From a virus, in IMG/VR virus record IMGVR_UViG_3300032307_001129, positions 1-64,000 of that record: 64,000 nt of DNA; one strand, given 5' to 3'. Made by a program: the position numbers and the translations under genes. This document shows, in pieces, positions 1 through 64,000 of this stretch (positions are counted from its first letter, which is position 1; each line of letters starts with the position of its first letter). Under the pieces are notes generated by a model. The model did no database searches. It saw only the letters and a program-made list of their open reading frames with translations, and was not told where the DNA came from.

Positions 1-570
1 TAATGTTTGTGTTAATGTTTGTGTTAATGTTGGTGTTGGTGTACTAGTTTCAGTTTGTGTTAATGTTTGTGTTAATGTTTGTGTTAATGTTGGTGTTGGT
101 GTTGGTGTACTAGTTTCAGTTTGTGTTAATGTTTGTGTTAATGTTGGTGTTGGTGTACTAGTTAATGTTGGTGTTAATGTTGGTGTTGGTGTACTAGTTT
201 CAGTTTGTGTTAATGTTTGTGTTAATGTTGGTGTTGGTGTACTAGTTTCAGTTTGTGTTAATGTTTGTGTTAATGTTGGTGTTGGTGTACTAGTTTCAGT
301 TTGTGTTAATGTAGGTGTACTAGTACTGGTTAATGTTGGTGAAGGTGTTAATGTTGGTGTACTAGTACTGGTTAATGTTGGTGTCGGTGTACTAGTTTCA
401 GTTTGTGTTAATGTAGGTGTACTAGTACTGGTTAATGTTGGTGTCGGTGTACTAGTTTCAGTTTGTGTTAATGTAGGTGTACTAGTACTGGTTAATGTTG
501 GTGTTGGTGTTGGTGTACTAGATAATGTTGGTGTAGGTGTACTAGTCGGTGTAGGGGTAGGTGTGGGTGT
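1..570 (-). repeat. In-frame tandem repeats coding a (T-x)n stalk
   Basis: Two interleaved unit types are visible: a 48-bp unit coding TPTPTLTQTLTQTETS and a 60-bp unit coding TPTPTLTSTSTPTLTQTETS. Unit lengths are all multiples of three, and the ACTAGT hexamer recurs at unit boundaries. The array should expand and contract by slippage or recombination without breaking the reading frame. Confidence 0.9.
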
Positions 571-1656
571 TATATTTAATCTAGCAATATTATCTATACA
601 ATCACTTGTACATTCATTTATAGAATAATTTGGTTTTATTGATGTTAAATAATGATGTTTAACATGAACAAAATCTAAAGGTTCTTCAAAGTATTTAACT
701 TTTTTAATTTGGAAAAGTGTTGTTCCTGTGTGTATGTTGTTATAACCAATTGTACCTCCACCCCATTTTTGAATTAATTCGTTTTCAGATTCTCTTAATG
801 AGGGTATAATTTCTTCCCAATTTTCTAATTTATAAATTCTTTTCCCGTTATGAAATATTTTTAATGTTCCTAATCTTCTTTGTTTTTCATCGGACCATTT
901 TTTATTTAATATTTCAATATATTCATTAGTTATTGTTCCACCTGATATCCAATCTTTTAAAGTGTTTGTAACTGTATATCCTGTAGTAATTTGTGTTGTT
1001 GTTGATCCAGTATTTCCAGTGTATGGAATTGTATATGAATCCCTTATTAATCCATTAATTCCACCTTTATTTTCAATATCACAATCTTGATAATATTTAT
1101 ATCTATCAAAAGTTATTGTAATATTGAAATCGGAAGACGTTCCTCCTGAACATAAAATAGGTGTTTGTCCTGATGAGATATAGTAAGATTCAGTGTATCC
1201 TGATGTTGTATCACAATAACCAGAATATCTGTAAGAATCCCATTTTATTCTTCCATCTGTAGTAAATTTGAATGAAAGATTATTATCAGCATAATTTGAT
1301 TCTATTGTTTCTCCACTAATTCCCCAATAATAAAAAGTGGTACCACCAGACCATCCAATATTATTTCTATTAAAAACAAAATCTAAAGTCCAACCCTTTT
1401 CTGTTCTTTTTCTTATTTTAAAATCACAAGTATGTTCAGTATATAATTCGTTTATAGGTAAAACCCATAAATTGGTAAAACCAGAATAACAAGAAGAATC
1501 TATAGTTAATCCTGTGTACGTTATTTCATTAGTTAAATCTAATACGTCATTATTATAATTTGTATCGTTAGATAATTCGAAATCATAAAATTCTGATGAA
1601 TCTAATTTTAAATCTAATTTTGAACCGTAAAATTTTTTTATATTCTGACTATTCAT
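1..1656 (-). CDS. Virion stalk/adhesin-like protein with threonine-alternating repeat, partial
   Basis: An open frame starts at an ATG at 1656 and runs without a stop to the left edge (552 codons visible), so the C-terminus lies outside the window. Residues 1-362 form a globular, Gly/Ser/Tyr/Trp-rich beta-type domain that could be a concanavalin A-like lectin fold; this is only an impression. From residue 363 on every second residue is Thr (T-P, T-L, T-Q, T-E, T-S), giving a rigid, low-complexity stalk of at least 190 residues. Such T/P stalks are common in tail or decoration proteins of uncultivated phages. A TATTTATT motif sits 4 nt before the ATG, and the gene is divergent from the operon starting at 1713. 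Function in attachment is inferred. Confidence 0.75.
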   Translation of the reverse strand, partial: MNSQNIKKFYGSKLDLKLDSSEFYDFELSNDTNYNNDVLDLTNEITYTGLTIDSSCYSGFTNLWVLPINELYTEHTCDFKIRKRTEKGWTLDFVFNRNNIGWSGGTTFYYWGISGETIESNYADNNLSFKFTTDGRIKWDSYRYSGYCDTTSGYTESYYISSGQTPILCSGGTSSDFNITITFDRYKYYQDCDIENKGGINGLIRDSYTIPYTGNTGSTTTQITTGYTVTNTLKDWISGGTITNEYIEILNKKWSDEKQRRLGTLKIFHNGKRIYKLENWEEIIPSLRESENELIQKWGGGTIGYNNIHTGTTLFQIKKVKYFEEPLDFVHVKHHYLTSIKPNYSINECTSDCIDNIARLNITPTPTPTPTSTPTPTLSSTPTPTPTLTSTSTPTLTQTETSTPTPTLTSTSTPTLTQTETSTPTPTLTSTSTPTLTPSPTLTSTSTPTLTQTETSTPTPTLTQTLTQTETSTPTPTLTQTLTQTETSTPTPTLTPTLTSTPTPTLTQTLTQTETSTPTPTPTLTQTLTQTLTQTETSTPTPTLTQTLTQTL

Positions 1657-1660
1657 AATT

Positions 1661-1668
1661 AATAAATA
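1661..1668 (-). promoter_or_regulatory. Late-type TATTTATT motif
   Basis: The motif lies 4 nt before the ATG of the minus-strand stalk gene. It is a one-base variant of the TATTTATA element found before many genes of the window. Confidence 0.45.
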
Positions 1669-1685
1669 TCTTTCTTTTCTTTTGA

Positions 1686-1693
1686 TATTTATA
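1686..1693 (+). promoter_or_regulatory. Late-type TATTTATA motif
   Basis: TATTTATA overlaps a T4-style TATAAATA (1690-1697) 19 nt before the ATG at 1713, at the head of the plus-strand operon. It is one of the two places where both orientations of the octamer are present. Confidence 0.5.
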
Positions 1694-1712
1694 AATAAAA
1701 AAAAATAATTAA

Positions 1713-2462
1713 ATGGACCAATATCTAAAAAAAATAATCGAAGAAACTTTTGCATCTAAAGCACAACAAAGATTCTTTTACGCTAAAGCGGGAGATAAAT
1801 CCATACCTAAAAAAGAAAGGAAAAAATGGGATAAATGGTCTAAAGAATTTTCAAGTAAAACTGATTATAAAAAAATACCAGATAAAGTTGAAAATGAATT
1901 AGATGAAATAGTAGATGAATTTGGAAATATATCTAAAAAAAGAGTACCATTAACTAAAGATAGTAAAGGCACAACACATAAAACTACCGATGAAATTGTA
2001 AAAACAGGTGGTGGTTCTATGGGTATTCATGGTGTACACGGTACACATACATCACTTAGATATTGGGCAGAATCTGATTTAAGTAAAGGATTGGGATATG
2101 AAAAAACATTAGGGAGAGATGCTGATATTGAATCCGCTAAAAAATATTTTAAAAATGAACTTGAAATCGATGATGATGAAACTGAAGAAAGATTATCTTC
2201 ATATGGATATGATGAGGATTTAGAAGGTGATAAAGTTAGACTTATTGAAAATCCTAAGAAATATATTGAAGATTACGTTGAAAGTATTATTAATAAAAAA
2301 ACAGATAGTAATGATTTAATAAAGAAAGACCAATATGAAGATGTTGATCAAGAACTAGAACCTATTATAAAAAAACAGATATCTGCTTTGAAAAAAACTT
2401 TAAAAAAGAATAATGTACCATTAAGTCATGTTTTTAAACTATTAAAAAGAGAAGATGAATAA
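1713..2462 (+). CDS. Hypothetical protein, probable virion component
   Basis: This 249-residue, charged, lysine/glutamate-rich protein is not recognised. It starts with a short amphipathic helix followed by IIE at residues 9-11, resembling the [L/I]xE prohead-protease leaders described in the findings. A small Gly/His-rich patch (GGGSMGIHGVHGTH, about residues 99-112) is the only distinctive segment. It is first in a tightly packed operon and its end overlaps the next start by 8 nt. Virion location is inferred from the leader and from the late-type promoter. Confidence 0.6.
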   Translation: MDQYLKKIIEETFASKAQQRFFYAKAGDKSIPKKERKKWDKWSKEFSSKTDYKKIPDKVENELDEIVDEFGNISKKRVPLTKDSKGTTHKTTDEIVKTGGGSMGIHGVHGTHTSLRYWAESDLSKGLGYEKTLGRDADIESAKKYFKNELEIDDDETEERLSSYGYDEDLEGDKVRLIENPKKYIEDYVESIINKKTDSNDLIKKDQYEDVDQELEPIIKKQISALKKTLKKNNVPLSHVFKLLKREDE

Positions 2463-2943
2463 AGATTTAAAAAACAGGGTTTTCAAAATACCTCAAGATA
2501 TTTTAGTCAAAATAAAACAAACAATAACTTGGTTGAATGGTGAAAATATTAAAGGTATTCAAAGAGCTAAAAAACTTTTAGAAGATAAAACTGTAAAATA
2601 TAATCAATTAAAAAGAATTATTCATGATATTCAGAACATGGATAAAATTAAGGATAAATTAAAATATGATCTTTGTGGTGGGGAGTTAATGGAAAAATGG
2701 GCATTAACGTTTTTAAATAACGAAAGAGACTTGATTAAAAGTAATAAAAAATCGAGAAAAAAATCTGATGAGGCTTCAGGTTTAACTGGTCAAAGAAAAA
2801 ATGGTTATTTGAATTCACACACCAAAAGATTTAGTTTTAAAATCCCATTAAATTTAATGAAAAGTAATTCAAATAAAACAAGTGTTTCATCATTAAAACT
2901 ATTTGAAGAACTTGAAAAAATAAAAAAACTAATCACACATTAA
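2455..2943 (+). CDS. Hypothetical basic protein
   Basis: A 162-residue lysine-rich protein of mostly helical character, with no recognised domain. It overlaps the preceding gene by 8 nt and ends 1 nt before the next start, so it is translationally coupled in the virion operon. The C-terminal third is Ser/Lys-rich and probably disordered. Function unknown. Confidence 0.6.
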   Translation: MNKDLKNRVFKIPQDILVKIKQTITWLNGENIKGIQRAKKLLEDKTVKYNQLKRIIHDIQNMDKIKDKLKYDLCGGELMEKWALTFLNNERDLIKSNKKSRKKSDEASGLTGQRKNGYLNSHTKRFSFKIPLNLMKSNSNKTSVSSLKLFEELEKIKKLITH

Positions 2944-2944
2944 T

Positions 2945-3898
2945 ATGGCAACTCAATTAGAAATAATAGCAGAACAACAAAGACAACAACATTTATCAAC
3001 AAATCAGTACAATTATAATCAATTGTATGATTCAAATAATTTAAATGCGTTATCTAGTAATGACGAAAAAGGTAAAGGAGAGTTGAATGGTAATATAGGT
3101 TCTAAAAAAGATATACTTGAAAGGAACTCATTATTATCTAAGAATTTATATAATAATAAGTTTTTATATGATTCTAACAATCCAAACGCAATTTCTGATG
3201 GAGATGAAAAGGGAAAAGGGGAAACAACAAAATCAATAGGTGGATTAACAGATATTAATGTTAGAAACATTCTATTAGGTAAAAACATATACACATCTAA
3301 TAATGGTTATGGTACTAATAACCCAAACGCAATATCTGATGGTGATGATAAAGGAAAAGGTGAAAATAATAATGGTAGTATTGGTTCTAATAAAGATATA
3401 CTTGAAAGAACAAAATTATTATCAAAAAATATATATAAATTTGATACTGTTTATAGTTCTAGACATCCTAATGCATTATCTAATGGTGATGAAAAAGGTA
3501 GGGGTGATGTTGATGGTTTTATTGGTACAAAAACAGATATGAATGAAAGAATAAATTTATATTCTAAAAATATATACAAACCAAATTACCCTTATAACTC
3601 TAATAATCCCAACGCAATATCTAACGGTGATGAAAAAGGTAGAGGAGAACTTGATGGTTTTATTGGTACAAAAACAGATATGAACGAAAGAGTAAATTTA
3701 TTTTCTAAAAATATATACAGACCAAATTATCCATATAATTCTAGTAATCCAAACGCGATATCTAACGGTGATGAAAAAGGTAGAGGTGAACGTAATGGTA
3801 TTGTTGGAACAAAGACAGATATTAATGAAAGAACATTATTAATTGCACGAAATAAATATAACTCTACTGAAGATTATAAGAAAAAAACTATTTTTTAA
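2945..3898 (+). CDS. Six-repeat virion-type protein
   Basis: The 317-residue product is made almost entirely of six copies of an approximately 47-residue unit. Each copy has a core of the form YxSNNPNAISxGDEKGxGE, then IGxxTDxxERxxLxxKNxY. The last three copies are the most alike, pointing to recent expansion. Similar Tyr/Gly repeat proteins occur in structural regions of T4-like phages of environmental origin (recalled, not searched). Neighbours overlap by one base (TAATG) at the 3' end. A structural role is inferred. Confidence 0.7.
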   Translation: MATQLEIIAEQQRQQHLSTNQYNYNQLYDSNNLNALSSNDEKGKGELNGNIGSKKDILERNSLLSKNLYNNKFLYDSNNPNAISDGDEKGKGETTKSIGGLTDINVRNILLGKNIYTSNNGYGTNNPNAISDGDDKGKGENNNGSIGSNKDILERTKLLSKNIYKFDTVYSSRHPNALSNGDEKGRGDVDGFIGTKTDMNERINLYSKNIYKPNYPYNSNNPNAISNGDEKGRGELDGFIGTKTDMNERVNLFSKNIYRPNYPYNSSNPNAISNGDEKGRGERNGIVGTKTDINERTLLIARNKYNSTEDYKKKTIF

Positions 3899-4779
3899 TG
3901 AATAATTTTAAAAAGATTTTATTAGAAATGTCGATTGGTTCAAAAAGAGAAAGAATTACTAATGCTATAAAAAATAGATTTTTAGTTTCTTTTTATTATA
4001 ATGGACCAAAAGGTGAAGTATTACCTGGTAGAAGAATTAAAGCAGAGTTAGTTGCATTAGGATTAACAAAAAAAGGTAATTTAGTTGCTAGAGGTTGGGT
4101 TCAACCACCTTCTATTTCTAAAAGAGGTTATGAAAAACATGGATGGAGACTATTCATGTTAAATCGAATGTCTGGTATTCAAATATATGAAGATGAAACT
4201 TTCGATGTAAAAAGACCTGATTTAAATGATAGTGGTGATAAGTCTTTAAGTGTTGTTTATGTTACAAGTGATTGGGGTACGTTACCTACAGTACCCAAAA
4301 AAGATGATGAAAAACCAGAATCAGCAACGGAACCGGAATTACCTGAACCAAAACCATCAGTAGAACCTGATATTGAACCTTCAGTAGAACCTGACACAGA
4401 ACCATCAACGGAGCCGGAATTACCTGAACCAAAACCAGAATCAAAACCTCCGATAACACCTGACCCAAAAATTGATTTTACATCTGAAATTTATGATGAA
4501 TTAAAGAAAAAAGTTCAAGACGTTGATGGTAAAAAAACAATATCACCAGATGACTTTAATGTTCTTATGAATAATTTACGTAAAAAAGAATTTAATGATT
4601 GGTCTAATAGAAAAAAAGAAATCGGAGATAATTCTAAACCAGGTGAAGGAACTCGTAGAAGAATTGAGAAAGAAACCGAAATAAAATTATTTAATTTAAT
4701 GAAAAAAGATAATATTGTCATAGGGACAATACCATTACAAGAATCAATAAAAAGAATTAAAGCTTTAATCTTTTTTTAA
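3898..4779 (+). CDS. WYL-like domain protein with Glu/Pro linker
   Basis: Residues 1-11 (MNNFKKILLEM) form a basic leader with LLE, like other probable capsid-targeted proteins here. Residues about 18-105 resemble a WYL/SH3-like fold: an AIKNRFLVSFYYNGP start, a central strand around LVARGWVQ and a WRLFMLNRMSGIQ ending, as in WYL domains. A Pro/Glu repeat linker (EPELPEPKP units) spans roughly residues 135-185, followed by a helical, charged tail. WYL domains normally bind ligands or nucleic acid in bacterial regulators; here no HTH is present, so a regulatory role is not claimed. Confidence 0.55.
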   Translation: MNNFKKILLEMSIGSKRERITNAIKNRFLVSFYYNGPKGEVLPGRRIKAELVALGLTKKGNLVARGWVQPPSISKRGYEKHGWRLFMLNRMSGIQIYEDETFDVKRPDLNDSGDKSLSVVYVTSDWGTLPTVPKKDDEKPESATEPELPEPKPSVEPDIEPSVEPDTEPSTEPELPEPKPESKPPITPDPKIDFTSEIYDELKKKVQDVDGKKTISPDDFNVLMNNLRKKEFNDWSNRKKEIGDNSKPGEGTRRRIEKETEIKLFNLMKKDNIVIGTIPLQESIKRIKALIFF

Positions 4780-4808
4780 AAATAATTATATTATAAAAAA
4801 AATAAACT

Positions 4809-5369
4809 ATGGTAAAAGGTACAATAAGTGAAAATGAATTAATGATGAAATTAGTTCAAGCAAAAAAAGTATTAAATAAAGTTGATGGAGGTAATTATGA
4901 GAGAGGACATATAAATGAAACAATTTTAAGGTCTAACCCTGAAGATATTGATCCTTCGTATTTAAGTAATAACGCAACAAGTGTTTCATCTAAAAAAGTT
5001 ATGGAATCTAAACTCCCTGACGTTATAAAAAAAGCGATGATTGATACACCTATACCACAAATAAATTTAAATGATTCATTAAGTTTAGATTTTGTTAAAA
5101 ATACGAAAAAATTAATGGAAGCTGAGGGTTTTAGAGTTAATAATACAACAAATAAATCAATACAAAGTAATAATGACGGTTCATTAATGAAAGAATTAAC
5201 ACCCTTAATTGAGAATATCGTAAGAAAAACAGTTACAGAAATATTAGATTCTAAATTAAATCAAATTTTGACCGCACAACAAACACTTTCAATCAATGAA
5301 AATTTAGTGTTAAAAGTTGGTGATTCTATTTTTAAGGGTAAAATCACTGGTGTTAATAAATCTAAATAA
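4809..5369 (+). CDS. Hypothetical virion-region protein
   Basis: A 186-residue protein with no recognised domain. The N-terminal 50 residues contain conserved-looking charged and aromatic positions, the middle is Ser/Asn-rich, and the C-terminal 60 residues look like a helix followed by a short beta segment (NENLVLKVGDSIFKGKITGV). It is the last gene of the operon before the glycosyltransferase at 5427. No function assigned. Confidence 0.55.
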   Translation: MVKGTISENELMMKLVQAKKVLNKVDGGNYERGHINETILRSNPEDIDPSYLSNNATSVSSKKVMESKLPDVIKKAMIDTPIPQINLNDSLSLDFVKNTKKLMEAEGFRVNNTTNKSIQSNNDGSLMKELTPLIENIVRKTVTEILDSKLNQILTAQQTLSINENLVLKVGDSIFKGKITGVNKSK

Positions 5370-5426
5370 TTTTTCTATTTTTTTTTTAAATTCTTTTTTG
5401 TATTATTATTTTATAATGATTATTTA

Positions 5427-6647
5427 ATGTCAAAAATTAATATTTTAACAATTCCTCCTGACATACACGGTGTAGGTAAATATAGAATTTTAGATCCCTT
5501 TAAATTTATTGGTGATAACTATTCAGACGAATTTCATGTTGATATATCCATGAACGTAGAAAATGACGATGAACTTTTTAAAAAATATGACGTTGTAGTA
5601 TTTCATAGTTTTATTCATCAAATGAGTCATGAACTAAATTTAGAAAGAATTAAAAAGTTAAAATCACAAGGTATAAAAGTGGTTATGGATATTGATGATT
5701 ATTGGTTAGTTGATTTTACTCATCCAATGTATCATCAAATTAAACAACATGAAATACCTCGTAAAAAAGTTGAGTTAATGAAAGCTTCAGATTGGGTAAC
5801 TTGTACAACTCAAACTTTTGCTGATTCGATTAGAACAAAATTAGGTATTAAAAATGTTTTAGTTTTTCCAAATGCGGTTGACCCAAATGAACCACAATTT
5901 AAATCAAATCCTGAAAAATCCGATAAAATAAGATTTGGATGGTTAGGTGGTTCAAGTCATTATCATGATGTTAAACTAATGTCTTCAGGTATTAGTTCAA
6001 TTCTTGGACAATATTCAAACACACAATTCGTTTTATGTGGATTCGATTTAAGAGGTACTGTAACTGAAAATAATCCACAGACTGGTGAACAAAAAAGTAG
6101 ACCAATTCAACCAATGGAAACTGTTTGGTATAACTATGAAAAAATATTTACAGAAAATTATAAGTACATAGATGAAGATTATAAAAAATATTTACTATCT
6201 TTCACCCAGAAAGAATATGATACATCTGAAAAGAGATATCGTAGAGTTTGGACACAACCAGTAAATAAATACGCTATGAATTATAATTTATTTGACGTAT
6301 CTTTCGCCCCTCTTATCGAAAGTGACTTTAATGCTAATAAATCACAACTAAAAGTTATTGAAGCAGGTTTCCATAAGAAGGCATTAATTGCAAGCGAAAC
6401 ACTACCATATACTCATGATTTAATTAATGTTTTTGATTATGGTGGTAAAATTAACGATAAAGGTAACGCTCTTTTAGTGTCACCTAAAAAAAACCATAAA
6501 CAATGGGCACAACAAATGAAAAGACTTATAGATAACCCAAACATGATAGAAGATTTAGGTAATAAACTTTATGAAACAGTAAAGGATACTTATTCTCTTC
6601 AAAATGTTTCTAAAAATAGGACACAATTTTTTAAATCAATAATCTAG
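5427..6647 (+). CDS. Glycosyltransferase, GT-B fold (GT4-like)
   Basis: The 406-residue product has a GT-B layout. The N-terminal Rossmann half contains GVGKYRILDP and the strand-loop VVMDIDDYW; the C-terminal half starts near IRFGWLGGSSHYHD and ends with the sugar-nucleotide region KVIEAGFHKKALIAS, where the Glu corresponds to the usual E-x7-E type donor-binding site. Such enzymes move a sugar from an activated donor to a glycan, protein or modified base in the cytoplasm. Acceptor unknown. It is followed 5 nt later by a small gene and precedes nucleotide-metabolism genes. Confidence 0.8.
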   Translation: MSKINILTIPPDIHGVGKYRILDPFKFIGDNYSDEFHVDISMNVENDDELFKKYDVVVFHSFIHQMSHELNLERIKKLKSQGIKVVMDIDDYWLVDFTHPMYHQIKQHEIPRKKVELMKASDWVTCTTQTFADSIRTKLGIKNVLVFPNAVDPNEPQFKSNPEKSDKIRFGWLGGSSHYHDVKLMSSGISSILGQYSNTQFVLCGFDLRGTVTENNPQTGEQKSRPIQPMETVWYNYEKIFTENYKYIDEDYKKYLLSFTQKEYDTSEKRYRRVWTQPVNKYAMNYNLFDVSFAPLIESDFNANKSQLKVIEAGFHKKALIASETLPYTHDLINVFDYGGKINDKGNALLVSPKKNHKQWAQQMKRLIDNPNMIEDLGNKLYETVKDTYSLQNVSKNRTQFFKSII

Positions 6648-6652
6648 TAAAC

Positions 6653-6883
6653 ATGTATTATTTAGTAACTGTAGGTTATGAGTTAGAACAACTCGACCGA
6701 AATGGTAATCCAAGGCTTCAAAAAATCAAGTATGTTGTTGAAGCACAATCTGTTGAAGAAGCAACTATTATAGTTGCAAAATATCGATCCGAAGATGTTC
6801 GTTCGAGTGAAAGTTTATCAATTGTAAAATTACAAATTGAATGTGTAATTGATAAACAAAATGCACCACAATATTTTAAATAA
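6653..6883 (+). CDS. Small DUF4494-like protein
   Basis: The 76-residue protein has the pattern YLVTVGYE...KYVVEAQSVEEATIIVAKY, similar in layout to DUF4494 proteins found in Bacteroidota and their phages (recalled pattern, low certainty). Its function is unknown. It lies 5 nt after the glycosyltransferase and probably shares its transcript. Confidence 0.5.
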   Translation: MYYLVTVGYELEQLDRNGNPRLQKIKYVVEAQSVEEATIIVAKYRSEDVRSSESLSIVKLQIECVIDKQNAPQYFK

Positions 6884-6901
6884 TTAAAAAACCAAAAAAA
6901 A

Positions 6902-7135
6902 ATGGAATTTTTTAGTCGTGAACTTCAGATTTTAAGACAATCACAAAGTAAAATGGTGGTAGAGTATTTAAATTCTTTACAAGTAAAGGTTACTGTAGAG
7001 GAACTACAAAAAATTACCGATGTTTTTGTTGAATGTTGTATAAGACCACAAGATGATGAGTTGAAAGATAGAATTAAAAAATTAGATAAATGGATAGAAA
7101 CTAAAAAAAATAAAATAGAAAAAATAGATGGATAA
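6902..7135 (+). CDS. Small helical hypothetical protein
   Basis: This 77-residue protein is charged and mostly helical, with a Lys/Glu-rich C-terminal helix. Its last 8 nt overlap the dUTPase start, so the two genes are coupled. An A-run stands directly before the ATG instead of a Shine-Dalgarno sequence. Function unknown. Confidence 0.55.
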   Translation: MEFFSRELQILRQSQSKMVVEYLNSLQVKVTVEELQKITDVFVECCIRPQDDELKDRIKKLDKWIETKKNKIEKIDG

Positions 7136-7712
7136 AAATAATATCGATGATTACGTTAATAGACTACGTGAAATTGAAAATTCTTTAGAATCTGATGATG
7201 TTGATTTTTCACTTATAAGTGATTTAAACAAAGTATTATTAGCTATTGATAATGACATTCAAAATAACGCAATGAATATTAATACATCATTGAAAATTAG
7301 ATTAAAAAAATTAAATCCAACTGCAGTAACCCCGTCTTATTCTAAAGACGGGGATGCTGGGATGGACTTAACGTCAACAACAATAATGTCTAACACTATA
7401 GACCAAGTCACATATGGTACGGGTATCTCTTTAGAGATACCCAAAGACTATGTTGGTTTAGTTTTTCCTAGATCATCTATTCGGAAATATGATTTAGAAT
7501 TAACTAATTCTGTTGGTGTTATTGATAGTGGATACAGAGGAGAAATTCAATTAACTTTCAATAAAGTTAATAATAAAACAACAATTTATAATGTTGGTGA
7601 TAGGGTAGGACAAATTATGATTATACCATATCCAAAAATAAATTTTGTTGAATCTGATGAATTAACAATAACTGAAAGAGGCGAAGGTGGATTTGGTTCA
7701 TCTGGTTCATAA
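7128..7712 (+). CDS. dut: dUTPase
   Basis: Hydrolyses dUTP to dUMP and pyrophosphate, keeping uracil out of phage DNA and feeding dTMP synthesis. All five trimeric dUTPase motifs are present in order: DAGMDL (76-81), PRSS (114-117), GVIDSGYRGEI (130-140, with the catalytic Asp and Tyr), GDRVGQI (157-163) and the Gly-rich P-loop-like RGEGGFGSSG (184-193). The protein has about 52 extra N-terminal residues, mostly helical, compared with a typical 140-150 residue enzyme. The start at 7128 gives this extension; an internal start at Met49 or so would remove it. The dCMP deaminase at 24732 feeds the same pathway. Confidence 0.95.
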   Translation: MDKNNIDDYVNRLREIENSLESDDVDFSLISDLNKVLLAIDNDIQNNAMNINTSLKIRLKKLNPTAVTPSYSKDGDAGMDLTSTTIMSNTIDQVTYGTGISLEIPKDYVGLVFPRSSIRKYDLELTNSVGVIDSGYRGEIQLTFNKVNNKTTIYNVGDRVGQIMIIPYPKINFVESDELTITERGEGGFGSSGS

Positions 7713-7741
7713 TTAAATTAAATAAAATAAAATAAAATAAA

Positions 7742-8455
7742 TTGAGAAAATCAAATTTAAATTCAGAAAATAATACTGAAAATAAAACACCTAAGAAAGA
7801 AAGAATTAGGCAAATAATAAAAGAACCTAAAGAAAAATTTTTAACAACAAATCAAGAAGAATATTGGAAAATTTTAGGTGAAAATGAAATTACCTTATGT
7901 TTTGGACCTGCCGGTGTAGGTAAGTCATATATTGCAATGAAAAAAGCAGTGACATTATTATGGGATGATAAAAATAAGTATGAAAAAATTATTATAGTAA
8001 GACCAGCAGTAGAAGCAGAAGAAAAGTTAGGGTCATTACCAGGTAATTTAGAAGAAAAACTTGACCCATATATTTATCCATCTTATTATTTATTGAATAA
8101 AATTATTGGTAAAGAATGTAGAGAAAAATTAAAACAAGAAGGTTTTATTGAAGTAGCCGCTTTAGCTTTCATGAGAGGATGGAATGTTGATAATACGATT
8201 CTTATATTTGAAGAAGCACAAAATACAACACCTTCACAAATGAAACTTTTACTAACAAGAATAGGATATAATTCAAAGTTTTTTATTTCAGGTGATTTAG
8301 AACAATCAGACAAATTTAAAGATAAAACAAAAACAGGATTATATGATGCTAAGGTGAGATTAGAAAATATAAAAAATGTTGGTTTTTTTGAATTTGATAC
8401 AAAAGATATTGTTCGTAATCCTATAATTGGCGAAATATTAAAAAGGTATGATTAA
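7742..8455 (+). CDS. phoH: PhoH-like P-loop ATPase
   Basis: A PhoH-family ATPase: Walker A GPAGVGKS (55-62), the RPAVEAEEKLGSLPG segment typical of PhoH, Walker B ILIFEEAQN (153-161), then ISGDLEQSD (182-190). Family members are widespread in phages and are thought to act on RNA or in stress responses; the phage role is not settled. No ATG exists before the Walker A motif, so the start must be a non-ATG codon; TTG at 7742 fits and is preceded by a short AAATA tandem repeat rather than an RBS. Confidence 0.9.
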   Translation: MRKSNLNSENNTENKTPKKERIRQIIKEPKEKFLTTNQEEYWKILGENEITLCFGPAGVGKSYIAMKKAVTLLWDDKNKYEKIIIVRPAVEAEEKLGSLPGNLEEKLDPYIYPSYYLLNKIIGKECREKLKQEGFIEVAALAFMRGWNVDNTILIFEEAQNTTPSQMKLLLTRIGYNSKFFISGDLEQSDKFKDKTKTGLYDAKVRLENIKNVGFFEFDTKDIVRNPIIGEILKRYD

Positions 8456-8492
8456 AACTTTATTTATTTAAATTTTTTTATTATATTTTATT

Positions 8493-9143
8493 ATGGAATT
8501 ATTTATAAGTATCGATGGTGTTTTAAGGAACACTATCCAAAAATTTGATTATCACTACAAAGATTATTTTTTTAATACTGAGTCACCTTCAGAAGAAACT
8601 TTTGAATATGGTATAAATGAACCAATATATAATGATAATCTTTTTAATTCGTACAAATTTCAGTCATATGATGAATTTATAAAATTTACATATTTTGATT
8701 TTCCTATAGAAATTTATGGACACGCAGGTTTAAGTTACCATCAATCTTGTACAGAATTAAATTCTTTGATTTTTGAAAATCCACATATTAATGTAACATT
8801 AGTAGGTCATACCGAAAAAGGTAAAGGAAAACCAGCGACTCTTTTCTTCTTATCTAAGAACGGTGTTATGTGTGATTCTATTAGATTTGTTTCTTTAGAT
8901 AAAATAAAGAAATTATGGAATGAATGTGATTTATGGATAACAGATAATAAAGAAATAATTAATTCTTGTCCTAAGAATAAAAAAGTAATTAAATTTAATA
9001 CACCATATAATAATCACTTTACAAATTCAACAGAAATTAATAAATTATCTCAAATAAATAAAGAATGCTTGAAATATTCGGAAAAAACTATTACATCGAC
9101 ATTGATGGGATTACTTCAAAATGTCAAATCCAAGATCCAATAA
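8493..9143 (+). CDS. HAD-like (5'-nucleotidase-like) protein, nucleophile apparently lost
   Basis: The N-terminus (LFISIDGVLRN) matches HAD motif I, but the DxD motif reads SxD, so the nucleophilic Asp seems to be missing. Later parts fit a HAD core: VTLVGHTEKGKGKPATLFFL in the motif II strand region, and LWITDNKEII...FNTPYNN, similar to the ends of small 5'-nucleotidases. The protein may be an inactive, binding-only relative. Its 3' end overlaps the next gene by 79 bp. Confidence 0.55.
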   Translation: MELFISIDGVLRNTIQKFDYHYKDYFFNTESPSEETFEYGINEPIYNDNLFNSYKFQSYDEFIKFTYFDFPIEIYGHAGLSYHQSCTELNSLIFENPHINVTLVGHTEKGKGKPATLFFLSKNGVMCDSIRFVSLDKIKKLWNECDLWITDNKEIINSCPKNKKVIKFNTPYNNHFTNSTEINKLSQINKECLKYSEKTITSTLMGLLQNVKSKIQ

Positions 9144-9361
9144 AAAAAGAAAAAGAAGAAGGAGAAACTGAAACTTTCGAAATAAACATTTTTAAATACG
9201 AAACAATTAAAATGTGTTTAGAACGTATTTTAAATGAATATATTGAAATGGACGAACAAATCGTCCCTTTCTCACAAAACGAAGTTTCAGTTTCTTTTAA
9301 AATTGCGTTTAACACACTAATAAAAAATAAAATATTATTAGAAGAAGATGAATATGAATAA
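9065..9361 (+). CDS. Small conserved phage-type protein
   Basis: A 98-residue protein beginning MLEIFGKNYYIDID. It has an acidic linker followed by a helical half (KYETIKMCLERILNEYIEMD) and ends with SFKIAFNTLIKNKILLEED. It overlaps the HAD-like gene by 79 bp in another frame and the following glycosyltransferase by 14 bp, so all three are coupled. I believe relatives are common beside gp55-type genes in environmental T4-like phages, but this is recollection only. Function unknown. Confidence 0.6.
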   Translation: MLEIFGKNYYIDIDGITSKCQIQDPIKKEKEEGETETFEINIFKYETIKMCLERILNEYIEMDEQIVPFSQNEVSVSFKIAFNTLIKNKILLEEDEYE

Positions 9362-10418
9362 AGAAAATATTGAAAAATTAGAAAATTCGTTACATAATTT
9401 AATCTCTAACGAACATGTTATTTATTTTTTAACTTATGATACTAAGAATAATCCTAGAGCATCAGTTAAATATATTTATGACGTTGCATTAACATTAAAG
9501 AACAATGGATATAATGTTAAAATATTAGTTGAAGATAAAACATATCAAGGAGTACAATCATGGTTAGGAAATGATTATGATTCATTAGATGTTTTAACGA
9601 TTAAAGATGATAAAGTTGAAATAAAAATAGAAGATATTGTTGTTGTTCCAGAATATTATTCTAACATATTAGAAAACCTTTCTAATATTAAATGTACTAA
9701 AATTATGTTAGTACAACAAAAAGAATATATTTACGAAACATTACCAATTGGTAGTAGATGGATTAATTTTGGTTTTGATAAAATAATCACTACAACAGAA
9801 TCTACTAAAAAATATATAATGGAATATTTTAAAGATGTTAATGTATTTATTATTCCACCAATAATCGGAGAAAACTTTAAACCAAATGAAAAAACACCTA
9901 ATCCGACTATTTCTATTTCTTGTAGAGATAGATCAATCAATAAAAAAATTATATCAGAATTTTATTTAAAATACCCACAATTAAGATGGATAAATTTTAA
10001 AGATATGAATCAATTAACATATGAAGAATTTTCAGACGCGTTAAAAGATTCTTTTGTTTCTGTTTGGGTAGATGATGATTCAACTTTCGGTACGTTTCCA
10101 TTGGAATCCATGAAATGTGGTGTACCTGTAATTGGTAAAATACCTAAAAACGAACCGGATTGGTTAGATGAAAACGGAATGTGGACATATGATGAAAATA
10201 AAATTACTGAAATTTTAGGTAAGTATGTTATGGCTTGGATTGAAGGTGTTGAACTAACAGATGAAGTTAAACAAAAAATGAAGGATACATTGTTACCTTA
10301 TGAAAAAGAAATAACTGAAAAGAATATTACAGTTATTTTCGAATCTTTTAAAACAAATAGAATAACAGTCATAGAAAAGGCATTAGAAAAATTAAATAAC
10401 GAAGAAATAAAAGTATGA
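9348..10418 (+). CDS. Glycosyltransferase, GT-B fold
   Basis: The 356-residue protein has a GT-B arrangement: an N-terminal half with HVIYFLTYDTKNNPRASVKY, then DKIITTTESTKKY at the inter-domain strand and a C-terminal donor-binding half with DDDSTFGTFPLESMKCGVPV, typical of GT4-type enzymes. It overlaps both neighbours and its partner at 10415 is a GT2-type enzyme, so the pair probably builds the same glycan. Donor and acceptor cannot be read from the sequence. Confidence 0.8.
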   Translation: MNMNKENIEKLENSLHNLISNEHVIYFLTYDTKNNPRASVKYIYDVALTLKNNGYNVKILVEDKTYQGVQSWLGNDYDSLDVLTIKDDKVEIKIEDIVVVPEYYSNILENLSNIKCTKIMLVQQKEYIYETLPIGSRWINFGFDKIITTTESTKKYIMEYFKDVNVFIIPPIIGENFKPNEKTPNPTISISCRDRSINKKIISEFYLKYPQLRWINFKDMNQLTYEEFSDALKDSFVSVWVDDDSTFGTFPLESMKCGVPVIGKIPKNEPDWLDENGMWTYDENKITEILGKYVMAWIEGVELTDEVKQKMKDTLLPYEKEITEKNITVIFESFKTNRITVIEKALEKLNNEEIKV

Positions 10419-11197
10419 AAAATATAACAATTATTTTACCAATACATGAATGGAATGATGATTATCAAATAATGTTTGAAAACGCGATTAAATCGGTTGA
10501 AGAATTTTATAATGATGTTAAATTAATTATTGTTGGACCTAAAAATATAACATCAAATATTAATATTATATCAGATAAAATTGAATCTAAAATATTAATA
10601 AACAAAGGTGAAACTGATTTTTGTAGTCAAATAAATTTAGGAATAGATAATTGTGATACTGAATGGTTTTCAATACTTGAAATAGATGATGAATATAGAC
10701 CATCATGGTTAAAGTTTATGAATACCTATACCAAGGAAAATCCAACGGTAGATGTTTTTCTACCTATTGTTAGAGATATTAATGTTGAAGGGACTTTTTT
10801 AAGTTTCACAAACGAAGCAACTTGGGCTTATGGTTTCTCAGAAAAACAAGGGTTTTTGGATAATGAAGCACTTTTAGACTATCAAAATTTTCAAATTAGT
10901 GGTGGTTTATATAGAACATCAGTTATTAAAGAATACGGTAAATTAAAAGATAATATAAAATTAACTTTTGGATATGAGTTTTTATTAAGACTAACACATA
11001 ATGGTATATCTATTATGACTATACCAAAAATAGGATATCAACATGTAAATTTTAGGGAAAATTCATTATTTTGGTCATATAAAAATGATGATAAATTAAA
11101 AATATCTGAAGAAGAAGTTAAATTTTGGTTAGATACGGCAAAAAAAGAATTCTTTTTTAAAAATAAACGAGATATATTGAATTATGTAAAAAATTAA
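10415..11197 (+). CDS. Glycosyltransferase, GT2-like
   Basis: A 260-residue GT-A fold enzyme: the N-terminus (ITIILPIHEWN) is the first strand of the nucleotide-binding fold, INLGIDNCDTEWFSILEIDDE holds the metal-binding acidic motif (DDE, DxD-like), and ISGGLYRTSV is the acceptor-side loop. It starts 4 nt inside the end of the preceding glycosyltransferase and lies 2 nt before the late sigma factor gene. Confidence 0.8.
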   Translation: MKNITIILPIHEWNDDYQIMFENAIKSVEEFYNDVKLIIVGPKNITSNINIISDKIESKILINKGETDFCSQINLGIDNCDTEWFSILEIDDEYRPSWLKFMNTYTKENPTVDVFLPIVRDINVEGTFLSFTNEATWAYGFSEKQGFLDNEALLDYQNFQISGGLYRTSVIKEYGKLKDNIKLTFGYEFLLRLTHNGISIMTIPKIGYQHVNFRENSLFWSYKNDDKLKISEEEVKFWLDTAKKEFFFKNKRDILNYVKN

Positions 11198-11199
11198 TA

Positions 11200-11898
11200 A
11201 TGCCCCGTAAGAGAACCCAAAAAGTGTATTTTGGGGAGGACCAAGAAAAAGCGGTGGTGAGATATTTAGAATCCGAATCCGAAATAGAAAAGAATAAGAT
11301 ATTCAATGAATATTTAAAAGAACCTCTCATTATAATGGTCGAATCTATTATTCGACGTTATAAATTATATCGAAAAGATTTAGATTTTTCAGATATACAT
11401 AGTGATACTATGTCTTTTTTAATTACAAAGATTAATAAATTCGACCACACAAAAAATCATAAAGCATATTCTTATTTTGGAACAATATGTAAAAATTATT
11501 TGATGGGTGCGATACAAAAAGATACAAAAGAAACAAATAGAAATGTTTCTTATGAAGATATTTCTTCTGATATAGAAGAAAATTTTAAATATTCTTACGT
11601 TATTGATGAAAATTTTATTGATTATGAAGACGTTGTAGTTAAAATCACCATAAAAATGGAAGAGTTTATGGAAAAAGAAGATTTAACAGAGAACGAAGAA
11701 AAATTAGGTTACGCTCTTTTAGAAATTTTTTCAAATTTTGATAAAATATTTCAAGTAGGTGATGGAAATAAATTTAATAAAAATTTAATTTTACTTTCAT
11801 TACGTGAAATGACATCATTATCTACAAAAGAGATAAGGATATGTATGAAAAAGTTTAAAAAACTTTATAAAGGAATTATTTTAAATTTCATAAATTAA
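11200..11898 (+). CDS. g55: gp55-like late-transcription sigma factor
   Basis: The 232-residue protein resembles T4 gp55, the divergent sigma-70 relative that directs host RNA polymerase to late promoters. A conserved-region-2-like segment spans about residues 55-110: DFSDIHSDTMSFLITKIN, then KFDHTKNHKAYSYFGTICKN and a basic stretch AIQKDTKETNRNVSY, as in gp55 proteins. A second helical part near the C-terminus is longer than in T4 gp55 (185 residues). The TATTTATA motifs seen here are the likely targets (inference). The gene is preceded by two glycosyltransferases and followed by a late-type motif. Confidence 0.8.
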   Translation: MPRKRTQKVYFGEDQEKAVVRYLESESEIEKNKIFNEYLKEPLIIMVESIIRRYKLYRKDLDFSDIHSDTMSFLITKINKFDHTKNHKAYSYFGTICKNYLMGAIQKDTKETNRNVSYEDISSDIEENFKYSYVIDENFIDYEDVVVKITIKMEEFMEKEDLTENEEKLGYALLEIFSNFDKIFQVGDGNKFNKNLILLSLREMTSLSTKEIRICMKKFKKLYKGIILNFIN

Positions 11899-11907
11899 AA
11901 TAATATA

Positions 11908-11915
11908 TATTTATC
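11908..11915 (+). promoter_or_regulatory. Late-type TATTTATC motif
   Basis: This one-base variant of TATTTATA ends 5 nt before the ATG at 11921 and heads the baseplate-type operon 11921-15996. Confidence 0.45.
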
Positions 11916-11920
11916 ATATT

Positions 11921-12298
11921 ATGAGAGAAAGAAAAAATTTAATATCACTAAATACAGATTCTGCATTAGCTTTAATGCAGGAAATTTACAATGATATTGT
12001 GGAACAAAAAAATACTGCGTCAATGATAACAAAAAAAATGTTATCATTTATGAAAGATTCTGAAGATATGAGTGTTATTGGCCCAGTGATAAAAGAACAA
12101 CAAAAAATTTTAAATGATTGTACTGAAAAGAAAATTTCACTAGTTAAACTTCAAAGTGCATTATTAAAACAAACTCAAGGATCTGGTTCAAATTCTAATA
12201 TGGGTAAATTACAATTGACTGAAGATGATAAACTTTTGTTAGAAAAGTTAATGTCTGAACCTGACAACGAATCAAACGATGGTGTTTATAAATTATAA
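11921..12298 (+). CDS. Helical hypothetical protein
   Basis: A 125-residue protein, largely alpha-helical and possibly coiled coil over residues 10-90, with a Gly/Ser linker (QGSGSNSNMG) before an acidic C-terminal helix. It is the first gene of an operon containing the OB-fold hub protein and overlaps the next start by one base (TAATG). A structural or assembly role is likely but unproven. Confidence 0.6.
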   Translation: MRERKNLISLNTDSALALMQEIYNDIVEQKNTASMITKKMLSFMKDSEDMSVIGPVIKEQQKILNDCTEKKISLVKLQSALLKQTQGSGSNSNMGKLQLTEDDKLLLEKLMSEPDNESNDGVYKL

Positions 12299-14241
12299 TG
12301 AGTAAATTAAGAAATACTAAAAATTCTCTTTTTTCATTAATTGAAGGTATAAAAAAAATTAATGATGACCCAAAAGGATTTTCAAATTCATTTGAAAATA
12401 AATATCCTAAAAATATACCATCAACAAACGATTTTGTCGGTAAGAAACTTGATAGTTTAAAACAAAGAAAAAACCAAAAAAAAGAAAATAAAAAAGATAT
12501 TTTCAGTGAAATTTTAGAAGTTGTTGAACAATTTTTAAGTGTTGACAAAAAAACTAAACAATCTGAAATATCACAAAGTGGTTCTACTGTAAATTCAGAA
12601 AAAAACAACGTCAAAAAAAAAATAAACAGACACGCAATAAGTGCAAGTGAAAAGGCTTTAGCGTCAGCTAAAGAAATAGTAATAAAAAGGTTGTCCGAAT
12701 CTTTATTTGTTGGTGATGGAATTTGTGGTACAAACAGACCTATTACTGGTGACACAATAAACTTAAGACCTGAAGAATTCGATTTATTAAACATTTTAAC
12801 TGTTGATCCGGTATCATCATTAGGTCAAATTGTTTATGAGCCTAAATCACCAGAAAGAAATAAACAAAAAGTTAATAGAGAATTATATACCATATTTAGT
12901 GGAGGTACATATGATTTTATTTCTAATAACGATAATACATTATTTACAACTACTTGGGATGTAAACAATCAACATTATAAATTTTCAGGATTAACACAAG
13001 GGAATGTTTCTGGTATAAAAGTACAAGATTTTATATCTGATTATTATTCATCAATAGAGTTTCCTGAAATAAATGATATAATAAAAACCTCAATGTTACT
13101 AACTATTCAGGGGGGTCAAAATAGTGGTAAAACTATTCAATTTGATAAATCATTAAATCTTGTCGATAGGTTATTAAAAAAGTTACTTTCTGTTTGTGGT
13201 TCAGATACAAAAAAAGATGAACTTAAAAATCAAAACGCCGTTGATATGTTTGACGAAAACGAAGAAGATATCGAATCTTACTTTGATTTTGATGATGTTG
13301 AAGGAATTGATTTAGATGATGAAAATTTAAGATATAGAGGGGTTTTAAAATTTAAAGATTGTTATAATTTTGAAATAGATGTTGATGACACACATATGGA
13401 AGATTTTGTTTATTTAGTAAAAAATAAACAAGCTAAAAAAGTTATTGATGATGTCTTAACTAAAGTTGCTACCGATGCTAATGAACAATCTAATAATTCA
13501 TTAAAAATACCCGATTTATTTTCTAATTTAATAAATAACTTTATACTTAATTTACCTAAGGCATTAATAATGTCTGTATTGTCTGCAAAAATGTTTTTAC
13601 CTTTAATTATTCTTTACAAATATTTTAAAATGGCGTCACTAAATGTTATTTTAAATGTTAAAGATTTAATTAAAAAATTTAATAAAGCCATTTTTAATAT
13701 TGTAAAAGATTTATTTTGGTTATTCATAAATGAATTTTGGAGACTCATTAAAATAGATTTAATTGCGTTTGTAACTAAATTAGTAAAAAAAATAATTAAA
13801 GAAAAATATAAAAGATATGTCCTTATTGTTTCATCTTTAATAAATCTATTAAAGAGTGTTCAGCAAACAAATGTTGATAATTGTTTCAGTATTTTTGAAT
13901 TAATACTTAAAACTATTAATGGAGCAATTAATATGAAAGGTCCAATATCGATACCTTCTGTTTTATTATTCACTGCTGATTTAAGTTCAGGATATAGTAA
14001 AGAACGTGCTTTTTTAAGTATTGTTGAAAAAATGTCTTCTCTTGGTGTTAATACAGGTCCAATATATGGTGAAGATAATCAGTTATTAACCATAGTAAAA
14101 TCTATAATTGATGGACATATTGAAGAGGAGGATACAAATTCTTTTGTAAAAATAGTACTAAAAGGTGGGTATTTACCAGGACCTTTAGGTGGTGCGGTAA
14201 TACCTCCAGGTGTAATTACTGGTGTTGGTAAAAAAATATAA
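12298..14241 (+). CDS. Large virion/baseplate-region protein with hydrophobic helices
   Basis: This 647-residue protein is not matched to a T4 gene. Residues 1-130 are Lys/Ser-rich and probably disordered, then comes a globular, beta-like region with GDGICGTNRPITGDTINLRP, an acidic middle (about 310-360), and a long helical hydrophobic stretch at about 410-530. The tail is Gly/Pro-rich (YLPGPLGGAVIPPGVITG). Position directly before the OB-fold baseplate protein suggests a baseplate or tail role. LSLIEG near residue 17 also fits an [L/I]xE cleavage site. Confidence 0.6.
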   Translation: MSKLRNTKNSLFSLIEGIKKINDDPKGFSNSFENKYPKNIPSTNDFVGKKLDSLKQRKNQKKENKKDIFSEILEVVEQFLSVDKKTKQSEISQSGSTVNSEKNNVKKKINRHAISASEKALASAKEIVIKRLSESLFVGDGICGTNRPITGDTINLRPEEFDLLNILTVDPVSSLGQIVYEPKSPERNKQKVNRELYTIFSGGTYDFISNNDNTLFTTTWDVNNQHYKFSGLTQGNVSGIKVQDFISDYYSSIEFPEINDIIKTSMLLTIQGGQNSGKTIQFDKSLNLVDRLLKKLLSVCGSDTKKDELKNQNAVDMFDENEEDIESYFDFDDVEGIDLDDENLRYRGVLKFKDCYNFEIDVDDTHMEDFVYLVKNKQAKKVIDDVLTKVATDANEQSNNSLKIPDLFSNLINNFILNLPKALIMSVLSAKMFLPLIILYKYFKMASLNVILNVKDLIKKFNKAIFNIVKDLFWLFINEFWRLIKIDLIAFVTKLVKKIIKEKYKRYVLIVSSLINLLKSVQQTNVDNCFSIFELILKTINGAINMKGPISIPSVLLFTADLSSGYSKERAFLSIVEKMSSLGVNTGPIYGEDNQLLTIVKSIIDGHIEEEDTNSFVKIVLKGGYLPGPLGGAVIPPGVITGVGKKI

Positions 14242-14242
14242 C

Positions 14243-14443
14243 ATGGAAAAGAATAGGATAATAGAAATTATTAACGATATAAAAGATAAACCTAATAAAG
14301 ATTTATTAGAATGTGAATTTATTCTTTTTGAAGAATATGAAAAAACAAAAGAAATAGTTGTAGAACTAACTAAACATATGGACACAATAGAAGAAATGCA
14401 TTCTAAAATTATTTCTGAAATTGAGAAAAGAAAAAATTTATGA
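14243..14443 (+). CDS. Small coiled-coil protein
   Basis: A 66-residue acidic helical protein with heptad-like spacing throughout. The frame is open from a GTG at 14222, but the ATG at 14243, two bases after the stop of the previous gene, is the better start. Its end overlaps the next gene by 4 nt. Possible chaperone or assembly factor for its neighbours; function not assigned. Confidence 0.6.
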   Translation: MEKNRIIEIINDIKDKPNKDLLECEFILFEEYEKTKEIVVELTKHMDTIEEMHSKIISEIEKRKNL

Positions 14444-15996
14444 AATTAATAGATATTGGTATTTGTATTGATAATGAAGATCCTAAAGCGATGGGTAGGA
14501 TTCGTTGTATTGATTATGAGGATTATGTTTCAGGAAAAGAAAATTATAGAAAATATACTCCATGGAGTGAAGAAGATCCATTCATTGCGTTACCTTTTTT
14601 ACCGAACAATATAAATTTTATTCCTGAGAATTTTCAAGCGGTAAAAATTTTAAGGTATAATACAGAAAAAACAACAGTAAACCAAGAATATATTGCGGGT
14701 CCATTTACCACAAGATTCGATTTTAATGGTCAAACATATTCAGAACAAGTTAGTCCAACTACTTTTGGTTCAGGAGTAAAAGATAAAATTGATGTATTAT
14801 CTAATGGTAAATTACCAAAAGATAGTGAAAATATGTTAGCTAAAAATACTGACTATTCCATTTCAGGTAAATTTGGTTCTGATATTTTATTAACTGAAGA
14901 TGGTTTAGTTTTAAGGGGTGGAAAGTTAATTTCTAAACAATCCTCATCAAAAGAACAAAGAAAAAAACTTTTTAATTATCCATTATCTTCTAAGAAAGTT
15001 GCTAAATTACAATTAAAAAAATTTTCAGAAAAAAAAGTTTTAGTTGAAGAAGAAAAAATCACCACAACATATGAAAATGTAAATCTAAAATATGTTATTG
15101 AATATGGTATTAATAGTATTACCAACCCAAATACTATTAATTTTTATATATATAAAATAAATACAAATGTTTATGGTGAATTATTTAAAACAAATTATTT
15201 CACTGAATTTACTGAATTACCTATAAATTCTTATATTTTATTAAATAACGACAATACCAATAGTACACCAACATTAACTGTTGATATGTTAAGTAAAGTG
15301 GATTTTAGTGGGAGTACATTAGAAAGTAAAATAATACAAATATGTTCTGAAATAAGGACAACATTAACCAATATAAAAGATAATGGATTTATTGGTTTGT
15401 TTAATTCAGAAATAAATAAAAAATTTGATGGTCCTGAAGATTTAAATAATATTTATCCTTTTTTCTTTAGACCGACATATTCATTAAGGACATTACCAAC
15501 ATCTAATCCAACAGAATTAAACACTAAAAATAATTTATTATTAGGTGTTAAATTATCTAAAAATATACAACAAAGTAGTTTAGTTTGGTCTAACACATCT
15601 TTCTCATCTAGACCTATTTTTAAAACAGAAAAAATAAAAAATTTAAAAAAAGATAATACATCAAAAGAACAAACATTTGGTAGTATAACATCTGATAAAA
15701 TATATTTAGTATCTACTGACACTAATTTCACTAACAAAACAATTGAGTTTGATAAGTTAAATAGTTATGAATATGAACAAGATGATTATTTAAGTAAAAT
15801 TGACCCTAATACATACGCGACAGTTAGGGGTGAAAATTTATATAACGTTTTAGTGGCTTTTAAAAATTTAATGGATAGTCATATCCATAACATAAATCAA
15901 CCTTTATCTAAAGGAGATGAAAACTGGATTATATTGGATAATTTAATGTCCACATTAGAAAATGAGTTATTAAACAAGTCAATTAGAATCAACTAA
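14440..15996 (+). CDS. Baseplate hub protein with gp5-like OB fold
   Basis: The N-terminal 90 residues look like the OB-fold of T4 gp5/VgrG-type hub proteins: IGICIDNEDPKAMGRIRC, then WSEEDPFIALPFLP and a later strand EYIAGPF. A second landmark, GKFGSDILLTEDGLVLRGGK (about 144-163), resembles the strands that follow the OB fold in such proteins. The C-terminal 60 residues are helical with HIHNIN. No lysozyme domain is visible, unlike T4 gp5. The protein should sit at the tail tip below the tube; this is inferred from the fold. Confidence 0.65.
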   Translation: MKLIDIGICIDNEDPKAMGRIRCIDYEDYVSGKENYRKYTPWSEEDPFIALPFLPNNINFIPENFQAVKILRYNTEKTTVNQEYIAGPFTTRFDFNGQTYSEQVSPTTFGSGVKDKIDVLSNGKLPKDSENMLAKNTDYSISGKFGSDILLTEDGLVLRGGKLISKQSSSKEQRKKLFNYPLSSKKVAKLQLKKFSEKKVLVEEEKITTTYENVNLKYVIEYGINSITNPNTINFYIYKINTNVYGELFKTNYFTEFTELPINSYILLNNDNTNSTPTLTVDMLSKVDFSGSTLESKIIQICSEIRTTLTNIKDNGFIGLFNSEINKKFDGPEDLNNIYPFFFRPTYSLRTLPTSNPTELNTKNNLLLGVKLSKNIQQSSLVWSNTSFSSRPIFKTEKIKNLKKDNTSKEQTFGSITSDKIYLVSTDTNFTNKTIEFDKLNSYEYEQDDYLSKIDPNTYATVRGENLYNVLVAFKNLMDSHIHNINQPLSKGDENWIILDNLMSTLENELLNKSIRIN

Positions 15997-16001
15997 TGAT
16001 A

Positions 16002-16009
16002 TATTTATA
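16002..16009 (+). promoter_or_regulatory. Late-type TATTTATA motif
   Basis: A perfect TATTTATA lies 11 nt before the ATG at 16021, within an otherwise short intergenic gap. Confidence 0.5.
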
Positions 16010-16020
16010 TAATAAAAAAT

Positions 16021-17397
16021 ATGTCTTATTTCCGTTCGTATTTTGAAAAAAATAACACTATAATAAAAAATTATGGTGTAAACACCGCAAAAAATCCTAC
16101 TACCGATATTTTTTATGGATCAGGATTTTCTAAATATTTATTTAAAGTTGATTTTTCCGATTTAATAACAAAAATTCAAAATGGTGATTTAGTAAATAAT
16201 ACTAATACTAGACATTATTTAAAAATGACTAATACTATATTCGGTGATCCTAAATTGATAGGGGAAAAAAGAAACACTGGAAAACAAAGAACAACATCAT
16301 TTGATTTAATACTTTTTAAAATTTCAGAAAATTGGGATGAGGGTATTGGATTTGATTATGAAGATGGTGGATATGATTTCACGTATGGTAATAATACTTT
16401 CGATGAGCGTCCATCAAATTGGTTTAATAGAACAACGTTAAATGAGTGGACAATTCCTGGTGTCTATTCAACATCACCAACAATATTAACAACAATTCAT
16501 TTTGATAATGGTAACGAAAATATCGACGTAGACATCACTGACTACGTTAATGGTATTATTGTATCAGGTAATACTAATCATGGATTAGGATTAGCCTTTG
16601 CCGTCTTATATCAAGATATTAATGATGAATATGACCAATCTGTTTCATTTTTCACCAAATACACACAAACATTTTATGAACCTTTTGTAGAATCTGTTTT
16701 TAATGATTTAATAGAAGATAATCGACAAAATTTTATTGCAGAAAAAGAAAATAATCTTTTTCTATATGTTACAAAGGGAAGTAATTTTTACGATTTAGAT
16801 GAATTACCTATCGTTGATATTTTAAATAGTTCAGGAACCCCAATTACGGGACTTACAGGGTTAACAACAACTAAGATTAAAAAGGGGACATATAAAGTTA
16901 GTTTTGGTATTACGGGTGAACTATGTGATGGAAAAAGATTTTTTTATGATAAATGGAAAAATTTAAATATTGATGATGTGTCAATATCAGATGTCACACA
17001 AAAATTCGTGCCTAAACCATTTTCCAGTTATTATTCATTTGGGTCAAATCCAACAGAATCACAAAATTTCATTATACAATTTTCAGGAATAAAACAAAAT
17101 GATAAAATTATAAGAGGTGAATTAAAAAAGATTGTTATCGATTTTAAATCAATCGAAATTTCTAAATCACAATTATTTGAAAACGTTTTTTATAGAATAT
17201 TTATAAAAGAAGGTAAAACTAACGTTATTGTTTATGATTGGACTAAATTAGATATGACAACTAATGAAAATTCGTTCTATTTAGATACATCATTTATGAT
17301 ACCTAGAGAGTATTTTATGGAATTTAAAGCGTTAACATATACTGAGGAAATTTTTTATCCTAACTATATTAAATTTGAAATAATTTCAGAAAAATAA
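16021..17397 (+). CDS. Virion structural protein with DNRLRE-like domain
   Basis: In this 458-residue protein residues about 90-200 resemble DNRLRE-type jelly-roll domains: FKISENWDEGIGFD, then NWFNRTTLNEWTIPG and a VDITDYVNGII strand, followed by a short loop with NHGLGLAFAV. The second half is beta-rich with no recognised domain. Such modules occur in tail-fibre and wall-anchored proteins. It has its own late-type motif and follows the hub gene, so a tail or fibre-attachment role is likely. Confidence 0.6.
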   Translation: MSYFRSYFEKNNTIIKNYGVNTAKNPTTDIFYGSGFSKYLFKVDFSDLITKIQNGDLVNNTNTRHYLKMTNTIFGDPKLIGEKRNTGKQRTTSFDLILFKISENWDEGIGFDYEDGGYDFTYGNNTFDERPSNWFNRTTLNEWTIPGVYSTSPTILTTIHFDNGNENIDVDITDYVNGIIVSGNTNHGLGLAFAVLYQDINDEYDQSVSFFTKYTQTFYEPFVESVFNDLIEDNRQNFIAEKENNLFLYVTKGSNFYDLDELPIVDILNSSGTPITGLTGLTTTKIKKGTYKVSFGITGELCDGKRFFYDKWKNLNIDDVSISDVTQKFVPKPFSSYYSFGSNPTESQNFIIQFSGIKQNDKIIRGELKKIVIDFKSIEISKSQLFENVFYRIFIKEGKTNVIVYDWTKLDMTTNENSFYLDTSFMIPREYFMEFKALTYTEEIFYPNYIKFEIISEK

Positions 17398-17407
17398 ATT
17401 TAAAATT

Positions 17408-18079
17408 ATGAAAAATATTAATATAATTATTAAGAAAGAATTAAAAAAAATAACTGAATCAAAAGAAAATTTTATTTTATTTGAACAGACTAAACCGGTA
17501 CAAAAAAATGATTTTTCTAATACTGATAATTTAGTTGATGTAGTATCAGCGGCTATAGACGTTATTCCTGGTATTGGTAATTTAATTTCTACTGGTATTG
17601 ATATTACACATGGTTTAACCTATATATTAAGATATTTTTCTGCAAAAAATGATGAAGAAAAATTATCATTTTTTCTTAAAGCTTTTATTACGTTTACGAC
17701 TTCTTTTATTCCTGTTGGTGGTAATGTTATTAATTTAACTTCAAATGTGGCAATAAAACAAGTTTTACAAAAAACACCAAAAGAAATTCTTTTAGTTGGT
17801 CAAAAATTAGGTTTAATAAAACAGACAACAATTTTTTTACAAAAAGGAAAATGGAAATATTCATTATTATTATTGTTAATAAAAATTTTTAAAAATACTT
17901 TAGTTGATGTGTTTATTAAAGTAATAAATTTATTAGATGATATAATAAAAAAAATAAATAAAAAAAATCCCGTTCAACTCAAAATATTTAATTCTTTAAT
18001 TAATTTTAAAAATACTTTAGAAGAATTAAAAGTAGATATTAATACGGTATATTTAATAAGTCAAAAATTAAAATATTAA
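17408..18079 (+). CDS. Probable internal virion protein with toxin-like hydrophobic module
   Basis: The first 20 residues form a basic amphipathic helix ending in ITE (residues 18-20), a plausible prohead-protease site. Residues about 50-110 hold two glycine/proline-bracketed hydrophobic segments, VIPGIGNLISTGIDITHGL and TSFIPVGGNVINL, separated by a short charged helix. This layout recalls the pre-toxin hydrophobic modules of polymorphic toxins and recurs in the genes at 46207 and 49658. The C-terminal half is Lys-rich and helical. Membrane insertion during DNA ejection is a hypothesis. Confidence 0.55.
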   Translation: MKNINIIIKKELKKITESKENFILFEQTKPVQKNDFSNTDNLVDVVSAAIDVIPGIGNLISTGIDITHGLTYILRYFSAKNDEEKLSFFLKAFITFTTSFIPVGGNVINLTSNVAIKQVLQKTPKEILLVGQKLGLIKQTTIFLQKGKWKYSLLLLLIKIFKNTLVDVFIKVINLLDDIIKKINKKNPVQLKIFNSLINFKNTLEELKVDINTVYLISQKLKY

Positions 18080-18083
18080 AATT

Positions 18084-18566
18084 ATGAAAAATATTAAAAC
18101 AATTATTAAAAAACAATTAAAAAATTTATCCGAATCTGCTTATAGTGAAGAGAATTATATGTTTTTTCAAAATATCTCTCAAATACATAGACAATGTGAG
18201 ATTTTATTAAAAATGGATGAGAATGAAGTCGATTCAATCTTACAAAATGGACATGATTGGGCAGATGACCATATTTCAGAAGCTAAAACAAATATTGACC
18301 AAGTTTTCGATTTTTTAATGAATGAAACTGAAAGTACAGATAAAAAACCTAAAATGGATTCAAGATTAGAACCAAACATGGATACATTTAGTTTAAATGA
18401 AAATGAAGTGATTGATGAGTCTAAAAATAAACCAACTAACCCTAAACTATGGGCGGCGTCTTTAGCTTGGGCTAAAACCAAATATGATGTTTGTCCAAGT
18501 GCATATTGTAATGGTGCTGCAGCTAAAAGATATAAATCAAAAGGTGGTGGATGGAGAAAAAAGTAA
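18084..18566 (+). CDS. Probable packaged protein with PSAY/GGGWR tail motif
   Basis: The start of this 160-residue protein (MKNIKTIIKKQLKNLSES) is nearly the same as that of the gene just upstream, and LSE at 15-17 fits the prohead-protease rule. The C-terminal 40 residues carry the pattern NPKLWAASLAWAKTKYDV, then CPSAYCNGAAAKRYKSKGGG and WRKK; this basic motif is widespread in small phage proteins as far as I recall, with unknown function. The middle is acidic and disordered. Confidence 0.6.
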   Translation: MKNIKTIIKKQLKNLSESAYSEENYMFFQNISQIHRQCEILLKMDENEVDSILQNGHDWADDHISEAKTNIDQVFDFLMNETESTDKKPKMDSRLEPNMDTFSLNENEVIDESKNKPTNPKLWAASLAWAKTKYDVCPSAYCNGAAAKRYKSKGGGWRKK

Positions 18567-18594
18567 ATTAAGGATAAAAATATAAATTAATATT

Positions 18595-20064
18595 ATGAAT
18601 TCAAATATAATAAACGAAATATTAAAAGGTTATATAATCGCTGCTCTTTGGACTGAAGAAGAAAGATTAAATGATGAATATGGGGTTGATGATGAACTTA
18701 TATATGGTGATAATGATGATGACGAACTTGAAAAAATAATAAATTTATCATCAAATATTAATAAAAAAGGGTTTGATACATTTACAAAAGAAGACATTGA
18801 AGATAATTCATTAATTAAAGCATACAGAGATATAAAAGAATTTATTAAAAAAGTTGGTGAGGATACAATAGAATCTGCAATAACTGAAGATAATGTAGAA
18901 CCTGATACAATTGGTCATGATTTATGGTTAACAAGAAATGGTCATGGTGCTGGTTTTTTTGATGGTCACTATGATGAGGAAAGAGAAGAAAAATTCCTTA
19001 ACGCGTCAAGAGAAATGGGTTCTGTTGATTTGTATATTAATGAAAACGGTAAATTATCGTTTTCAAACGAACATGTTTTTGAAAATAAAAACAATAATAT
19101 GAAAATATTAGTAAACGAAGAAGATTTAAAATACATAGAGGAATCTATTATGAATGGTCTAATTATTAAAGAAGACCTAAGAAGGTGGTTTAAGGAAAAA
19201 TGGGTGGACGTATCTAAAAAGGTAGATGGTAAACATCCTCCTTGTGGTAGAAAAGAGGCAAAAGATAAAGGATATCCAAAATGTAGACCATCTAAGAAAG
19301 TATCAAAAGACACACCAAAAACTGCTGGTTCATATTCAAAGAAAGAAAAAAAATCAATGACTTCTCAAAAAAGAAGTGCTGAAAAAAAAGACCCAAAAGT
19401 AGGTAAAGGTAATTTACCTACAATGACTAGATTTGATGAGAATAGAGTAATAAATTTGAAATTACCTGAAATAAGTGAAAAAAATTTATCACCTACATTA
19501 AATGTATTAAATGAATCAAAAATAAATCTGAGTGAAGGACTACAATATCATTTAAAAAATGAAAAACAAATCATTGAAAATGTGTACAGAGTTTATTCAG
19601 AAAAATTTTTTGAATTATTTAATGAATCTAGAGAATTGGTAAATAAAAACATATTAAACGTTTTTGGTGATGATAAAGTACTTTTAAAAACTGACATAGG
19701 TAAAACAGGTATATATGAAGGTAATGAAGTTTATTTAGATATACCATTTGTTTTAGATGAAGAAGAATATTTAGTTGAAGCAAAACATAGAGGTAAAGAA
19801 GTAAAATTAAACAAACCATTTAGAACACCAGGTGGTCCGAAAAAATTTGCTGTTTATGTTAAAAGTCCAGGTGGTAACATTAAAAAAGTTACTTTTGGTG
19901 ACCCTAATTTAAGGGTTAGAAATAATAATAAAGCGGCTGCTAAATCATTTAGGGCAAGACACAAATGTGACCAAAAGAAAGATAGGACAACCGCTGGATG
20001 GTGGAGTTGCAATGTATCTAGATATAGGAAGGTGCTCGGCATCAAAAGCTCAAATTCTTGGTAG
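18595..20064 (+). CDS. Multidomain, Cys-containing basic protein, probable virion cargo
   Basis: This 489-residue protein combines several modules: an acidic helical part (1-160), a block at about 200-280 with KWVDVSKKVDGKHPPCGRKE and YPKCRPSKKV that matches the layout of DUF5872-like basic phage domains, and a C-terminal block (about 420-489) with VTFGDPNLRVRNNNKAAAKS, FRARHKCDQ and WWSCN. The two Cys pairs could bind zinc. A second Met (MKILVNEEDL, at about residue 168) begins what looks like another complete protein start, so the gene may be a fusion of two. INE at residues 6-8 could be a cleavage site. Confidence 0.6.
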   Translation: MNSNIINEILKGYIIAALWTEEERLNDEYGVDDELIYGDNDDDELEKIINLSSNINKKGFDTFTKEDIEDNSLIKAYRDIKEFIKKVGEDTIESAITEDNVEPDTIGHDLWLTRNGHGAGFFDGHYDEEREEKFLNASREMGSVDLYINENGKLSFSNEHVFENKNNNMKILVNEEDLKYIEESIMNGLIIKEDLRRWFKEKWVDVSKKVDGKHPPCGRKEAKDKGYPKCRPSKKVSKDTPKTAGSYSKKEKKSMTSQKRSAEKKDPKVGKGNLPTMTRFDENRVINLKLPEISEKNLSPTLNVLNESKINLSEGLQYHLKNEKQIIENVYRVYSEKFFELFNESRELVNKNILNVFGDDKVLLKTDIGKTGIYEGNEVYLDIPFVLDEEEYLVEAKHRGKEVKLNKPFRTPGGPKKFAVYVKSPGGNIKKVTFGDPNLRVRNNNKAAAKSFRARHKCDQKKDRTTAGWWSCNVSRYRKVLGIKSSNSW

Positions 20065-20077
20065 TAAATAAAAAATT

Positions 20078-20344
20078 ATGGAATTACCTTTTTCTGAAAA
20101 AATAAATAATGGGTTTTATATTAGAACATTTTCATCGGATTTAAATGAGAATGAATTGAAATGGCATTTTGATGAAGAAGATAGAATTGTTATATGTGAA
20201 AACGATACTGATTGGTTATTTCAATTTGATAATGAATTACCGATTACAATAAATAAAAATAAACCAATTTTTATCCAAAAAAATATTTATCATAGGATAA
20301 TAAAAGGTACTAATAATTTAAAACTTAAAATTAAAAAACTATGA
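20078..20344 (+). CDS. Cupin-like small protein
   Basis: The 88-residue product has the cupin-type order of strands: WHFDEEDRIVICENDTDW, then LFQFDNELPITINKNKPI and a final IFIQKNIYHRIIKGT. His and Glu residues stand at the usual metal positions, though only some are conserved. Similar small proteins occur in T4-like cyanophages (recollection). The activity is unknown. It overlaps the next gene by 4 nt. Confidence 0.65.
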   Translation: MELPFSEKINNGFYIRTFSSDLNENELKWHFDEEDRIVICENDTDWLFQFDNELPITINKNKPIFIQKNIYHRIIKGTNNLKLKIKKL

Positions 20345-21393
20345 AACTAATCACTTTATTAGAAAGTAAACAAACTGAAGAACTTGGAAAAAATATCCTT
20401 AAAGGTAAAGGAATACCTGAAAATGATATTGAAAATATTGTAAATGATTTTAAAAATGGAGATAGGTCTCAAAATCAAAAAAATATTCCAATAATGTGTT
20501 TTTTTTATGATTCCAATATACCCACTAATCAAATCATTAGTGAGATAAACGACTTTAATTTATTAATGGATAATAGAAAAATTACTACTGAAAATTTTGG
20601 TAAAAAGGGGTTAACAATTAAGTATAAAGGTACTAATGGAGAAGATATTGGAAAAACATATACACCAAATGATTGGTTATCTTTTACCGAACTTATTCAT
20701 GGTCAATTACAAATTTTTAATAGATCTAGAGAGAAATCTTCAGAATATGAAACTACTAAATATGATGAAGAAAAATCCGCTAACTTACCAATATACATGA
20801 AAGGAGATAATATTAATGTATATGAAGCTAAAGGTAAAAAAGATTGTATTAATTATACACACAGTTTAACAAATAAAACTTATACTTTTTGTATTGGTAG
20901 AACTGAACCATCACAAAATATGTATAATAGTTATAGAAATACTAGATCAGCTAAATTTTATTATATTGTAGATTTAAATAAAATGGATAAACCAAACGAT
21001 CCATTACATATGGTTGTCTTACAAACAAATTTATTACCACAAAAAAGTATTACTTTAACGGATGCAAATAATACTTCTGGTAACATTGCGGAATATGGAT
21101 CAGAGGTTGATGGATATTTAGAATATTTAAAGTCAAAAGGTATTGATACGGATAAATTTGAATATTCTGAATTAACTGAAACTGAAAAGTATACAAATAG
21201 ATTGGTTGGTCAACCAATTGGTGAGTTAGAAACTCTTTTAAATTTAGATAACCCATCAAATCCAAACTATAAAAAACCTGATATTGAAATTGAATCTGAT
21301 TTAGAAAATTATTATTTAGGTCAATATATTGACCGTGGTCACACTTTAACCGATAAACAATTTGATTATTTCTTGAGTGTAAGTAAAGATTAA
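20341..21393 (+). CDS. Unknown protein, probable packaged effector
   Basis: A 350-residue protein beginning MKLITLLESK, where LLE|S fits a prohead-protease site. The central block (about 155-235) has VYEAKGKKDCINYTHSL, FCIGRTEPSQNMYNSYRN and KFYYIVDLNKMDKPNDPLHM; I recall this block in many jumbo-phage proteins, where it precedes repeat domains. The block's Arg, Asn-Met-Tyr and Tyr residues suggest an enzymatic or binding site, perhaps nucleotide-related, but no family is assigned. It lies just before three paralogous repeat genes. Confidence 0.55.
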   Translation: MKLITLLESKQTEELGKNILKGKGIPENDIENIVNDFKNGDRSQNQKNIPIMCFFYDSNIPTNQIISEINDFNLLMDNRKITTENFGKKGLTIKYKGTNGEDIGKTYTPNDWLSFTELIHGQLQIFNRSREKSSEYETTKYDEEKSANLPIYMKGDNINVYEAKGKKDCINYTHSLTNKTYTFCIGRTEPSQNMYNSYRNTRSAKFYYIVDLNKMDKPNDPLHMVVLQTNLLPQKSITLTDANNTSGNIAEYGSEVDGYLEYLKSKGIDTDKFEYSELTETEKYTNRLVGQPIGELETLLNLDNPSNPNYKKPDIEIESDLENYYLGQYIDRGHTLTDKQFDYFLSVSKD

Positions 21394-21407
21394 ATTTAGA
21401 TAATGAT

Positions 21408-22265
21408 ATGAAACATTCAGAAGTATTAAGTAGATATGTAAATTCAGGAAAACATATACCAGAAGAACAATATGAACGTTTAACAACAGTATTAAAGAAA
21501 TCTTATCTTAGAATAAGAAGTGTTGCCGGTTTTAAAGATTGGGAATATGAATTTATAAGTGATAATCAAAGAATTAACTATATTGAAAAAAAAGGTGTAA
21601 AATTAGAAAAAGATGACGCAAAGGATTTACTTAAATATTCAATTAATAAAGACCTTATTGCAACAAAAATTATTGATGTAAAGGGTGAAAATTTGAATTA
21701 TAACGATATAAATAATTTACTTAAATATTCAGAGAATAAAGATGATATTGCTACAAAAATTATTGATGTAAAGCGTGAAAAATGGAATTATACCGATGTA
21801 GACTTTTTACTTAATTATTCAATTAATAAAGACGTTATTGCGAAAAAAATTATTGATGTAAAAGGTGAAAAATTGAATGTTTATGATATAGTAAAATTAG
21901 TTACTATTTTAAAAGATAATGAATATTATATCATACCTTTTATTTTAAAAATTATTGATGTAAAAGGTGAAAAATTGAATGATTTTGATATACACCATTT
22001 ACTTGAACACTCGGATAATAAAGATAAAATTGCAATAAAAATTATCGAATCAAAAGGTGAAAAATTAAATGATTATGATATAAACCAATTAATTAAACGT
22101 TCAGAAAATAAAGAATTAATAAAGAAAACGTTATTACAAAATGGTGTTGATTATAAATTAATAAATGATGTAATAACAAGTTATAATATAGATACCCCAT
22201 TAATACCAGACGATTACCAATCAATGTTACAAGAAATAAGAAGGATTAAAGAGATAATGATATGA
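21408..22265 (+). CDS. Tandem paralog 1: 30-residue helical repeat protein
   Basis: The 285-residue product starts with MKHSEVLSRYVNSG and LKKSYLRIRSVAG, which all three paralogs share, then has about six copies of a 30-residue unit of the form KIIDVKGEKLNxxDIxxLLxYSxNKDxIAT. The unit should form a helical solenoid. The C-terminal 50 residues (LINDVITSYNIDTPLIPDDY) are common to all three paralogs. The next gene overlaps by 4 nt (ATGA). Confidence 0.75.
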   Translation: MKHSEVLSRYVNSGKHIPEEQYERLTTVLKKSYLRIRSVAGFKDWEYEFISDNQRINYIEKKGVKLEKDDAKDLLKYSINKDLIATKIIDVKGENLNYNDINNLLKYSENKDDIATKIIDVKREKWNYTDVDFLLNYSINKDVIAKKIIDVKGEKLNVYDIVKLVTILKDNEYYIIPFILKIIDVKGEKLNDFDIHHLLEHSDNKDKIAIKIIESKGEKLNDYDINQLIKRSENKELIKKTLLQNGVDYKLINDVITSYNIDTPLIPDDYQSMLQEIRRIKEIMI

Positions 22266-22936
22266 AACATTCAGAAGTATTAAGTAGATATGTGAATACT
22301 GGACAACGAATACCAGAAAAACAATTTGACCGTTTAACACCAGTATTAAAGAAGTCTTATCTTAGAATGAGAGGGGTTGCCGTTAATTATTCTCGTTGGG
22401 AATTTAAAGTGATAAGTGATATTCAAAGAATCAATTATATTGAAAAAAAAGGTGAAAAGTTAGACCATATAGAAATAGAAGATTTACTTAAATATTCAGT
22501 TAATAAAGATGATATTGCCACAAAAATTATTGAAGCAAAAGGTGATACATTAAATAATGATGGTAACAGTTATTACTTTTTACTTGATTATTCACAAAAT
22601 AAAGACCTTATCTCAACAAAAATTATTGAAGCAAAAGGTAAAAAATTAGATAGTAACGAAATATTCTATTCACTTAAATATTCAGTTAATAAAGATGATA
22701 TTGCAACAAAAATTATTCGCACAAAAGATGAAAATTATAAAAAAATAGATATATCTTATTTACTTCAATTGTCACATAATAAAGAAATAATAAAAAAATT
22801 ATTGTTACAAAAAGGTATTGATTATAAATTAATAAATGATGTCATAACTAATGATGATATAGATATCCCATTAATACCAGACAATTACCAATCAATGTTA
22901 CAAGAAATAAGAAGGATTAAAGAGATAATGATATGA
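22262..22936 (+). CDS. Tandem paralog 2: 30-residue helical repeat protein
   Basis: The second copy has 224 residues and fewer repeats (about four) than paralog 1, while keeping the shared N-terminal MKHSEVLSRYVNTG and the shared C-terminus. Its repeats contain IATKIIEAKG instead of KIIDVKG. The gene is coupled on both sides by 4-nt overlaps. Confidence 0.75.
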   Translation: MKHSEVLSRYVNTGQRIPEKQFDRLTPVLKKSYLRMRGVAVNYSRWEFKVISDIQRINYIEKKGEKLDHIEIEDLLKYSVNKDDIATKIIEAKGDTLNNDGNSYYFLLDYSQNKDLISTKIIEAKGKKLDSNEIFYSLKYSVNKDDIATKIIRTKDENYKKIDISYLLQLSHNKEIIKKLLLQKGIDYKLINDVITNDDIDIPLIPDNYQSMLQEIRRIKEIMI

Positions 22937-23682
22937 AACATTCAGAAGTATTAAGTAGATATGTGAATACCGGTACACAAATACCAGAAAAACAATATGA
23001 CCGTTTAACACCAGTGTTAAAGAAGTCTTATCTTAGAATGAGAAGGGTTGCAGGTTATGACGGTTGGGAATTTAAATTTTTAACTGATGATGAAAGAATA
23101 AAATCTATTGAAAAAAAAGGTAAAGAATTACTTCAAAATGAAATAAATTATTTACTTTATAGTTCAAATGATAATGACCTTATTGCAACAAAAATTATTG
23201 ATGTGAAAGGTGAAAAATTGAGTCATTATGATATATATCATTTAGTTAAACGATCAAAAAGTATAGATAATATCGCAATAAAAATTATTGAAGTAAAAGG
23301 TGAAGATTTGGATTATAATGATATACATGAATTAATTCATTATTCACGTAATAAAGACCTTATTGCAACAAAAATTATTGATGTAAAAGGTGAAAAATTG
23401 TGGTCACAAGAAATAAAAATTTTACTTCAATATACTTCTGAAAACATTGAAGTAAAAATAATTCAAACAAAAGAAATTAAATTAAGTAAAATCGATATAA
23501 ATAATTTACTTACATATTCAAAAGATAAAGAATTAATAAAGAAATTATTATTACAAAAAGGTATTGATTATAAATTAATAAATGATGTAATAACAAGTTA
23601 TAATATAGATACCCCATTAATACCAGACAATTACCAATCAATGTTAAATGAGATAAAAAGGATTAAAGAGATAATGAAATAA
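22933..23682 (+). CDS. Tandem paralog 3: 30-residue helical repeat protein
   Basis: The third copy has 249 residues with about five repeats and is the last gene of the plus-strand operon. It converges on the truncated dCMP deaminase fragment, which begins 6 nt downstream on the other strand. Differences between the three copies are concentrated in the repeats, as expected if they vary by recombination. Confidence 0.75.
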   Translation: MKHSEVLSRYVNTGTQIPEKQYDRLTPVLKKSYLRMRRVAGYDGWEFKFLTDDERIKSIEKKGKELLQNEINYLLYSSNDNDLIATKIIDVKGEKLSHYDIYHLVKRSKSIDNIAIKIIEVKGEDLDYNDIHELIHYSRNKDLIATKIIDVKGEKLWSQEIKILLQYTSENIEVKIIQTKEIKLSKIDINNLLTYSKDKELIKKLLLQKGIDYKLINDVITSYNIDTPLIPDNYQSMLNEIKRIKEIMK

Positions 23683-23688
23683 ATATTT

Positions 23689-23850
23689 TTAATAAAAATA
23701 TACTATCACATTACATTCATTAAATAACTTCATACTTTTTTCTTGAGATTCTTCCCATTTCTCTTTATTCTTTGTTGTACATTCTTTTTTACACCAAACG
23801 ACTTGTATCCCCACATTTACAATGGCTCGAGCACAGTCCATACAGGGTAC
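23689..23850 (-). pseudogene. Displaced 3' end of a second dCMP deaminase gene
   Basis: The minus strand from 23850 to the TAA at 23689 reads 53 codons beginning VPCMDCARAIVNVGIQVVWC and ending NECNVIVYFY. This aligns without gaps to residues 94-146 of the intact deaminase at 24732-25172, from the catalytic PCxxC motif to the stop, with 23 of 53 residues identical. A TGA lies directly before the first codon, and there is no start. The fragment appears to be the original 3' end cut off by insertion of the endonuclease cassette. Its GC content at the 5' part is visibly higher than in its surroundings. Confidence 0.85.
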
Positions 23851-23861
23851 TCAAATGACAG

Positions 23862-24710
23862 TTAACTACGTTCAATATTCCAATTATATCCTAAATAGTT
23901 AGAATTGGATATTATTTTTCTTTTAAAAGTTGTTAATGGTATTTTAAAATAATTAGAGGCAGATTTGAAAGATTCAAAATGTAAACTTTCGTGTTGATTT
24001 TCAATATTTATCGAAACACTATCACCTAAACTTTTATTTAATGTATCAATCATTTTTTTAAATTCATTATATTTTTCCCATTTTCTTTTTAGATATATTG
24101 ATGAGTCTTTATATAAAAAATCTAAAAATTTATTTACATTCCTATTACCACAAATCCTTAAATCAAATATATTTTTTTCATCTTTATACCTTTTTGATAA
24201 GTTACATTTAATCTTTAAATTATTATAAATAAAATCACTAAAAAAATTAAAAAATTCAATTGTACAACAAATATTTATTGTAGAATTAAATGTATTTCTT
24301 GTTTTATAAAATGTAATTGATCCATCACCATCATAATATCCCCTTAAAAAATGTATTAATAGATTATTGTTTATTTTATCAAGTTTATTTGGGGTTGCGG
24401 TTAAACTTTTATTTTGATTGACTCCCAATTTTTTTAAATCATTTACTATTTTTTTTCTTGTTATTAATAATCGATATTGATTTTTAGTGTTTTTTTCTTT
24501 TCTTTTTATTAATTGTAATGGTTTATTAGTATTAATAGAAGTTTTTAATTTTTCTAAAATATCAATATCATTATACTGTAGTGTTAATGACATATAATTT
24601 CTTTTCTCATTTAAATATCCATCGGCAAAAATAATACCTAAAAAATACGATTTTTCTTCATTATCTATATCCTCAAAATATTTCTCATTAATTTCATAAA
24701 ATGGTTTCAT
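23862..24710 (-). CDS. LAGLIDADG homing endonuclease
   Basis: The 282-residue protein has two LAGLIDADG motifs, FLGIIFADGYL (23-33) and FLRGYYDGDGSI (121-132), each with the acidic catalytic residue, so it should act as a monomer with two active sites. The C-terminal 50 residues (SLHFESFKSASNYFKIPLTT and after) look like a NUMOD1-type DNA-binding element. It is free-standing, with its own start and a TATTTATA motif 4 nt before the ATG. It lies between an intact dCMP deaminase and a displaced deaminase 3' end. Confidence 0.9.
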   Translation of the reverse strand: MKPFYEINEKYFEDIDNEEKSYFLGIIFADGYLNEKRNYMSLTLQYNDIDILEKLKTSINTNKPLQLIKRKEKNTKNQYRLLITRKKIVNDLKKLGVNQNKSLTATPNKLDKINNNLLIHFLRGYYDGDGSITFYKTRNTFNSTINICCTIEFFNFFSDFIYNNLKIKCNLSKRYKDEKNIFDLRICGNRNVNKFLDFLYKDSSIYLKRKWEKYNEFKKMIDTLNKSLGDSVSINIENQHESLHFESFKSASNYFKIPLTTFKRKIISNSNYLGYNWNIERS

Positions 24711-24714
24711 ACTA

Positions 24715-24722
24715 TATAAATA
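24715..24722 (-). promoter_or_regulatory. Late-type TATTTATA motif
   Basis: A perfect motif, 4 nt before the endonuclease ATG. It lies in the short gap after the deaminase stop, suggesting that the endonuclease is expressed late and independently. Confidence 0.5.
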
Positions 24723-24731
24723 TACTCAATT

Positions 24732-25172
24732 TTAATAAAAATTTAATTTTATATTACATTCTTTAAACATTTCTAATGTTTTCTTTTTGGATTCAATCCA
24801 ATGATTTCCTTTAACATCATCTTCGATATTTTTACAAAAAACTTCCACAATACCACTATTAATTATTAATTTAGCACAATCTGAACATGGAACACCACAA
24901 GTCAAATATATTTTTGAGTTTTTTAATGAAACACCAATTCTAGCTGCGTTAACAATTGAATTTGCCTCAGCATGAATCATCCAAAAGTATTTTTCAGGTC
25001 TTTCCTGTCTTTCTTTTATGGTGTCGTCTAAACCCCTCGGAAATGAGTTATATCCTGTCGATAAGACTTCATTATCCATACCAACAATAATAGCACCTAT
25101 TTGTGTTGATTCGTCTTTAGACTTCAATTTTATCTGTTCTGCAATGTTTAAAAAATATTCGGTCCAGTTCAT
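24732..25172 (-). CDS. dCMP deaminase
   Basis: Converts dCMP to dUMP for dTMP synthesis. The zinc-binding and catalytic motifs are complete: HAE (67-69) and PCSDC (95-99), with the 146-residue length usual for phage deaminases. The C-terminal 53 residues have a diverged second copy downstream of the endonuclease gene, so this 3' end may be an imported replacement fused to the original 5' part. It starts 4 nt inside the upstream small gene. Partner of the dUTPase at 7128. Confidence 0.93.
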   Translation of the reverse strand: MNWTEYFLNIAEQIKLKSKDESTQIGAIIVGMDNEVLSTGYNSFPRGLDDTIKERQERPEKYFWMIHAEANSIVNAARIGVSLKNSKIYLTCGVPCSDCAKLIINSGIVEVFCKNIEDDVKGNHWIESKKKTLEMFKECNIKLNFY

Positions 25173-25366
25173 GATAATTTTTGTTTGGATATATAATGTA
25201 GTTTGTTGTTTTGGTATAAACCAATATTTTGGGCAATACCTTTTTCTACTAATTTACCTATTTCAGTAAAACTTTTGGTATCGTTTAATGAAATTCCAAT
25301 AATGAATTTTTCATTATCAACTTTTTCGTAAGTTACTGGTTTTATGATTTTACTTTGGTCTTCCAT
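25169..25366 (-). CDS. Small hypothetical protein
   Basis: A 65-residue protein with no recognised domain, containing ITYEK-like and GISLNDTKSFTEIGKL segments. It is coupled by an ATGA overlap to the dCMP deaminase, so a link to nucleotide metabolism is possible. Function unknown. Confidence 0.5.
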   Translation of the reverse strand: MEDQSKIIKPVTYEKVDNEKFIIGISLNDTKSFTEIGKLVEKGIAQNIGLYQNNKLHYISKQKLS

Positions 25367-25404
25367 TTTTTTTAATGCAAATATAATAATTAAAATTAAT
25401 AAAA

Positions 25405-25434
25405 AAAGGGAATCCCTTTCGAGATTCCCTTTAT
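25405..25434 (-). terminator. Terminator after the capsid gene
   Basis: A 10-bp stem (AAAGGGAATC pairing with GATTCCCTTT) with a loop of about 8 nt is followed on the minus strand by a T-run. It lies 20-50 nt past the gp23 stop. Confidence 0.85.
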
Positions 25435-25454
25435 ATGTTTAAGAGTAATTAATA

Positions 25455-27173
25455 TTATCTTAATGTTTCAGTTCCAAATGTAGTCAAACCAAATACGTCA
25501 ATTACACCATAGTAACGGTTATTAACCATTTTCTTTGCGTAACGAGTCATAATACCCTTAATTGGGGTAAAGTTAAATGGGTTATACATAGTTGGAGTCA
25601 ACTGTAATGGTACGTAAGGTGCGTAAATATAACCTGCGTCCAATAATGATTTTCCTTTATGACCAATCATAATTTTACCTGCTGGTAAATATGGGTCACG
25701 GAATACTTGGTAACGACCAGCTAATGAACCAATTTTCTCAATACCCATGTTGTATTGGTCTTGCTCAGGATGTGCGTTTGATACGTGGAAATATTCCAAA
25801 TCATCAAATACTGCAGATACTTCAGAAGATACTACAACCCAGTTAGCTCCACCACGAAGAGTTGTCTTGTGGATTTGTGCTGAAATTTGGTTAATTTTGG
25901 TTACCAATGTTTGGTTCCAATCTTTTTGAGTATAACCCAAGAATGGTGTATTACCAGTTGCACCATATCTCCATTCATTATAATCCCACTTGCTTCTCCA
26001 TGCAGCACCCTTACGGATATCACGAAGAATTTCACGGTCGATTTCTGCAGCAATTTGTTCAGACAATAAAGCCGTTAATTCTGCCTCAGCATCGATATTA
26101 TGGAATGCAGATACGTCTTGAGCAAGTTCAGGAGACCAGCTAGCCCTTAACTTTCTTTCAGTAACTGATACAGTTACAGACTGAAGGTCAAATGATACTT
26201 CACCAATTTCTTCTTCAAATTCTAAAGATGCATATGTTTTATAAGTAATCTTAAAATTAGCAATTGCTAAGTCGTTAGAACTAAAATCAGAACCTGCAAA
26301 TCCTGTAGTTGCGTCATAAGTTTCTAGATCTACACTTAAATAGATTTTTCCTTCTTCATCACAAATATCATTATATTTTTCAAGATTCGATCCAGATTTT
26401 TGACCGTATTCAATAAGACCTTTACCATATTTTTGTGTTACAACATTAAAGTTTTTAACACCATTATTACCTGTGGTATTTCCAGTAATTTCAACAGATA
26501 ATGAAGCTAAAAATTCCTCGGTATCCATAACGTTTCCATCGGCACCAACTAATTTACCTTGTCCAGCCTTTGTAAAACCACTTACAACAACAATTGCATT
26601 AGATACTGACGCACCACTTAAAGCGGTTGTAGTTTCTGATGGTACACCACCACTAAAAGTAACAAATGCAAATGGTGTGGTAGTTGTAACAGTTGCGGTT
26701 CCTCTTGAATAATCAAAAAGACCTTGGTCAGCTGAGTCACTCTCTTCATAAAAACGGTCATAAAGACTTCTTGTAGAAGTGTAACCAGCAGCAGGGTCAG
26801 TTTCGTTACTTGGATAACCGAAAGGTGCTGCTTTAGTATCTTGAATTTTAGGTACAAAGAAGAACAATTTACCAATAGGTAAATTCATCGCTTGTACAGA
26901 CACGATATCGTTAGCTAACAATTTAGAAAACACCCTACGAATGATAGGGAATACAACTGTTTCAAATGAACCACTTGCGTCAGAAACCGCAGCTTCGTTA
27001 ATTAAATAACTTGCTTGGTTTTCATATAATTGTGCTACGTTATCTTTTTGGTGACCGTCAAGTCCTTCTAGGAAACCGAGGTCGTTCCATTTTTTAATGG
27101 TATCTTCTTTGATAACACGTAGGTGTTTTAAACCAATGTTACCAACCATACCAGATTCTAATAATGCTCCCAT
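25455..27173 (-). CDS. g23: Major capsid protein, gp23-like
   Basis: The 572-residue product matches T4 gp23 in its N-terminal organisation: a charged leader, then SYLINE|AAVSDASGSF and TVVFPIIRRVFSKLLANDIV, then VQAMNLPIGKLFFFVPK. The LINE|A at residues 57-61 fits the T4 prohead-protease rule and stands close to the T4 cleavage after residue 65. Later landmarks are LRASWSPELAQDVSAFH and the C-terminal FTPIKGIMTRYAKKMVNNRY, both typical of the family. The gene is about 50 residues longer than T4 gp23. It is the last gene of the head operon and has a strong terminator. Confidence 0.95.
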   Translation of the reverse strand: MGALLESGMVGNIGLKHLRVIKEDTIKKWNDLGFLEGLDGHQKDNVAQLYENQASYLINEAAVSDASGSFETVVFPIIRRVFSKLLANDIVSVQAMNLPIGKLFFFVPKIQDTKAAPFGYPSNETDPAAGYTSTRSLYDRFYEESDSADQGLFDYSRGTATVTTTTPFAFVTFSGGVPSETTTALSGASVSNAIVVVSGFTKAGQGKLVGADGNVMDTEEFLASLSVEITGNTTGNNGVKNFNVVTQKYGKGLIEYGQKSGSNLEKYNDICDEEGKIYLSVDLETYDATTGFAGSDFSSNDLAIANFKITYKTYASLEFEEEIGEVSFDLQSVTVSVTERKLRASWSPELAQDVSAFHNIDAEAELTALLSEQIAAEIDREILRDIRKGAAWRSKWDYNEWRYGATGNTPFLGYTQKDWNQTLVTKINQISAQIHKTTLRGGANWVVVSSEVSAVFDDLEYFHVSNAHPEQDQYNMGIEKIGSLAGRYQVFRDPYLPAGKIMIGHKGKSLLDAGYIYAPYVPLQLTPTMYNPFNFTPIKGIMTRYAKKMVNNRYYGVIDVFGLTTFGTETLR

Positions 27174-27197
27174 TTTTAATTTTTTAATTTTAATTTT

Positions 27198-28469
27198 TTA
27201 TTTTAATTTTGACATTAAGTCTTTCATTCTTCTAAACTGAGGATTTTCATAAGCTTTCGATTCAGAAAGAACCTGAGTTGAGGAAGAAGTACTCGGACTT
27301 GTCCTTAGTTTTTCAACCACAGATTCAGATACAGGTTTTTTTGTATCTAAATCATTTTTAAGATTATTGTAAAGATTCTTTGATTCTTTTAATGTTGAAA
27401 CCGAATCAAATTTCTTTAAAATGTTTATTTTTTCTTTTTTTGTGGTAGAATGTTCAGTAAATAAACGTGTAGCGTAAGCTAAATTAGCATTGAATACAGC
27501 AACTTCATTAAGTTTATCTTTAAAAAGAATTAATGCTTTTCTATATTCTGTATTCTGTTTTTTTAGTTTCGTTACTTCTTCATTAATTGCACCTGATGCA
27601 AATAATTTCTTACCTTTTATTCCTGCTCTGTCAGCACCACCTTTGTCTCCGTGTATATTCCATTTAGTTCTGGCAGCTTCACCCATTTCTTCTTCAGGTT
27701 CACCATCAAGGTCTATTTCATATACCACTTCGTCATCGTCATTCATATGACTTTTAATTGCATCATCAAAATCATCTTCTTCGTCCATTGACATATCTTC
27801 GTCACCAAAGAATGAATCTTCATCTTCTTCGTCCATTGACATATCTTCGTCACCAAAGAATGAATCTTCATCTTCTTCGTCCATTGGATATTCGTCCATT
27901 TCTGATTCGTCTAATTTAATGATATATTCATTATCACCATCTTTAAATTCGATTTGACCATCGTCTTTTTTAACGATAAACCCATCTTCAGGTTTCATTG
28001 CTTTAAAAATTCTTAAAACTTCTTCAGGACTTGCGTCTGTTGCGTTAAAAACTTCACTGTCTTGTGAATCAAACCCACCCATATCAGGTTGGTCGTCACC
28101 CATATTTAAACTATCGAAATCTGATTCTTCATCATCCATGTCTAATTCTTCATCATCCATTTCTGAATCTTCATCATCCATTTCTGATTCTTCATCGTCC
28201 ATGTCTAATTCTTCATCATCCATTTCTGAATCTTCATCATCCATTTCTTCATTATCAAGGTCTTCATCACCTTCATCAGGTACATCTTTTTTTCCTTTCT
28301 TAGGAGCCTGTTCGTAAACATCGTCCTCTTCTTCCAAAGATTCTTTCAACAAATCATTTAGTTCTTGTTTCATAGTAGAAGCAAGTATACCTTTTGCGTT
28401 TGTTTTTACGGCCTCTTCAAGTGTTTGAACTTGAAGCAATGCTTGTTCTAAAATTGATTTTTCGTTCAT
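27198..28469 (-). CDS. g22: Prohead core scaffold, gp22-like
   Basis: The 423-residue protein occupies the T4 gene 22 position between protease and capsid genes. It is extremely acidic between residues 40 and 250, with two repeat families (EMDDEELDMDDEES-type and EDSFFGDEDMSMDE-type), then has a helical C-terminal half with LNEVAVFNANLAYATRLFTE, a pattern I associate with scaffold cores of T4-like phages. Several LxE sites (LKE, LNE, LSE) would let the protease destroy the core on maturation. It is longer than T4 gp22 (269 residues) because of the acid repeats. Confidence 0.8.
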   Translation of the reverse strand: MNEKSILEQALLQVQTLEEAVKTNAKGILASTMKQELNDLLKESLEEEDDVYEQAPKKGKKDVPDEGDEDLDNEEMDDEDSEMDDEELDMDDEESEMDDEDSEMDDEELDMDDEESDFDSLNMGDDQPDMGGFDSQDSEVFNATDASPEEVLRIFKAMKPEDGFIVKKDDGQIEFKDGDNEYIIKLDESEMDEYPMDEEDEDSFFGDEDMSMDEEDEDSFFGDEDMSMDEEDDFDDAIKSHMNDDDEVVYEIDLDGEPEEEMGEAARTKWNIHGDKGGADRAGIKGKKLFASGAINEEVTKLKKQNTEYRKALILFKDKLNEVAVFNANLAYATRLFTEHSTTKKEKINILKKFDSVSTLKESKNLYNNLKNDLDTKKPVSESVVEKLRTSPSTSSSTQVLSESKAYENPQFRRMKDLMSKLK

Positions 28470-28487
28470 TTGGAAATTTATTTTTTA

Positions 28488-28495
28488 TATAAATA
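28488..28495 (-). promoter_or_regulatory. Late-type TATTTATA motif
   Basis: A perfect motif 18 nt before the scaffold ATG, just downstream of a terminator hairpin; the scaffold and capsid genes can thus form a separate transcript. Confidence 0.55.
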
Positions 28496-28511
28496 TCTTA
28501 ATATTATAAAA

Positions 28512-28542
28512 AAAACCAGTTTCTATAAAAAAAACTGGTTTT
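28512..28542 (-). terminator. Terminator between protease and scaffold genes
   Basis: An 11-bp perfect stem (AAAACCAGTTT with its complement) with a loop of 9 nt and T-runs on both strands. It separates the gp21-like gene from the gp22/gp23 unit. Confidence 0.85.
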
Positions 28543-28569
28543 TAGTAACAAAAACATGAATAAATTTTT

Positions 28570-29253
28570 TTATTTATACAAGAAATTATCTAATTTATTC
28601 ATTAAATTTTTCATCTTATCTATAGACTGTGGTTTTTCCTCAGTTGATTCCTCATAATTATTTCTATCATCCAAATTTTTAAATATATATGCACCAGGTG
28701 TTGATGGTGATGACACTAAATCAAAACAAACTAATTCAAAATCATCTTGAACAATATTTTGTCCTTTTATATTTTTTAAAGAACCAACACCTCTTGATGA
28801 GATACCTAATGTTGCTCCATTCATTAAAAGCATAGCAGCTTGGTCTCCCTTAGTACTAACTATTCCCATTTTTCTCCATCCTGGTGATGTGAACAGTTTA
28901 ATTTTCCCCATTAAAATTTTACCATCCCACCATGTTTCAGTTATCGAATGAGAAACTCTATCTAAATCTATTAAACTTGATGAAGGGTGGTTTAATTCAT
29001 TTAACGCACCACCTTTCCTAATTATATTTTGATACTTTTCGTTTTCTCTTTTTAATAATGTTTCAGGATAAATACGACCATTTTTATTTGGTGTATCAAA
29101 CTTTTGTAAAACAGCATGTAATACCACATCTTCAAAAAAATTGGTATCTTTCATTTCAGATATAATCTTTTTATTATCATTTGGGGAAACATGACCCGCA
29201 TCGTATTCAATTAAAAGTTTCCTTCCGTCTTTAAATGTATATTCTTTTTCCAT
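28570..29253 (-). CDS. g21: Prohead protease, gp21-like
   Basis: The 227-residue protein is a T4 gp21-type serine protease of the herpesvirus-assemblin-like clan. GGALNELNHP (81-90) supplies the catalytic His and GISSRG (150-155) the Ser region; FDTPNKNGRIYP near residue 52 is the family's N-terminal signature. In T4-like phages it cleaves after [L/I]xE in capsid, core and internal proteins. The frame opens at a GTG at 29271, but the ATG at 29253 has a TATTTATT motif 4 nt upstream and is preferred. Confidence 0.9.
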   Translation of the reverse strand: MEKEYTFKDGRKLLIEYDAGHVSPNDNKKIISEMKDTNFFEDVVLHAVLQKFDTPNKNGRIYPETLLKRENEKYQNIIRKGGALNELNHPSSSLIDLDRVSHSITETWWDGKILMGKIKLFTSPGWRKMGIVSTKGDQAAMLLMNGATLGISSRGVGSLKNIKGQNIVQDDFELVCFDLVSSPSTPGAYIFKNLDDRNNYEESTEEKPQSIDKMKNLMNKLDNFLYK

Positions 29254-29257
29254 ATTT

Positions 29258-29265
29258 AATAAATA
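29258..29265 (-). promoter_or_regulatory. Late-type TATTTATT motif
   Basis: A one-base variant 4 nt before the preferred protease ATG at 29253; a perfect TATTTATA lies a further 20 nt upstream (29286-29293). Confidence 0.45.
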
Positions 29266-29298
29266 GTTCACAGAAATTTATTATATATAAATATTAAA

Positions 29299-29724
29299 TT
29301 ATTTCTTTTTATTATGAAAATTAAAAAGAATTTCATTGGTTAATATATCGTCGATAATATATTGTGATAAATTAATAATTAATTGTTTAATTTCTTTTGA
29401 CTTTAATTCAAATTTTTTATCCACATATAAGGTTATTTCTAAATCCATAAATGACCTTTTATTTGTTTTTATACTACTTGTTTTAATGTCTAAATCAACA
29501 ATAGATTCTTGTTTAAAATAAACACAATTTAAATTAAAAATGTGGTGTTTAATTACTTTACTTATTTTTGATATAATTTTTTGAAAATTATTGTTTTCTT
29601 CAGTAGGTTGTGTCCAAGAATTTAACTTGATATAAATTGTTTTTAAGTTTTTGTAATCTACTGTTCCATAACCTATCTTAACATTGTTATGTGTGTTTAC
29701 GTTAATAAATTTTCCTTTTTTCAT
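29299..29724 (-). CDS. Head-region hypothetical protein
   Basis: A 141-residue protein with alternating charged and hydrophobic residues, lying at the place where T4 has genes 67 and 68. It shows no recognised motif; the C-terminal half looks like two helices (KSKEIKQLIINLSQYIIDDI). The T4-like order suggests an assembly role, but the similarity cannot be seen directly. Confidence 0.55.
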   Translation of the reverse strand: MKKGKFINVNTHNNVKIGYGTVDYKNLKTIYIKLNSWTQPTEENNNFQKIISKISKVIKHHIFNLNCVYFKQESIVDLDIKTSSIKTNKRSFMDLEITLYVDKKFELKSKEIKQLIINLSQYIIDDILTNEILFNFHNKKK

Positions 29725-29807
29725 TAAATAATATTCATGTCTATTTTTTATGGTGTGTATTTAAAATATACATAATAAATTTAAAAAATCAAAATTTATA
29801 ACAATAA

Positions 29808-29838
29808 AAAAACCTTAGACTATTTTGTCTAAGGTTTT
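29808..29838 (-). terminator. Terminator after the 250-residue core-region gene
   Basis: A perfect 8-bp stem CCTTAGAC/GTCTAAGG extended by A/T pairs, with a 6-nt loop and T-runs on both strands, 25 nt past the stop at 29862. Confidence 0.85.
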
Positions 29839-29861
29839 TACATATAAAGTATTAAGATATT

Positions 29862-30614
29862 TTAAAGTAAACCTTCTTTAAGTTCTAGTAATTTAAAGTA
29901 ATTATATTTTGATAATTCTTTTTCATTTATTTGTTTTTTAACGTTACTAAGTTTTTCTATTAACGAATTATCATTTGACTCATTTAAGATATTTTCTATT
30001 CTACTATTTAATTCAAATTTCAAATGACTTGTTTCATTAATTAATGTTTCTTCATTCATTGACATAATATCTTTAAATTTTTTCTTTTGGTCTTCATTTA
30101 AAAAATCACCGTATTTTATATTAAAGTTACTTACTAATACATTGTTTAGTAATGAAAAATTTTCAATCTGAACATTTGAAAGTCCATCTTTTTTAATTTC
30201 TTTTTCTTTCATTAAGAAATTAATAAATTTTTCTTTAGATTCAAATTTAGTATTAATATTATTAATATTATGTTCTTCAGATAATGTATCTAACCATTCG
30301 TACAATTCGTTCTTTTCAATAACTACATCTTTTAAAATTTTATCTAATTTTTTACAATCCGTATTTATTGTTTTCATTTTTTGAATGAAATGAGGTTCCA
30401 AAGTTTCAACAAATAATCTTGCATTATCTTTTTGTACAATATGTGTTGTTTCCATATCTTCATAAAATTTATAAACTTCAACCAAATTTTTATTAGACTT
30501 TAATTTTTTTATTAAGTCTTTTAATTCTTTCTTATTACCTGAATTGTAAGCTTCGGTTAATTTAACCAATACTTTTGTTTTTAATTCACCAAATTTTGTC
30601 ATATTATTCTTCAT
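29862..30614 (-). CDS. Probable prohead core protein
   Basis: This 250-residue, highly helical and charged protein lies directly after the portal gene, where T4 has its small core genes. It contains LNES and INET sites that fit cleavage by the prohead protease. The frame starts 11 nt inside the portal gene; a second ATG at 30602, just after the portal stop, is an equally good start. Identity as gp67/gp68 counterpart is inferred from position only. Confidence 0.55.
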   Translation of the reverse strand: MKNNMTKFGELKTKVLVKLTEAYNSGNKKELKDLIKKLKSNKNLVEVYKFYEDMETTHIVQKDNARLFVETLEPHFIQKMKTINTDCKKLDKILKDVVIEKNELYEWLDTLSEEHNINNINTKFESKEKFINFLMKEKEIKKDGLSNVQIENFSLLNNVLVSNFNIKYGDFLNEDQKKKFKDIMSMNEETLINETSHLKFELNSRIENILNESNDNSLIEKLSNVKKQINEKELSKYNYFKLLELKEGLL

Positions 30615-32418
30615 TTAAAATATTTTTTAGTTTATTTTCTATTTCATAAATATTCTTTTGTGCCTTATTGATGTCAAATAATTCACTTAATTCATCACCT
30701 TCACCTAACATATTTAATAAATTTCTCCTCTTTGTTGATTCGGCTAATGGTGCTGAAGTTTCAGTAGATGGTGGTGTTGAAGAACCTCCCATATCCATAC
30801 CACCCATTTCACCGCCAGCGCCAGCATCTGCATTTTGTGATTTTTCTAACTTATCCCTTTCCTCTTTAGAAATACCATATTTTGAATCAACATCATCGAA
30901 AACACCTGAACGTTTAATTACATTTTGAGTGTTTTGTAATTCAATACCCATTGCTCTTTCTAACCTTTGTTGTTGTAAATCAAGTAAAACTTCATTGTCA
31001 CTCATACCTAAAATATTTTTCTTAGCCCAAGTATGTGAAACAGGTAAAATACCTAATTGTGAATTATCTGATGTTGCATCTTTATATAGTAAGATTTTTT
31101 CTTTCCATTGTTCTATTCTTAATAAATCAGATTGTGCTGATGGATTTGTCAAAGAAAGAGTAAAATTATCTAATTCATCTTCCATTCCAAGAAGATAAAG
31201 ATGCATTAAAGCTATTTTATTTAACTCCTGAACTAATGATTTTTGTATTCTATTAATTGTTCTAGCGAAACGGATATCCATTAACGCTAATTGTTTACCA
31301 TCACCAACAACTTCTTCAAATCCTAAAAATGCTTTAGGAATACGAAGAGCCGCCAACATTTTCTTTTGAATGTATTCGATATCGGCAATCTCACCTAAAT
31401 TTTGTGCTCCTGGTAATGTTTCTATTGGGTTAGTTTGAGTAGCGTCACGAACAGGAATAAAATAATCTTGGTCTACTGCCATTTGATTATATCTCATATC
31501 TATTTGTCCATTCCTTGAATCAACTATTTGGTCTCTTTTAAATTTATTAGCAACACGTTGAACATAAGATTCAATGTCCTTATCGTCCATATTACCAACA
31601 AACACTTTAAAAACTCTTCTTTCTGGTGCTCTAGTTGTTCTATAAATTAACATCGCGTCTTCAGCTAGAAGTAATTGTTTCCAAATTCTTCTAATCTTAT
31701 CTAACATACTGGTTCCATATGGAAGTTTCCTATCATCACCCAACAATCTAAAATGTGCCATTTCCCATGCTTGGAATTCTAACTCTTTATTAGTCCATTG
31801 AAATCTTAGTTCCCTTGTTGGTATATTATTAGTTCTTTGATTCGGTGATTTAGATTCTCTCCCTTCAATTCTTTGTATTTCAATATTTGGTAATTGTTGA
31901 CAACCAATAATACCTTTTTCAGGATCTATTTTTAAGTAAACAAAATTATCACCATACTTACAAACACCTCTGGTCCACATTTGTAAATTTGTGTTTAAAT
32001 CTAATCTATTTAAAAAAAGGTCTTCTAAAATTGTCTTAACTCTAGTTGATTCTGAAAAAATAGTTAAAATTTCACCTTTTTCAGAAAGTGTTGTGGATTC
32101 TTCAGCATATATATCTAAGGCTGCCGATATTTCTGGAGTAAATTCCATACTTTCATAATCATAATAGGCTGACAATCTATTAGGTTCATAATAAACCGAC
32201 TGATTATATAATGATTGATCTAATTTAGTCCATTTATCGGCAATATATTGATTTTGTTGTGCTTGTAATGCGGCTTTTTCGTACTCCTCTCTACTATTTG
32301 TTTTTAGTATTTCATCTTTAGAAAAATTAAATGACGGAGCTTCTTCTGGTCTCAATTTTCCAGGAAAACCAAACATTTGTGTTAATCTTTGAAATACTGT
32401 TAAATTACTATCTGCCAT
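30604..32418 (-). CDS. g20: Portal protein, gp20-like
   Basis: The 604-residue protein matches T4 gp20 along its length: MEFTPEISAALDIYAEEST near residue 90, WTRGVCKYGDNFVYLKID, AHFRLLGDDRKLPYGTSMLD, RTTRAPERRVFKVFVGNM and MLAALRIPKAFLGFEE. The portal forms the ring at the single DNA-entry vertex, where terminase docks. The C-terminal 80 residues include a Gly/Met/Ser-rich linker, an addition relative to T4 (524 residues). A TATTTACA motif lies 3 nt before the ATG. Confidence 0.95.
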   Translation of the reverse strand: MADSNLTVFQRLTQMFGFPGKLRPEEAPSFNFSKDEILKTNSREEYEKAALQAQQNQYIADKWTKLDQSLYNQSVYYEPNRLSAYYDYESMEFTPEISAALDIYAEESTTLSEKGEILTIFSESTRVKTILEDLFLNRLDLNTNLQMWTRGVCKYGDNFVYLKIDPEKGIIGCQQLPNIEIQRIEGRESKSPNQRTNNIPTRELRFQWTNKELEFQAWEMAHFRLLGDDRKLPYGTSMLDKIRRIWKQLLLAEDAMLIYRTTRAPERRVFKVFVGNMDDKDIESYVQRVANKFKRDQIVDSRNGQIDMRYNQMAVDQDYFIPVRDATQTNPIETLPGAQNLGEIADIEYIQKKMLAALRIPKAFLGFEEVVGDGKQLALMDIRFARTINRIQKSLVQELNKIALMHLYLLGMEDELDNFTLSLTNPSAQSDLLRIEQWKEKILLYKDATSDNSQLGILPVSHTWAKKNILGMSDNEVLLDLQQQRLERAMGIELQNTQNVIKRSGVFDDVDSKYGISKEERDKLEKSQNADAGAGGEMGGMDMGGSSTPPSTETSAPLAESTKRRNLLNMLGEGDELSELFDINKAQKNIYEIENKLKNILNEE

Positions 32419-32421
32419 ATA

Positions 32422-32429
32422 TGTAAATA
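32422..32429 (-). promoter_or_regulatory. Late-type motif variant TATTTACA
   Basis: A one-base variant 3 nt before the portal ATG. It fits the narrow spacing seen at other late genes. Confidence 0.35.
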
Positions 32430-32473
32430 CTTTTAATTAAATATAGTTAATTATTTGATAATTATGAACAATC

Positions 32474-34246
32474 TTATTTTTTTCTTTTTGAAAATAACCA
32501 AGAATATTCTTTATAGTGGTCTTTATTTGGTGTATTTATAAAATAATTATTTTCAGGATCACCCATGTTCATGGCACCAATAGAATCGAATGCAACACCA
32601 TAAGAATAGAATGATTTTTTTGTTTCATATGTTCTTTCTGAAATTGTCCAAGATTCTAACATTGCTTTACTTGCGTTTTGGTTTTTTTCTAATTGATTAA
32701 AACACATGTCAGCTGCGTACAGGGCCATTGATAAACTCATAATTGAATCATCATGATAACCTTTCATATGATCTGGTCTACCATTAATATATACAAACGT
32801 ACTTAATTCGTTTAAAAGTCTTGATGACCTAACATTAAATCCTTTTCTTAATTGTTCTTCAAACGCAGATACTATTTGTGTTCTTTTATTATTAAAATTT
32901 AATCCTGGAATTTTATCTAACGCTTTACGATTATATTCCCATATATTTTGAGTGTTGACACCATCAATATATAAATTCTTATAATTCATTTCTTGTAATT
33001 TCCTTGATGTTGCAATACCCATACCACCTGTTATATCAATAACAATAAACGCTTCATATAAAATACCCCATTTATAACAAACTGTAGCCAAATCATCTGG
33101 CGGCATTTTACCAATGTATTCTGCAACTTGTTCTCTTTCATCGAAATCAATAATATTAATTGACGAATAATCTTCACTATCTCCACGACTAACGTCCACA
33201 CCCATCAAATATCTATGACCTTGAACAGGTTCTTTCCATTGCCAAAAAGTACCTTGCATATATTTTTCTTTGGGTTCTCTTATACAATTTTTTGATATGT
33301 CTTGTTGTACACTTCCAGGAATAACACCGTCACCAGAACCTAAAAAATCGGCTTCAAGTTCCTGTGAAATTTTACGTCTATCGTATTTAAATTTTTTAGA
33401 CATAGATTCAAACCATGAAGAAAATGGTTTATAACCCATTTCAAGATATTCATTATATTTTTCTGGTTCAAAATCATATAAAATTATTTCATCATCATTA
33501 TATTCTTCTCTATTTAACATGTAATGACATATATCAATACATTTAACCCATCTTAAATCCTTAGAGTATCTGGGGTCTTTAAACCACCTTAAATCCGTTA
33601 TATGGAAGTCATTCATTCCACGAATAGATTGATCATATACACCATGATATATCGGGTCAAACCCGTTTGGTGTTGAAATTAGAATAATTTTTCCTCCTGT
33701 TGACAAAGACGCCATAGATGCTGCCCAAAAATCTTCACCTGCTTCAATATACGCTGCCTCATCAAAAATCAAAATTGTTGGAGTGTAACCACGTAACGCA
33801 TCCGCTGATGTTGCTACCGCTTTAACTTCACAACCATTATTTAATCTAAATCTACTTTCTGAGTTTTTATCAACAGAAAATCCAACATTAATCCATTCGG
33901 GCCATTGGTCAATAAAATGACGAATTTTGTTTGCCATTTCTATTGCGGTATCTCTTTTATTTGCAATAATCAATACCCTTTCCGGATTTTCTGGCTTAGC
34001 TATTTGTAATCTTCTAGATATCCAAGCTGCGGTAACGGTTGTTACACCTGCTTGTCTATATTTTTTTGTGATATTTTCATTATATGTTTCATAATCTTTT
34101 ATTAACTGAATTTGGTCAGGAAATAAATCTAATGGGACATATTTTTTTTGAGTATTATCGTAAGTTGTTAAATATGTTTTTAATGCATATGGTGCATCTT
34201 TTACTATACGTACATATTCTTTTAATTGTATTAATTTTTGATCCAT
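32474..34246 (-). CDS. g17: Large terminase, gp17-like
   Basis: The DNA-packaging motor. The ATPase half has a Walker A of the deviant kind, KYRQAGVTT (62-70), in which the Lys stands at the start and the usual GKT Lys is Val, as in lambda-type terminases; Walker B is ILIFDEAA (158-165) and the coupling motif STPNG (191-195). The RNase H-like nuclease half begins at about residue 345 with GVDVSRGDSEDY (349-360), whose Asp residues bind metal. The length of 590 residues is close to T4 gp17 (610). A TATTTATA lies 3 nt before the ATG. Confidence 0.95.
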   Translation of the reverse strand: MDQKLIQLKEYVRIVKDAPYALKTYLTTYDNTQKKYVPLDLFPDQIQLIKDYETYNENITKKYRQAGVTTVTAAWISRRLQIAKPENPERVLIIANKRDTAIEMANKIRHFIDQWPEWINVGFSVDKNSESRFRLNNGCEVKAVATSADALRGYTPTILIFDEAAYIEAGEDFWAASMASLSTGGKIILISTPNGFDPIYHGVYDQSIRGMNDFHITDLRWFKDPRYSKDLRWVKCIDICHYMLNREEYNDDEIILYDFEPEKYNEYLEMGYKPFSSWFESMSKKFKYDRRKISQELEADFLGSGDGVIPGSVQQDISKNCIREPKEKYMQGTFWQWKEPVQGHRYLMGVDVSRGDSEDYSSINIIDFDEREQVAEYIGKMPPDDLATVCYKWGILYEAFIVIDITGGMGIATSRKLQEMNYKNLYIDGVNTQNIWEYNRKALDKIPGLNFNNKRTQIVSAFEEQLRKGFNVRSSRLLNELSTFVYINGRPDHMKGYHDDSIMSLSMALYAADMCFNQLEKNQNASKAMLESWTISERTYETKKSFYSYGVAFDSIGAMNMGDPENNYFINTPNKDHYKEYSWLFSKRKK

Positions 34247-34249
34247 ATA

Positions 34250-34257
34250 TATAAATA
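34250..34257 (-). promoter_or_regulatory. Late-type TATTTATA motif
   Basis: A perfect motif 3 nt before the terminase ATG, between the upstream terminator and the gene. Confidence 0.5.
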
Positions 34258-34259
34258 TA

Positions 34260-34287
34260 AAAAAAGGTGAAATTAATCACCTTTTTT
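34260..34287 (-). terminator. Terminator before the terminase gene
   Basis: A stem AAAAGGTGA/TCACCTTTT with a 6-nt loop follows the stop of the 532-residue gene by a few bases. It separates that gene from gp17. Confidence 0.8.
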
Positions 34288-34290
34288 TAT

Positions 34291-35889
34291 TTATCTGAAA
34301 AAATCATCATCATCATCGTCATCATCGTCTGATAATCCAATTCCTGGAATACCACCTAAAAAGTCTTTAAGTTCATCGTCTGAAATCTCATCCGCAATGT
34401 CATCTACTTCACTATTGTATTCTGACAACGCGTCTTCATAATCTTCTTCTTCTAACATTTGTTCGATTGCCGTAACTAATGAAGATACAATTGATTTGGA
34501 TCTATTAGTACCTTCCATAATTTCTTTCATTAATGCTAAAAATTTACGTGCAGGTAACTCATAAATATAGATTTGTACAAATGATTGTAATTCAATTTTT
34601 TCTTCTGGATTTATCACTCTACTAGGATTAGCCATTCTAAATTTTTGCCATATTGCTGGACCTAAACGTAAATCCCACATTTCGTATTCGATAACATCTT
34701 CATATTTTGTAACCATATCAACAAAATTCTTATGTTTACGATTTTTATTGTCATAACCTTTAAATGTTAAACCAGCACCTGCTTTAACCTTTTCCATTCC
34801 TTTAATTACTTCATGAAATAGAACAGGGAAATTCATACCATGTATATATACTTGTGGTTTTGATAAATCAACAGGGTTTCCTAATGTATCTCTTTGATTT
34901 TGGTTTTCATTACCATCATCATCGTCTTCATCATTGTCTCCACCATATTCTTCATCATCATCTGGATAATCAGGAAATTTAACATCAGCTTTTCCCGCTA
35001 TTGATTGTTGAGCACTTATTATCATATTATCACTAAAATGCCAATAATTACTATCATTTACTGCCATCATAAGAGCGTAAATTTCCATTACATCTTTTCC
35101 ATTATAAGTTGGGCCAACTATATTCTTAATTTTATTTGCAACAAAAGAATAGAGATTATACGCTGAATGAGCAGAACCTTGTGTCATTGCATTTATTAAT
35201 CTCCTTTTAGCTCTTTCTAAATTAAAATTTTCTAATTTATCTACATAATCTTCCTCTACTTCAATATCTTCATCATCGATATCAATGTAGTTAGATACTT
35301 CATCATCAATATCAGGGCTTTCTGGATTTTCATTATCCATTTTATGTAAAAAATCGTCAGTTTGAATTTTTTGTCCTCGTTGTCTATCTGAATATGAAAC
35401 TAATTTTACAAATATATTAACCGAATTTTTAGGTATTTTATAAAGGTCAAAAACAGTATCAGCAGCTAATTTTTCTAATTCTTTTTTATGATTTTTTTCA
35501 AATTCATCAATTTGTGACATAGCTTCAAACATTTGTCCAGTTAAATTTCTTGAATTTGAACCAGTAGTTTGTTTTACACGTCTAATCACATCCTCATAAG
35601 TTTCAGACGCCAATAACTCTTGAAAATTTTGATTTACAGTACCTCTTGGCATCGGTACTTTTTTAAGTGGTGTATCTTGAGATGCTAACTTTGATTGGAT
35701 ACCTCCTTCAGGTCTTTCTGTAAAAGGTTCATCAATTTCAATAAACTTAGGATTCCTATCACTTTCTTCTTGATTTGGATCAAAATCTGGATTTGGTCTC
35801 CTTACACTTATTGTTTGAGGAAAAGTCATTGGCATTTCTAATAATGTTTGTTCAATTAAATTTAATATATCTTTTTTTAGGAATTTCAT
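34291..35889 (-). CDS. Acidic virion-region protein with leader
   Basis: The 532-residue protein begins MKFLKKDILNLIEQTLLEMP, where LIE and LLE fit the prohead-protease rule. Residues 20-115 are Pro-rich and extended. The rest is mainly helical with three acidic, disordered stretches and a C-terminal run of nine Asp before DFFR. No family is recognised. The gene sits directly upstream of the terminase and contains no Walker motifs. Packaging or head-vertex functions are possible, but unsupported. Confidence 0.55.
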   Translation of the reverse strand: MKFLKKDILNLIEQTLLEMPMTFPQTISVRRPNPDFDPNQEESDRNPKFIEIDEPFTERPEGGIQSKLASQDTPLKKVPMPRGTVNQNFQELLASETYEDVIRRVKQTTGSNSRNLTGQMFEAMSQIDEFEKNHKKELEKLAADTVFDLYKIPKNSVNIFVKLVSYSDRQRGQKIQTDDFLHKMDNENPESPDIDDEVSNYIDIDDEDIEVEEDYVDKLENFNLERAKRRLINAMTQGSAHSAYNLYSFVANKIKNIVGPTYNGKDVMEIYALMMAVNDSNYWHFSDNMIISAQQSIAGKADVKFPDYPDDDEEYGGDNDEDDDDGNENQNQRDTLGNPVDLSKPQVYIHGMNFPVLFHEVIKGMEKVKAGAGLTFKGYDNKNRKHKNFVDMVTKYEDVIEYEMWDLRLGPAIWQKFRMANPSRVINPEEKIELQSFVQIYIYELPARKFLALMKEIMEGTNRSKSIVSSLVTAIEQMLEEEDYEDALSEYNSEVDDIADEISDDELKDFLGGIPGIGLSDDDDDDDDDFFR

Positions 35890-35902
35890 TTTTTTTTAAT
35901 TT

Positions 35903-36601
35903 TTACCTTTTTTTAGCTTGTGGTCCAGTTTTAGGTTTTGGACCAGGATTAAATGGATTTTTTCTTACTTTTTTTTCTTCCTTTGGTTTTGTAGTTGGTT
36001 TTGTTTTAGTATCTTCTTCTACTTGACTACTTTTTCTTTTTAACCCTTCGGCTTGTGGTCCAGTTTTAGGTTTTGGACCAGGATTAAATGGATTTTTTCT
36101 TACTTTTTTTTCTTCCTTTGGTTTTGTAGTCGGTTTTGTTTTAGTATCTTCTTCTACTTGACTACTTTTTCTTCTACTATTTTTAATTGCTCTTGAAGTT
36201 AAAAAATCAGGTAACTCTTCTTCAGAACTTTCATTTAATTTACTTTTAATTAATTTTACAATATCACCTTTTGATGTAAAATTATGGAAGTATTTATTTT
36301 CAACTAATTTTCCAACCATTCTAGATGACCTATTTTTTAAACCTCTTTTTCTTCTTGATTCGTAAACTTCTTCCTCTTCTTCTTCATGATGGTCTTTTTC
36401 TCTTAATTCAACATTAAGTCCACCTTTTGTTAAATTTTTAATATCAGGAATTGGTGTTTTTTTTGATGCTATCACACTTCCCACTTGCTCATTAACCATA
36501 ATCTTATTTAAAGATAAGAGTTGTTTATCATCTAACATAGATAATGTTCTTTCTGTGAAACCTTCAGATAAAAGTTTCTTTATAATATGTATTCTTTTCA
36601 T
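35903..36601 (-). CDS. Basic leader protein with duplicated 45-residue tail
   Basis: The 232-residue protein starts with MKRIHIIKKLLSEG (LSE|G fits the prohead-protease rule). The C-terminal 90 residues are two nearly identical 45-residue units of the form RKSSQVEEDTKTKPTTKPKE, then KKVRKNPFNPGPKPKTGPQA. They are Lys/Pro-rich, disordered and probably bind nucleic acid. The duplication is recent (see the repeat entry). A packaged DNA-associated protein is a reasonable guess. Confidence 0.55.
   Translation of the reverse strand: MKRIHIIKKLLSEGFTERTLSMLDDKQLLSLNKIMVNEQVGSVIASKKTPIPDIKNLTKGGLNVELREKDHHEEEEEEVYESRRKRGLKNRSSRMVGKLVENKYFHNFTSKGDIVKLIKSKLNESSEEELPDFLTSRAIKNSRRKSSQVEEDTKTKPTTKPKEEKKVRKNPFNPGPKPKTGPQAEGLKRKSSQVEEDTKTKPTTKPKEEKKVRKNPFNPGPKPKTGPQAKKR
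35916..36174. repeat. 135-bp direct repeat inside a coding region
   Basis: Two copies (about 35916-36039 and 36051-36174), 135 bp apart, are identical over about 124 bp except for one T/C difference at 35996/36131. The offset is a multiple of three and keeps the frame. Confidence 0.9.
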
Positions 36602-36999
36602 AATGTTTCTAATTTTATATTTTTATTTTCTAAATTATATCCTCTAGTTTTTAATTTTTTTGTTATAGAGTCGATTGATTCACCAAATCTAAAAAATAAT
36701 CTATCATTTTCTGAATCTAAATTTAATTTTTCCCAACCCATAGCGACAATACCATCAACTGAATCTATCACACCAAAATAATCTGAATTTTGTATTAATT
36801 CTAAAATTATATCAGAGTCTTTTAATAATCCAATAGTATCAATATATTCAATATCAGGAGATTTTATTGAACTGGTAGATGATGCAGGTATATCGAACCA
36901 TTCTTCCATTTCAATTTCTTCATTTTCACTGAATATAAATTCATATTGTTTCTGTCCTTTATAATCTAACCCAATTTCATTAATATATATTAATCTCAT
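36598..36999 (-). CDS. Hypothetical protein of virion operon
   Basis: A 133-residue protein starting MRLIYINEIGLDYKGQKQYE, then EEWFDIPASSTSSIKSP and DYFGVIDSVDGIVAMGWEKL. The pattern looks like a folded alpha/beta domain of a conserved phage family, but I cannot name it. It overlaps the gene downstream by 4 nt and abuts the one upstream (shared base at 36999), so it is translated as part of this operon. Confidence 0.6.
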   Translation of the reverse strand: MRLIYINEIGLDYKGQKQYEFIFSENEEIEMEEWFDIPASSTSSIKSPDIEYIDTIGLLKDSDIILELIQNSDYFGVIDSVDGIVAMGWEKLNLDSENDRLFFRFGESIDSITKKLKTRGYNLENKNIKLETL

Positions 37000-38063
37000 T
37001 ATTTAAAATATTTCCCTAATGTTGTATTTATACTATTATTTATTTCTTTTTTTATTTCATCCAAATCTAACTCTTGAATATCATCTTCATCATTTGAATT
37101 ATTTTTCATTGGATTAGTTCCAACAAAACCACTATATTTTGGTTTTTCTTGGTATTGATTTGATGATGGTTCAACATCTTCTTCATCAAGGTCTGCGTAT
37201 TTACTTAAATCGATTTCATCTGTTTGAACTGGTGTATTAATAAATCTATCTAACTTACCCATAACTTCACTTAAATCTTCATCTTCAGGTTCTTCCTCTG
37301 GCATTTCAGGTTCTTCCTCTGGCATTTCAGGTTCTTCCTCTGGCATTTCAGGTTCTTCATCTCTGTCGAATTTCTTACCAATTTCTTCGATATCATCATC
37401 TTCTAATTTATCTAAATTTACTGCAGATATAATCATATTTAAAACGTACTTAATATCGTCGCTTTCCATTTTTGATTTTTGGTCTCTTAATTCTTGCCCT
37501 AATTTTCCTGCAAATTTTTGTACTTCAGACATGTAATCAGAAGGTTTGTCGTTAGATTCTGTTTCACCATCAGGTTCTTCTGACGGTATTTCATCACCTG
37601 GCATTTCACCATCAGGCATTTCTGCTGGCATTTCTGATGGCATTTCTGCTGGCATTTCTGCTGGTATTTCTGCTGGCATTTCTACTGGCATTTCTGCTGG
37701 CATAGGTGGTGTTGATTCCGCCGAATTTTGTTTTAAAACATATTTTGTGGCTTCATTTATTTGTTCTCCACTAAGTAAATTTAATCTTTTTAGTGCTTCA
37801 GCATATGATGAAAATCTGTTCTTGTTCTTCATGAACAAACCTCCAATATAATCTAATGAACTTTCATTTAATCCTTTTTTCACATAGTACCCATCTTTTT
37901 CTCTAACGATACCATATGTACCATTATATGATTCAGTAATGTAATCAGAATTGTTTTGAACAGGTAATTTTGGTTTATTTCCGTAATAAGTTAACTCAAG
38001 GATTCGTTTTAATTTTTCATCTCCTTGTAGTTTTTCACTTCCTAATGGTTTTAAGTCTGCCAT
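36999..38063 (-). CDS. Acidic, repeat-bearing virion protein
   Basis: The 354-residue protein has a folded N-terminal part (about 1-110) with GTYGIVREKDGYYVKKGLNE and YIGGLFMKNKNRFSSYAEAL, then a Pro/Met/Glu repeat (PAEMP units, about 115-155), a helical central part, and a PEMPEEE triplet repeat (about 235-260). GLNE|S and QINE|A are candidate protease sites. It has its own late-type motif. I recall similar proteins in structural regions of related phages; the role is unknown. Confidence 0.6.
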   Translation of the reverse strand: MADLKPLGSEKLQGDEKLKRILELTYYGNKPKLPVQNNSDYITESYNGTYGIVREKDGYYVKKGLNESSLDYIGGLFMKNKNRFSSYAEALKRLNLLSGEQINEATKYVLKQNSAESTPPMPAEMPVEMPAEIPAEMPAEMPSEMPAEMPDGEMPGDEIPSEEPDGETESNDKPSDYMSEVQKFAGKLGQELRDQKSKMESDDIKYVLNMIISAVNLDKLEDDDIEEIGKKFDRDEEPEMPEEEPEMPEEEPEMPEEEPEDEDLSEVMGKLDRFINTPVQTDEIDLSKYADLDEEDVEPSSNQYQEKPKYSGFVGTNPMKNNSNDEDDIQELDLDEIKKEINNSINTTLGKYFK

Positions 38064-38099
38064 ATTTTTAATATTATAAATTTTTTATTCTTAATATAC

Positions 38100-38107
38100 T
38101 ATAAATA
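38100..38107 (-). promoter_or_regulatory. Late-type TATTTATA motif
   Basis: A perfect motif 36 nt before the ATG at 38063, giving a longer leader than most. Confidence 0.4.
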
Positions 38108-38135
38108 TATGTATAAAAAGAAAAAATAATGTTTA

Positions 38136-38918
38136 TTATTCTGTGATAGATAATTCTTTATCGAGAATTTTTGTTTTAATGGTCATTAATTTTTCAATGT
38201 ATCCATTTCTCCTTAAAAGTTTAAATGTTAAGTTTTCATATGAATATTCACCTCCACGTTCTAAACCACTTTGTCTAAATTTTTTTAATTTCTTTTTTAT
38301 CCTTTCTATCTCTTTTAATTTTTTATCGTTAGTTGTTTCGTTTTTAATTAAACTATCAATTTGTTGTATGAATTCTTGACTTTTTTCTAATATCTTTTTT
38401 TCGTCAATTTCATAAGGTGTTTTCATTTTAATTGGTTCAACTACCCATTCGTTATTTAAGACGGAGTATATACCTGATGAAAGAAGTTTATCATTTACAT
38501 CTTGAACATATAATTCTACTTCATAATTTTTAATTTTAACATTTGTTGTTAGACCCCAATTTTTTTTCTTAGTTTCAAAAAAATTTCTAATAATTTCTTC
38601 GTAAATTTTATAATCTTCGTTTGAAACTAATTCTTTAATGTCAAACATTATATGTAAATCTAAATCAGAGTACTTTGACCAATTATAATTCGCCAGTGAA
38701 CCTGTTAAATGAATATCAAATACAAAAAAATCTACATTTAAAAAATCTAAAAACTTATCTGTTATTTTTAATAACTTTTCTCTTATTTCTTCCTTTAAAA
38801 TATATGAATCATTTATCTTTTCAAAAACATCCATAGATAATGAATTCTTTAATTCAAAAGATTTTAAAATTTCTTTATCTTTACCGATATCTTCAATTAA
38901 TTCTTTTAGTAGATTCAT
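38136..38918 (-). CDS. Pol-beta-like nucleotidyltransferase
   Basis: The 260-residue product carries the nucleotidyltransferase signature GSLANYNWSKYSDLDLHI (73-90), i.e. GS-x9/10-DxD, with a third acidic residue probably in YEVELYVQD. Such enzymes transfer a nucleotide to RNA, protein or a small molecule. The N-terminus MNLLKELIED also fits the leader pattern seen in virion proteins, so packaging is possible. It overlaps the KTSC gene by 4 nt. The substrate cannot be inferred. Confidence 0.8.
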   Translation of the reverse strand: MNLLKELIEDIGKDKEILKSFELKNSLSMDVFEKINDSYILKEEIREKLLKITDKFLDFLNVDFFVFDIHLTGSLANYNWSKYSDLDLHIMFDIKELVSNEDYKIYEEIIRNFFETKKKNWGLTTNVKIKNYEVELYVQDVNDKLLSSGIYSVLNNEWVVEPIKMKTPYEIDEKKILEKSQEFIQQIDSLIKNETTNDKKLKEIERIKKKLKKFRQSGLERGGEYSYENLTFKLLRRNGYIEKLMTIKTKILDKELSITE

Positions 38919-39160
38919 TTTACTTTTTCGTACTTATATTTTTTAGAAATGTCAGAGTTAAAATATTTTCCTTGAGATTCCGACATTCTAAACTTTGTGA
39001 ACACTTCCCAAGGTACTTCATTATATTGGTATAATGAATTATTATTGAATTCTATTAATAATGTTTTATCTTCAGTATTGTAAGTTGAAGATTTAATGTT
39101 AGATGATTGAATTTTAACCTCAATTAATTTTCCTTCAATCTTTTCAGATAATATTGACAT
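38915..39160 (-). CDS. KTSC-domain protein
   Basis: The 81-residue protein matches the KTSC layout: SSNIKSSTYN, then LLIEFNNNSLYQYNEVPWEV, then FTKFRMSESQGKYFNSDIS. The domain is common next to larger phage enzymes and its function is uncertain, perhaps RNA- or protein-binding. It is coupled to the nucleotidyltransferase gene by a 4-nt overlap. Confidence 0.85.
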   Translation of the reverse strand: MSILSEKIEGKLIEVKIQSSNIKSSTYNTEDKTLLIEFNNNSLYQYNEVPWEVFTKFRMSESQGKYFNSDISKKYKYEKVK

Positions 39161-39172
39161 ATTTTTTTATTA

Positions 39173-40129
39173 TTAATAACGATTTTTTCTCCTGTTTTGT
39201 TTTATTTCTCTAATCACAGAAGATAATGATTCGTTAATCTTGTTATTAGAACTTTCTCTTGGTCTCCATCCACGAGACAACATATTGCTAATCATATTTA
39301 TATTATGTTCATTTTCTTCAAAATTTAATTGTTTTAATACCGCAATAGGGTCTAATTTATTTTCTTCATCATTACTTATTTTACTTTCTTTGTTTTGAAC
39401 ATCATACTCTTTTGGATTATCTTTTTTATTATTTTTAGAAGAACCCATAAGTGTTAATTTTTTAGGATCATATCCAGCGTTTCTTATCGCATCTTCTCTA
39501 TTTTTCAAATCTTTTTCATCTTCTGAATTATTGTTATCTTCGTTATCATCTATATATTTCGAATTAGTTGATCTTAGTCTTTCAAAATCTATACTATCAT
39601 ATGGATATTTTTCAGTGTCTAATATTTGTTGGTCATATAAAAAACGGTCAATCCTCGTATAGTCTTTTCCTGTATTTTTCTTTCTAATCTTATCTTTTAA
39701 TATTCCGTCATTATATTTTTCTTTACGTTTCTCATCCTGTTCAAATTCCTTTAAAACGTCAATACAAAGTTTACGTAATTCATTTTTTGGATACTTTCCG
39801 TATTTTTTAAAAACCTCATCTTGTTTAGATGTGGGTTTATATTTACGTTTAGTTGATTTACTATCACGAGTAAAATGTGAGAAACTATTTGTTAAAAACA
39901 TAAAACTATGTTTTGAACCACCAATAATTTGAGAAACTTTATCTACACATTCTTCAGATGTTAAAGATAAATACGGCCTACCTAAATTTTGTAAACCATA
40001 TAAATGATGAAATAATGGTAATAATAATTCATTTTCACCCCATTGTTCAATATATCTAATACCGTAATGTTCATCTAATTCTTTAGATAATATATGTTTT
40101 AACTGACTTTCCGTTATATGTACTATCAT
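39173..40129 (-). CDS. Hypothetical virion-type protein with ITES leader
   Basis: The protein begins MIVHITESQLKHIL when started at the second Met (40129); the first Met (40141) directly abuts a TATTTATA motif, which leaves no leader, so the second is preferred. ITE|S fits the prohead-protease rule. The body includes a globular N-terminal half (YIEQWGENELLLPLFHHLYG, then ECVDKVSQIIGGSKHSFMFL) and a disordered, charged C-terminal half that ends very basic. No family recognised. Confidence 0.55.
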   Translation of the reverse strand: MIVHITESQLKHILSKELDEHYGIRYIEQWGENELLLPLFHHLYGLQNLGRPYLSLTSEECVDKVSQIIGGSKHSFMFLTNSFSHFTRDSKSTKRKYKPTSKQDEVFKKYGKYPKNELRKLCIDVLKEFEQDEKRKEKYNDGILKDKIRKKNTGKDYTRIDRFLYDQQILDTEKYPYDSIDFERLRSTNSKYIDDNEDNNNSEDEKDLKNREDAIRNAGYDPKKLTLMGSSKNNKKDNPKEYDVQNKESKISNDEENKLDPIAVLKQLNFEENEHNINMISNMLSRGWRPRESSNNKINESLSSVIREIKQNRRKNRY

Positions 40130-40141
40130 ATTATTTTTCAT

Positions 40142-40149
40142 TATAAATA
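40142..40149 (-). promoter_or_regulatory. Late-type TATTTATA motif
   Basis: The motif touches the first possible ATG (40141) and lies 12 nt before the second ATG (40129), helping to decide the start. Confidence 0.5.
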
Positions 40150-40163
40150 TCTTAAAAATAAAA

Positions 40164-40190
40164 AAACCCCACGTTTGTGGGGTTTTTAGT
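40164..40190 (-). terminator. Terminator after hsp20
   Basis: A 9-bp stem AAACCCCAC/GTGGGGTTT with a 4-nt loop and T-runs. It sits right after the Hsp20 stop and before the late motif of the next gene. Confidence 0.85.
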
Positions 40191-40555
40191 TATTCTAAAG
40201 AAATTATCCTTTCTTTACTTTTTTCTTTGGATTTAGGTAGAATAATTTCTAATATACCGTTCTTTACGTTCGCACTAATATCCTCTTCAGATATATCTTC
40301 AGGAATAAGGTACGTTTTTTTAAAGGAGTTAGTAAACGAAAATATTTCATTTTCATTTTTTTCTTTTTCATATTTAATTGTTAATAAATTTTCTTTAAGT
40401 GTAATGGATAAATCATCTTTTGTTAATCCAGGCACTTTAAGATAAATTAAATACTTGTCCTCCTTTTCAGTAAATTTTACCGAACGGTCTTTTGTTGTTT
40501 CGTTGTCAAAAAACATATCTAATACATCTTTTAACGGGTCTTTGTAAAATGTCAT
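40190..40555 (-). CDS. Small heat-shock protein (Hsp20)
   Basis: The 121-residue product has an alpha-crystallin domain: YLIYLKVPGLTKDDLSITLK, a following LLTIKYEKE strand, and the C-terminal NGILEIILPK signature. It holds unfolding proteins for refolding by Clp/Hsp70 machines. Related proteins occur in T4-like cyanophages. The frame is open from 40600, but the ATG at 40555 (MTFYKDPL) begins the conserved part and is chosen. It is divergent from the Clp unfoldase gene. Confidence 0.9.
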   Translation of the reverse strand: MTFYKDPLKDVLDMFFDNETTKDRSVKFTEKEDKYLIYLKVPGLTKDDLSITLKENLLTIKYEKEKNENEIFSFTNSFKKTYLIPEDISEEDISANVKNGILEIILPKSKEKSKERIISLE

Positions 40556-40620
40556 AATATTATATTTTTTTAATTTTATTAAACAAAACATATACCACAA
40601 AAAAAAATTGACAAAATGTC

Positions 40621-40650
40621 TTGTTAAACTGAAAAAAAGTCATATATTTG
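40621..40650 (+). promoter_or_regulatory. Host-type promoter (TTG-N19-TATATTTG) for the clp gene
   Basis: TTG at 40621-40623 and TATATTTG at 40643-40650 fit the Bacteroidota primary-sigma consensus TTG/TAnnTTTG with the expected spacing. The likely start is about 40657, giving a leader of roughly 37 nt. Confidence 0.75.
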
Positions 40651-40693
40651 TGTTTATAATTTTTTTTTCGTATAATTCACTAAAACAAAAAAG

Positions 40694-42706
40694 ATGTCAG
40701 TAGATTATTTTGACGAAGGTCAACAAACATCCTTTAAAAAGGTAAGGAAAGGTTCGAGGACGCCAATTCTCGATAATTTCTCAAGAGATTTAAATAAATT
40801 GGCTGAAGAAGGTAAAATCGATCCCGTCATCGGTAGAGAATCTGAAGTAAAAAGAATTGCCCAAATTATTTCAAGAAAGAAAAAAAATAACGCGGTTATT
40901 GTTGGAGATGCGGGTGTTGGTAAATCTGTGTTGGTTGAAAAATTAGCGTTATTAATTGTTAAGGGGGAATGTCCGTCAAATCTATTAGATAAAAGAATAT
41001 TATCTTTAGATTTAACTTCATTAGTTGCTGGTACTAAATATCGAGGTCAATTTGAGGAAAGAATTAAAGCGATATTAAACGAGTTACAAAACGAACCTAA
41101 TATTATTATCTTCATTGATGAACTACATACAATGGTAGGTGCTGGTAATGCTTCAGGTTCAATGGATGTTGCTAATATTCTTAAACCAGCATTGGCTCGG
41201 GGTGAAATTCAATGTATTGGTGCAACCACATTTGATGAATATAAGAAACATATTGAAAAAGATGCCGCTTTAGTTAGAAGGTTCCAAAAAATTATTTTAA
41301 AAGAACCTACTAAACCTGAGACAATTTTAATTTTGAATAACTTAAAAGAAGTATATCAAAATTATCATAAGGTTAAATATGATGAGGATGTTATTGAAAC
41401 GATTGTAAATCTATCATCACAATATATTACTGATAGACAATTTCCTGATAAGGCAATTGATATATTAGATGAATTAGGGTCTAATAAAAAAATAAATTTA
41501 AAGTCTCCTCAAATAATTGAAGATTTAAAGAAAGAATCTGAAGAGATAAAGGAAAGAAAACTACAAGTAGTAAAAACTCAAAATTATGAACAAGCGGCTA
41601 AGCTTAGGGACGATGAAAAAAAAGTTTTAGTTAAACTTGAAGATGAAAAAAGTAAGTGGTCCGAAAAACAAAAAAATAATTTAATACCTATTAATGTTGA
41701 CGATGTATATAATATAATCTCAGATGTAACAGGTATTCCAATATCTAAGTTAGATGTTAATGAAATTGAAAAATTAATAAACTTAGAAGAACGGTTATCC
41801 TCAAAAATAATTGGTCAAAGTGATGCTATTTCAATCATATCTAAATCAATTAGAAGAAATAGAGTTGGTATTAAAGAAAATAATAGACCTATTGGTTCAT
41901 TTATTTTTGTTGGTTCAACAGGTGTGGGTAAAACTTTCTTAGCTAAAACAATAGCTGAAGTTGTTTTTGGTGATCCAAACAAAATGATTCGTGTAGATAT
42001 GAGTGAATTCATGGAAAAACATAATGTTTCTCGTTTGATTGGTTCACCACCAGGATATGTTGGTCATGATGAAGGTGGTCAATTAACTGAAAAAATTAAG
42101 AATAATCCATTCTCCGTTGTTTTATTTGATGAGATAGAAAAAGCACATAAAGATGTTTATAACATTCTCCTTCAAATAATGGATGAAGGTCACCTTACAG
42201 ATTCTTTTGGTAGAAAAGTTAATTTTACAAATACTATCATTATTATGACATCTAATGTTGGTGCTAAAAAAGTGGTAGATTTTGGTAATGGTTTAGGTTT
42301 TAATACTTCATCTAGTGATACACAAAGACAGGAAGTTAAAAAATCTATTATTCAACAATCATTGAAACAACAATTTACACCTGAATTTTTAAATAGACTT
42401 GATGATATTATTCTATTTAATTCATTAAATAATGATGACATTAAAAAAATTATCACTATTGAATTAAATAAATTAAGTAATAGGATTTCAGAAAAAAATT
42501 ATATAATTTCATTCAATGAAAGTGTTCTTAATGAAATCATTAATTTAAATACAATGGAAGAATATGGTGCAAGACCTATTAAACGAATCATACAAAATTT
42601 ATGTGAAGATTTTATATCTGATGAAATTTTAAAAGGTAATATTGTAGAAAATAAATCTATAGAATTAAATTTTGAAAATGAAAAAATGAATTTTTTTGTA
42701 AAATAA
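40694..42706 (+). CDS. ClpC/ClpB-type AAA+ unfoldase without N-domain
   Basis: The 670-residue protein has two AAA+ modules. Module 1 has Walker A GDAGVGKS (71-78) and Walker B IIFIDELH (138-145); module 2 has GSTGVGKT (407-414), pore loop GYVG (454-457) and Walker B VVLFDE (475-480). Between them a UVR-like segment (about 297-312) replaces the long ClpB M-domain, as in ClpC/ClpE. The N-terminal Clp-N repeats are absent. LGF at 534-536 stands where ClpC-type unfoldases carry their ClpP-docking tripeptide, so docking to host ClpP is possible. No clpP gene lies in the window. Confidence 0.9.
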
Positions 42707-42770
42707 TGTAAATATTTTGGTTTTTAATAAAAACGTATATATTTATATTTATATTTATTAAAAAATAAGG

Positions 42771-42778
42771 TATCTTTG
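42771..42778 (+). promoter_or_regulatory. -7 element TATCTTTG before a small RNA
   Basis: TATCTTTG fits TAnnTTTG, but no TTG is found about 20 nt upstream. Overlapping AT-rich TATTTATA-like sequence (about 42739-42760) may serve instead. Confidence 0.45.
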
Positions 42779-42784
42779 CCGATA

Positions 42785-42857
42785 TCCTTTCGTTTGATGT
42801 CGTGGAGTTGAATCCACAAATGACCTAGAAGCCTCGATTCCCATCGAGGCTTTTTTT
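42785..42857 (+). ncRNA. Candidate small RNA with two hairpins
   Basis: After a TAnnTTTG element comes an untranslated stretch of about 75 nt with two stems: GTGGA/TCCAC (42802-42806 with 42813-42817) and GCCTCGAT/ATCGAGGC (42831-42838 with 42843-42850, TCCC loop). The second is directly followed by seven T and is a textbook terminator. The stretch is GC-richer than its surroundings and has no start codon with a useful frame. It stands between the clp gene stop (42706) and the next start (42916), so it could also be the 3' end of a clp transcript, but the first hairpin argues for a structured RNA. Confidence 0.6.
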
Positions 42858-42915
42858 CTTGTTAAAATTTTTTTTTACGGATTTAATTTGTTATATTTGA
42901 TGATAAATTAAAAAA

Positions 42916-43230
42916 ATGACAAACAATGTTACAATGGTAAAATTAGATATTGAAGGTGAGTACAATAATTTTACGGATTTTTATGGTGTTAATAAAGTTA
43001 TCATATATAACAATATCATAAATTTATTTGAAGATTTTAAAGATAAAAAGAAAAAGAAATTAGTCTTAGAATTATCTGCAAATATTGAAAATATCCAATG
43101 GAAAACTGAATTGGAATTCACGAGAAAAGAAATATATGTTCTTAAACGAGATATATTACCTTTCTTTGAAGAGATTGAAGATTATGAGACATGTGAGAAA
43201 GTATTTAACTTATGTGAAACAATAAAATAA
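42916..43230 (+). CDS. Hypothetical protein
   Basis: A 104-residue protein with a beta-rich first half (MVKLDIEGEYNNFTDFYGVN) and helical second half. No domain recognised. A TATATTTG element (42892-42899) lies 16 nt before the ATG and could be a host-type -7 box without an obvious -33 box. The gene is followed by a bidirectional terminator. Confidence 0.55.
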   Translation: MTNNVTMVKLDIEGEYNNFTDFYGVNKVIIYNNIINLFEDFKDKKKKKLVLELSANIENIQWKTELEFTRKEIYVLKRDILPFFEEIEDYETCEKVFNLCETIK

Positions 43231-43263
43231 AAAAAAGGGAAGAGTTTTTAATTCTTCCCTTTT
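43231..43263. terminator. Bidirectional terminator
   Basis: An 10-bp stem AAAGGGAAGA with its near-complement TCTTCCCTTT and A/T tracts on both sides separates the convergent genes at 42916 and 43284. Confidence 0.85.
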
Positions 43264-43283
43264 AAAAATTAAATTAAAATAAT

Positions 43284-43451
43284 TTACCATTCTTTTCCTG
43301 ATACACCACTATCTTTAGCTAGTGTTAATCCTAACGCGGTTAAGATAGTAGTCACCATTCCGGCTTGACTGGCATTAATCCAATCCATGTAAGTTGCAAA
43401 AGATACTAAAGCTAATACTACTCCTGCTGCTGTAGTTTTCCAGTTCTTCAT
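43284..43451 (-). CDS. Small membrane protein, holin-like
   Basis: A 55-residue protein that is easily missed. It begins MKNWKTTAAGVVLALVSFAT, a basic start followed by a membrane segment, then a short loop and a second hydrophobic stretch MVTTILTALGLTLAKDSGVS ending GKEW. The layout resembles small phage membrane proteins annotated as holins. It ends at a bidirectional terminator and lies next to another two-TM protein. A TATTTATT motif lies about 32 nt upstream (43484-43491). Confidence 0.7.
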   Translation of the reverse strand: MKNWKTTAAGVVLALVSFATYMDWINASQAGMVTTILTALGLTLAKDSGVSGKEW

Positions 43452-43515
43452 AATTTTAAAGTTTTAAAAAAAATTTATTTATTAATAAATATTGTAATAA
43501 TGGAAAATCGTCAAG

Positions 43516-43779
43516 TTATTCTTCAGTTGTTGGTTCATTTTTTTCTAAATTCTTTTTATTTATCCATTTATCAATAGAACCAATACCAAAAGAACCTAAT
43601 GTTATAATTAAGAAACCATCGAAGATGAATTCATTTATTACAAACTCTTTTCCCATCCAACCTTTTATTATGTCAATAAACATAGTTAAAACCATCATAA
43701 AAAATGCGATAAAACCTATTACAGATTTCTCATTAATTGAGTTATTATCGTTAAATAATTCTTTTAATAATTTTCTCAT
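43516..43779 (-). CDS. Putative holin with two membrane segments
   Basis: The 87-residue protein has two hydrophobic helices, SVIGFIAFFMMVLTMFIDII and FIFDGFLIITLGSFGIGSID, with a short loop and charged ends (NKKNLEKNEPTTEE at the C-terminus). Size and topology fit holins and the small-gene neighbourhood includes another membrane protein and an exported hydrolase. Lysis function is inferred from these features alone. Confidence 0.6.
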   Translation of the reverse strand: MRKLLKELFNDNNSINEKSVIGFIAFFMMVLTMFIDIIKGWMGKEFVINEFIFDGFLIITLGSFGIGSIDKWINKKNLEKNEPTTEE

Positions 43780-43829
43780 TTCAACGTGTTTTATTAACTA
43801 TAATTAGTATGTTAATTAACGAAATTGTA

Positions 43830-43837
43830 TATTTATA
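43830..43837 (+). promoter_or_regulatory. Late-type TATTTATA motif
   Basis: A perfect motif 9 nt before the GTG start of the SGNH hydrolase. Confidence 0.5.
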
Positions 43838-43846
43838 TATAAAAAA

Positions 43847-44449
43847 GTGAAAGATTTATATTTAATACTTGTTTTAATCTTATCACCGTTATTTATTCAA
43901 AATAATACCATAGACTTAAATAATGTACCTGTTTTATTTATTGGGGATTCACATACCGCTAATCATTCATGGGGATGGCAAATCCTTCTTAGGAATAAAA
44001 CTAAATTAGAATTACATAACACCGCAGTAGTTGGGAAACAATTACCTTGGATGGTTTCTATTGGTAAAAAAACAATCACACCATATTTTAAATATTGTTT
44101 TATATATGGTGGTGTGAACGACATACATTCAAAAAGAAATCCTTATTTGGTTTATAAAGATGTACAACATATTGTTAATATATGTAATTCAAAAAATGTT
44201 ATTCCTGTTGTTATTCTTGGACTTAATGTTAATGAATGTATAAGTGTAACAAAAGAAAAAGAATATTTTTCAATAAATTATAAAAGATATCAACAATTAT
44301 TAAATGATAGTATTGTTGGTGCAAAAATAATTAATATTAATACAATTAATAAAAATGATTGTTTTGATTGGATTTGTCACATGAAATATTCAGGTCACAA
44401 AAAATTGTCTGATTTAGTTATAAAACAAATGAATTTTAAATCATATTAA
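43847..44449 (+). CDS. Exported SGNH/GDSL-type hydrolase
   Basis: The 200-residue protein starts with a GTG codon and a hydrophobic signal segment (LYLILVLILSPLFI). The SGNH blocks are present: FIGDSH (31-36) with the nucleophile Ser35, a Gly at 63, GGVND (88-92) with Asn91, and a C-terminal DWICHMKYSGH (174-184), where the D-to-H spacing is one residue longer than usual. Such hydrolases remove acetyl or acyl groups from polysaccharides or lipids; in a phage this could prepare cell-wall glycans for lysis or degrade surface glycans. Location in periplasm or outside is inferred from the signal. Confidence 0.75.
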   Translation: MKDLYLILVLILSPLFIQNNTIDLNNVPVLFIGDSHTANHSWGWQILLRNKTKLELHNTAVVGKQLPWMVSIGKKTITPYFKYCFIYGGVNDIHSKRNPYLVYKDVQHIVNICNSKNVIPVVILGLNVNECISVTKEKEYFSINYKRYQQLLNDSIVGAKIININTINKNDCFDWICHMKYSGHKKLSDLVIKQMNFKSY

Positions 44450-44500
44450 TTTGATATTTTAATTTTTTTTTCTTATATTTTATTATATCAAATATAAAAT

Positions 44501-45187
44501 ATGTCATATTCGGAAGAAATCATCAGTGTTGTTATTTCAACAAGAAAAATCGATGATTCAAATGTACAAAAAATTAAAAAAAAGTTTTCACATCCAAGGA
44601 CTGAAATATTGGTTTATGAAAATAATAATGAATTTTCATTATCTAAATTATATAATAAAGGTTTAGAGGAATCATCAAATAATATTGTTGTTTTTATGCA
44701 CGACGATATCGATATTGAAACACCTAATGTTTCACATATTTTAAATCAATTATTTAGTAAATTTCCTGAACATGGAATTATTGGGTTAGCTGGAACTGAT
44801 GAGTTGGTTAGTGGAATGTGGTGGGAAAAAAGGGATAAGATGTATGGTAAAGTAAAACATGAACATAATGGAAAAATTCATTGTAATCATTACTCAGAAA
44901 GTTTAGGGTTTAATTTAAAAGACGTTGTTACTGTCGATGGTTTATTTTTTGCCGTTCATAAAAACAGAATAAAAGAAAAATTTGATGAGGAATTCGATGG
45001 TTTTCATTTCTATGATATTCCTTTTTGTGTTTTAAATCATTTAAAAGGTGTTAAAATTGGTGTAACAACTAAAATTATGGTGATACATAAATCAATCGGT
45101 CAAGTAAATGAACAATGGATAAATAATAAATCAAGTTTTGAAAAAAAATATGGTAAATTATTACCATTGATCGTAAAAAGTTTTTAA
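44501..45187 (+). CDS. Glycosyltransferase, GT2-like
   Basis: The 228-residue GT-A type enzyme contains IISVVISTRKIDD at the first strand, LYNKGLEESSNNIVVFMHDD with the DxD-like HDD metal site, and HGIIGLAGTDEL, WWEKRDKMYG and FDGFHFYDIPFCV at acceptor and catalytic positions. The last resembles the FHFYDxDxxL motif of small GT2 enzymes. It stands alone near the lysis-type genes. Substrate unknown. Confidence 0.75.
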   Translation: MSYSEEIISVVISTRKIDDSNVQKIKKKFSHPRTEILVYENNNEFSLSKLYNKGLEESSNNIVVFMHDDIDIETPNVSHILNQLFSKFPEHGIIGLAGTDELVSGMWWEKRDKMYGKVKHEHNGKIHCNHYSESLGFNLKDVVTVDGLFFAVHKNRIKEKFDEEFDGFHFYDIPFCVLNHLKGVKIGVTTKIMVIHKSIGQVNEQWINNKSSFEKKYGKLLPLIVKSF

Positions 45188-45199
45188 CTTTAATCTTTA

Positions 45200-45207
45200 T
45201 ATTTATA
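45200..45207 (+). promoter_or_regulatory. Late-type TATTTATA motif
   Basis: A perfect motif 15 nt before the ATG at 45223. Read-through would also transcribe the tmRNA. Confidence 0.5.
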
Positions 45208-45222
45208 ATTAAAAAACAAATT

Positions 45223-45474
45223 ATGAAAAACTTATTTGAAAAATTAAAAAACTTTTTTGGTGGTACAGAAAAAAATGAACCAACAAAAAATGAAACGATT
45301 GTTGAGGTAAAACCAGTGGTAACTGAAAAGAAACCATCTTCTAAACCATCAAAAGTTAAGAAAAAAACAACGGAAGAAATTCCTACAATCACACTTGACA
45401 CTGTAACAATTACATCAAGTAAAATTTCTTCAACATCAAATGACACTGATGTTAGAGGTCCTGAGTATAAATAA
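45223..45474 (+). CDS. Small basic, disordered protein
   Basis: An 83-residue Lys/Thr/Pro-rich protein with a basic amphipathic start (MKNLFEKLKNFFGG) and a tail of Thr/Ser repeats ending VRGPEYK. It is immediately upstream of the tmRNA and probably co-transcribed with it. No domain recognised. Confidence 0.55.
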   Translation: MKNLFEKLKNFFGGTEKNEPTKNETIVEVKPVVTEKKPSSKPSKVKKKTTEEIPTITLDTVTITSSKISSTSNDTDVRGPEYK

Positions 45475-45495
45475 TTTATTTATACTCTAAATCAT

Positions 45496-45919
45496 GGGGG
45501 TGAATTAGAATCGATTGGCGTTGGTATTGTAAGTAGGCACGTAGTCGGATTTCATCTACGACTTTAATAAATGGTGGAAAAAATTAGACGGAGACGTTTA
45601 CAAAAACATGGAAATTGTTGGTTTACTAGCAACTTCTAACGTGGAAGTAGCCTAAGGGTAAAAACACAAAACGGGTCGGTGGACATATAACCTTGGAACA
45701 GAAGTCCCTACGGTGTGATACAACCATAAAAGTGTCAAAGGTCTCGTTCAGAGGACTACCTGTAATTCCATGAAAATGGTAAAAGTGAACTCGACACAGT
45801 TTTCGGTAACAATGTCAAAATAGGAACCAAATATTTGTCAGTTGTGAATTAATTGAATAAACGTGTAGTCTATTTATGATAAAACGAACAAGACCCGGTG
45901 GCGGTGACCGGCACCTCCA
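45496..45919 (+). ncRNA. ssrA: tmRNA (SsrA RNA), phage-encoded
   Basis: The ends form a tRNA-like acceptor stem: GGGGGTG (45496-45502) with CACCTCC (45912-45918), then discriminator A45919. The third pair is G-U, the alanine identity determinant kept in tmRNAs. The 5' region AATTAGAATCGATTGG matches the usual start of tmRNAs, and GTGTAGT near the 3' end fits the P2 region. The T-stem is CCGGT/ACCGG (45895-45899 with 45907-45911). The resume codon is probably GGA at 45590 (nt 95; E. coli nt 90), preceded by TTAGAC (E. coli ATAGTC). The tag then runs 21 codons, from GDVYKN to SNVEVA, with TAA at 45653. The 3' CCA is not encoded, and the T-loop GGCGGTG is unusual. Tagging rescues stalled ribosomes. 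Confidence 0.9.
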
Positions 45920-45928
45920 CTTAAACAA

Positions 45929-45955
45929 AAAACCCACCAATTGGTGGGTTTTTTG
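45929..45955 (+). terminator. Terminator after tmRNA
   Basis: An inverted repeat AACCCACC/GGTGGGTT with a 4-nt AATT loop followed by a T-run, 10 nt past the tmRNA 3' end. Confidence 0.9.
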
Positions 45956-46074
45956 TTTTAATGTTACTTCTTAAATAAATTATTAAATAATTTGTTAAAT
46001 TCTTTTCTTAAATAAATATTTGATTAAATAAAAATATATTATTAATATATATTTATTTTTAAAAAAAGTAAAGT

Positions 46075-46173
46075 CTATAAACAAACAAAGGAATCAATTT
46101 GATTCCTTTGTTGAGATTTTGATACCTCCTTTCGTTTTTTAGTTAATTTATTATCATATAGCGACCAAACCAT
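46075..46173 (-). CDS. Possible 32-residue protein
   Basis: A short frame beginning MVWSLYDNKLTKKRKEVSKS and ending DSFVCL. A perfect TATTTATA (46181-46188) lies 7 nt before the ATG. The coding region includes a 13-bp inverted repeat (about 46084-46113) and, read on the plus strand, a CCTCCTTTCG stretch like the 3' end of 16S rRNA. It may equally be the untranslated end of another transcript. Low confidence. Confidence 0.3.
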   Translation of the reverse strand: MVWSLYDNKLTKKRKEVSKSQQRNQIDSFVCL

Positions 46174-46206
46174 ATGAGTCTATAAATAAATATCACCAAA
46201 AATGAT

Positions 46207-47118
46207 TTAAGCTAATTTGTTAGCTAATATTTTTACTAATGGTAGTGTTATTATACTACCAAATGAACTTAATGGGTTACTACTTGTTTCTTTTTTTGGA
46301 TTTAAATCCGCGTCACTTGAATTTTGTGCGATAAATTCACTCATTTGTGGATTATCAGCTACTTTATCTCTAAAATTTTTATCATTTTGTAATTTATCTT
46401 CAAAAGACCCAACGTTAGGTAAACCAAATAATTCTAACATATTATTTGCTACAATAAAACGTCTAAATGAATCTCTTCTATCTTTTCCTGCACCATAATT
46501 TATCCACCATTTTTGAATAAAATTACTTGGTTCCATCCCCCTTTTTGTAATATATTTAGATAATCTTTCACCTCTATAAAAATTTTTAAGACCTGTACTA
46601 AATTTACCTCCAGTTGTTGCACTTTTCACACCTGATTTAATGGCTTCTAATGGTGTTACTTTTGGTAAAACCTTCTTTATTGATGTTAAACCTTTCTCAA
46701 TACTTGACATCCAATTTTCTGGTAGGTATTTTTTGTATTTTTCGTTATTTTTTACTGACTCAAACGCTTTTGTTAATTTTGATTCGTCACCCACTAATTC
46801 TTTTAACTTACTTGTAACTTTTGGATTTTTATTTAATGCCTCTACTAAATTATTAGTATTTTTTAATGTTTTTTTACCTACTTGTAATGTTTTAATGAAT
46901 GGTTTAACTAAAATATCTCCCACAGTTGGTATTAGGGCAATTAACATTAGTGCAGCGTATAAGTTTTCACCTTTTCTTAAATAATGAATAATTAATAAAA
47001 TATCTGCGACTTCTCCAATTATAGGAAAATAACCTAATGTCATTAAAATATTTTCTACACTAAATAATGCTTCATTAATTAATCTTCTTTCTTCTAATAT
47101 TTGTTGTTTTGTTTTCAT
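46207..47118 (-). CDS. Probable internal virion protein with pre-toxin-like module
   Basis: The 303-residue protein begins MKTKQQILEERRLINEALFS, with INE|A as a candidate prohead-protease site. Residues about 25-75 read LGYFPIIGEVADILLIIHYL, then GENLYAALMLIALIPTVGDI, a pair of Pro/Gly-bracketed hydrophobic helices that closely resembles the hydrophobic pre-toxin segment of polymorphic toxins. The remainder is Lys-rich and helical with RDSFRRFIVANNMLELFG. It is the last of four adjacent minus-strand genes with similar leaders. Confidence 0.6.
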   Translation of the reverse strand: MKTKQQILEERRLINEALFSVENILMTLGYFPIIGEVADILLIIHYLRKGENLYAALMLIALIPTVGDILVKPFIKTLQVGKKTLKNTNNLVEALNKNPKVTSKLKELVGDESKLTKAFESVKNNEKYKKYLPENWMSSIEKGLTSIKKVLPKVTPLEAIKSGVKSATTGGKFSTGLKNFYRGERLSKYITKRGMEPSNFIQKWWINYGAGKDRRDSFRRFIVANNMLELFGLPNVGSFEDKLQNDKNFRDKVADNPQMSEFIAQNSSDADLNPKKETSSNPLSSFGSIITLPLVKILANKLA

Positions 47119-47119
47119 A

Positions 47120-47707
47120 TTAATGTATTATTTTACAAAATCTTTCAGATATTGTTTCTGATATATTTGATTCTCTTATTACCTCACCTAGTAAATTTCC
47201 ACCCAATGTTGTTGCATCGGACTTAAGGTTGACACCATAATCTTCTCTGTCAACATTCATTTGGTTAGATGCAATGTACCTAATTAAAACTTCTAATAAC
47301 CCATCAATAAGTTTTGGCATACCATCATTTGACATACATGTTTGTAAGTTTTTGAACGGTTTTAAAAGATTTATTGGGTTATAATCAGCTAAAAATTGTG
47401 CAGCGGTAGTGGAAAATCCACTACCTGCGCCAAATACTTCTCTTAGAATATATTGGATAACATATTCTTTAACACTAGACAATAAAGAATCGGTCAAAAC
47501 TGAATTAAAGTCTATTTTATCTAATTGTCCTTTTATATCTATTTCACTAATATCATAACCTTCCTTAATTAATTTAGATGAAATTTCAAATATACGTTGT
47601 GTTCTATATGAATCATCTCGAATATCTTTTATTTCATTAAAAGAATTTTTTAAATTTTCTCTTCTTTCGTCGAGAATTATAGTTTTTATTTTTTGTTTTA
47701 GTTCCAC
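47120..47707 (-). CDS. Hypothetical protein of the internal-protein cluster
   Basis: A 195-residue mostly helical protein starting MELKQKIKTIILDERREN, where the leader has the usual basic helix but ILD in place of an [L/I]xE site. The middle contains VIQYILREVFGAGSGFSTTA, a hydrophobic segment with Gly/Ser. It lies 1 nt upstream of the 46207 gene and 7 nt downstream of the 47715 gene, so the three are co-transcribed. Function unknown. Confidence 0.55.
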   Translation of the reverse strand: MELKQKIKTIILDERRENLKNSFNEIKDIRDDSYRTQRIFEISSKLIKEGYDISEIDIKGQLDKIDFNSVLTDSLLSSVKEYVIQYILREVFGAGSGFSTTAAQFLADYNPINLLKPFKNLQTCMSNDGMPKLIDGLLEVLIRYIASNQMNVDREDYGVNLKSDATTLGGNLLGEVIRESNISETISERFCKIIH

Positions 47708-47714
47708 TTGATTA

Positions 47715-49631
47715 TTATTTTCTCTTTATTTTTTTAAAAACTAATTTTTCTCCTTGTTTAATTTCACCATTATCAGTTGTTAAAACATAATCTTTCATAT
47801 TCAAATATGTAATAAGTAATCTTTGATTTTCATCAGATAGGTCACTTCCTTTATATATAATTCTTTCTCCTCCAAGTAGACCCTTTCGTGGGTATAAAAG
47901 ACCTGCTTTTTTAAGTTTAGTATATAATCCCCACCCTAATTCTTCATCACTTTTTTTTCGTTCTTCTGGTTTGGTCGGTTCTTCCGGAGTAATTGTTGGA
48001 TTATCAATAGGACCATCCACATTAGGTGGTGTTATAACAACAGGTTCTGGGTTTGGTTTATTAAGACAAATTTTCTTAAAATTTTCTTCAGTAACACCAA
48101 ACACTTCTTTATCACCTAATGGTATAAGAAAAGGAATATTATTTTTTGACCCCCAAGATTCAGCTGTTGCTTTAGTGTTTGGTCCTAATTTACCGTCAAC
48201 ACCTGTCATTTTTAAACATATTTGTAATTCTGATACTAACGGACCTTTACATCCAAATGTTAATGGGAAATCATTACAATCTCTATATAAGTCTTTTTTT
48301 ATTGGTGTAACCTCTTCTTTCTTTTTATCATCCCAAATTATCTCAATACCACTTAATGGATCACTTGTACTTGTTCCACCAGAACCTTTTACTGCTCTTA
48401 TAATAGTGTATATTTCATTTCTTATTTTTCTTTCACTAGGGTCATTTAGTGTGGTTTTAGATTGGAGTGTATTTTCTAAAAATTCACCACTTATTCTTTT
48501 ATATGCACTTAATAATTGTTTACCTTGACCACTTTTATTATAGGTATTTAAAATGTTTTTAACATTAGTTAACATGCTAGAATTTATTACATTCCCTTTT
48601 AAATATGATACAATTTTTTCAACATCACTACCTATATTACCACCTGTAGTGGATTGTTCTTTAACATCTGTTACCTTTCCTTCTTTACATTTCCATGTTC
48701 CTTTTCTTTTACCATCATTAGTTAGAACTTTTCCATCGGCAAAGAATAATACACCTTCAGAATATGTATCATTTATAACTTTAACAACTAACTTACCTGA
48801 TGTTACTTTAATCACTATTCCTTTTTTACTATCAAGTATCTTTTTTAAACAAGGAGCCCATTCACCTTCTAATGGTGGTTCACTAGGTATATCTTCATCT
48901 TCAATTTTATTTTGTTTAAACCAATACCATAATAAAAATGAACCACCCACTGCACCTGCGCCTAAAAGCAGCGCTTTTTTCCAACCTATAGTTTTTAATT
49001 TTTCCCAAAATGTTGGGTCTTTTGGATTTGTTAGTTTTGTGGTGTCTGTTGGATCCGTTATTTTTTTCGGTTTATTAGTTGAAATATCAACATCACCTTT
49101 TTTAAGAGTTTGTGGACGATCATATGGTTTTCCTGTTTTTGGGTTTATTTGATTAAATTTCTTTTGTACGATTTTTGTTATTGCGTCGTCACTATATCCT
49201 TCTAGTTTTAAAGCCTTTTCATATGCCGGTTGTCCTTTGGCAAATTCTGCTGCGTGTTTTGTATTGAATTTTTCGTTTCTAACTAAATTTTCTGTTGCAA
49301 TATCAATTAAAGTTGCATTTTTGGTATTTGATTTTAATATACTTAATTCTAACGCACCTTTTAATCGACCCGTTAATCTATTACCCTTTAATGCAACTAA
49401 TAAATTTTCAGATGAATTAATTCCTGATTTTATTAATTCGGCCTTTATTTTAGTATCTTTATTCATCATTTTAAGGTAACCCTCTAATTCATTAGCGGCT
49501 ATTTTAGCGTCCAGTGCTGCCGCTTGAAATAGATCTTCATTTAACATTTTTTCATTGGTAATCAATTTATTATTAATTGATTCCATAAGATTCATGTATT
49601 TTCTAATTAATAAACTATTTTTATTTTCCAT
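47715..49631 (-). CDS. Membrane-anchored protein with peptidoglycan-binding domain
   Basis: The 638-residue protein has a leader (LMES and MLNED sites near residues 16 and 32), a helical N-terminal region, one clear membrane segment KKALLLGAGAVGGSFLLWYW (about 213-232), and a long exterior part. A peptidoglycan_binding_1-like domain lies at about 455-520: FGCKGPLVSELQICLKMTGV, then DGKLGPNTKATAE. Pro/Glu linkers flank it. Combined membrane and cell-wall modules would suit a protein ejected into the envelope during infection. No catalytic domain is visible. Confidence 0.65.
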   Translation of the reverse strand: MENKNSLLIRKYMNLMESINNKLITNEKMLNEDLFQAAALDAKIAANELEGYLKMMNKDTKIKAELIKSGINSSENLLVALKGNRLTGRLKGALELSILKSNTKNATLIDIATENLVRNEKFNTKHAAEFAKGQPAYEKALKLEGYSDDAITKIVQKKFNQINPKTGKPYDRPQTLKKGDVDISTNKPKKITDPTDTTKLTNPKDPTFWEKLKTIGWKKALLLGAGAVGGSFLLWYWFKQNKIEDEDIPSEPPLEGEWAPCLKKILDSKKGIVIKVTSGKLVVKVINDTYSEGVLFFADGKVLTNDGKRKGTWKCKEGKVTDVKEQSTTGGNIGSDVEKIVSYLKGNVINSSMLTNVKNILNTYNKSGQGKQLLSAYKRISGEFLENTLQSKTTLNDPSERKIRNEIYTIIRAVKGSGGTSTSDPLSGIEIIWDDKKKEEVTPIKKDLYRDCNDFPLTFGCKGPLVSELQICLKMTGVDGKLGPNTKATAESWGSKNNIPFLIPLGDKEVFGVTEENFKKICLNKPNPEPVVITPPNVDGPIDNPTITPEEPTKPEERKKSDEELGWGLYTKLKKAGLLYPRKGLLGGERIIYKGSDLSDENQRLLITYLNMKDYVLTTDNGEIKQGEKLVFKKIKRK

Positions 49632-49657
49632 TTTTTTATTTTTTTATTTTTTTATTT

Positions 49658-50896
49658 TTAAATATCATCGTAATTGTACACAGACTCAATATTACTATTT
49701 TTTAATGATGATAACAAAGCATCTTCATATTCCTCTTCTTTATGTTTTCCATAAACACCAATACCTGTAACAGGTACTAATGTATTTGCAGCTGCTGATG
49801 TTTTTGTTCCGCCACCAAGTTTTGAAGTTAATTTTCCAGGTGCGGATAAAACTTTTCCAGCACCTTTTAATATTGAACCAATTAGATTTATTAATTTATT
49901 TAAAACTGTTGTTAATCCACCCATAACACCTGATAAAAATTTATAGAACATAGGTGATTTTGTTTTTAAATGTACTAAGGCTTTTTCCATTAATCCAACA
50001 ACTTTAGAAGACGATGATTGTATAGTTTCTAAAAACGTAGTTAATTTTTTTGAATTTTTAACTGCTTGTGATACCGCTTCAGATGTTTTACCATATTTAG
50101 TTATTAATCCGGTAACCATATTTTTTGCAACTTTTGCAGACGCACCAGCAAAAACTAATCCCATAACATCAGTTGCAAAAAATAATAATCTCCACCCTGT
50201 AGATAATTCAGTATCTTCATATTTACCGGTCATGAATTCATAAACATCTAATCCGACAACAATAGCCCAAGGTAACATTTTAAGTGTAACACCTACACCT
50301 GATGCCATTAATATTGCATCAAGTACTATTCCAATAGGGTGATATAAAGCACCTCTAATTTTTCTAGCAACATAAAGTGCACCTTTTTTTAATAAATCAA
50401 CAATACGATTCCAATCCCCTTCTGAAATTGCAATACCAAGTTTTTTTAATCCATCCCAACTTGTCTTTACAAAATCTGACACACCAGAAACCGCAGATGA
50501 GACAGTTTCTTTTCCCCAATCTGCAACATTTTTAAGTATACCTTCTTCTAATAATTCCTTTATGTAAGGTTTTAATGTACTCATATTTTGAGTAGATTCT
50601 GTAATAACAAATGATTTTAAAGAATTTAAAACATTTTCTTTAATTTGTTTTGGTACATTAGTTGCTACTTTAAAAGAATGTGTTAGAAAAAATTTGAAGT
50701 TATCAAAATTCTCCCAAATATTACCTATTTTAGTTTTATTTTGAATATCATATAATTCATCTAAGAAAACACAATATTTTTCATCTGGTGATAACCATTC
50801 GGTGATTACAATAGTGTCTTTTACACTTGATACACCATATAAATTTAAAATATGTGTTTTATCTGATTCTGATATTAAAAGTTTATTATATAACAT
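49658..50896 (-). CDS. Probable internal virion protein with hydrophobic toxin-like module
   Basis: The 412-residue protein starts MLYNKLLISESDKTHIL, where ISE|S fits the protease rule and SESDKTHIL resembles leaders of other phage cargo proteins. Hydrophobic segments at about 190-250 include HPIGIVLDAILMASGVGVTL, LPWAIVVGLDVYEFMTG and GWRLLFFATDVMGLVFAGAS. The layout matches pre-toxin modules, with Gly and Asp inside the helices. The C-terminal third has many Gly, Ser and Lys residues. It is upstream of the other leader-bearing genes in the same unit. Confidence 0.6.
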   Translation of the reverse strand: MLYNKLLISESDKTHILNLYGVSSVKDTIVITEWLSPDEKYCVFLDELYDIQNKTKIGNIWENFDNFKFFLTHSFKVATNVPKQIKENVLNSLKSFVITESTQNMSTLKPYIKELLEEGILKNVADWGKETVSSAVSGVSDFVKTSWDGLKKLGIAISEGDWNRIVDLLKKGALYVARKIRGALYHPIGIVLDAILMASGVGVTLKMLPWAIVVGLDVYEFMTGKYEDTELSTGWRLLFFATDVMGLVFAGASAKVAKNMVTGLITKYGKTSEAVSQAVKNSKKLTTFLETIQSSSSKVVGLMEKALVHLKTKSPMFYKFLSGVMGGLTTVLNKLINLIGSILKGAGKVLSAPGKLTSKLGGGTKTSAAANTLVPVTGIGVYGKHKEEEYEDALLSSLKNSNIESVYNYDDI

Positions 50897-50902
50897 TTTA
50901 AT

Positions 50903-51127
50903 TTATTTTAATCTATTCCCCTTATCTCTCTTTAATAAAGAACCAACAACGTCTGACCACTTAGTTAACCCTATTTGATTACCAGGACCTCTGGTTACGC
51001 CAGACTCCCATTTACCTACTTCAGGATAACCTTGACCACCTGATGAGGGGGTAGAGGTTGCGGTATCTTGTTCGTCAATACTTTTTATTAGTTTTTTATA
51101 TTGTTTTTCTGATATGATTATTTTCAT
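50903..51127 (-). CDS. Small protein with leader and GYPEVGKWESG motif
   Basis: A 74-residue protein starting MKIIISEKQYKKLIKSIDEQ (ISE leader). Its second half reads GYPEVGKWESGVTRGPGNQI then GLTKWSDVVGSLLKRDKGN, a compact motif that I recall from other phages, without function. A perfect TATTTATA motif lies 4 nt before the ATG. Confidence 0.65.
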   Translation of the reverse strand: MKIIISEKQYKKLIKSIDEQDTATSTPSSGGQGYPEVGKWESGVTRGPGNQIGLTKWSDVVGSLLKRDKGNRLK

Positions 51128-51131
51128 ATTT

Positions 51132-51139
51132 TATAAATA
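51132..51139 (-). promoter_or_regulatory. Late-type TATTTATA motif
   Basis: A perfect motif 4 nt before the ATG at 51127; it heads the unit 51127-46207. Confidence 0.55.
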
Positions 51140-51196
51140 TTTTAAATTGAACGTTTATTATAGTAATATACTAAAAAAGTATTTGAATATAAATAT

Positions 51197-51565
51197 TTAC
51201 TCATCGTAAATAGTTTCATCCATTTTAGAATATAATTTTATATATTGACCAGCCTTAGCATTTGCCTCATCTTCTATTTCACCACCTATGTCTGGTGGTG
51301 GTGTTTTTAATCTACCATCTTCATATTGTTTATGATGTACCATTTCATGAGCAATACTTCTCATAACATCAACTAAAGACCTATTTTTTGCGTTTATTCT
51401 AATTATTTTATTCTTTTTAGAATAATCATAATTTGCGGTAGTTTTTAATTCACCTCTACCGTTTTGAAGAACAATTGTTGGACATTTTTCAATCCCAAGT
51501 TCTTTTTTTACGAATTTTACAAATTCAGTAATTTTTTGTTTTTTGTTATCTTCTAAGAAATCCAT
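51197..51565 (-). CDS. HExxH zinc metallopeptidase-like protein
   Basis: The 122-residue protein contains SIAHEMVHHKQYEDG with HEMVH at 73-77 (zinc-binding His73 and His77, catalytic Glu74) and a later GGEIEDEANAKAGQYIK, where a Glu is the probable third zinc ligand. The whole fits minimal zincins of phage origin. It may cleave virion or host proteins; location unknown. It has its own TATTTATA motif 4 nt before the ATG. Confidence 0.8.
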   Translation of the reverse strand: MDFLEDNKKQKITEFVKFVKKELGIEKCPTIVLQNGRGELKTTANYDYSKKNKIIRINAKNRSLVDVMRSIAHEMVHHKQYEDGRLKTPPPDIGGEIEDEANAKAGQYIKLYSKMDETIYDE

Positions 51566-51569
51566 ACTT

Positions 51570-51577
51570 TATAAATA
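51570..51577 (-). promoter_or_regulatory. Late-type TATTTATA motif
   Basis: A perfect motif 4 nt before the metallopeptidase ATG. Confidence 0.55.
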
Positions 51578-51629
51578 TATTCGTTTAATATATACAACTT
51601 AATGTTTTTTTTTTATAATTATCTATATT

Positions 51630-51953
51630 ATGGATTGGTACTCTATTCAATATCTTTATTCTAATTCAATGGAATTATTTTGTTCAACAATGTTTCCAAA
51701 CGTTGGAGTTCCATCTATTTCTGTACTTGAATATTATGATAATAAAAAACTATATAATTTTTTTGATAAACAAGGTATATTTCTAACAATAGAAATGTAT
51801 ACAAAAAATAATTGGACGTATACCATATCCACAGAAAATGAAAAAGTCATTCTGACATCAAAAGAATCTAAAAATAAAAGAGAAGACATCGAAAATGATG
51901 GATTCGAAGAATGTTTTAGATTATTAGAAAAAAAAATCATAGAAATAAAATGA
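51630..51953 (+). CDS. Hypothetical protein
   Basis: A 107-residue protein with a hydrophobic, aromatic N-terminal half (MDWYSIQYLYSNSMELFCST) and a C-terminal FEECFRLLEKKIIEIK helix. It looks like a small cytoplasmic alpha/beta protein of a type common in phages, without function. Its stop overlaps the start of the following 40-residue gene (ATGA). Confidence 0.55.
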   Translation: MDWYSIQYLYSNSMELFCSTMFPNVGVPSISVLEYYDNKKLYNFFDKQGIFLTIEMYTKNNWTYTISTENEKVILTSKESKNKREDIENDGFEECFRLLEKKIIEIK

Positions 51954-52072
51954 ATACATTAAAATTATCCGAAGAAGAAAAAAATAGAATTCTTCAAAAA
52001 CACAAAAATGCAATTAAAAAAGAAAATGTGAAAAAAGAAACATTAAATAAAGGTCTACAGAAACCAAGTTAA
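51950..52072 (+). CDS. 40-residue protein, coupled
   Basis: A short frame beginning MNTLKLSEEEKNRILQKHKN, highly charged and basic, coupled to the preceding gene by an ATGA overlap. The LSEEEKNRIL stretch resembles the SESDKTHIL leader of the gene at 49658. Its end overlaps the convergent glycosyltransferase stop by 4 nt. Confidence 0.5.
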   Translation: MNTLKLSEEEKNRILQKHKNAIKKENVKKETLNKGLQKPS

Positions 52073-53754
52073 TGTTCCTTTCTTAAACTTCCATCATAAT
52101 GGTCAAATCTATCATGTTTTATTGGTGATAATAATAAAATTGCGGTTTTAAATTTATTTTGTTTAATCATTTGAAATACATGACTCATCCATGTTTGTTC
52201 AAACGGTCTTTCCCATTTTGTTTCTAAGAATATTTTATAATTACCTTCTTTTGATACCCATAATGGCCAATTACAATAATAAATCTCACCTTCCAAATAT
52301 GTTATGTCTTGATATTGTTTCATAACATTAAATTTTGTTTTTGGTGCATCTGGATCTAACCCTTTAACTGGAAGATGTTTTTTTTCAGGAAAAAACTCTT
52401 CTCTCACATTTTGAGGTATATTATACCAAGACCATTGTGTCATATTGTTTCCAAAAAATTCAGAAAATGATAATTTAAGATAATCATATTGATTATCATA
52501 TATAATTTTTAAAGTTTTATTGTATAATTCATCTTTATATCTTTTAAAACCCATTCCACAAACATCATTTGTGTTCGGATGTAAAAACATATCATCTTCA
52601 AAAAATATATAATAGTCTGAATCACTTTCATTGAAATGTTCTGCAATCCATTGTCTTCCACCACATATTCCAATATTATCAAAATTATGAATTTCAAATC
52701 CATAATTTTTACATATGACACCATATTGTTCATCAGTTGTTCTATCTGTAGAATTATTAACTAATATTTTTCTTGTTTTATTTAAAAAATTATTATCAAC
52801 TTCTTCAAAAGATTTTAATAATGTTTCAAATTGATTTGGTGAATTATATGTTAACACATATAATGATGTTTTTATATCAGAAAAAGGTTTTAATCCTTTT
52901 GATGTCTTTTTTATTTTATTTTTTATATCTTTTAAATTTTCAAAAAATGGCCAAACTAATCCATTTCCTTCAATTTCGAAACGATGAATTAAGTCTGGAT
53001 GTCTATGACATAGAATTGTAAATAAACATTCGTCAGCCCCCATGTATCCATCATTGATTGTTGTTTCTAGTACGTTATAATATAACATATTCATTTGTGA
53101 AATTAATGATTTTTTTCCACCAAAAAATCCACCTCTAGCAACATAATCAACAAAATCAACATTACAATAACTTGCCATTTTTCCCCTTTCAAATCCATGA
53201 ATTTCGTCATTTGACGTATATGGGTAAGTTATAAAAAGAAATTTTTCATATAAGTCACAATAATAGTCTAAATTATCTAAAACTTTATCTGATGAAAAAT
53301 AATGACCATTAACTGTTGTTGTTAAACCACCATCCATCCAAAAAAAATATTCTGAATCAAAGGGGTTTGATAACATTGTATCATGAACCATAAACATTTT
53401 TGTCATCATCATGGGATTATAAAATTCTAATGCTGCTTGGGGAGATTCCGGCAACCACCCTGCAAAATTTTTCCAATCAGGATTATTTCGTATTTGTTGT
53501 ATTTTTTCGAAAAATGGGTTCCAAGTTCTAAAGTCCTCTACTTCTTTAATAAAAATTTTAGTATTGTCTTTACTTCTAACACTCCAAACATCTTCTTCTA
53601 ATTCTTTTGGTATCCACACAACCATAAAAGCATCTGCTTTTAATGTTTCAAGAAATTTTTCTTTATATGTACTAAAATCTCTTTTAGACCATCCTTCAAT
53701 TGATCCTCTTCCAAGATCCCATAAACCTGTTACTATTGTTACATTTCTATTCAT
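52069..53754 (-). CDS. Fused glycosyltransferase: HtrL/YibB-like plus GT2-like
   Basis: The 561-residue protein joins two transferase domains. Residues 1-280 resemble the HtrL/YibB family: VTIVTGLWDLGRGSIEGW at the start, PFDSEYFFWMDGGLTT with the metal-binding DG(G), and GGFFGGKKSLI, then DGYMGADECLFTILC. Residues about 285-560 are GT2-like: SLYVLTYNSPNQFETLLKSF, then KILVNNSTDRTT and SDYYIFFEDDM with the DxD-like EDD. Such fusions often add two sugars in turn. It is the last gene of the cluster's minus-strand transcript. Confidence 0.8.
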   Translation of the reverse strand: MNRNVTIVTGLWDLGRGSIEGWSKRDFSTYKEKFLETLKADAFMVVWIPKELEEDVWSVRSKDNTKIFIKEVEDFRTWNPFFEKIQQIRNNPDWKNFAGWLPESPQAALEFYNPMMMTKMFMVHDTMLSNPFDSEYFFWMDGGLTTTVNGHYFSSDKVLDNLDYYCDLYEKFLFITYPYTSNDEIHGFERGKMASYCNVDFVDYVARGGFFGGKKSLISQMNMLYYNVLETTINDGYMGADECLFTILCHRHPDLIHRFEIEGNGLVWPFFENLKDIKNKIKKTSKGLKPFSDIKTSLYVLTYNSPNQFETLLKSFEEVDNNFLNKTRKILVNNSTDRTTDEQYGVICKNYGFEIHNFDNIGICGGRQWIAEHFNESDSDYYIFFEDDMFLHPNTNDVCGMGFKRYKDELYNKTLKIIYDNQYDYLKLSFSEFFGNNMTQWSWYNIPQNVREEFFPEKKHLPVKGLDPDAPKTKFNVMKQYQDITYLEGEIYYCNWPLWVSKEGNYKIFLETKWERPFEQTWMSHVFQMIKQNKFKTAILLLSPIKHDRFDHYDGSLRKEH

Positions 53755-53813
53755 ATTTTTTTTATTATAATCAAAAATTATATATTTTTTTACATCAGCA
53801 ATAAATTATTATA

Positions 53814-54851
53814 TTAAGGTTTAAAATTTAAATAACCACCTTCATGTATCCCTATTTTGTAAATTTTGTCCAAGTTATCGGACTTAACATATTCAATAAA
53901 AAAAAATTTTCTCTGACCTGGTGCAGGATCTATTAAAGAATTATTTGTACAATAAAATTCAAATTTTTCATGATTTTGTTTAATTAATTCATTTTCTATT
54001 TGATATGTTATATCTGTAGTTAGATTACAGATATATTCGTCAGGATAACCTTCATCTATAATAAATGGTGCAGTACCATATTTAACAGATTTTAAAATTA
54101 TTTTATCATTCGATTCATATTTTACTTTTTTATACCATTCTTCTTCTAAAAAAGTAAAATATGGGTTAACGTTAAAGTTATACCATTGAAAAAATTTTTT
54201 TTCACCTTCTACGTAGTCATTTAACCATGCCTCATATGACCATCTACCCCAATATCCAACGGGTATACATCTTTTAATATACGAAGATTTTGACCACCAA
54301 AAATTACCCCAATACCAACCACCATTATTTGTTACACCAACACAATCATTATCTTTTAATTTTTCCAAAGAATCTTCCCATTTATCTATTAAAAAATATT
54401 CTAAACATTCACGCCATCCTTTTATATTTTTAATTTTTTCTTCACATATAATTAGCGATTCTGATTTAGGATTTTCATATATATTACTTACCCCTTTAGT
54501 ATGGAAATATAGGATATTAGCGTCTTCATAAATTTCACTAATTTCTTTTACTTTATTAATTCCAGGATATTCCGAACTATTATTTGTGTTAAACACTATT
54601 TTTAATTTCATATAATCTTTAACTAAATCTATAAATTCCTCTTCTGAATTATCTAATTTAGTTACCATAACCCAAAATTCGTCACATTTTTCATATAATC
54701 CTGAATCTTTAACTCTATTTAATTGTTCAATCACTAATTGTTTCCAATGATTAACTAAAAAACAATAATAAACAATTATAGTTTTATTATTGTTCTCATC
54801 AAATTTATCATTTGATTCATTGTTGTCTGATAAATTTATTTCTTTTTTCAT
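53814..54851 (-). CDS. Glycosyltransferase-like protein
   Basis: The 345-residue protein resembles the GT-A-like enzymes that contain NILYFHTKGVSN; this block and CVGVTNNGGWYWGNFWWSKS correspond to the donor and acceptor regions of phage glycosyltransferases of unknown specificity. It is Trp/Tyr-rich and has a charged N-terminal extension of about 20 residues. The next gene overlaps by 4 nt. The family assignment is moderate. Confidence 0.6.
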   Translation of the reverse strand: MKKEINLSDNNESNDKFDENNNKTIIVYYCFLVNHWKQLVIEQLNRVKDSGLYEKCDEFWVMVTKLDNSEEEFIDLVKDYMKLKIVFNTNNSSEYPGINKVKEISEIYEDANILYFHTKGVSNIYENPKSESLIICEEKIKNIKGWRECLEYFLIDKWEDSLEKLKDNDCVGVTNNGGWYWGNFWWSKSSYIKRCIPVGYWGRWSYEAWLNDYVEGEKKFFQWYNFNVNPYFTFLEEEWYKKVKYESNDKIILKSVKYGTAPFIIDEGYPDEYICNLTTDITYQIENELIKQNHEKFEFYCTNNSLIDPAPGQRKFFFIEYVKSDNLDKIYKIGIHEGGYLNFKP

Positions 54852-55636
54852 ACGTGATATTTAATTATTTCTTTTAATATTGTAATATTTGATTTTGTGT
54901 TATGTACTAATTTAACTTTTGGTATATTTTGATATATATGTTCATCTTCTTTAAAATTACCCAAAAACCAATCATTTTCAATAGATTCTGGATGTGCTGT
55001 TGAATGTAATCTTTTATGACTTATATTGTTTTCAAAAATAAATTTTAATAAAAATAATTCTTCAGGGTATCTACTATAAAAATGGTGATCAGGATGATAT
55101 GTGTCGCTCACATAAAAATTATGTTGTTGTTCAGTAAATTCTGTTAATTGTTTCATTAATTCTGTCTTCCCACCAAAAAAATTACCCATAGTCCAATATT
55201 CATCAGTTGAATTAAAATTTAATGGTACTCTATCTGTCACATCATTATGAACACCTTTTAAAGACGCATAAAAATAATGATGAAGTAAATAAAAATCATT
55301 ATCTAAAAAATCTTCATTTATTGGGTTAACATATATTTGGTCTGTATCATGTACAAAAATATAATCATAACTATCATTAATATATTTCAAAGATAATATT
55401 TTCATGAGGCACATGTGCCAAAATCCATTAACATTATGGTCTATATATATGTTTTTAACATTTTCAAGTTCAATATTTTTATCATTTGTAATAAAAATGA
55501 AATCAACATTCGAATCTTTAAAAAAATATTTTTTTGCACTATCATATAAACAATCCAAAATAAATTTATTATCATCATGTATTCCTGAATGACCATTAAA
55601 CGAATACCAACCAGAAATGAACGCTATTTTTTTCAT
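54848..55636 (-). CDS. Glycosyltransferase, GT6-like
   Basis: The 262-residue protein has DYIFVHDTDQIYVN, where HDTD is the metal-binding motif, and YWTMGNFFGGKTELMKQL, the FFGG loop typical of GT6 enzymes such as the ABO-type transferases. Later YHPDHHFYSRYPEELFLLKF and RLHSTAHPES continue the fold. Bacteriophage and bacterial GT6 enzymes transfer Gal or GalNAc; here the donor is unknown. It overlaps both neighbours by 4 nt. Confidence 0.7.
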   Translation of the reverse strand: MKKIAFISGWYSFNGHSGIHDDNKFILDCLYDSAKKYFFKDSNVDFIFITNDKNIELENVKNIYIDHNVNGFWHMCLMKILSLKYINDSYDYIFVHDTDQIYVNPINEDFLDNDFYLLHHYFYASLKGVHNDVTDRVPLNFNSTDEYWTMGNFFGGKTELMKQLTEFTEQQHNFYVSDTYHPDHHFYSRYPEELFLLKFIFENNISHKRLHSTAHPESIENDWFLGNFKEDEHIYQNIPKVKLVHNTKSNITILKEIIKYHV

Positions 55637-56349
55637 ACTTTTTTAAACATTTTTTTAATTGAATCATCATATATTTCATATGGTTTACCACCATGATTCA
55701 TATGATTTTGAAATTGATGAAGTCTAAATTTGTGATTTTTAGATTCAAAATCTACATTATTATGGTATTCTTCAATACCTTCAGGTCCTGTATGTATATT
55801 TATATTTACTAATCTATCTAAAAAAATTTTACCCCTTATAATTGATTTTCCACATGTACCGTGACCATTTTCAAATCTTTCTTCTGTTGACCATCTATGA
55901 AAATCTTGTTCATTTATTGATTTATCATAATCAAAAGGAGGTCTAAAATTATACATTGGAAGATAAATCATATTATCTTTTAACTCGGATAACATTTTTT
56001 TTAAATTATATTCATCTAAATTTATTGGAACAATCCATTCATCAACATCAAAAATAGCTATCCAATCATATTCACTTTTTAAACTATTAAATCCATTTTT
56101 AAATGATTCTCTTTGTCTTTCTGTGGCTAAAGAACAATTATTTCCTTGATAATCCCCGATTGGTTTAGTGTTTAAATATTCTATATTATATTCTTTTTTT
56201 AATTCCTCTAAAACATCTTCGGTATTATCTTCTGGTTGATCTAAATAAAATAAAAATTTATCAACATCATAAAAATCATAATGAAATTTAACCCATTCTT
56301 TTAATCTTTTTGATTCATTTCTAATTTGAGTTATAATAGATAAGGTCAT
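55633..56349 (-). CDS. Glycosyltransferase, GT2/GT92-like
   Basis: The 238-residue protein starts TLSIITQIRNESKRLKEW, then VKFHYDFYDVDKFLFYLD, and has YDWIAIFDVDEWIVPI with the DxD-type FDVDE, all typical of the GT92/GT2_4-like group. It is coupled by 4 nt to the GT6-like gene and 1 nt from the fused transferase-methyltransferase. Substrate unknown. Confidence 0.8.
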   Translation of the reverse strand: MTLSIITQIRNESKRLKEWVKFHYDFYDVDKFLFYLDQPEDNTEDVLEELKKEYNIEYLNTKPIGDYQGNNCSLATERQRESFKNGFNSLKSEYDWIAIFDVDEWIVPINLDEYNLKKMLSELKDNMIYLPMYNFRPPFDYDKSINEQDFHRWSTEERFENGHGTCGKSIIRGKIFLDRLVNINIHTGPEGIEEYHNNVDFESKNHKFRLHQFQNHMNHGGKPYEIYDDSIKKMFKKV

Positions 56350-56350
56350 A

Positions 56351-57622
56351 TTATTTTTTTTTAATTATTGAAGTTATACTATTCCCATTATTTAAATAAT
56401 ATATTTCACAAAATTCTATATTTTCTGATAGATATTTTTCTTGTTCTTCATTTAAATAATCACTTTTTATTTTATTTTTTATATTAAAATATTCCAACAT
56501 TTTCAATGTTGTTGTTTTTGTCGGATCACCCCATTGAAATATAGATTTTTCAGGCATTAAACATTCAACACTTGTATGTAAATCCTCTATTATATAAATT
56601 CCACCTGATTTTAACATTTTAAAAAGTATGGCGAATGTAATTTGTTGGTCATACATTTTATGTGACCCATCATCCAAAATAATATCGACATTTTCTATTT
56701 TATTTAAAAAATCATACAATTCTTCAGAATTAGATTGGTCACATTTAATAACTTCAATATCATCATCAACAATATCTTCTTTTAAATCGACACCATATAT
56801 TTTAGCATTAGAAAAAAATCTTTTAAAAACTTTTAATGAATTTCCGTCTAATGTACCAATTTCAACTAATTTTTTTACTTCATTTTTTATTGGGAAAAAC
56901 ACATCTTGGTATACTTGATTAAAATAATTATGTAAATAATGTTTATCTGTTGGATAAATTTCACCTAAGTCCATTAAACTATTAGTATCAACAATTGGTT
57001 CAATATTTAATAGTTTATAATACATTGCATCAATTGTTCTATTTCTCAAATTACCATATGAAAATGCGTGGAATATAAATTCATTACCATTGTGTGTTGA
57101 TGCATTTAATTCATGATTTTCTATTATAGAAAATTTTTCTTTTTTTTCTAATGTTTGATATAATAACCCTATACAAGTTTGGTCATGCCATAAACCCGTT
57201 TTATATTGAGGATATTCTTCACCTATTAACCACCAATCTTCTAAAAATTTTTTACTAAATTCGTCATTTTTTACAATCATGACACCAGCATTTACTAATG
57301 ATGGTCCATAATCTTTAGTCATTATAATACTAACATTTTCTTCAATAAAGTCTTCTATTTTTTTATTATTGTTTGTTATTATTGCATCCATATCTAAAAA
57401 CAACACATAATCACAATCAGGATTATCAAGTAAAATTGATTTTATTAAATGAGGTTTGTACCAAGTAATTGATCTACCTTCTAATTTTTCGATTATTTTT
57501 TTCGTGTCAGATTCGACATAATATTCATATCCATTTTCATTACAATATTTTTTATTTATTTCTATTGTAAATTTAGCATATGGAACATTATTTGTATAAA
57601 ATTGTGTAACAATTATTTTCAT
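56351..57622 (-). CDS. Fused glycosyltransferase and SAM methyltransferase
   Basis: Residues 1-215 of the 423-residue protein form a GT34-like transferase: NPDCDYVLFLDMDAIITNN with the DxD motif, SLVNAGVMIVKNDEFSKKFL and WHDQTCIGLLYQ. Residues about 220-423 are a class I methyltransferase of the CmcI-type: LVEIGTLDGNSLKVFKRFF (motif I GTLDG), IYGVDLKEDI, and NVDIILDDGSHKMYDQQ. The order suggests that a sugar is added and then methylated. A (TTTA)n stretch of about 24 bp precedes the ATG. Confidence 0.8.
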   Translation of the reverse strand: MKIIVTQFYTNNVPYAKFTIEINKKYCNENGYEYYVESDTKKIIEKLEGRSITWYKPHLIKSILLDNPDCDYVLFLDMDAIITNNNKKIEDFIEENVSIIMTKDYGPSLVNAGVMIVKNDEFSKKFLEDWWLIGEEYPQYKTGLWHDQTCIGLLYQTLEKKEKFSIIENHELNASTHNGNEFIFHAFSYGNLRNRTIDAMYYKLLNIEPIVDTNSLMDLGEIYPTDKHYLHNYFNQVYQDVFFPIKNEVKKLVEIGTLDGNSLKVFKRFFSNAKIYGVDLKEDIVDDDIEVIKCDQSNSEELYDFLNKIENVDIILDDGSHKMYDQQITFAILFKMLKSGGIYIIEDLHTSVECLMPEKSIFQWGDPTKTTTLKMLEYFNIKNKIKSDYLNEEQEKYLSENIEFCEIYYLNNGNSITSIIKKK

Positions 57623-57655
57623 GTATTTTATTTATTTATTTATTTATTTATATTA

Positions 57656-58915
57656 TTAATATAAAATCCCTTCGATTTTTTCACACCATCCTTTTGATGA
57701 GGAATATGGCCATACAATCCATTTTTTCGGTGTTTTTTCGGTATTGAATGTTCTCCATACTTTATAGTAATTATCTCCGAAATCTAATTTAATACTGTTT
57801 AATTCGTTAACATCGGCATCTTGTCTATACATAGTTTCACCTATTTCGTTTTCAAATGCTACGACCCAAAATTCATAATCTGTTTCAGGTACTTGATGTG
57901 GATATATATCTATACAGTGTTTAAATATTGTTAAAAAAGAATTTGAAAATTCTTCACCATATAATGGAATGTTTGGTGGGTATTTATGGTCTAACGTATC
58001 TTGTTGCACACCTCTTTTTTTAAAAGATATTCCTGAGTATCTTTCGTAATCTTCCAATGTTCTTTCTTTTCCAAAACCATAAAACCCGAAATCAATGTCA
58101 TTTATCTCACCATCCATTTCAAATAATTTTCTATTTCTTTTGTGACATTCGATATTCCTTAAATGCCAAGATTTATCGTCATCCCATTGTTTAGCCCTAC
58201 CTTTTCTAGTGTACTCGTGCCAAGCAATTACTTTATGTGGATGAAATAAATCGTATCCATGTGTATATGCCCTAACCGCAATTGAAATCTCCTCACCATG
58301 AAAATAATAATTTGGGTCATGAGGAACATCTTTTACAAATGAACCTAATGTAAAACAAAAATGTGCAGAATAAAATCTTGATGGAACAGGTTCGGTTCTA
58401 TCTTTATAATCATCTATTGATGCTGGTAAAAAGAAAATAGCCCCTTCAGGAATAAACCTATCAAAAGTCATTTTCCAAGGTGTCTCAACTCTACCTTCAG
58501 GGTCATTATCCGGATCAAAAGAAGATATATAAGACGTTAATAATGGTTTTACGTGACCTTTTTCTTGTAATTGTTTAATCATTGAGATACATTCCACATC
58601 CCAATCTTGGACAAATCTATGATGTGAATCTAATTGAAGAGTATATTCTTCATTATCATAAAGTTGTTGTAACATATGTCTTGCCCAACATGCACCTTTT
58701 GATATTTTATAACTAACATCTATAATTTTAAATCTATCGTCATTTTTGTATTCATCTAAATTATCCCAAACATCTTCATTAGAACGTTGCAATGTTATCC
58801 CAAAAACCAAATTTTCGGGATGTTTCGCTTTTTCGATACAATCTTTTATGGTTGGTTTTAATTGTGGGTCACGATATGATGCTATTTGAATAAAAATCTT
58901 ACCATTTTCTAACAT
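57656..58915 (-). CDS. GT60-like (GlcNAc-transferase family) glycosyltransferase
   Basis: Started at the ATG at 58915 (MLENGKIFIQIASYRDPQLK), the 419-residue protein matches the Glycosyltransferase (GlcNAc) family of Skp1-type GT60 enzymes: IFIQIASYRDP, TLQLDSHHRFVQDWDVECIS with DxH metal binding (96-98) and RFYSAHFCFTLGSFVKDVPH, then YYFHGEEISIAVRAYTHGYD. Known members transfer GlcNAc to hydroxyproline or Ser/Thr of proteins. This hints that the phage's target could be a protein side chain. The frame is open 23 codons further upstream, but the conserved part begins at 58915. Confidence 0.8.
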   Translation of the reverse strand: MLENGKIFIQIASYRDPQLKPTIKDCIEKAKHPENLVFGITLQRSNEDVWDNLDEYKNDDRFKIIDVSYKISKGACWARHMLQQLYDNEEYTLQLDSHHRFVQDWDVECISMIKQLQEKGHVKPLLTSYISSFDPDNDPEGRVETPWKMTFDRFIPEGAIFFLPASIDDYKDRTEPVPSRFYSAHFCFTLGSFVKDVPHDPNYYFHGEEISIAVRAYTHGYDLFHPHKVIAWHEYTRKGRAKQWDDDKSWHLRNIECHKRNRKLFEMDGEINDIDFGFYGFGKERTLEDYERYSGISFKKRGVQQDTLDHKYPPNIPLYGEEFSNSFLTIFKHCIDIYPHQVPETDYEFWVVAFENEIGETMYRQDADVNELNSIKLDFGDNYYKVWRTFNTEKTPKKWIVWPYSSSKGWCEKIEGILY

Positions 58916-58995
58916 AAATTTTTTTTTAAAAAATAAACTTTTATTTATAAATAGTAAACTTTTAATTTTTTTATTATCTTGCAAAAAAATTGATT

Positions 58996-59343
58996 ATGAA
59001 AACTAACTATCAACCAATTGTTGTGAATAATGCAACTAAAATGTTTAAAGTTTTAGAAGAAGAAAACTTTTTTAATGAATTTGAAATTAAAGACAAACAA
59101 TTTGTTTTTGATTATTTCTGTGATTTCTTTACTGAAAAATTTATTAAAGGTGAATATCAAGATACCGACATAACAATTTCATTTGATGAAATGGAAAAGT
59201 GTTTGTTAGAGATTACAATTAAAGATACATTATATTCGTTAACTAAAGAAGGTATTGTAAATGTTGTAGAAGACGAAAATAATGAGGAACAATTTTTTTT
59301 AACTGGTTTAGGTAAAAATATAGCAAAAAAATTGGATAATTAA
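58996..59343 (+). CDS. Hypothetical protein
   Basis: A 115-residue protein starting MKTNYQPIVVNNATKMFKVL. It is acidic and helical with FVFDYFCDFFTEKFIKGEYQ and shows no recognised domain; the C-terminal part (LTKEGIVNVVEDENNEEQFF) looks like a small wing or hairpin. An in-frame TTG lies 6 nt upstream of the ATG, which is preferred. Function unknown. Confidence 0.55.
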   Translation: MKTNYQPIVVNNATKMFKVLEEENFFNEFEIKDKQFVFDYFCDFFTEKFIKGEYQDTDITISFDEMEKCLLEITIKDTLYSLTKEGIVNVVEDENNEEQFFLTGLGKNIAKKLDN

Positions 59344-60095
59344 AGTTCAAAAGTTTTTAAAAACTCTTTTCCTGATTTTTTATAACTTTCTTTTGATTCA
59401 TCTTTTGGATCTTCAGTATATTGCCAATTCCATGAAAGTTCTTTTTTAACATCGAAACCAAAAAATGTTAATACATTTTTTTGTATATCCACAACGTCTT
59501 TACCATTCCAGTTTTGACCAACTGCAATAATACCAGAAGAAATATCTTTTAATAAATTAGATTCACCTAATGTTGAATGTCTATTCTCTAACCATGTTAA
59601 TCTTTCTATTAAATTTTGATATATGGCATTCATTTGACCCCATCTTATTGAACCGAAAAATAAAACAGTATCACTTTCAAATAAAACTTTAGTTATTTTC
59701 CATAATTCATCATCTGGATTATTAATGTTTCTCCAACATCTATGATGACCTGTTGGATTTTTTTCATCATCCTTTAGTGATGCTTTTTTAAGTCCACATT
59801 GATTCCCATCCATATGTGAAACATTTGCTTCACATGTGTATATCTTTAAATCAGGTACCTCAATTAAAGTTACTTTGTTATTACCTAAATAAGATTGAAT
59901 AGCCATTGCTAACCTTGTTGATTTAGGTTGTTCTTTTAGTTCTTTTTCCGCCCATTCACCTCTGTTAGAGGTTGTTAAAAATAAAATCTTTTCTTTCTTT
60001 TCAAGAAACTTAACCGTTTCCATTAATTTTTTATAATGTATATTATCTTTTTTTAATGTTGGGTCAATTTCTTCAATTAGATTTAATAGTTTCAT
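59340..60095 (-). CDS. NADPH-dependent FMN reductase-like flavodoxin-fold protein
   Basis: The 251-residue protein has a flavodoxin-type fold: strand ILFLTTSNRG at the phosphate-loop position, a Cys-rich insertion with YTCEANVSHMDGNQCGLKKA, then TVLFFGSIRWGQMNAIYQNL and SSGIIAVGQNWNGKDV. These match the NAD(P)H-dependent FMN reductase group. Reduction of a quinone, a ribonucleotide reductase partner or a modification cofactor is possible, but cannot be chosen. It converges on 58996 with a 4-nt overlap. Confidence 0.75.
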   Translation of the reverse strand: MKLLNLIEEIDPTLKKDNIHYKKLMETVKFLEKKEKILFLTTSNRGEWAEKELKEQPKSTRLAMAIQSYLGNNKVTLIEVPDLKIYTCEANVSHMDGNQCGLKKASLKDDEKNPTGHHRCWRNINNPDDELWKITKVLFESDTVLFFGSIRWGQMNAIYQNLIERLTWLENRHSTLGESNLLKDISSGIIAVGQNWNGKDVVDIQKNVLTFFGFDVKKELSWNWQYTEDPKDESKESYKKSGKEFLKTFEL

Positions 60096-60421
60096 TACTT
60101 ATTTTTTTCGTCAATTTGATTTGACTTATACGACATTTTTTTATGTTCTTTAATTTTATTTTTAAGTTGTTTTATTAGACTATGTGAATTGTTTAAATTT
60201 TCAGTCACATTTTTTAATCTATTATTACAAATTAATTTTAAACCTTCAGGCATCGAATCATTTACTTTTCTAAGTTCTTTAACTGTCTCAATAAGTTGAT
60301 TTTCAAATTCTTCGATTTTATATTGTATTTTATTATAGTCCTCTCTACGAATTTTTTTTGTTTCTTCGGAAAGGATTTCTTTTATTTTACTTCTTATTAT
60401 TGCTTCGTTAATATTTGACAT
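60095..60421 (-). CDS. Coiled-coil hypothetical protein
   Basis: A 108-residue, almost entirely helical charged protein, predicted coiled coil at about residues 15-95. It overlaps the flavodoxin-like gene by one base. No function. Confidence 0.5.
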   Translation of the reverse strand: MSNINEAIIRSKIKEILSEETKKIRREDYNKIQYKIEEFENQLIETVKELRKVNDSMPEGLKLICNNRLKNVTENLNNSHSLIKQLKNKIKEHKKMSYKSNQIDEKNK

Positions 60422-60437
60422 TGAGGTATTTTTAGAA

Positions 60438-60668
60438 TTATACTGTAAATTCTTTATCTTCAGCTTTAGTTAATTCACCATCTCTTTTCATACCTTCTTT
60501 AATGTATGTTCTAATGAGTTTAGAAACGGTCATGTTTTTGTGGTCAGCAACTTTTTCAATCTCCCTAAAATACGCAGGCATAACTCTAAATGATAACATT
60601 TGAACTAATTGTTTTGATTTTGGAGTATTTGGAAATTTCTCGTCTTCGTTAAAATCTTTTAAATTCAT
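60438..60668 (-). CDS. Ribbon-helix-helix-like DNA-binding protein
   Basis: With the ATG at 60668 the 76-residue product reads as an RHH regulator: a beta strand MLSFRVMPAY, then helices FREIEKVADHK and TVSKLIRTYIKEGMKRD. Such dimers bind operator DNA. The frame continues upstream to 60746, but that part is Tyr/Lys-rich and unlikely. It is divergent from the gene at 60748, whose promoter region (60693-60724) it could control. Confidence 0.65.
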   Translation of the reverse strand: MNLKDFNEDEKFPNTPKSKQLVQMLSFRVMPAYFREIEKVADHKNMTVSKLIRTYIKEGMKRDGELTKAEDKEFTV

Positions 60669-60692
60669 TTTATTAATATTTTTATATAAATA

Positions 60693-60724
60693 TTTGTTAA
60701 TATACAAATATTTTCGTAGATTTG
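60693..60724 (+). promoter_or_regulatory. Host-type promoter (TTG-N20-TAGATTTG)
   Basis: TTG at 60694-60696 and TAGATTTG at 60717-60724 match the Bacteroidota primary-sigma consensus with a 20-nt spacer. It drives the DUF1599 gene and overlaps the divergent region next to the RHH gene. Confidence 0.75.
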
Positions 60725-60747
60725 GCATAATAAAAAGATAAATCATA

Positions 60748-61101
60748 ATGGAAAAAAAAGAAACATTAAATCCGGTAGCATATTGTGAAATAACATATCC
60801 TGAAATGACATCAGAATTTAAAAAAATAATGGAAGAACAATATATATTGTTTTGTAAAAAACAAATGAATTATGGACCCAGTAATATTTCAGGAGGTACT
60901 TCACTAAGAACTGAAGAAGATATTAAATTCTCTTTAATGGGGTTATTTTTTAGAATGAATGATAAGGTACAAAGATTGAAACAATTGGTTGTGTTAGGTA
61001 ATGACGATACTGTTGGTGAGTCTATAGATGATACGTATCAAGATCTAAGTGTATATGGTATTATTGCACAAATCGTCAAAAGACAAAAGTGGGGTCAATA
61101 G
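60748..61101 (+). CDS. DUF1599 (Nmad1-type) protein
   Basis: The 117-residue protein carries the DUF1599 layout: KKQMNYGPSNISGGTSLRT, then FFRMNDKVQRLKQLV and the final DDTYQDLSVYGIIAQIVKRQ. The family has been linked to nucleotide modification systems in phages by gene context. It has a host-type promoter, suggesting early expression. Whether the DNA is modified cannot be seen here. Confidence 0.75.
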   Translation: MEKKETLNPVAYCEITYPEMTSEFKKIMEEQYILFCKKQMNYGPSNISGGTSLRTEEDIKFSLMGLFFRMNDKVQRLKQLVVLGNDDTVGESIDDTYQDLSVYGIIAQIVKRQKWGQ

Positions 61102-61119
61102 TTTTTTTAAAAACTAAAA

Positions 61120-61127
61120 TATTTATA
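61120..61127 (+). promoter_or_regulatory. Late-type TATTTATA motif with AAAGGA
   Basis: A perfect motif 18 nt before the ATG at 61146; the leader contains AAACGAAAGGA, one of the few Shine-Dalgarno-like stretches in the window. Confidence 0.45.
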
Positions 61128-61145
61128 TAAAACGAAAGGAATATT

Positions 61146-61505
61146 ATGAAAACTAACTTAAATCATCCTACATTTTTGTTGTTCTTAGATACAGTTGTGT
61201 CTAATATTTTAACAAATATTAAAGTAGACAATTATTTTTCCTTAACAAAGGAAAAGAAAACACCTATTCAGTATTTAACTTTAAAAATTATTTCACAATT
61301 AATAAAAGTTAGAATTAAATTAACAAATGAAGATTTATTGGAATTTATTAATATTCTAATAAAGAAAAATGAAGATTCAGAACAATATGAATTGGCAGGG
61401 ATTTTAATTGATGTGGTTAATAATTTCGAATCGCTTAACGAAAAAATTACTGATGTTAAAAAAGTCAAAAGAACTATTAAAGTAGACAAAACACCAAATG
61501 AATAG
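61146..61505 (+). CDS. Hypothetical protein
   Basis: A 119-residue, mostly helical protein with LFLDTVVSNILTNIKVDNYF, LKIISQLIKVRIKLTNEDLL and a basic tail. No domain recognised. It ends at a hairpin shared with the convergent gene at 61512. Confidence 0.5.
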   Translation: MKTNLNHPTFLLFLDTVVSNILTNIKVDNYFSLTKEKKTPIQYLTLKIISQLIKVRIKLTNEDLLEFINILIKKNEDSEQYELAGILIDVVNNFESLNEKITDVKKVKRTIKVDKTPNE

Positions 61506-61533
61506 TTGAATTCACTTTGGGATGAATTCAACT
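61504..61533. terminator. Hairpin between convergent genes
   Basis: An 11-bp inverted repeat AGTTGAATTCA/TGAATTCAACT with an 8-nt loop spans the stop of 61146-61505 and the end of 61512-61727. It lacks a T-run and may only be a weak terminator. Confidence 0.45.
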
Positions 61534-61727
61534 ATTTCTGCAATTGGTATTAACACTAAAAATATTAATACATTACCCTCTTGATTGTTTTGTTTTAATA
61601 CAATGTCACAATCTAAATAATTTTTAAGAGAATCAATTAACTCAGGTTTAATTTGATTCTCTTTTATTTTTTTACGGACATAAAAGAGATTACCTTGGTA
61701 ATTTATTGTTTCTTTACAATTTATCAT
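61512..61727 (-). CDS. Small hypothetical protein
   Basis: A 71-residue protein with no recognised domain; the C-terminus (NVLIFLVLIPIAEIVEFIPK) is hydrophobic. It overlaps the upstream nuclease gene by 4 nt. Because it is coupled to an exported nuclease, an inhibitor role is conceivable, but there is no sequence support. Confidence 0.45.
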   Translation of the reverse strand: MINCKETINYQGNLFYVRKKIKENQIKPELIDSLKNYLDCDIVLKQNNQEGNVLIFLVLIPIAEIVEFIPK

Positions 61728-62317
61728 TTTTCACAATTTATTTTATACTGATACCATTTTAATTTAGGTTTTTCATTTTTGAAATAAAAACAAATAAGTT
61801 CTCTTGAGTTTTCGAAATATATTCGTTTTATATATCCTGAAGGAACTGTTGCACCTGAACTTAATTTTATACTATTTTCATCAAATAAAACTTCGATAGT
61901 GACAGTTATTGGTTCATAATTATCCCATACCCTTTCTCGTTCTTCTAATATTCTCCATTCACCTCTATTTAGATATTGATTCTGTAACGAACAATTTAAA
62001 AATGAATAGGTTTCCCTAAGATTAGATATGTTGTCTGAAAAAGAACCGGCAGGTACCAAATGACCTTTATCATATATGTTATTATGGTAGTCATCGTTAT
62101 TTGAAGTATGGACACCTTTTTCCATATAAAAATTTAAATTTTTATTTCTAACTTTTGATTTTCTATTAGTTGAACGATACGTAATTTCTAACGGTTGTTC
62201 TAATCTTTGGGAATATTTAACAGAATATATTGATTTTTTTATAAAAACAATATCACTTTGTATTGATGGTGATGTTGAAAATAAAAGTAATAATAAAATT
62301 ATATTGTATTTTTTCAT
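61724..62317 (-). CDS. Exported DNA/RNA non-specific endonuclease
   Basis: The 197-residue protein begins with a signal peptide (MKKYNIILLLLLFSTSPSIQ) and has the NUC1/EndA-type active site: YDKGHLVPAGSF with catalytic His86, and FLNCSLQNQYLNRGEWRIL, where Asn117 is the likely metal ligand and Glu near 125 is conserved. The enzyme should act in the periplasm or outside. Possible jobs are degrading released host DNA or DNA of competing phages. Confidence 0.85.
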   Translation of the reverse strand: MKKYNIILLLLLFSTSPSIQSDIVFIKKSIYSVKYSQRLEQPLEITYRSTNRKSKVRNKNLNFYMEKGVHTSNNDDYHNNIYDKGHLVPAGSFSDNISNLRETYSFLNCSLQNQYLNRGEWRILEERERVWDNYEPITVTIEVLFDENSIKLSSGATVPSGYIKRIYFENSRELICFYFKNEKPKLKWYQYKINCEK

Positions 62318-62868
62318 TTAGTTATATTTTTAATGTGATTTAAAATTTTTTCTGTTATGTCTGATTCTATTTTGAATTCAATAAATGGAATATCATTATC
62401 ACTTAATTTTTTTCTTATTTGTTGGTCAATATCTTTAGCCTCATTAAGATTTTGAAATCTTCCATTCTCGTTATATGTTTTATCATCTCTTATTAATAAT
62501 ATATTTAGACTATTATATTTCTTAAATAAATTTAAAATAAAATTATCAAAAGAATCATCATAAAAAGAAGATGGATATGAAGTTTCTGTATCATAAAAAT
62601 CTTTATATACCATACCCAATATAATTGGAGAATCTACAATAATATATTTAACTTTATTATATAATCTACTAATATTTCTATGTTGGTTAGCTGTTATATA
62701 AAATTGGTCTTTTATTGCTGAAAAATTTTCTTCCCATGCGACTATTTTAGGGTATTCAAATGTTAACTCAACGTCCATATGCATTTTTTTCATTTCAGTA
62801 AATAGACTAGAACTTTGAGTTGATTTTCCAATACCAGGTCCTCCAAAAAAATTAATTATTAAACTCAT
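62314..62868 (-). CDS. P-loop kinase of the NadR/AAA_28 type
   Basis: The 184-residue protein starts SLIINFFGGPGIGKST with the Walker A at 9-17, and continues with FEYPKIVAWEENF and a central VKYIIVDSPIILGM Walker-B-like strand. This matches small ATP-binding kinases of the AAA_28 group. The substrate may be a nucleoside, nucleotide or nicotinamide riboside; not decided. Overlaps the nuclease gene by 4 nt. Confidence 0.75.
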   Translation of the reverse strand: MSLIINFFGGPGIGKSTQSSSLFTEMKKMHMDVELTFEYPKIVAWEENFSAIKDQFYITANQHRNISRLYNKVKYIIVDSPIILGMVYKDFYDTETSYPSSFYDDSFDNFILNLFKKYNSLNILLIRDDKTYNENGRFQNLNEAKDIDQQIRKKLSDNDIPFIEFKIESDITEKILNHIKNITK

Positions 62869-62928
62869 TTTTTATTTTAAATATACTGTTTTTTTTTCGT
62901 TTTTTAAATATTTAATCTAAATTTGAGA

Positions 62929-62936
62929 TATTTATA
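62929..62936 (+). promoter_or_regulatory. Late-type TATTTATA motif
   Basis: A perfect motif 13 nt before the ATG at 62950, overlapping a TATAAATA. Confidence 0.5.
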
Positions 62937-62949
62937 AATAAAAAAATAC

Positions 62950-63258
62950 ATGGATATCAACTCTTTATATACTGTTATTATCACAGTAGTAACGGTTTTA
63001 GGTTCAGCAAGTGCTTGGAGATTTTACGAAAAAAGGGCAATGAGTAAAGAAAGAACTGAAAATTTTATGAAAGATGATTGTAGGGAAAGGATTTCTAAAT
63101 TAGAGTTACTTTTAGAAAAATCATCAGTAGAAAAAAATGATATGAGGGATAAAATTTTAGAACTAACTCGTGAAGTTGCTGAACTAAGAGTGAAAGTTGA
63201 ATTCTTGGAAGATAAAAATAAAGAACTGTTAAAAAAAACAGGTACAATACAATTATAA
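62950..63258 (+). CDS. Membrane-anchored coiled-coil protein, spanin-like
   Basis: The 102-residue protein has an N-terminal membrane segment (SLYTVIITVVTVLGSASAW) followed by a long coiled coil (about 35-98). The topology is like inner-membrane spanins or Rz-type proteins. The peptidoglycan-binding lysin start at 63894 is nearby. An outer-membrane partner has not been seen, so the spanin assignment is only suggestive. Confidence 0.55.
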   Translation: MDINSLYTVIITVVTVLGSASAWRFYEKRAMSKERTENFMKDDCRERISKLELLLEKSSVEKNDMRDKILELTREVAELRVKVEFLEDKNKELLKKTGTIQL

Positions 63259-63822
63259 CTAATGATTTTTAGTTAAAGAATCAAAAATATTGACAACATG
63301 GTTTAATGAATCATATGAAAAACATTCAGAATAACCGTGAAAATTTTCAAGTATGGGTCTAAATTTTTTTACACCCATATTTTTTTTAATTTTATCTTTT
63401 ATCTTTTCTTCTAATTTTTCGGCATCAGGAGTGTCTATTCTCCGTAAAATGGTTTCTAATTTGTATCCTTCGTACCCATATTCTTTACTGAACCTACGAA
63501 AAATAAATTTCTTAGAAGTTATACCAACTTTAATAAAAGTGTCACCAGTCTTCTCTTCTTTCATTATAATCAAATACAATGATTTTGGTAAATTTTTTAT
63601 TATGGTTTCTTTTCTTTTTTTATGTTTGGATAGTTTTTTTAATACATATGATTTAGCGTCATCAATTTTACTAAATTCTTTCACATCTCTATATTTGTTC
63701 GGAAAATATTTTTTATATTTTTCCGAACAAATTATTTTACCACTATCAACAACGATTATCGTTTTATTTTGTTTTATCTTTTCATAAAAAGAATAAAATC
63801 CAACTTTAAATAATGGTTCCAT
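63259..63822 (-). CDS. GIY-YIG/T5orf172-like protein
   Basis: The 187-residue protein has SLYLIIMKEEKTGDTFIKVG then ITSKKFIFRRFSKEYG, and ends with FRPILENFHGYSECF, the arrangement of GIY-YIG-type domains of the T5orf172/MUG113 group (Tyr strand, KVGIT with Arg, then ECF). These can be nucleases or DNA-binding proteins. Catalytic Glu candidates lie in EKLEEKIKDK. It may be a free-standing mobile endonuclease or a regulator. Confidence 0.65.
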   Translation of the reverse strand: MEPLFKVGFYSFYEKIKQNKTIIVVDSGKIICSEKYKKYFPNKYRDVKEFSKIDDAKSYVLKKLSKHKKRKETIIKNLPKSLYLIIMKEEKTGDTFIKVGITSKKFIFRRFSKEYGYEGYKLETILRRIDTPDAEKLEEKIKDKIKKNMGVKKFRPILENFHGYSECFSYDSLNHVVNIFDSLTKNH

Positions 63823-63872
63823 ATTTTTTTATTTTTATTTATTATAAATACAATTTTATAATAAAATAAAAA

Positions 63873-63880
63873 TATTTATA
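63873..63880 (+). promoter_or_regulatory. Late-type TATTTATA motif
   Basis: A perfect motif 13 nt before the ATG of the partial lysin gene at 63894. Confidence 0.5.
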
Positions 63881-63893
63881 AGTAAAACAACAC

Positions 63894-64000
63894 ATGATAC
63901 TAAAAATTGGTTCAAAAGGTGAAGAAATCAAAAAACTTCAAACAAAATTATCTTTAAATCCTGACGGTAATTTTGGTCCAGCAACCGAAACTGCAGTTAA
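63894..64000 (+). CDS. Peptidoglycan-binding lysin, N-terminal part
   Basis: The right edge contains the first 35 codons of a gene starting MILKIGSKGEEIKKLQTKLS, then DGNFGPATETAV. This is a peptidoglycan_binding_1 repeat, with the G-x2-V/I-x2-LQ and FGP-x-T landmarks. Such N-terminal modules are usual in endolysins, so the rest of the gene, outside the window, probably carries a muralytic domain. Confidence 0.8.
   Translation, partial: MILKIGSKGEEIKKLQTKLSLNPDGNFGPATETAV

Follow-up and report, generated by a model that had tools for sequence, protein, structure and literature searches.

Can a phage-encoded tmRNA whose T-loop departs from the TTCRA type be functional, and how might such a loop have arisen? 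These questions are raised by positions 45496-45919 of the window, the 64,000-nucleotide stretch of a 66.4-kb IMG/VR virus contig that was analysed here. The original prediction, made from the sequence by itself, had described this locus as a complete phage tmRNA with an unusually long tag and a non-canonical T-loop. We consider, with a probability of about 0.82, that it is a functional one-piece tmRNA encoded by a phage, and that its elbow type was changed by a coupled substitution in the D-loop and T-loop.

A one-piece tmRNA gene and its phage relatives

All of the parts named in the original prediction are present in the sequence (Table 1), and the covariance model RF00023 matches the locus from end to end (45496-45922, model positions 1-374) at 49.0 bits (E 2.3e-18; gathering score 47), a match that was repeated when a 4.2-kb stretch was scanned. 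The predicted 7-bp acceptor ends with a G-U pair at position 3 were confirmed and are followed by a discriminator A, the next bases are CTT, CCA being, as anticipated, not encoded, and a terminator-like hairpin with a T run does lie downstream. The score is barely above the cut-off, and the gene was not reported by a default whole-window cmscan, by ARAGORN, which had been proposed as a check, or by a search of the genome record; these three automatic searches without a match show that the RF00023 score is marginal for automatic detection. The tmRNA of one relative, L002, scores below the cut-off, at 40 bits.

Table 1. Features of the tmRNA locus and of neighbouring genes in the window
Feature	Position	Strand	Basis
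ClpC-type AAA+ unfoldase without N-terminal Clp_N, with UVR motif and LGF sequence	40694..42706	+	Pfam AAA_2, AAA_lid_9, ClpB_D2-small, UVR
Glycosyltransferase-like gene directly upstream of the tmRNA, syntenic in relatives	44501..45187	+	PF13712, 1.1e-26; L002-L007
One-piece tmRNA, mature RNA without post-transcriptionally added CCA	45496..45919	+	RF00023, homologs L002-L007 and others, consensus fold
Acceptor stem, 5' strand GGGGGTG	45496..45502	+	7/7 pairs with 45912-45918
D-loop AATTAGAATCGAT, AG at 45507-45508 replacing canonical GG	45503..45515	+	alignment with relatives, D-loop/T-loop association
Tag reading frame GDVYKNMEIVGLLATSNVEVA, resume codon GGA, stop TAA at 45653-45655	45590..45655	+	only frame open across all relatives
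T-arm, stem CCGGT/ACCGG, loop GGCGGTG (45900-45906)	45895..45911	+	compensatory stem changes in L002, L003, L014, L240
Acceptor stem, 3' strand CACCTCC (45912-45918), and discriminator A (45919)	45912..45919	+	sequence
Intrinsic-terminator-like (rho-independent-type) hairpin, then T run	about 45926..45958	+	sequence

A homologous tmRNA next to the same glycosyltransferase gene occurs in at least six related phages from metagenomes. This gene has six relatives in IMG/VR (L002-L007), and a tmRNA stands right behind it in 6/6, with RF00023 scores of 40 to 111 bits. Searching with a DNA pattern for the 3' domain gave 22 stretches, to which a D-loop pattern search added L240 and L241, and the tmRNA bodies in this family are 67-95% identical to that of the window. 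In a collection of 50,697 isolate-phage records, nucleotide queries with the window tmRNA and with a canonical family member found no family homolog. The consensus fold of 17 family members contains 65 pairs, 26 of which have changed on both sides among Watson-Crick types, and the fifth acceptor pair covaries between G-C and A-T among the relatives.

The portal, major head, head protease and terminase genes of the record match PHROG head and packaging families, and the best full-length isolate matches of the terminase are Flavobacterium phages, at 27% identity. Elsewhere in the window we noted clustered genes that, from sequence only, look glycosyltransferase-like or otherwise related to sugars (52069-58984), three paralogous proteins encoded in tandem, in which the motif KIIDVKGEKL recurs (21408-23682), and, by eye, a putative LAGLIDADG-type homing endonuclease (23862-24710, minus strand). 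In the canonical-elbow relatives L005-L007 the tmRNA is preceded, at a distance of about 2.5 kb, by a GOLLD RNA (RF02032, 309-322 bits; at about 3100-3700); cmscan found none in the window. Two other relatives carry CTA-anticodon tRNAs (L017:1220-1292 and L028:7266-7340) that ARAGORN labels tRNA-Pyl and that are probably amber suppressors, and UAG recoding is possible there.

The view in the original prediction that phage tmRNAs are rare does not hold: they have been reported in 402 of 18,146 phage genomes, about 2% (PMC9004378), 79 of the 97,179 sequences in a 2025 tmRNA database are unique phage sequences (PMC11915505), and in huge phages a tmRNA occurs together with SmpB (PMC7162821). The window tmRNA resembles bacterial one-piece tmRNA (ssrA, RF00023), including that of mycobacteriophage Bxz1 and of Bacillus phage G, in the form of the gene, in the G-U pair of the acceptor, in having a resume codon with a tag frame, and in its 3' domain, whereas it differs in its GGCRG T-loop, its AG D-loop and a 21-residue tag ending in VEVA.

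Coupled change of the D-loop and T-loop

The window retains the 5-bp T-stem of the canonical elbow, with covariation, and carries GGCGGTG in place of a TTCRA-type loop. Compared with TTCRA this loop is indeed odd, as the original prediction stated; it is not, however, an isolated oddity, since GGCRG also occurs in permuted alphaproteobacterial tmRNAs and in some Patescibacteria. Within the phage family, the window, L002 and L003 have GGCRGTG loops on the stems CCGGT/ACCGG, CTGGT/ACCAG and CTGGC/GCCAG, and a second GGCRG lineage has the loop GGCRGA(G/A), as in L014 (TAGGA-GGCAGAG-TCCTA) and L240/L241 (CAGGA-GGCGGAA-TCCTG). Because the T-stems of the GGCRG members remain fully paired through compensatory changes in five sequences, the T-arm is under selection. 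A sequencing error in the loop was rejected, because L002, L003, L014 and L240 have the same loop type with covarying stems. The remaining relatives, which are the majority, have normal TTCRA T-loops, barring two that are interrupted by introns and one group with a 6-base loop; the tmRNAs of L011, L022 and L029 have a T-loop that is one base short (CGGGT-TTCGAT-ACCCG).

A matching change in the D-loop had gone unnoticed in the original prediction: the AG of the D-loop accompanies the GGCRG of the T-loop, and the window has both. The D-loop of canonical relatives reads (T/A)GG-NN-T(C/T)GA, and that of all GGCRG members reads TAG-NN-T(C/T)GA, preceded by one or two extra bases. The changed base corresponds to G13 in E. 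coli numbering, that is, to tRNA position 18. The window retains G19 (E. coli numbering), a residue that packs against SmpB (PMC8363625). SmpB binding has been reported to require contacts of the D-loop with the T-loop (PMC3968760).

How general is this association? When genomes were scanned for GGCRG T-arms, 89 stretches were returned, mostly from Alphaproteobacteria, Saccharibacteria and Gracilibacteria, among which are many permuted tmRNAs with ANDN-type tags and, in Patescibacteria, one-piece forms. In the pattern-chosen set, the D-loop base was A in 107/107 GGCRG tmRNAs and G in 10/10 TTCRA members of the phage family. Since this first set had been picked by its T-loop, a second sample was drawn by covariance model only; it covers loci with a confidently placed T-arm from three phyla, reached via Saccharibacteria, Chlorobiaceae and Anaerolineae genomes. 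Here U55 occurred with a D-loop G in all 58 cases and G55 with a non-G in all 11 (Fisher p 5.5e-13, uncorrected for ancestry). The G55 loops were TGCRA (8), GGCRG (2) and AGCRT (1), and all came from Patescibacteria; the association therefore partly reflects shared ancestry. Eight of the patescibacterial tmRNAs (L256, L257, L258, L262, L267, L269, L274 and L275) combine TGCRA T-loops with a D-loop without GG, possibly an intermediate elbow, and the T-loop of L277 is AGCAT. Positions 54 and 58 of the loop likewise covary (U-A, G-G or A-U), the pair in the window having gone from U-A to G-G.

The simplest reading of this coupling is that A13-G55 would take the place of G13-U55, giving an alternative elbow. 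Permuted alphaproteobacterial tmRNAs and Patescibacteria share this elbow, and the GGCRG loop of Alphaproteobacteria, which appears in our data, is probably already familiar to specialists; the addition made here is that D-loop and T-loop switch together within a single phage family. Neither a published D-loop/T-loop rule nor a coupled elbow switch was found in the literature searched, a body that older key papers (Keiler 2000, Sharkady 2004) lie outside.

Two groups of tmRNA share the elbow of the window and differ from it otherwise. The permuted, two-piece tmRNAs (RF01849, RF04321) found in Alphaproteobacteria and marine phages have the same GGCRGNG T-loop and AG D-loop, whereas the window gene is not permuted, its 5' acceptor strand preceding the 3' end by 423 bases, and its body groups with a one-piece family that has canonical relatives; a permuted tmRNA was accordingly rejected on gene order and on the RF04321 score (14.5 bits, cut-off 47). 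Patescibacteria (Saccharibacteria and Gracilibacteria) have one-piece tmRNAs with a GGCRG or TGCRA T-loop and an AG D-loop, as in the window, and no similarity to the window in body or tag was detected beyond the tRNA-like end.

Tag frame, decay, recombination and the origin of the elbow

The predicted tag of the window is GDVYKNMEIVGLLATSNVEVA, 21 residues long (45590-45652), and peptides carrying it would be expected to end in VGLLATSNVEVA. The frame, which the original prediction had aligned by eye, has now been settled by comparison. In 12 distinct sequences, over 18 codons and counting single-base codon differences, frame 0 contains no stops and shows 19 synonymous to 12 nonsynonymous differences, its variable columns falling 7, 2 and 11 times at codon positions 1, 2 and 3; it is also the frame of the tags GNVYNNMEVAGLLATSKVAA or GNVYNNMEVSGLLATSKVAA that ARAGORN assigns in those relatives that it recognises. 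This pattern indicates that the tag frame is under purifying selection. If the tag were instead read in a different frame, such as +1 (ETFTKTWKLLVY), it would end at a TAG in the P5 loop, a common site for tmRNA stops, and the +1 reading of L026 by chance terminates in KLAA; yet the +1 readings do not share a conserved end, stops fall within the first 18 codons in 8/12 sequences in frame 1 and 12/12 in frame 2, and the synonymous to nonsynonymous counts are 7:25 and 3:32, so the alternative frames were rejected on stop counts and substitution ratios and we hold them to be highly improbable. The end of the frame 0 tag differs from what is usual: sampled Bacteroidota tags have 9-10 residues and end in LAA or MAA, and the departure of EVA from the typical LAA signal counts against our preferred explanation. 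In the alignment, VEVA derives from the family end NVAVA by one Ala to Glu change.

Might the gene instead be a decayed or decoy tmRNA, which has lost its T-loop and performs no trans-translation, or which titrates SmpB like the TLD-only phage RNA of DS6A, reported to be inhibitory (PMC4131195)? The absence of TTCRA and the marginal RF00023 score would fit such a fate. Decay would not, however, be expected to preserve T-stem pairing by compensatory changes in five sequences, to alter the D-loop in concert with the T-loop or to leave the tag frame open and under purifying selection in all relatives, and the same T-loop is standard in cellular tmRNAs; we therefore regard this explanation as distinctly unlikely. 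Granted a functional tmRNA, its elbow could have been gained by recombination with a permuted tmRNA of the alphaproteobacterial type and not by local substitution. Permuted GGCRG tmRNAs are common in phages, and the T-arm differs from that of L004 at most positions while its flanks are identical. Against this, the D-loop and T-arm are separated by about 380 bases of conserved family sequence, so that recombination would require two short exchanges, and the TGCRA loops with a D-loop A in Patescibacteria show that a stepwise path exists. Recombination is a possibility to be taken seriously, even if we think local substitution the likelier route.

For the functional tmRNA with a substituted elbow that we prefer, the direction of change is suggested by a family tree built without the D-loop and T-arm columns. 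In this tree, the GGCRG sequences are nested inside the TTCRA family at two places, a single origin is not rejected (AU p 0.106), and the topology indicates that the GGCRG elbow arose inside a canonical phage family by one or two switches. tmRNAs with a group I intron in the T-loop have been described before (PMC11915505), and L018 and L028 add phage cases, in which RF00028 introns (68 bits; L018:1787-2006 and L028:1689-1903 (-)) interrupt the T-loop after GGGTT and ARAGORN makes no tmRNA call. The window tmRNA, in contrast, is intron-free, and the intron target sequence is absent from its T-loop. We speculate, with considerable doubt, that tmRNA elbows are of two interchangeable types (G13/U55 and A13/G55) that switch as a unit, and that phages switch in order to avoid some agent that targets the canonical T-loop. 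Within that doubtful reading, what they evade might tentatively be the homing of group I introns, such as those that close relatives contain, a modification of the T-loop, or recognition of TTCRA by a host defence or by a competing rescue system.

Host, mode of action and significance

What would such a tmRNA do in its host? The phage is large and probably infects Bacteroidota. Its ClpC-type protein is up to 54% identical to Bacteroidota ClpC-like proteins and up to 50% to those of Patescibacteria, with partial matches only in Pseudomonadota; because it is closest to Bacteroidota ClpC, the host is likely a bacteroidote and, given that the canonical elbow is present in 30/30 sampled Bacteroidota, likely one whose own tmRNA has that elbow. 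After infection, the phage tmRNA would be processed and receive CCA from a host enzyme. By analogy, it would be charged with alanine through the G3-U pair, bind SmpB at the elbow, and enter and rescue stalled ribosomes by trans-translation, adding the 21-residue tag. In the exact contacts that we envisage, the coupled substitution would keep the T-loop fold and the D-loop/T-loop contact instead of losing them.

No SmpB was found in the 66-kb window record, which may be a fragment, or in a 168-kb relative; the host SmpB would then have to accept the altered elbow. SmpB is encoded in the same contig as the tmRNA in L004 and L028, and the L004 protein matches SmpB structures. These phage-encoded copies are L239 (L004:644-1072, about 5 kb upstream of the tmRNA on the same strand) and L238. 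The ClpC-type gene is conserved in L002 and is a possible partner in tag-directed proteolysis. An Hsp20-type small heat shock protein (40190-40600, minus strand) adjoins it in the window, and the pair is also found in L002. The presence of SmpB in some phages of the family and of the ClpC-type unfoldase in the window clade suggests phage-controlled tagging and degradation.

ARAGORN, run on their loci, called none of the one-piece GGCRG tmRNAs checked as one-piece (the window, L002, L003, L014, L031, L041, L055, L109, L121, L136, L163, L169, L191, L193, L197, L198, L200, L204, L210, L217, L221, L226 and L276), and did call many permuted GGCRG and one-piece TGCRA tmRNAs. The T-loop is not the sole reason for the missed calls, since the canonical family members L016, L017 and L027 were missed too. 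Because ARAGORN is used in phage and metagenome annotation, one-piece GGCRG genes are under-counted.

The phage family described here amounts to a natural double mutant: closely related phage tmRNAs with bodies about 80% identical differ in elbow type, their D-loop and T-loop having changed together. The long-inferred contact between the D-loop and T-loop of tmRNA therefore becomes directly testable, with the pairing residues predicted.
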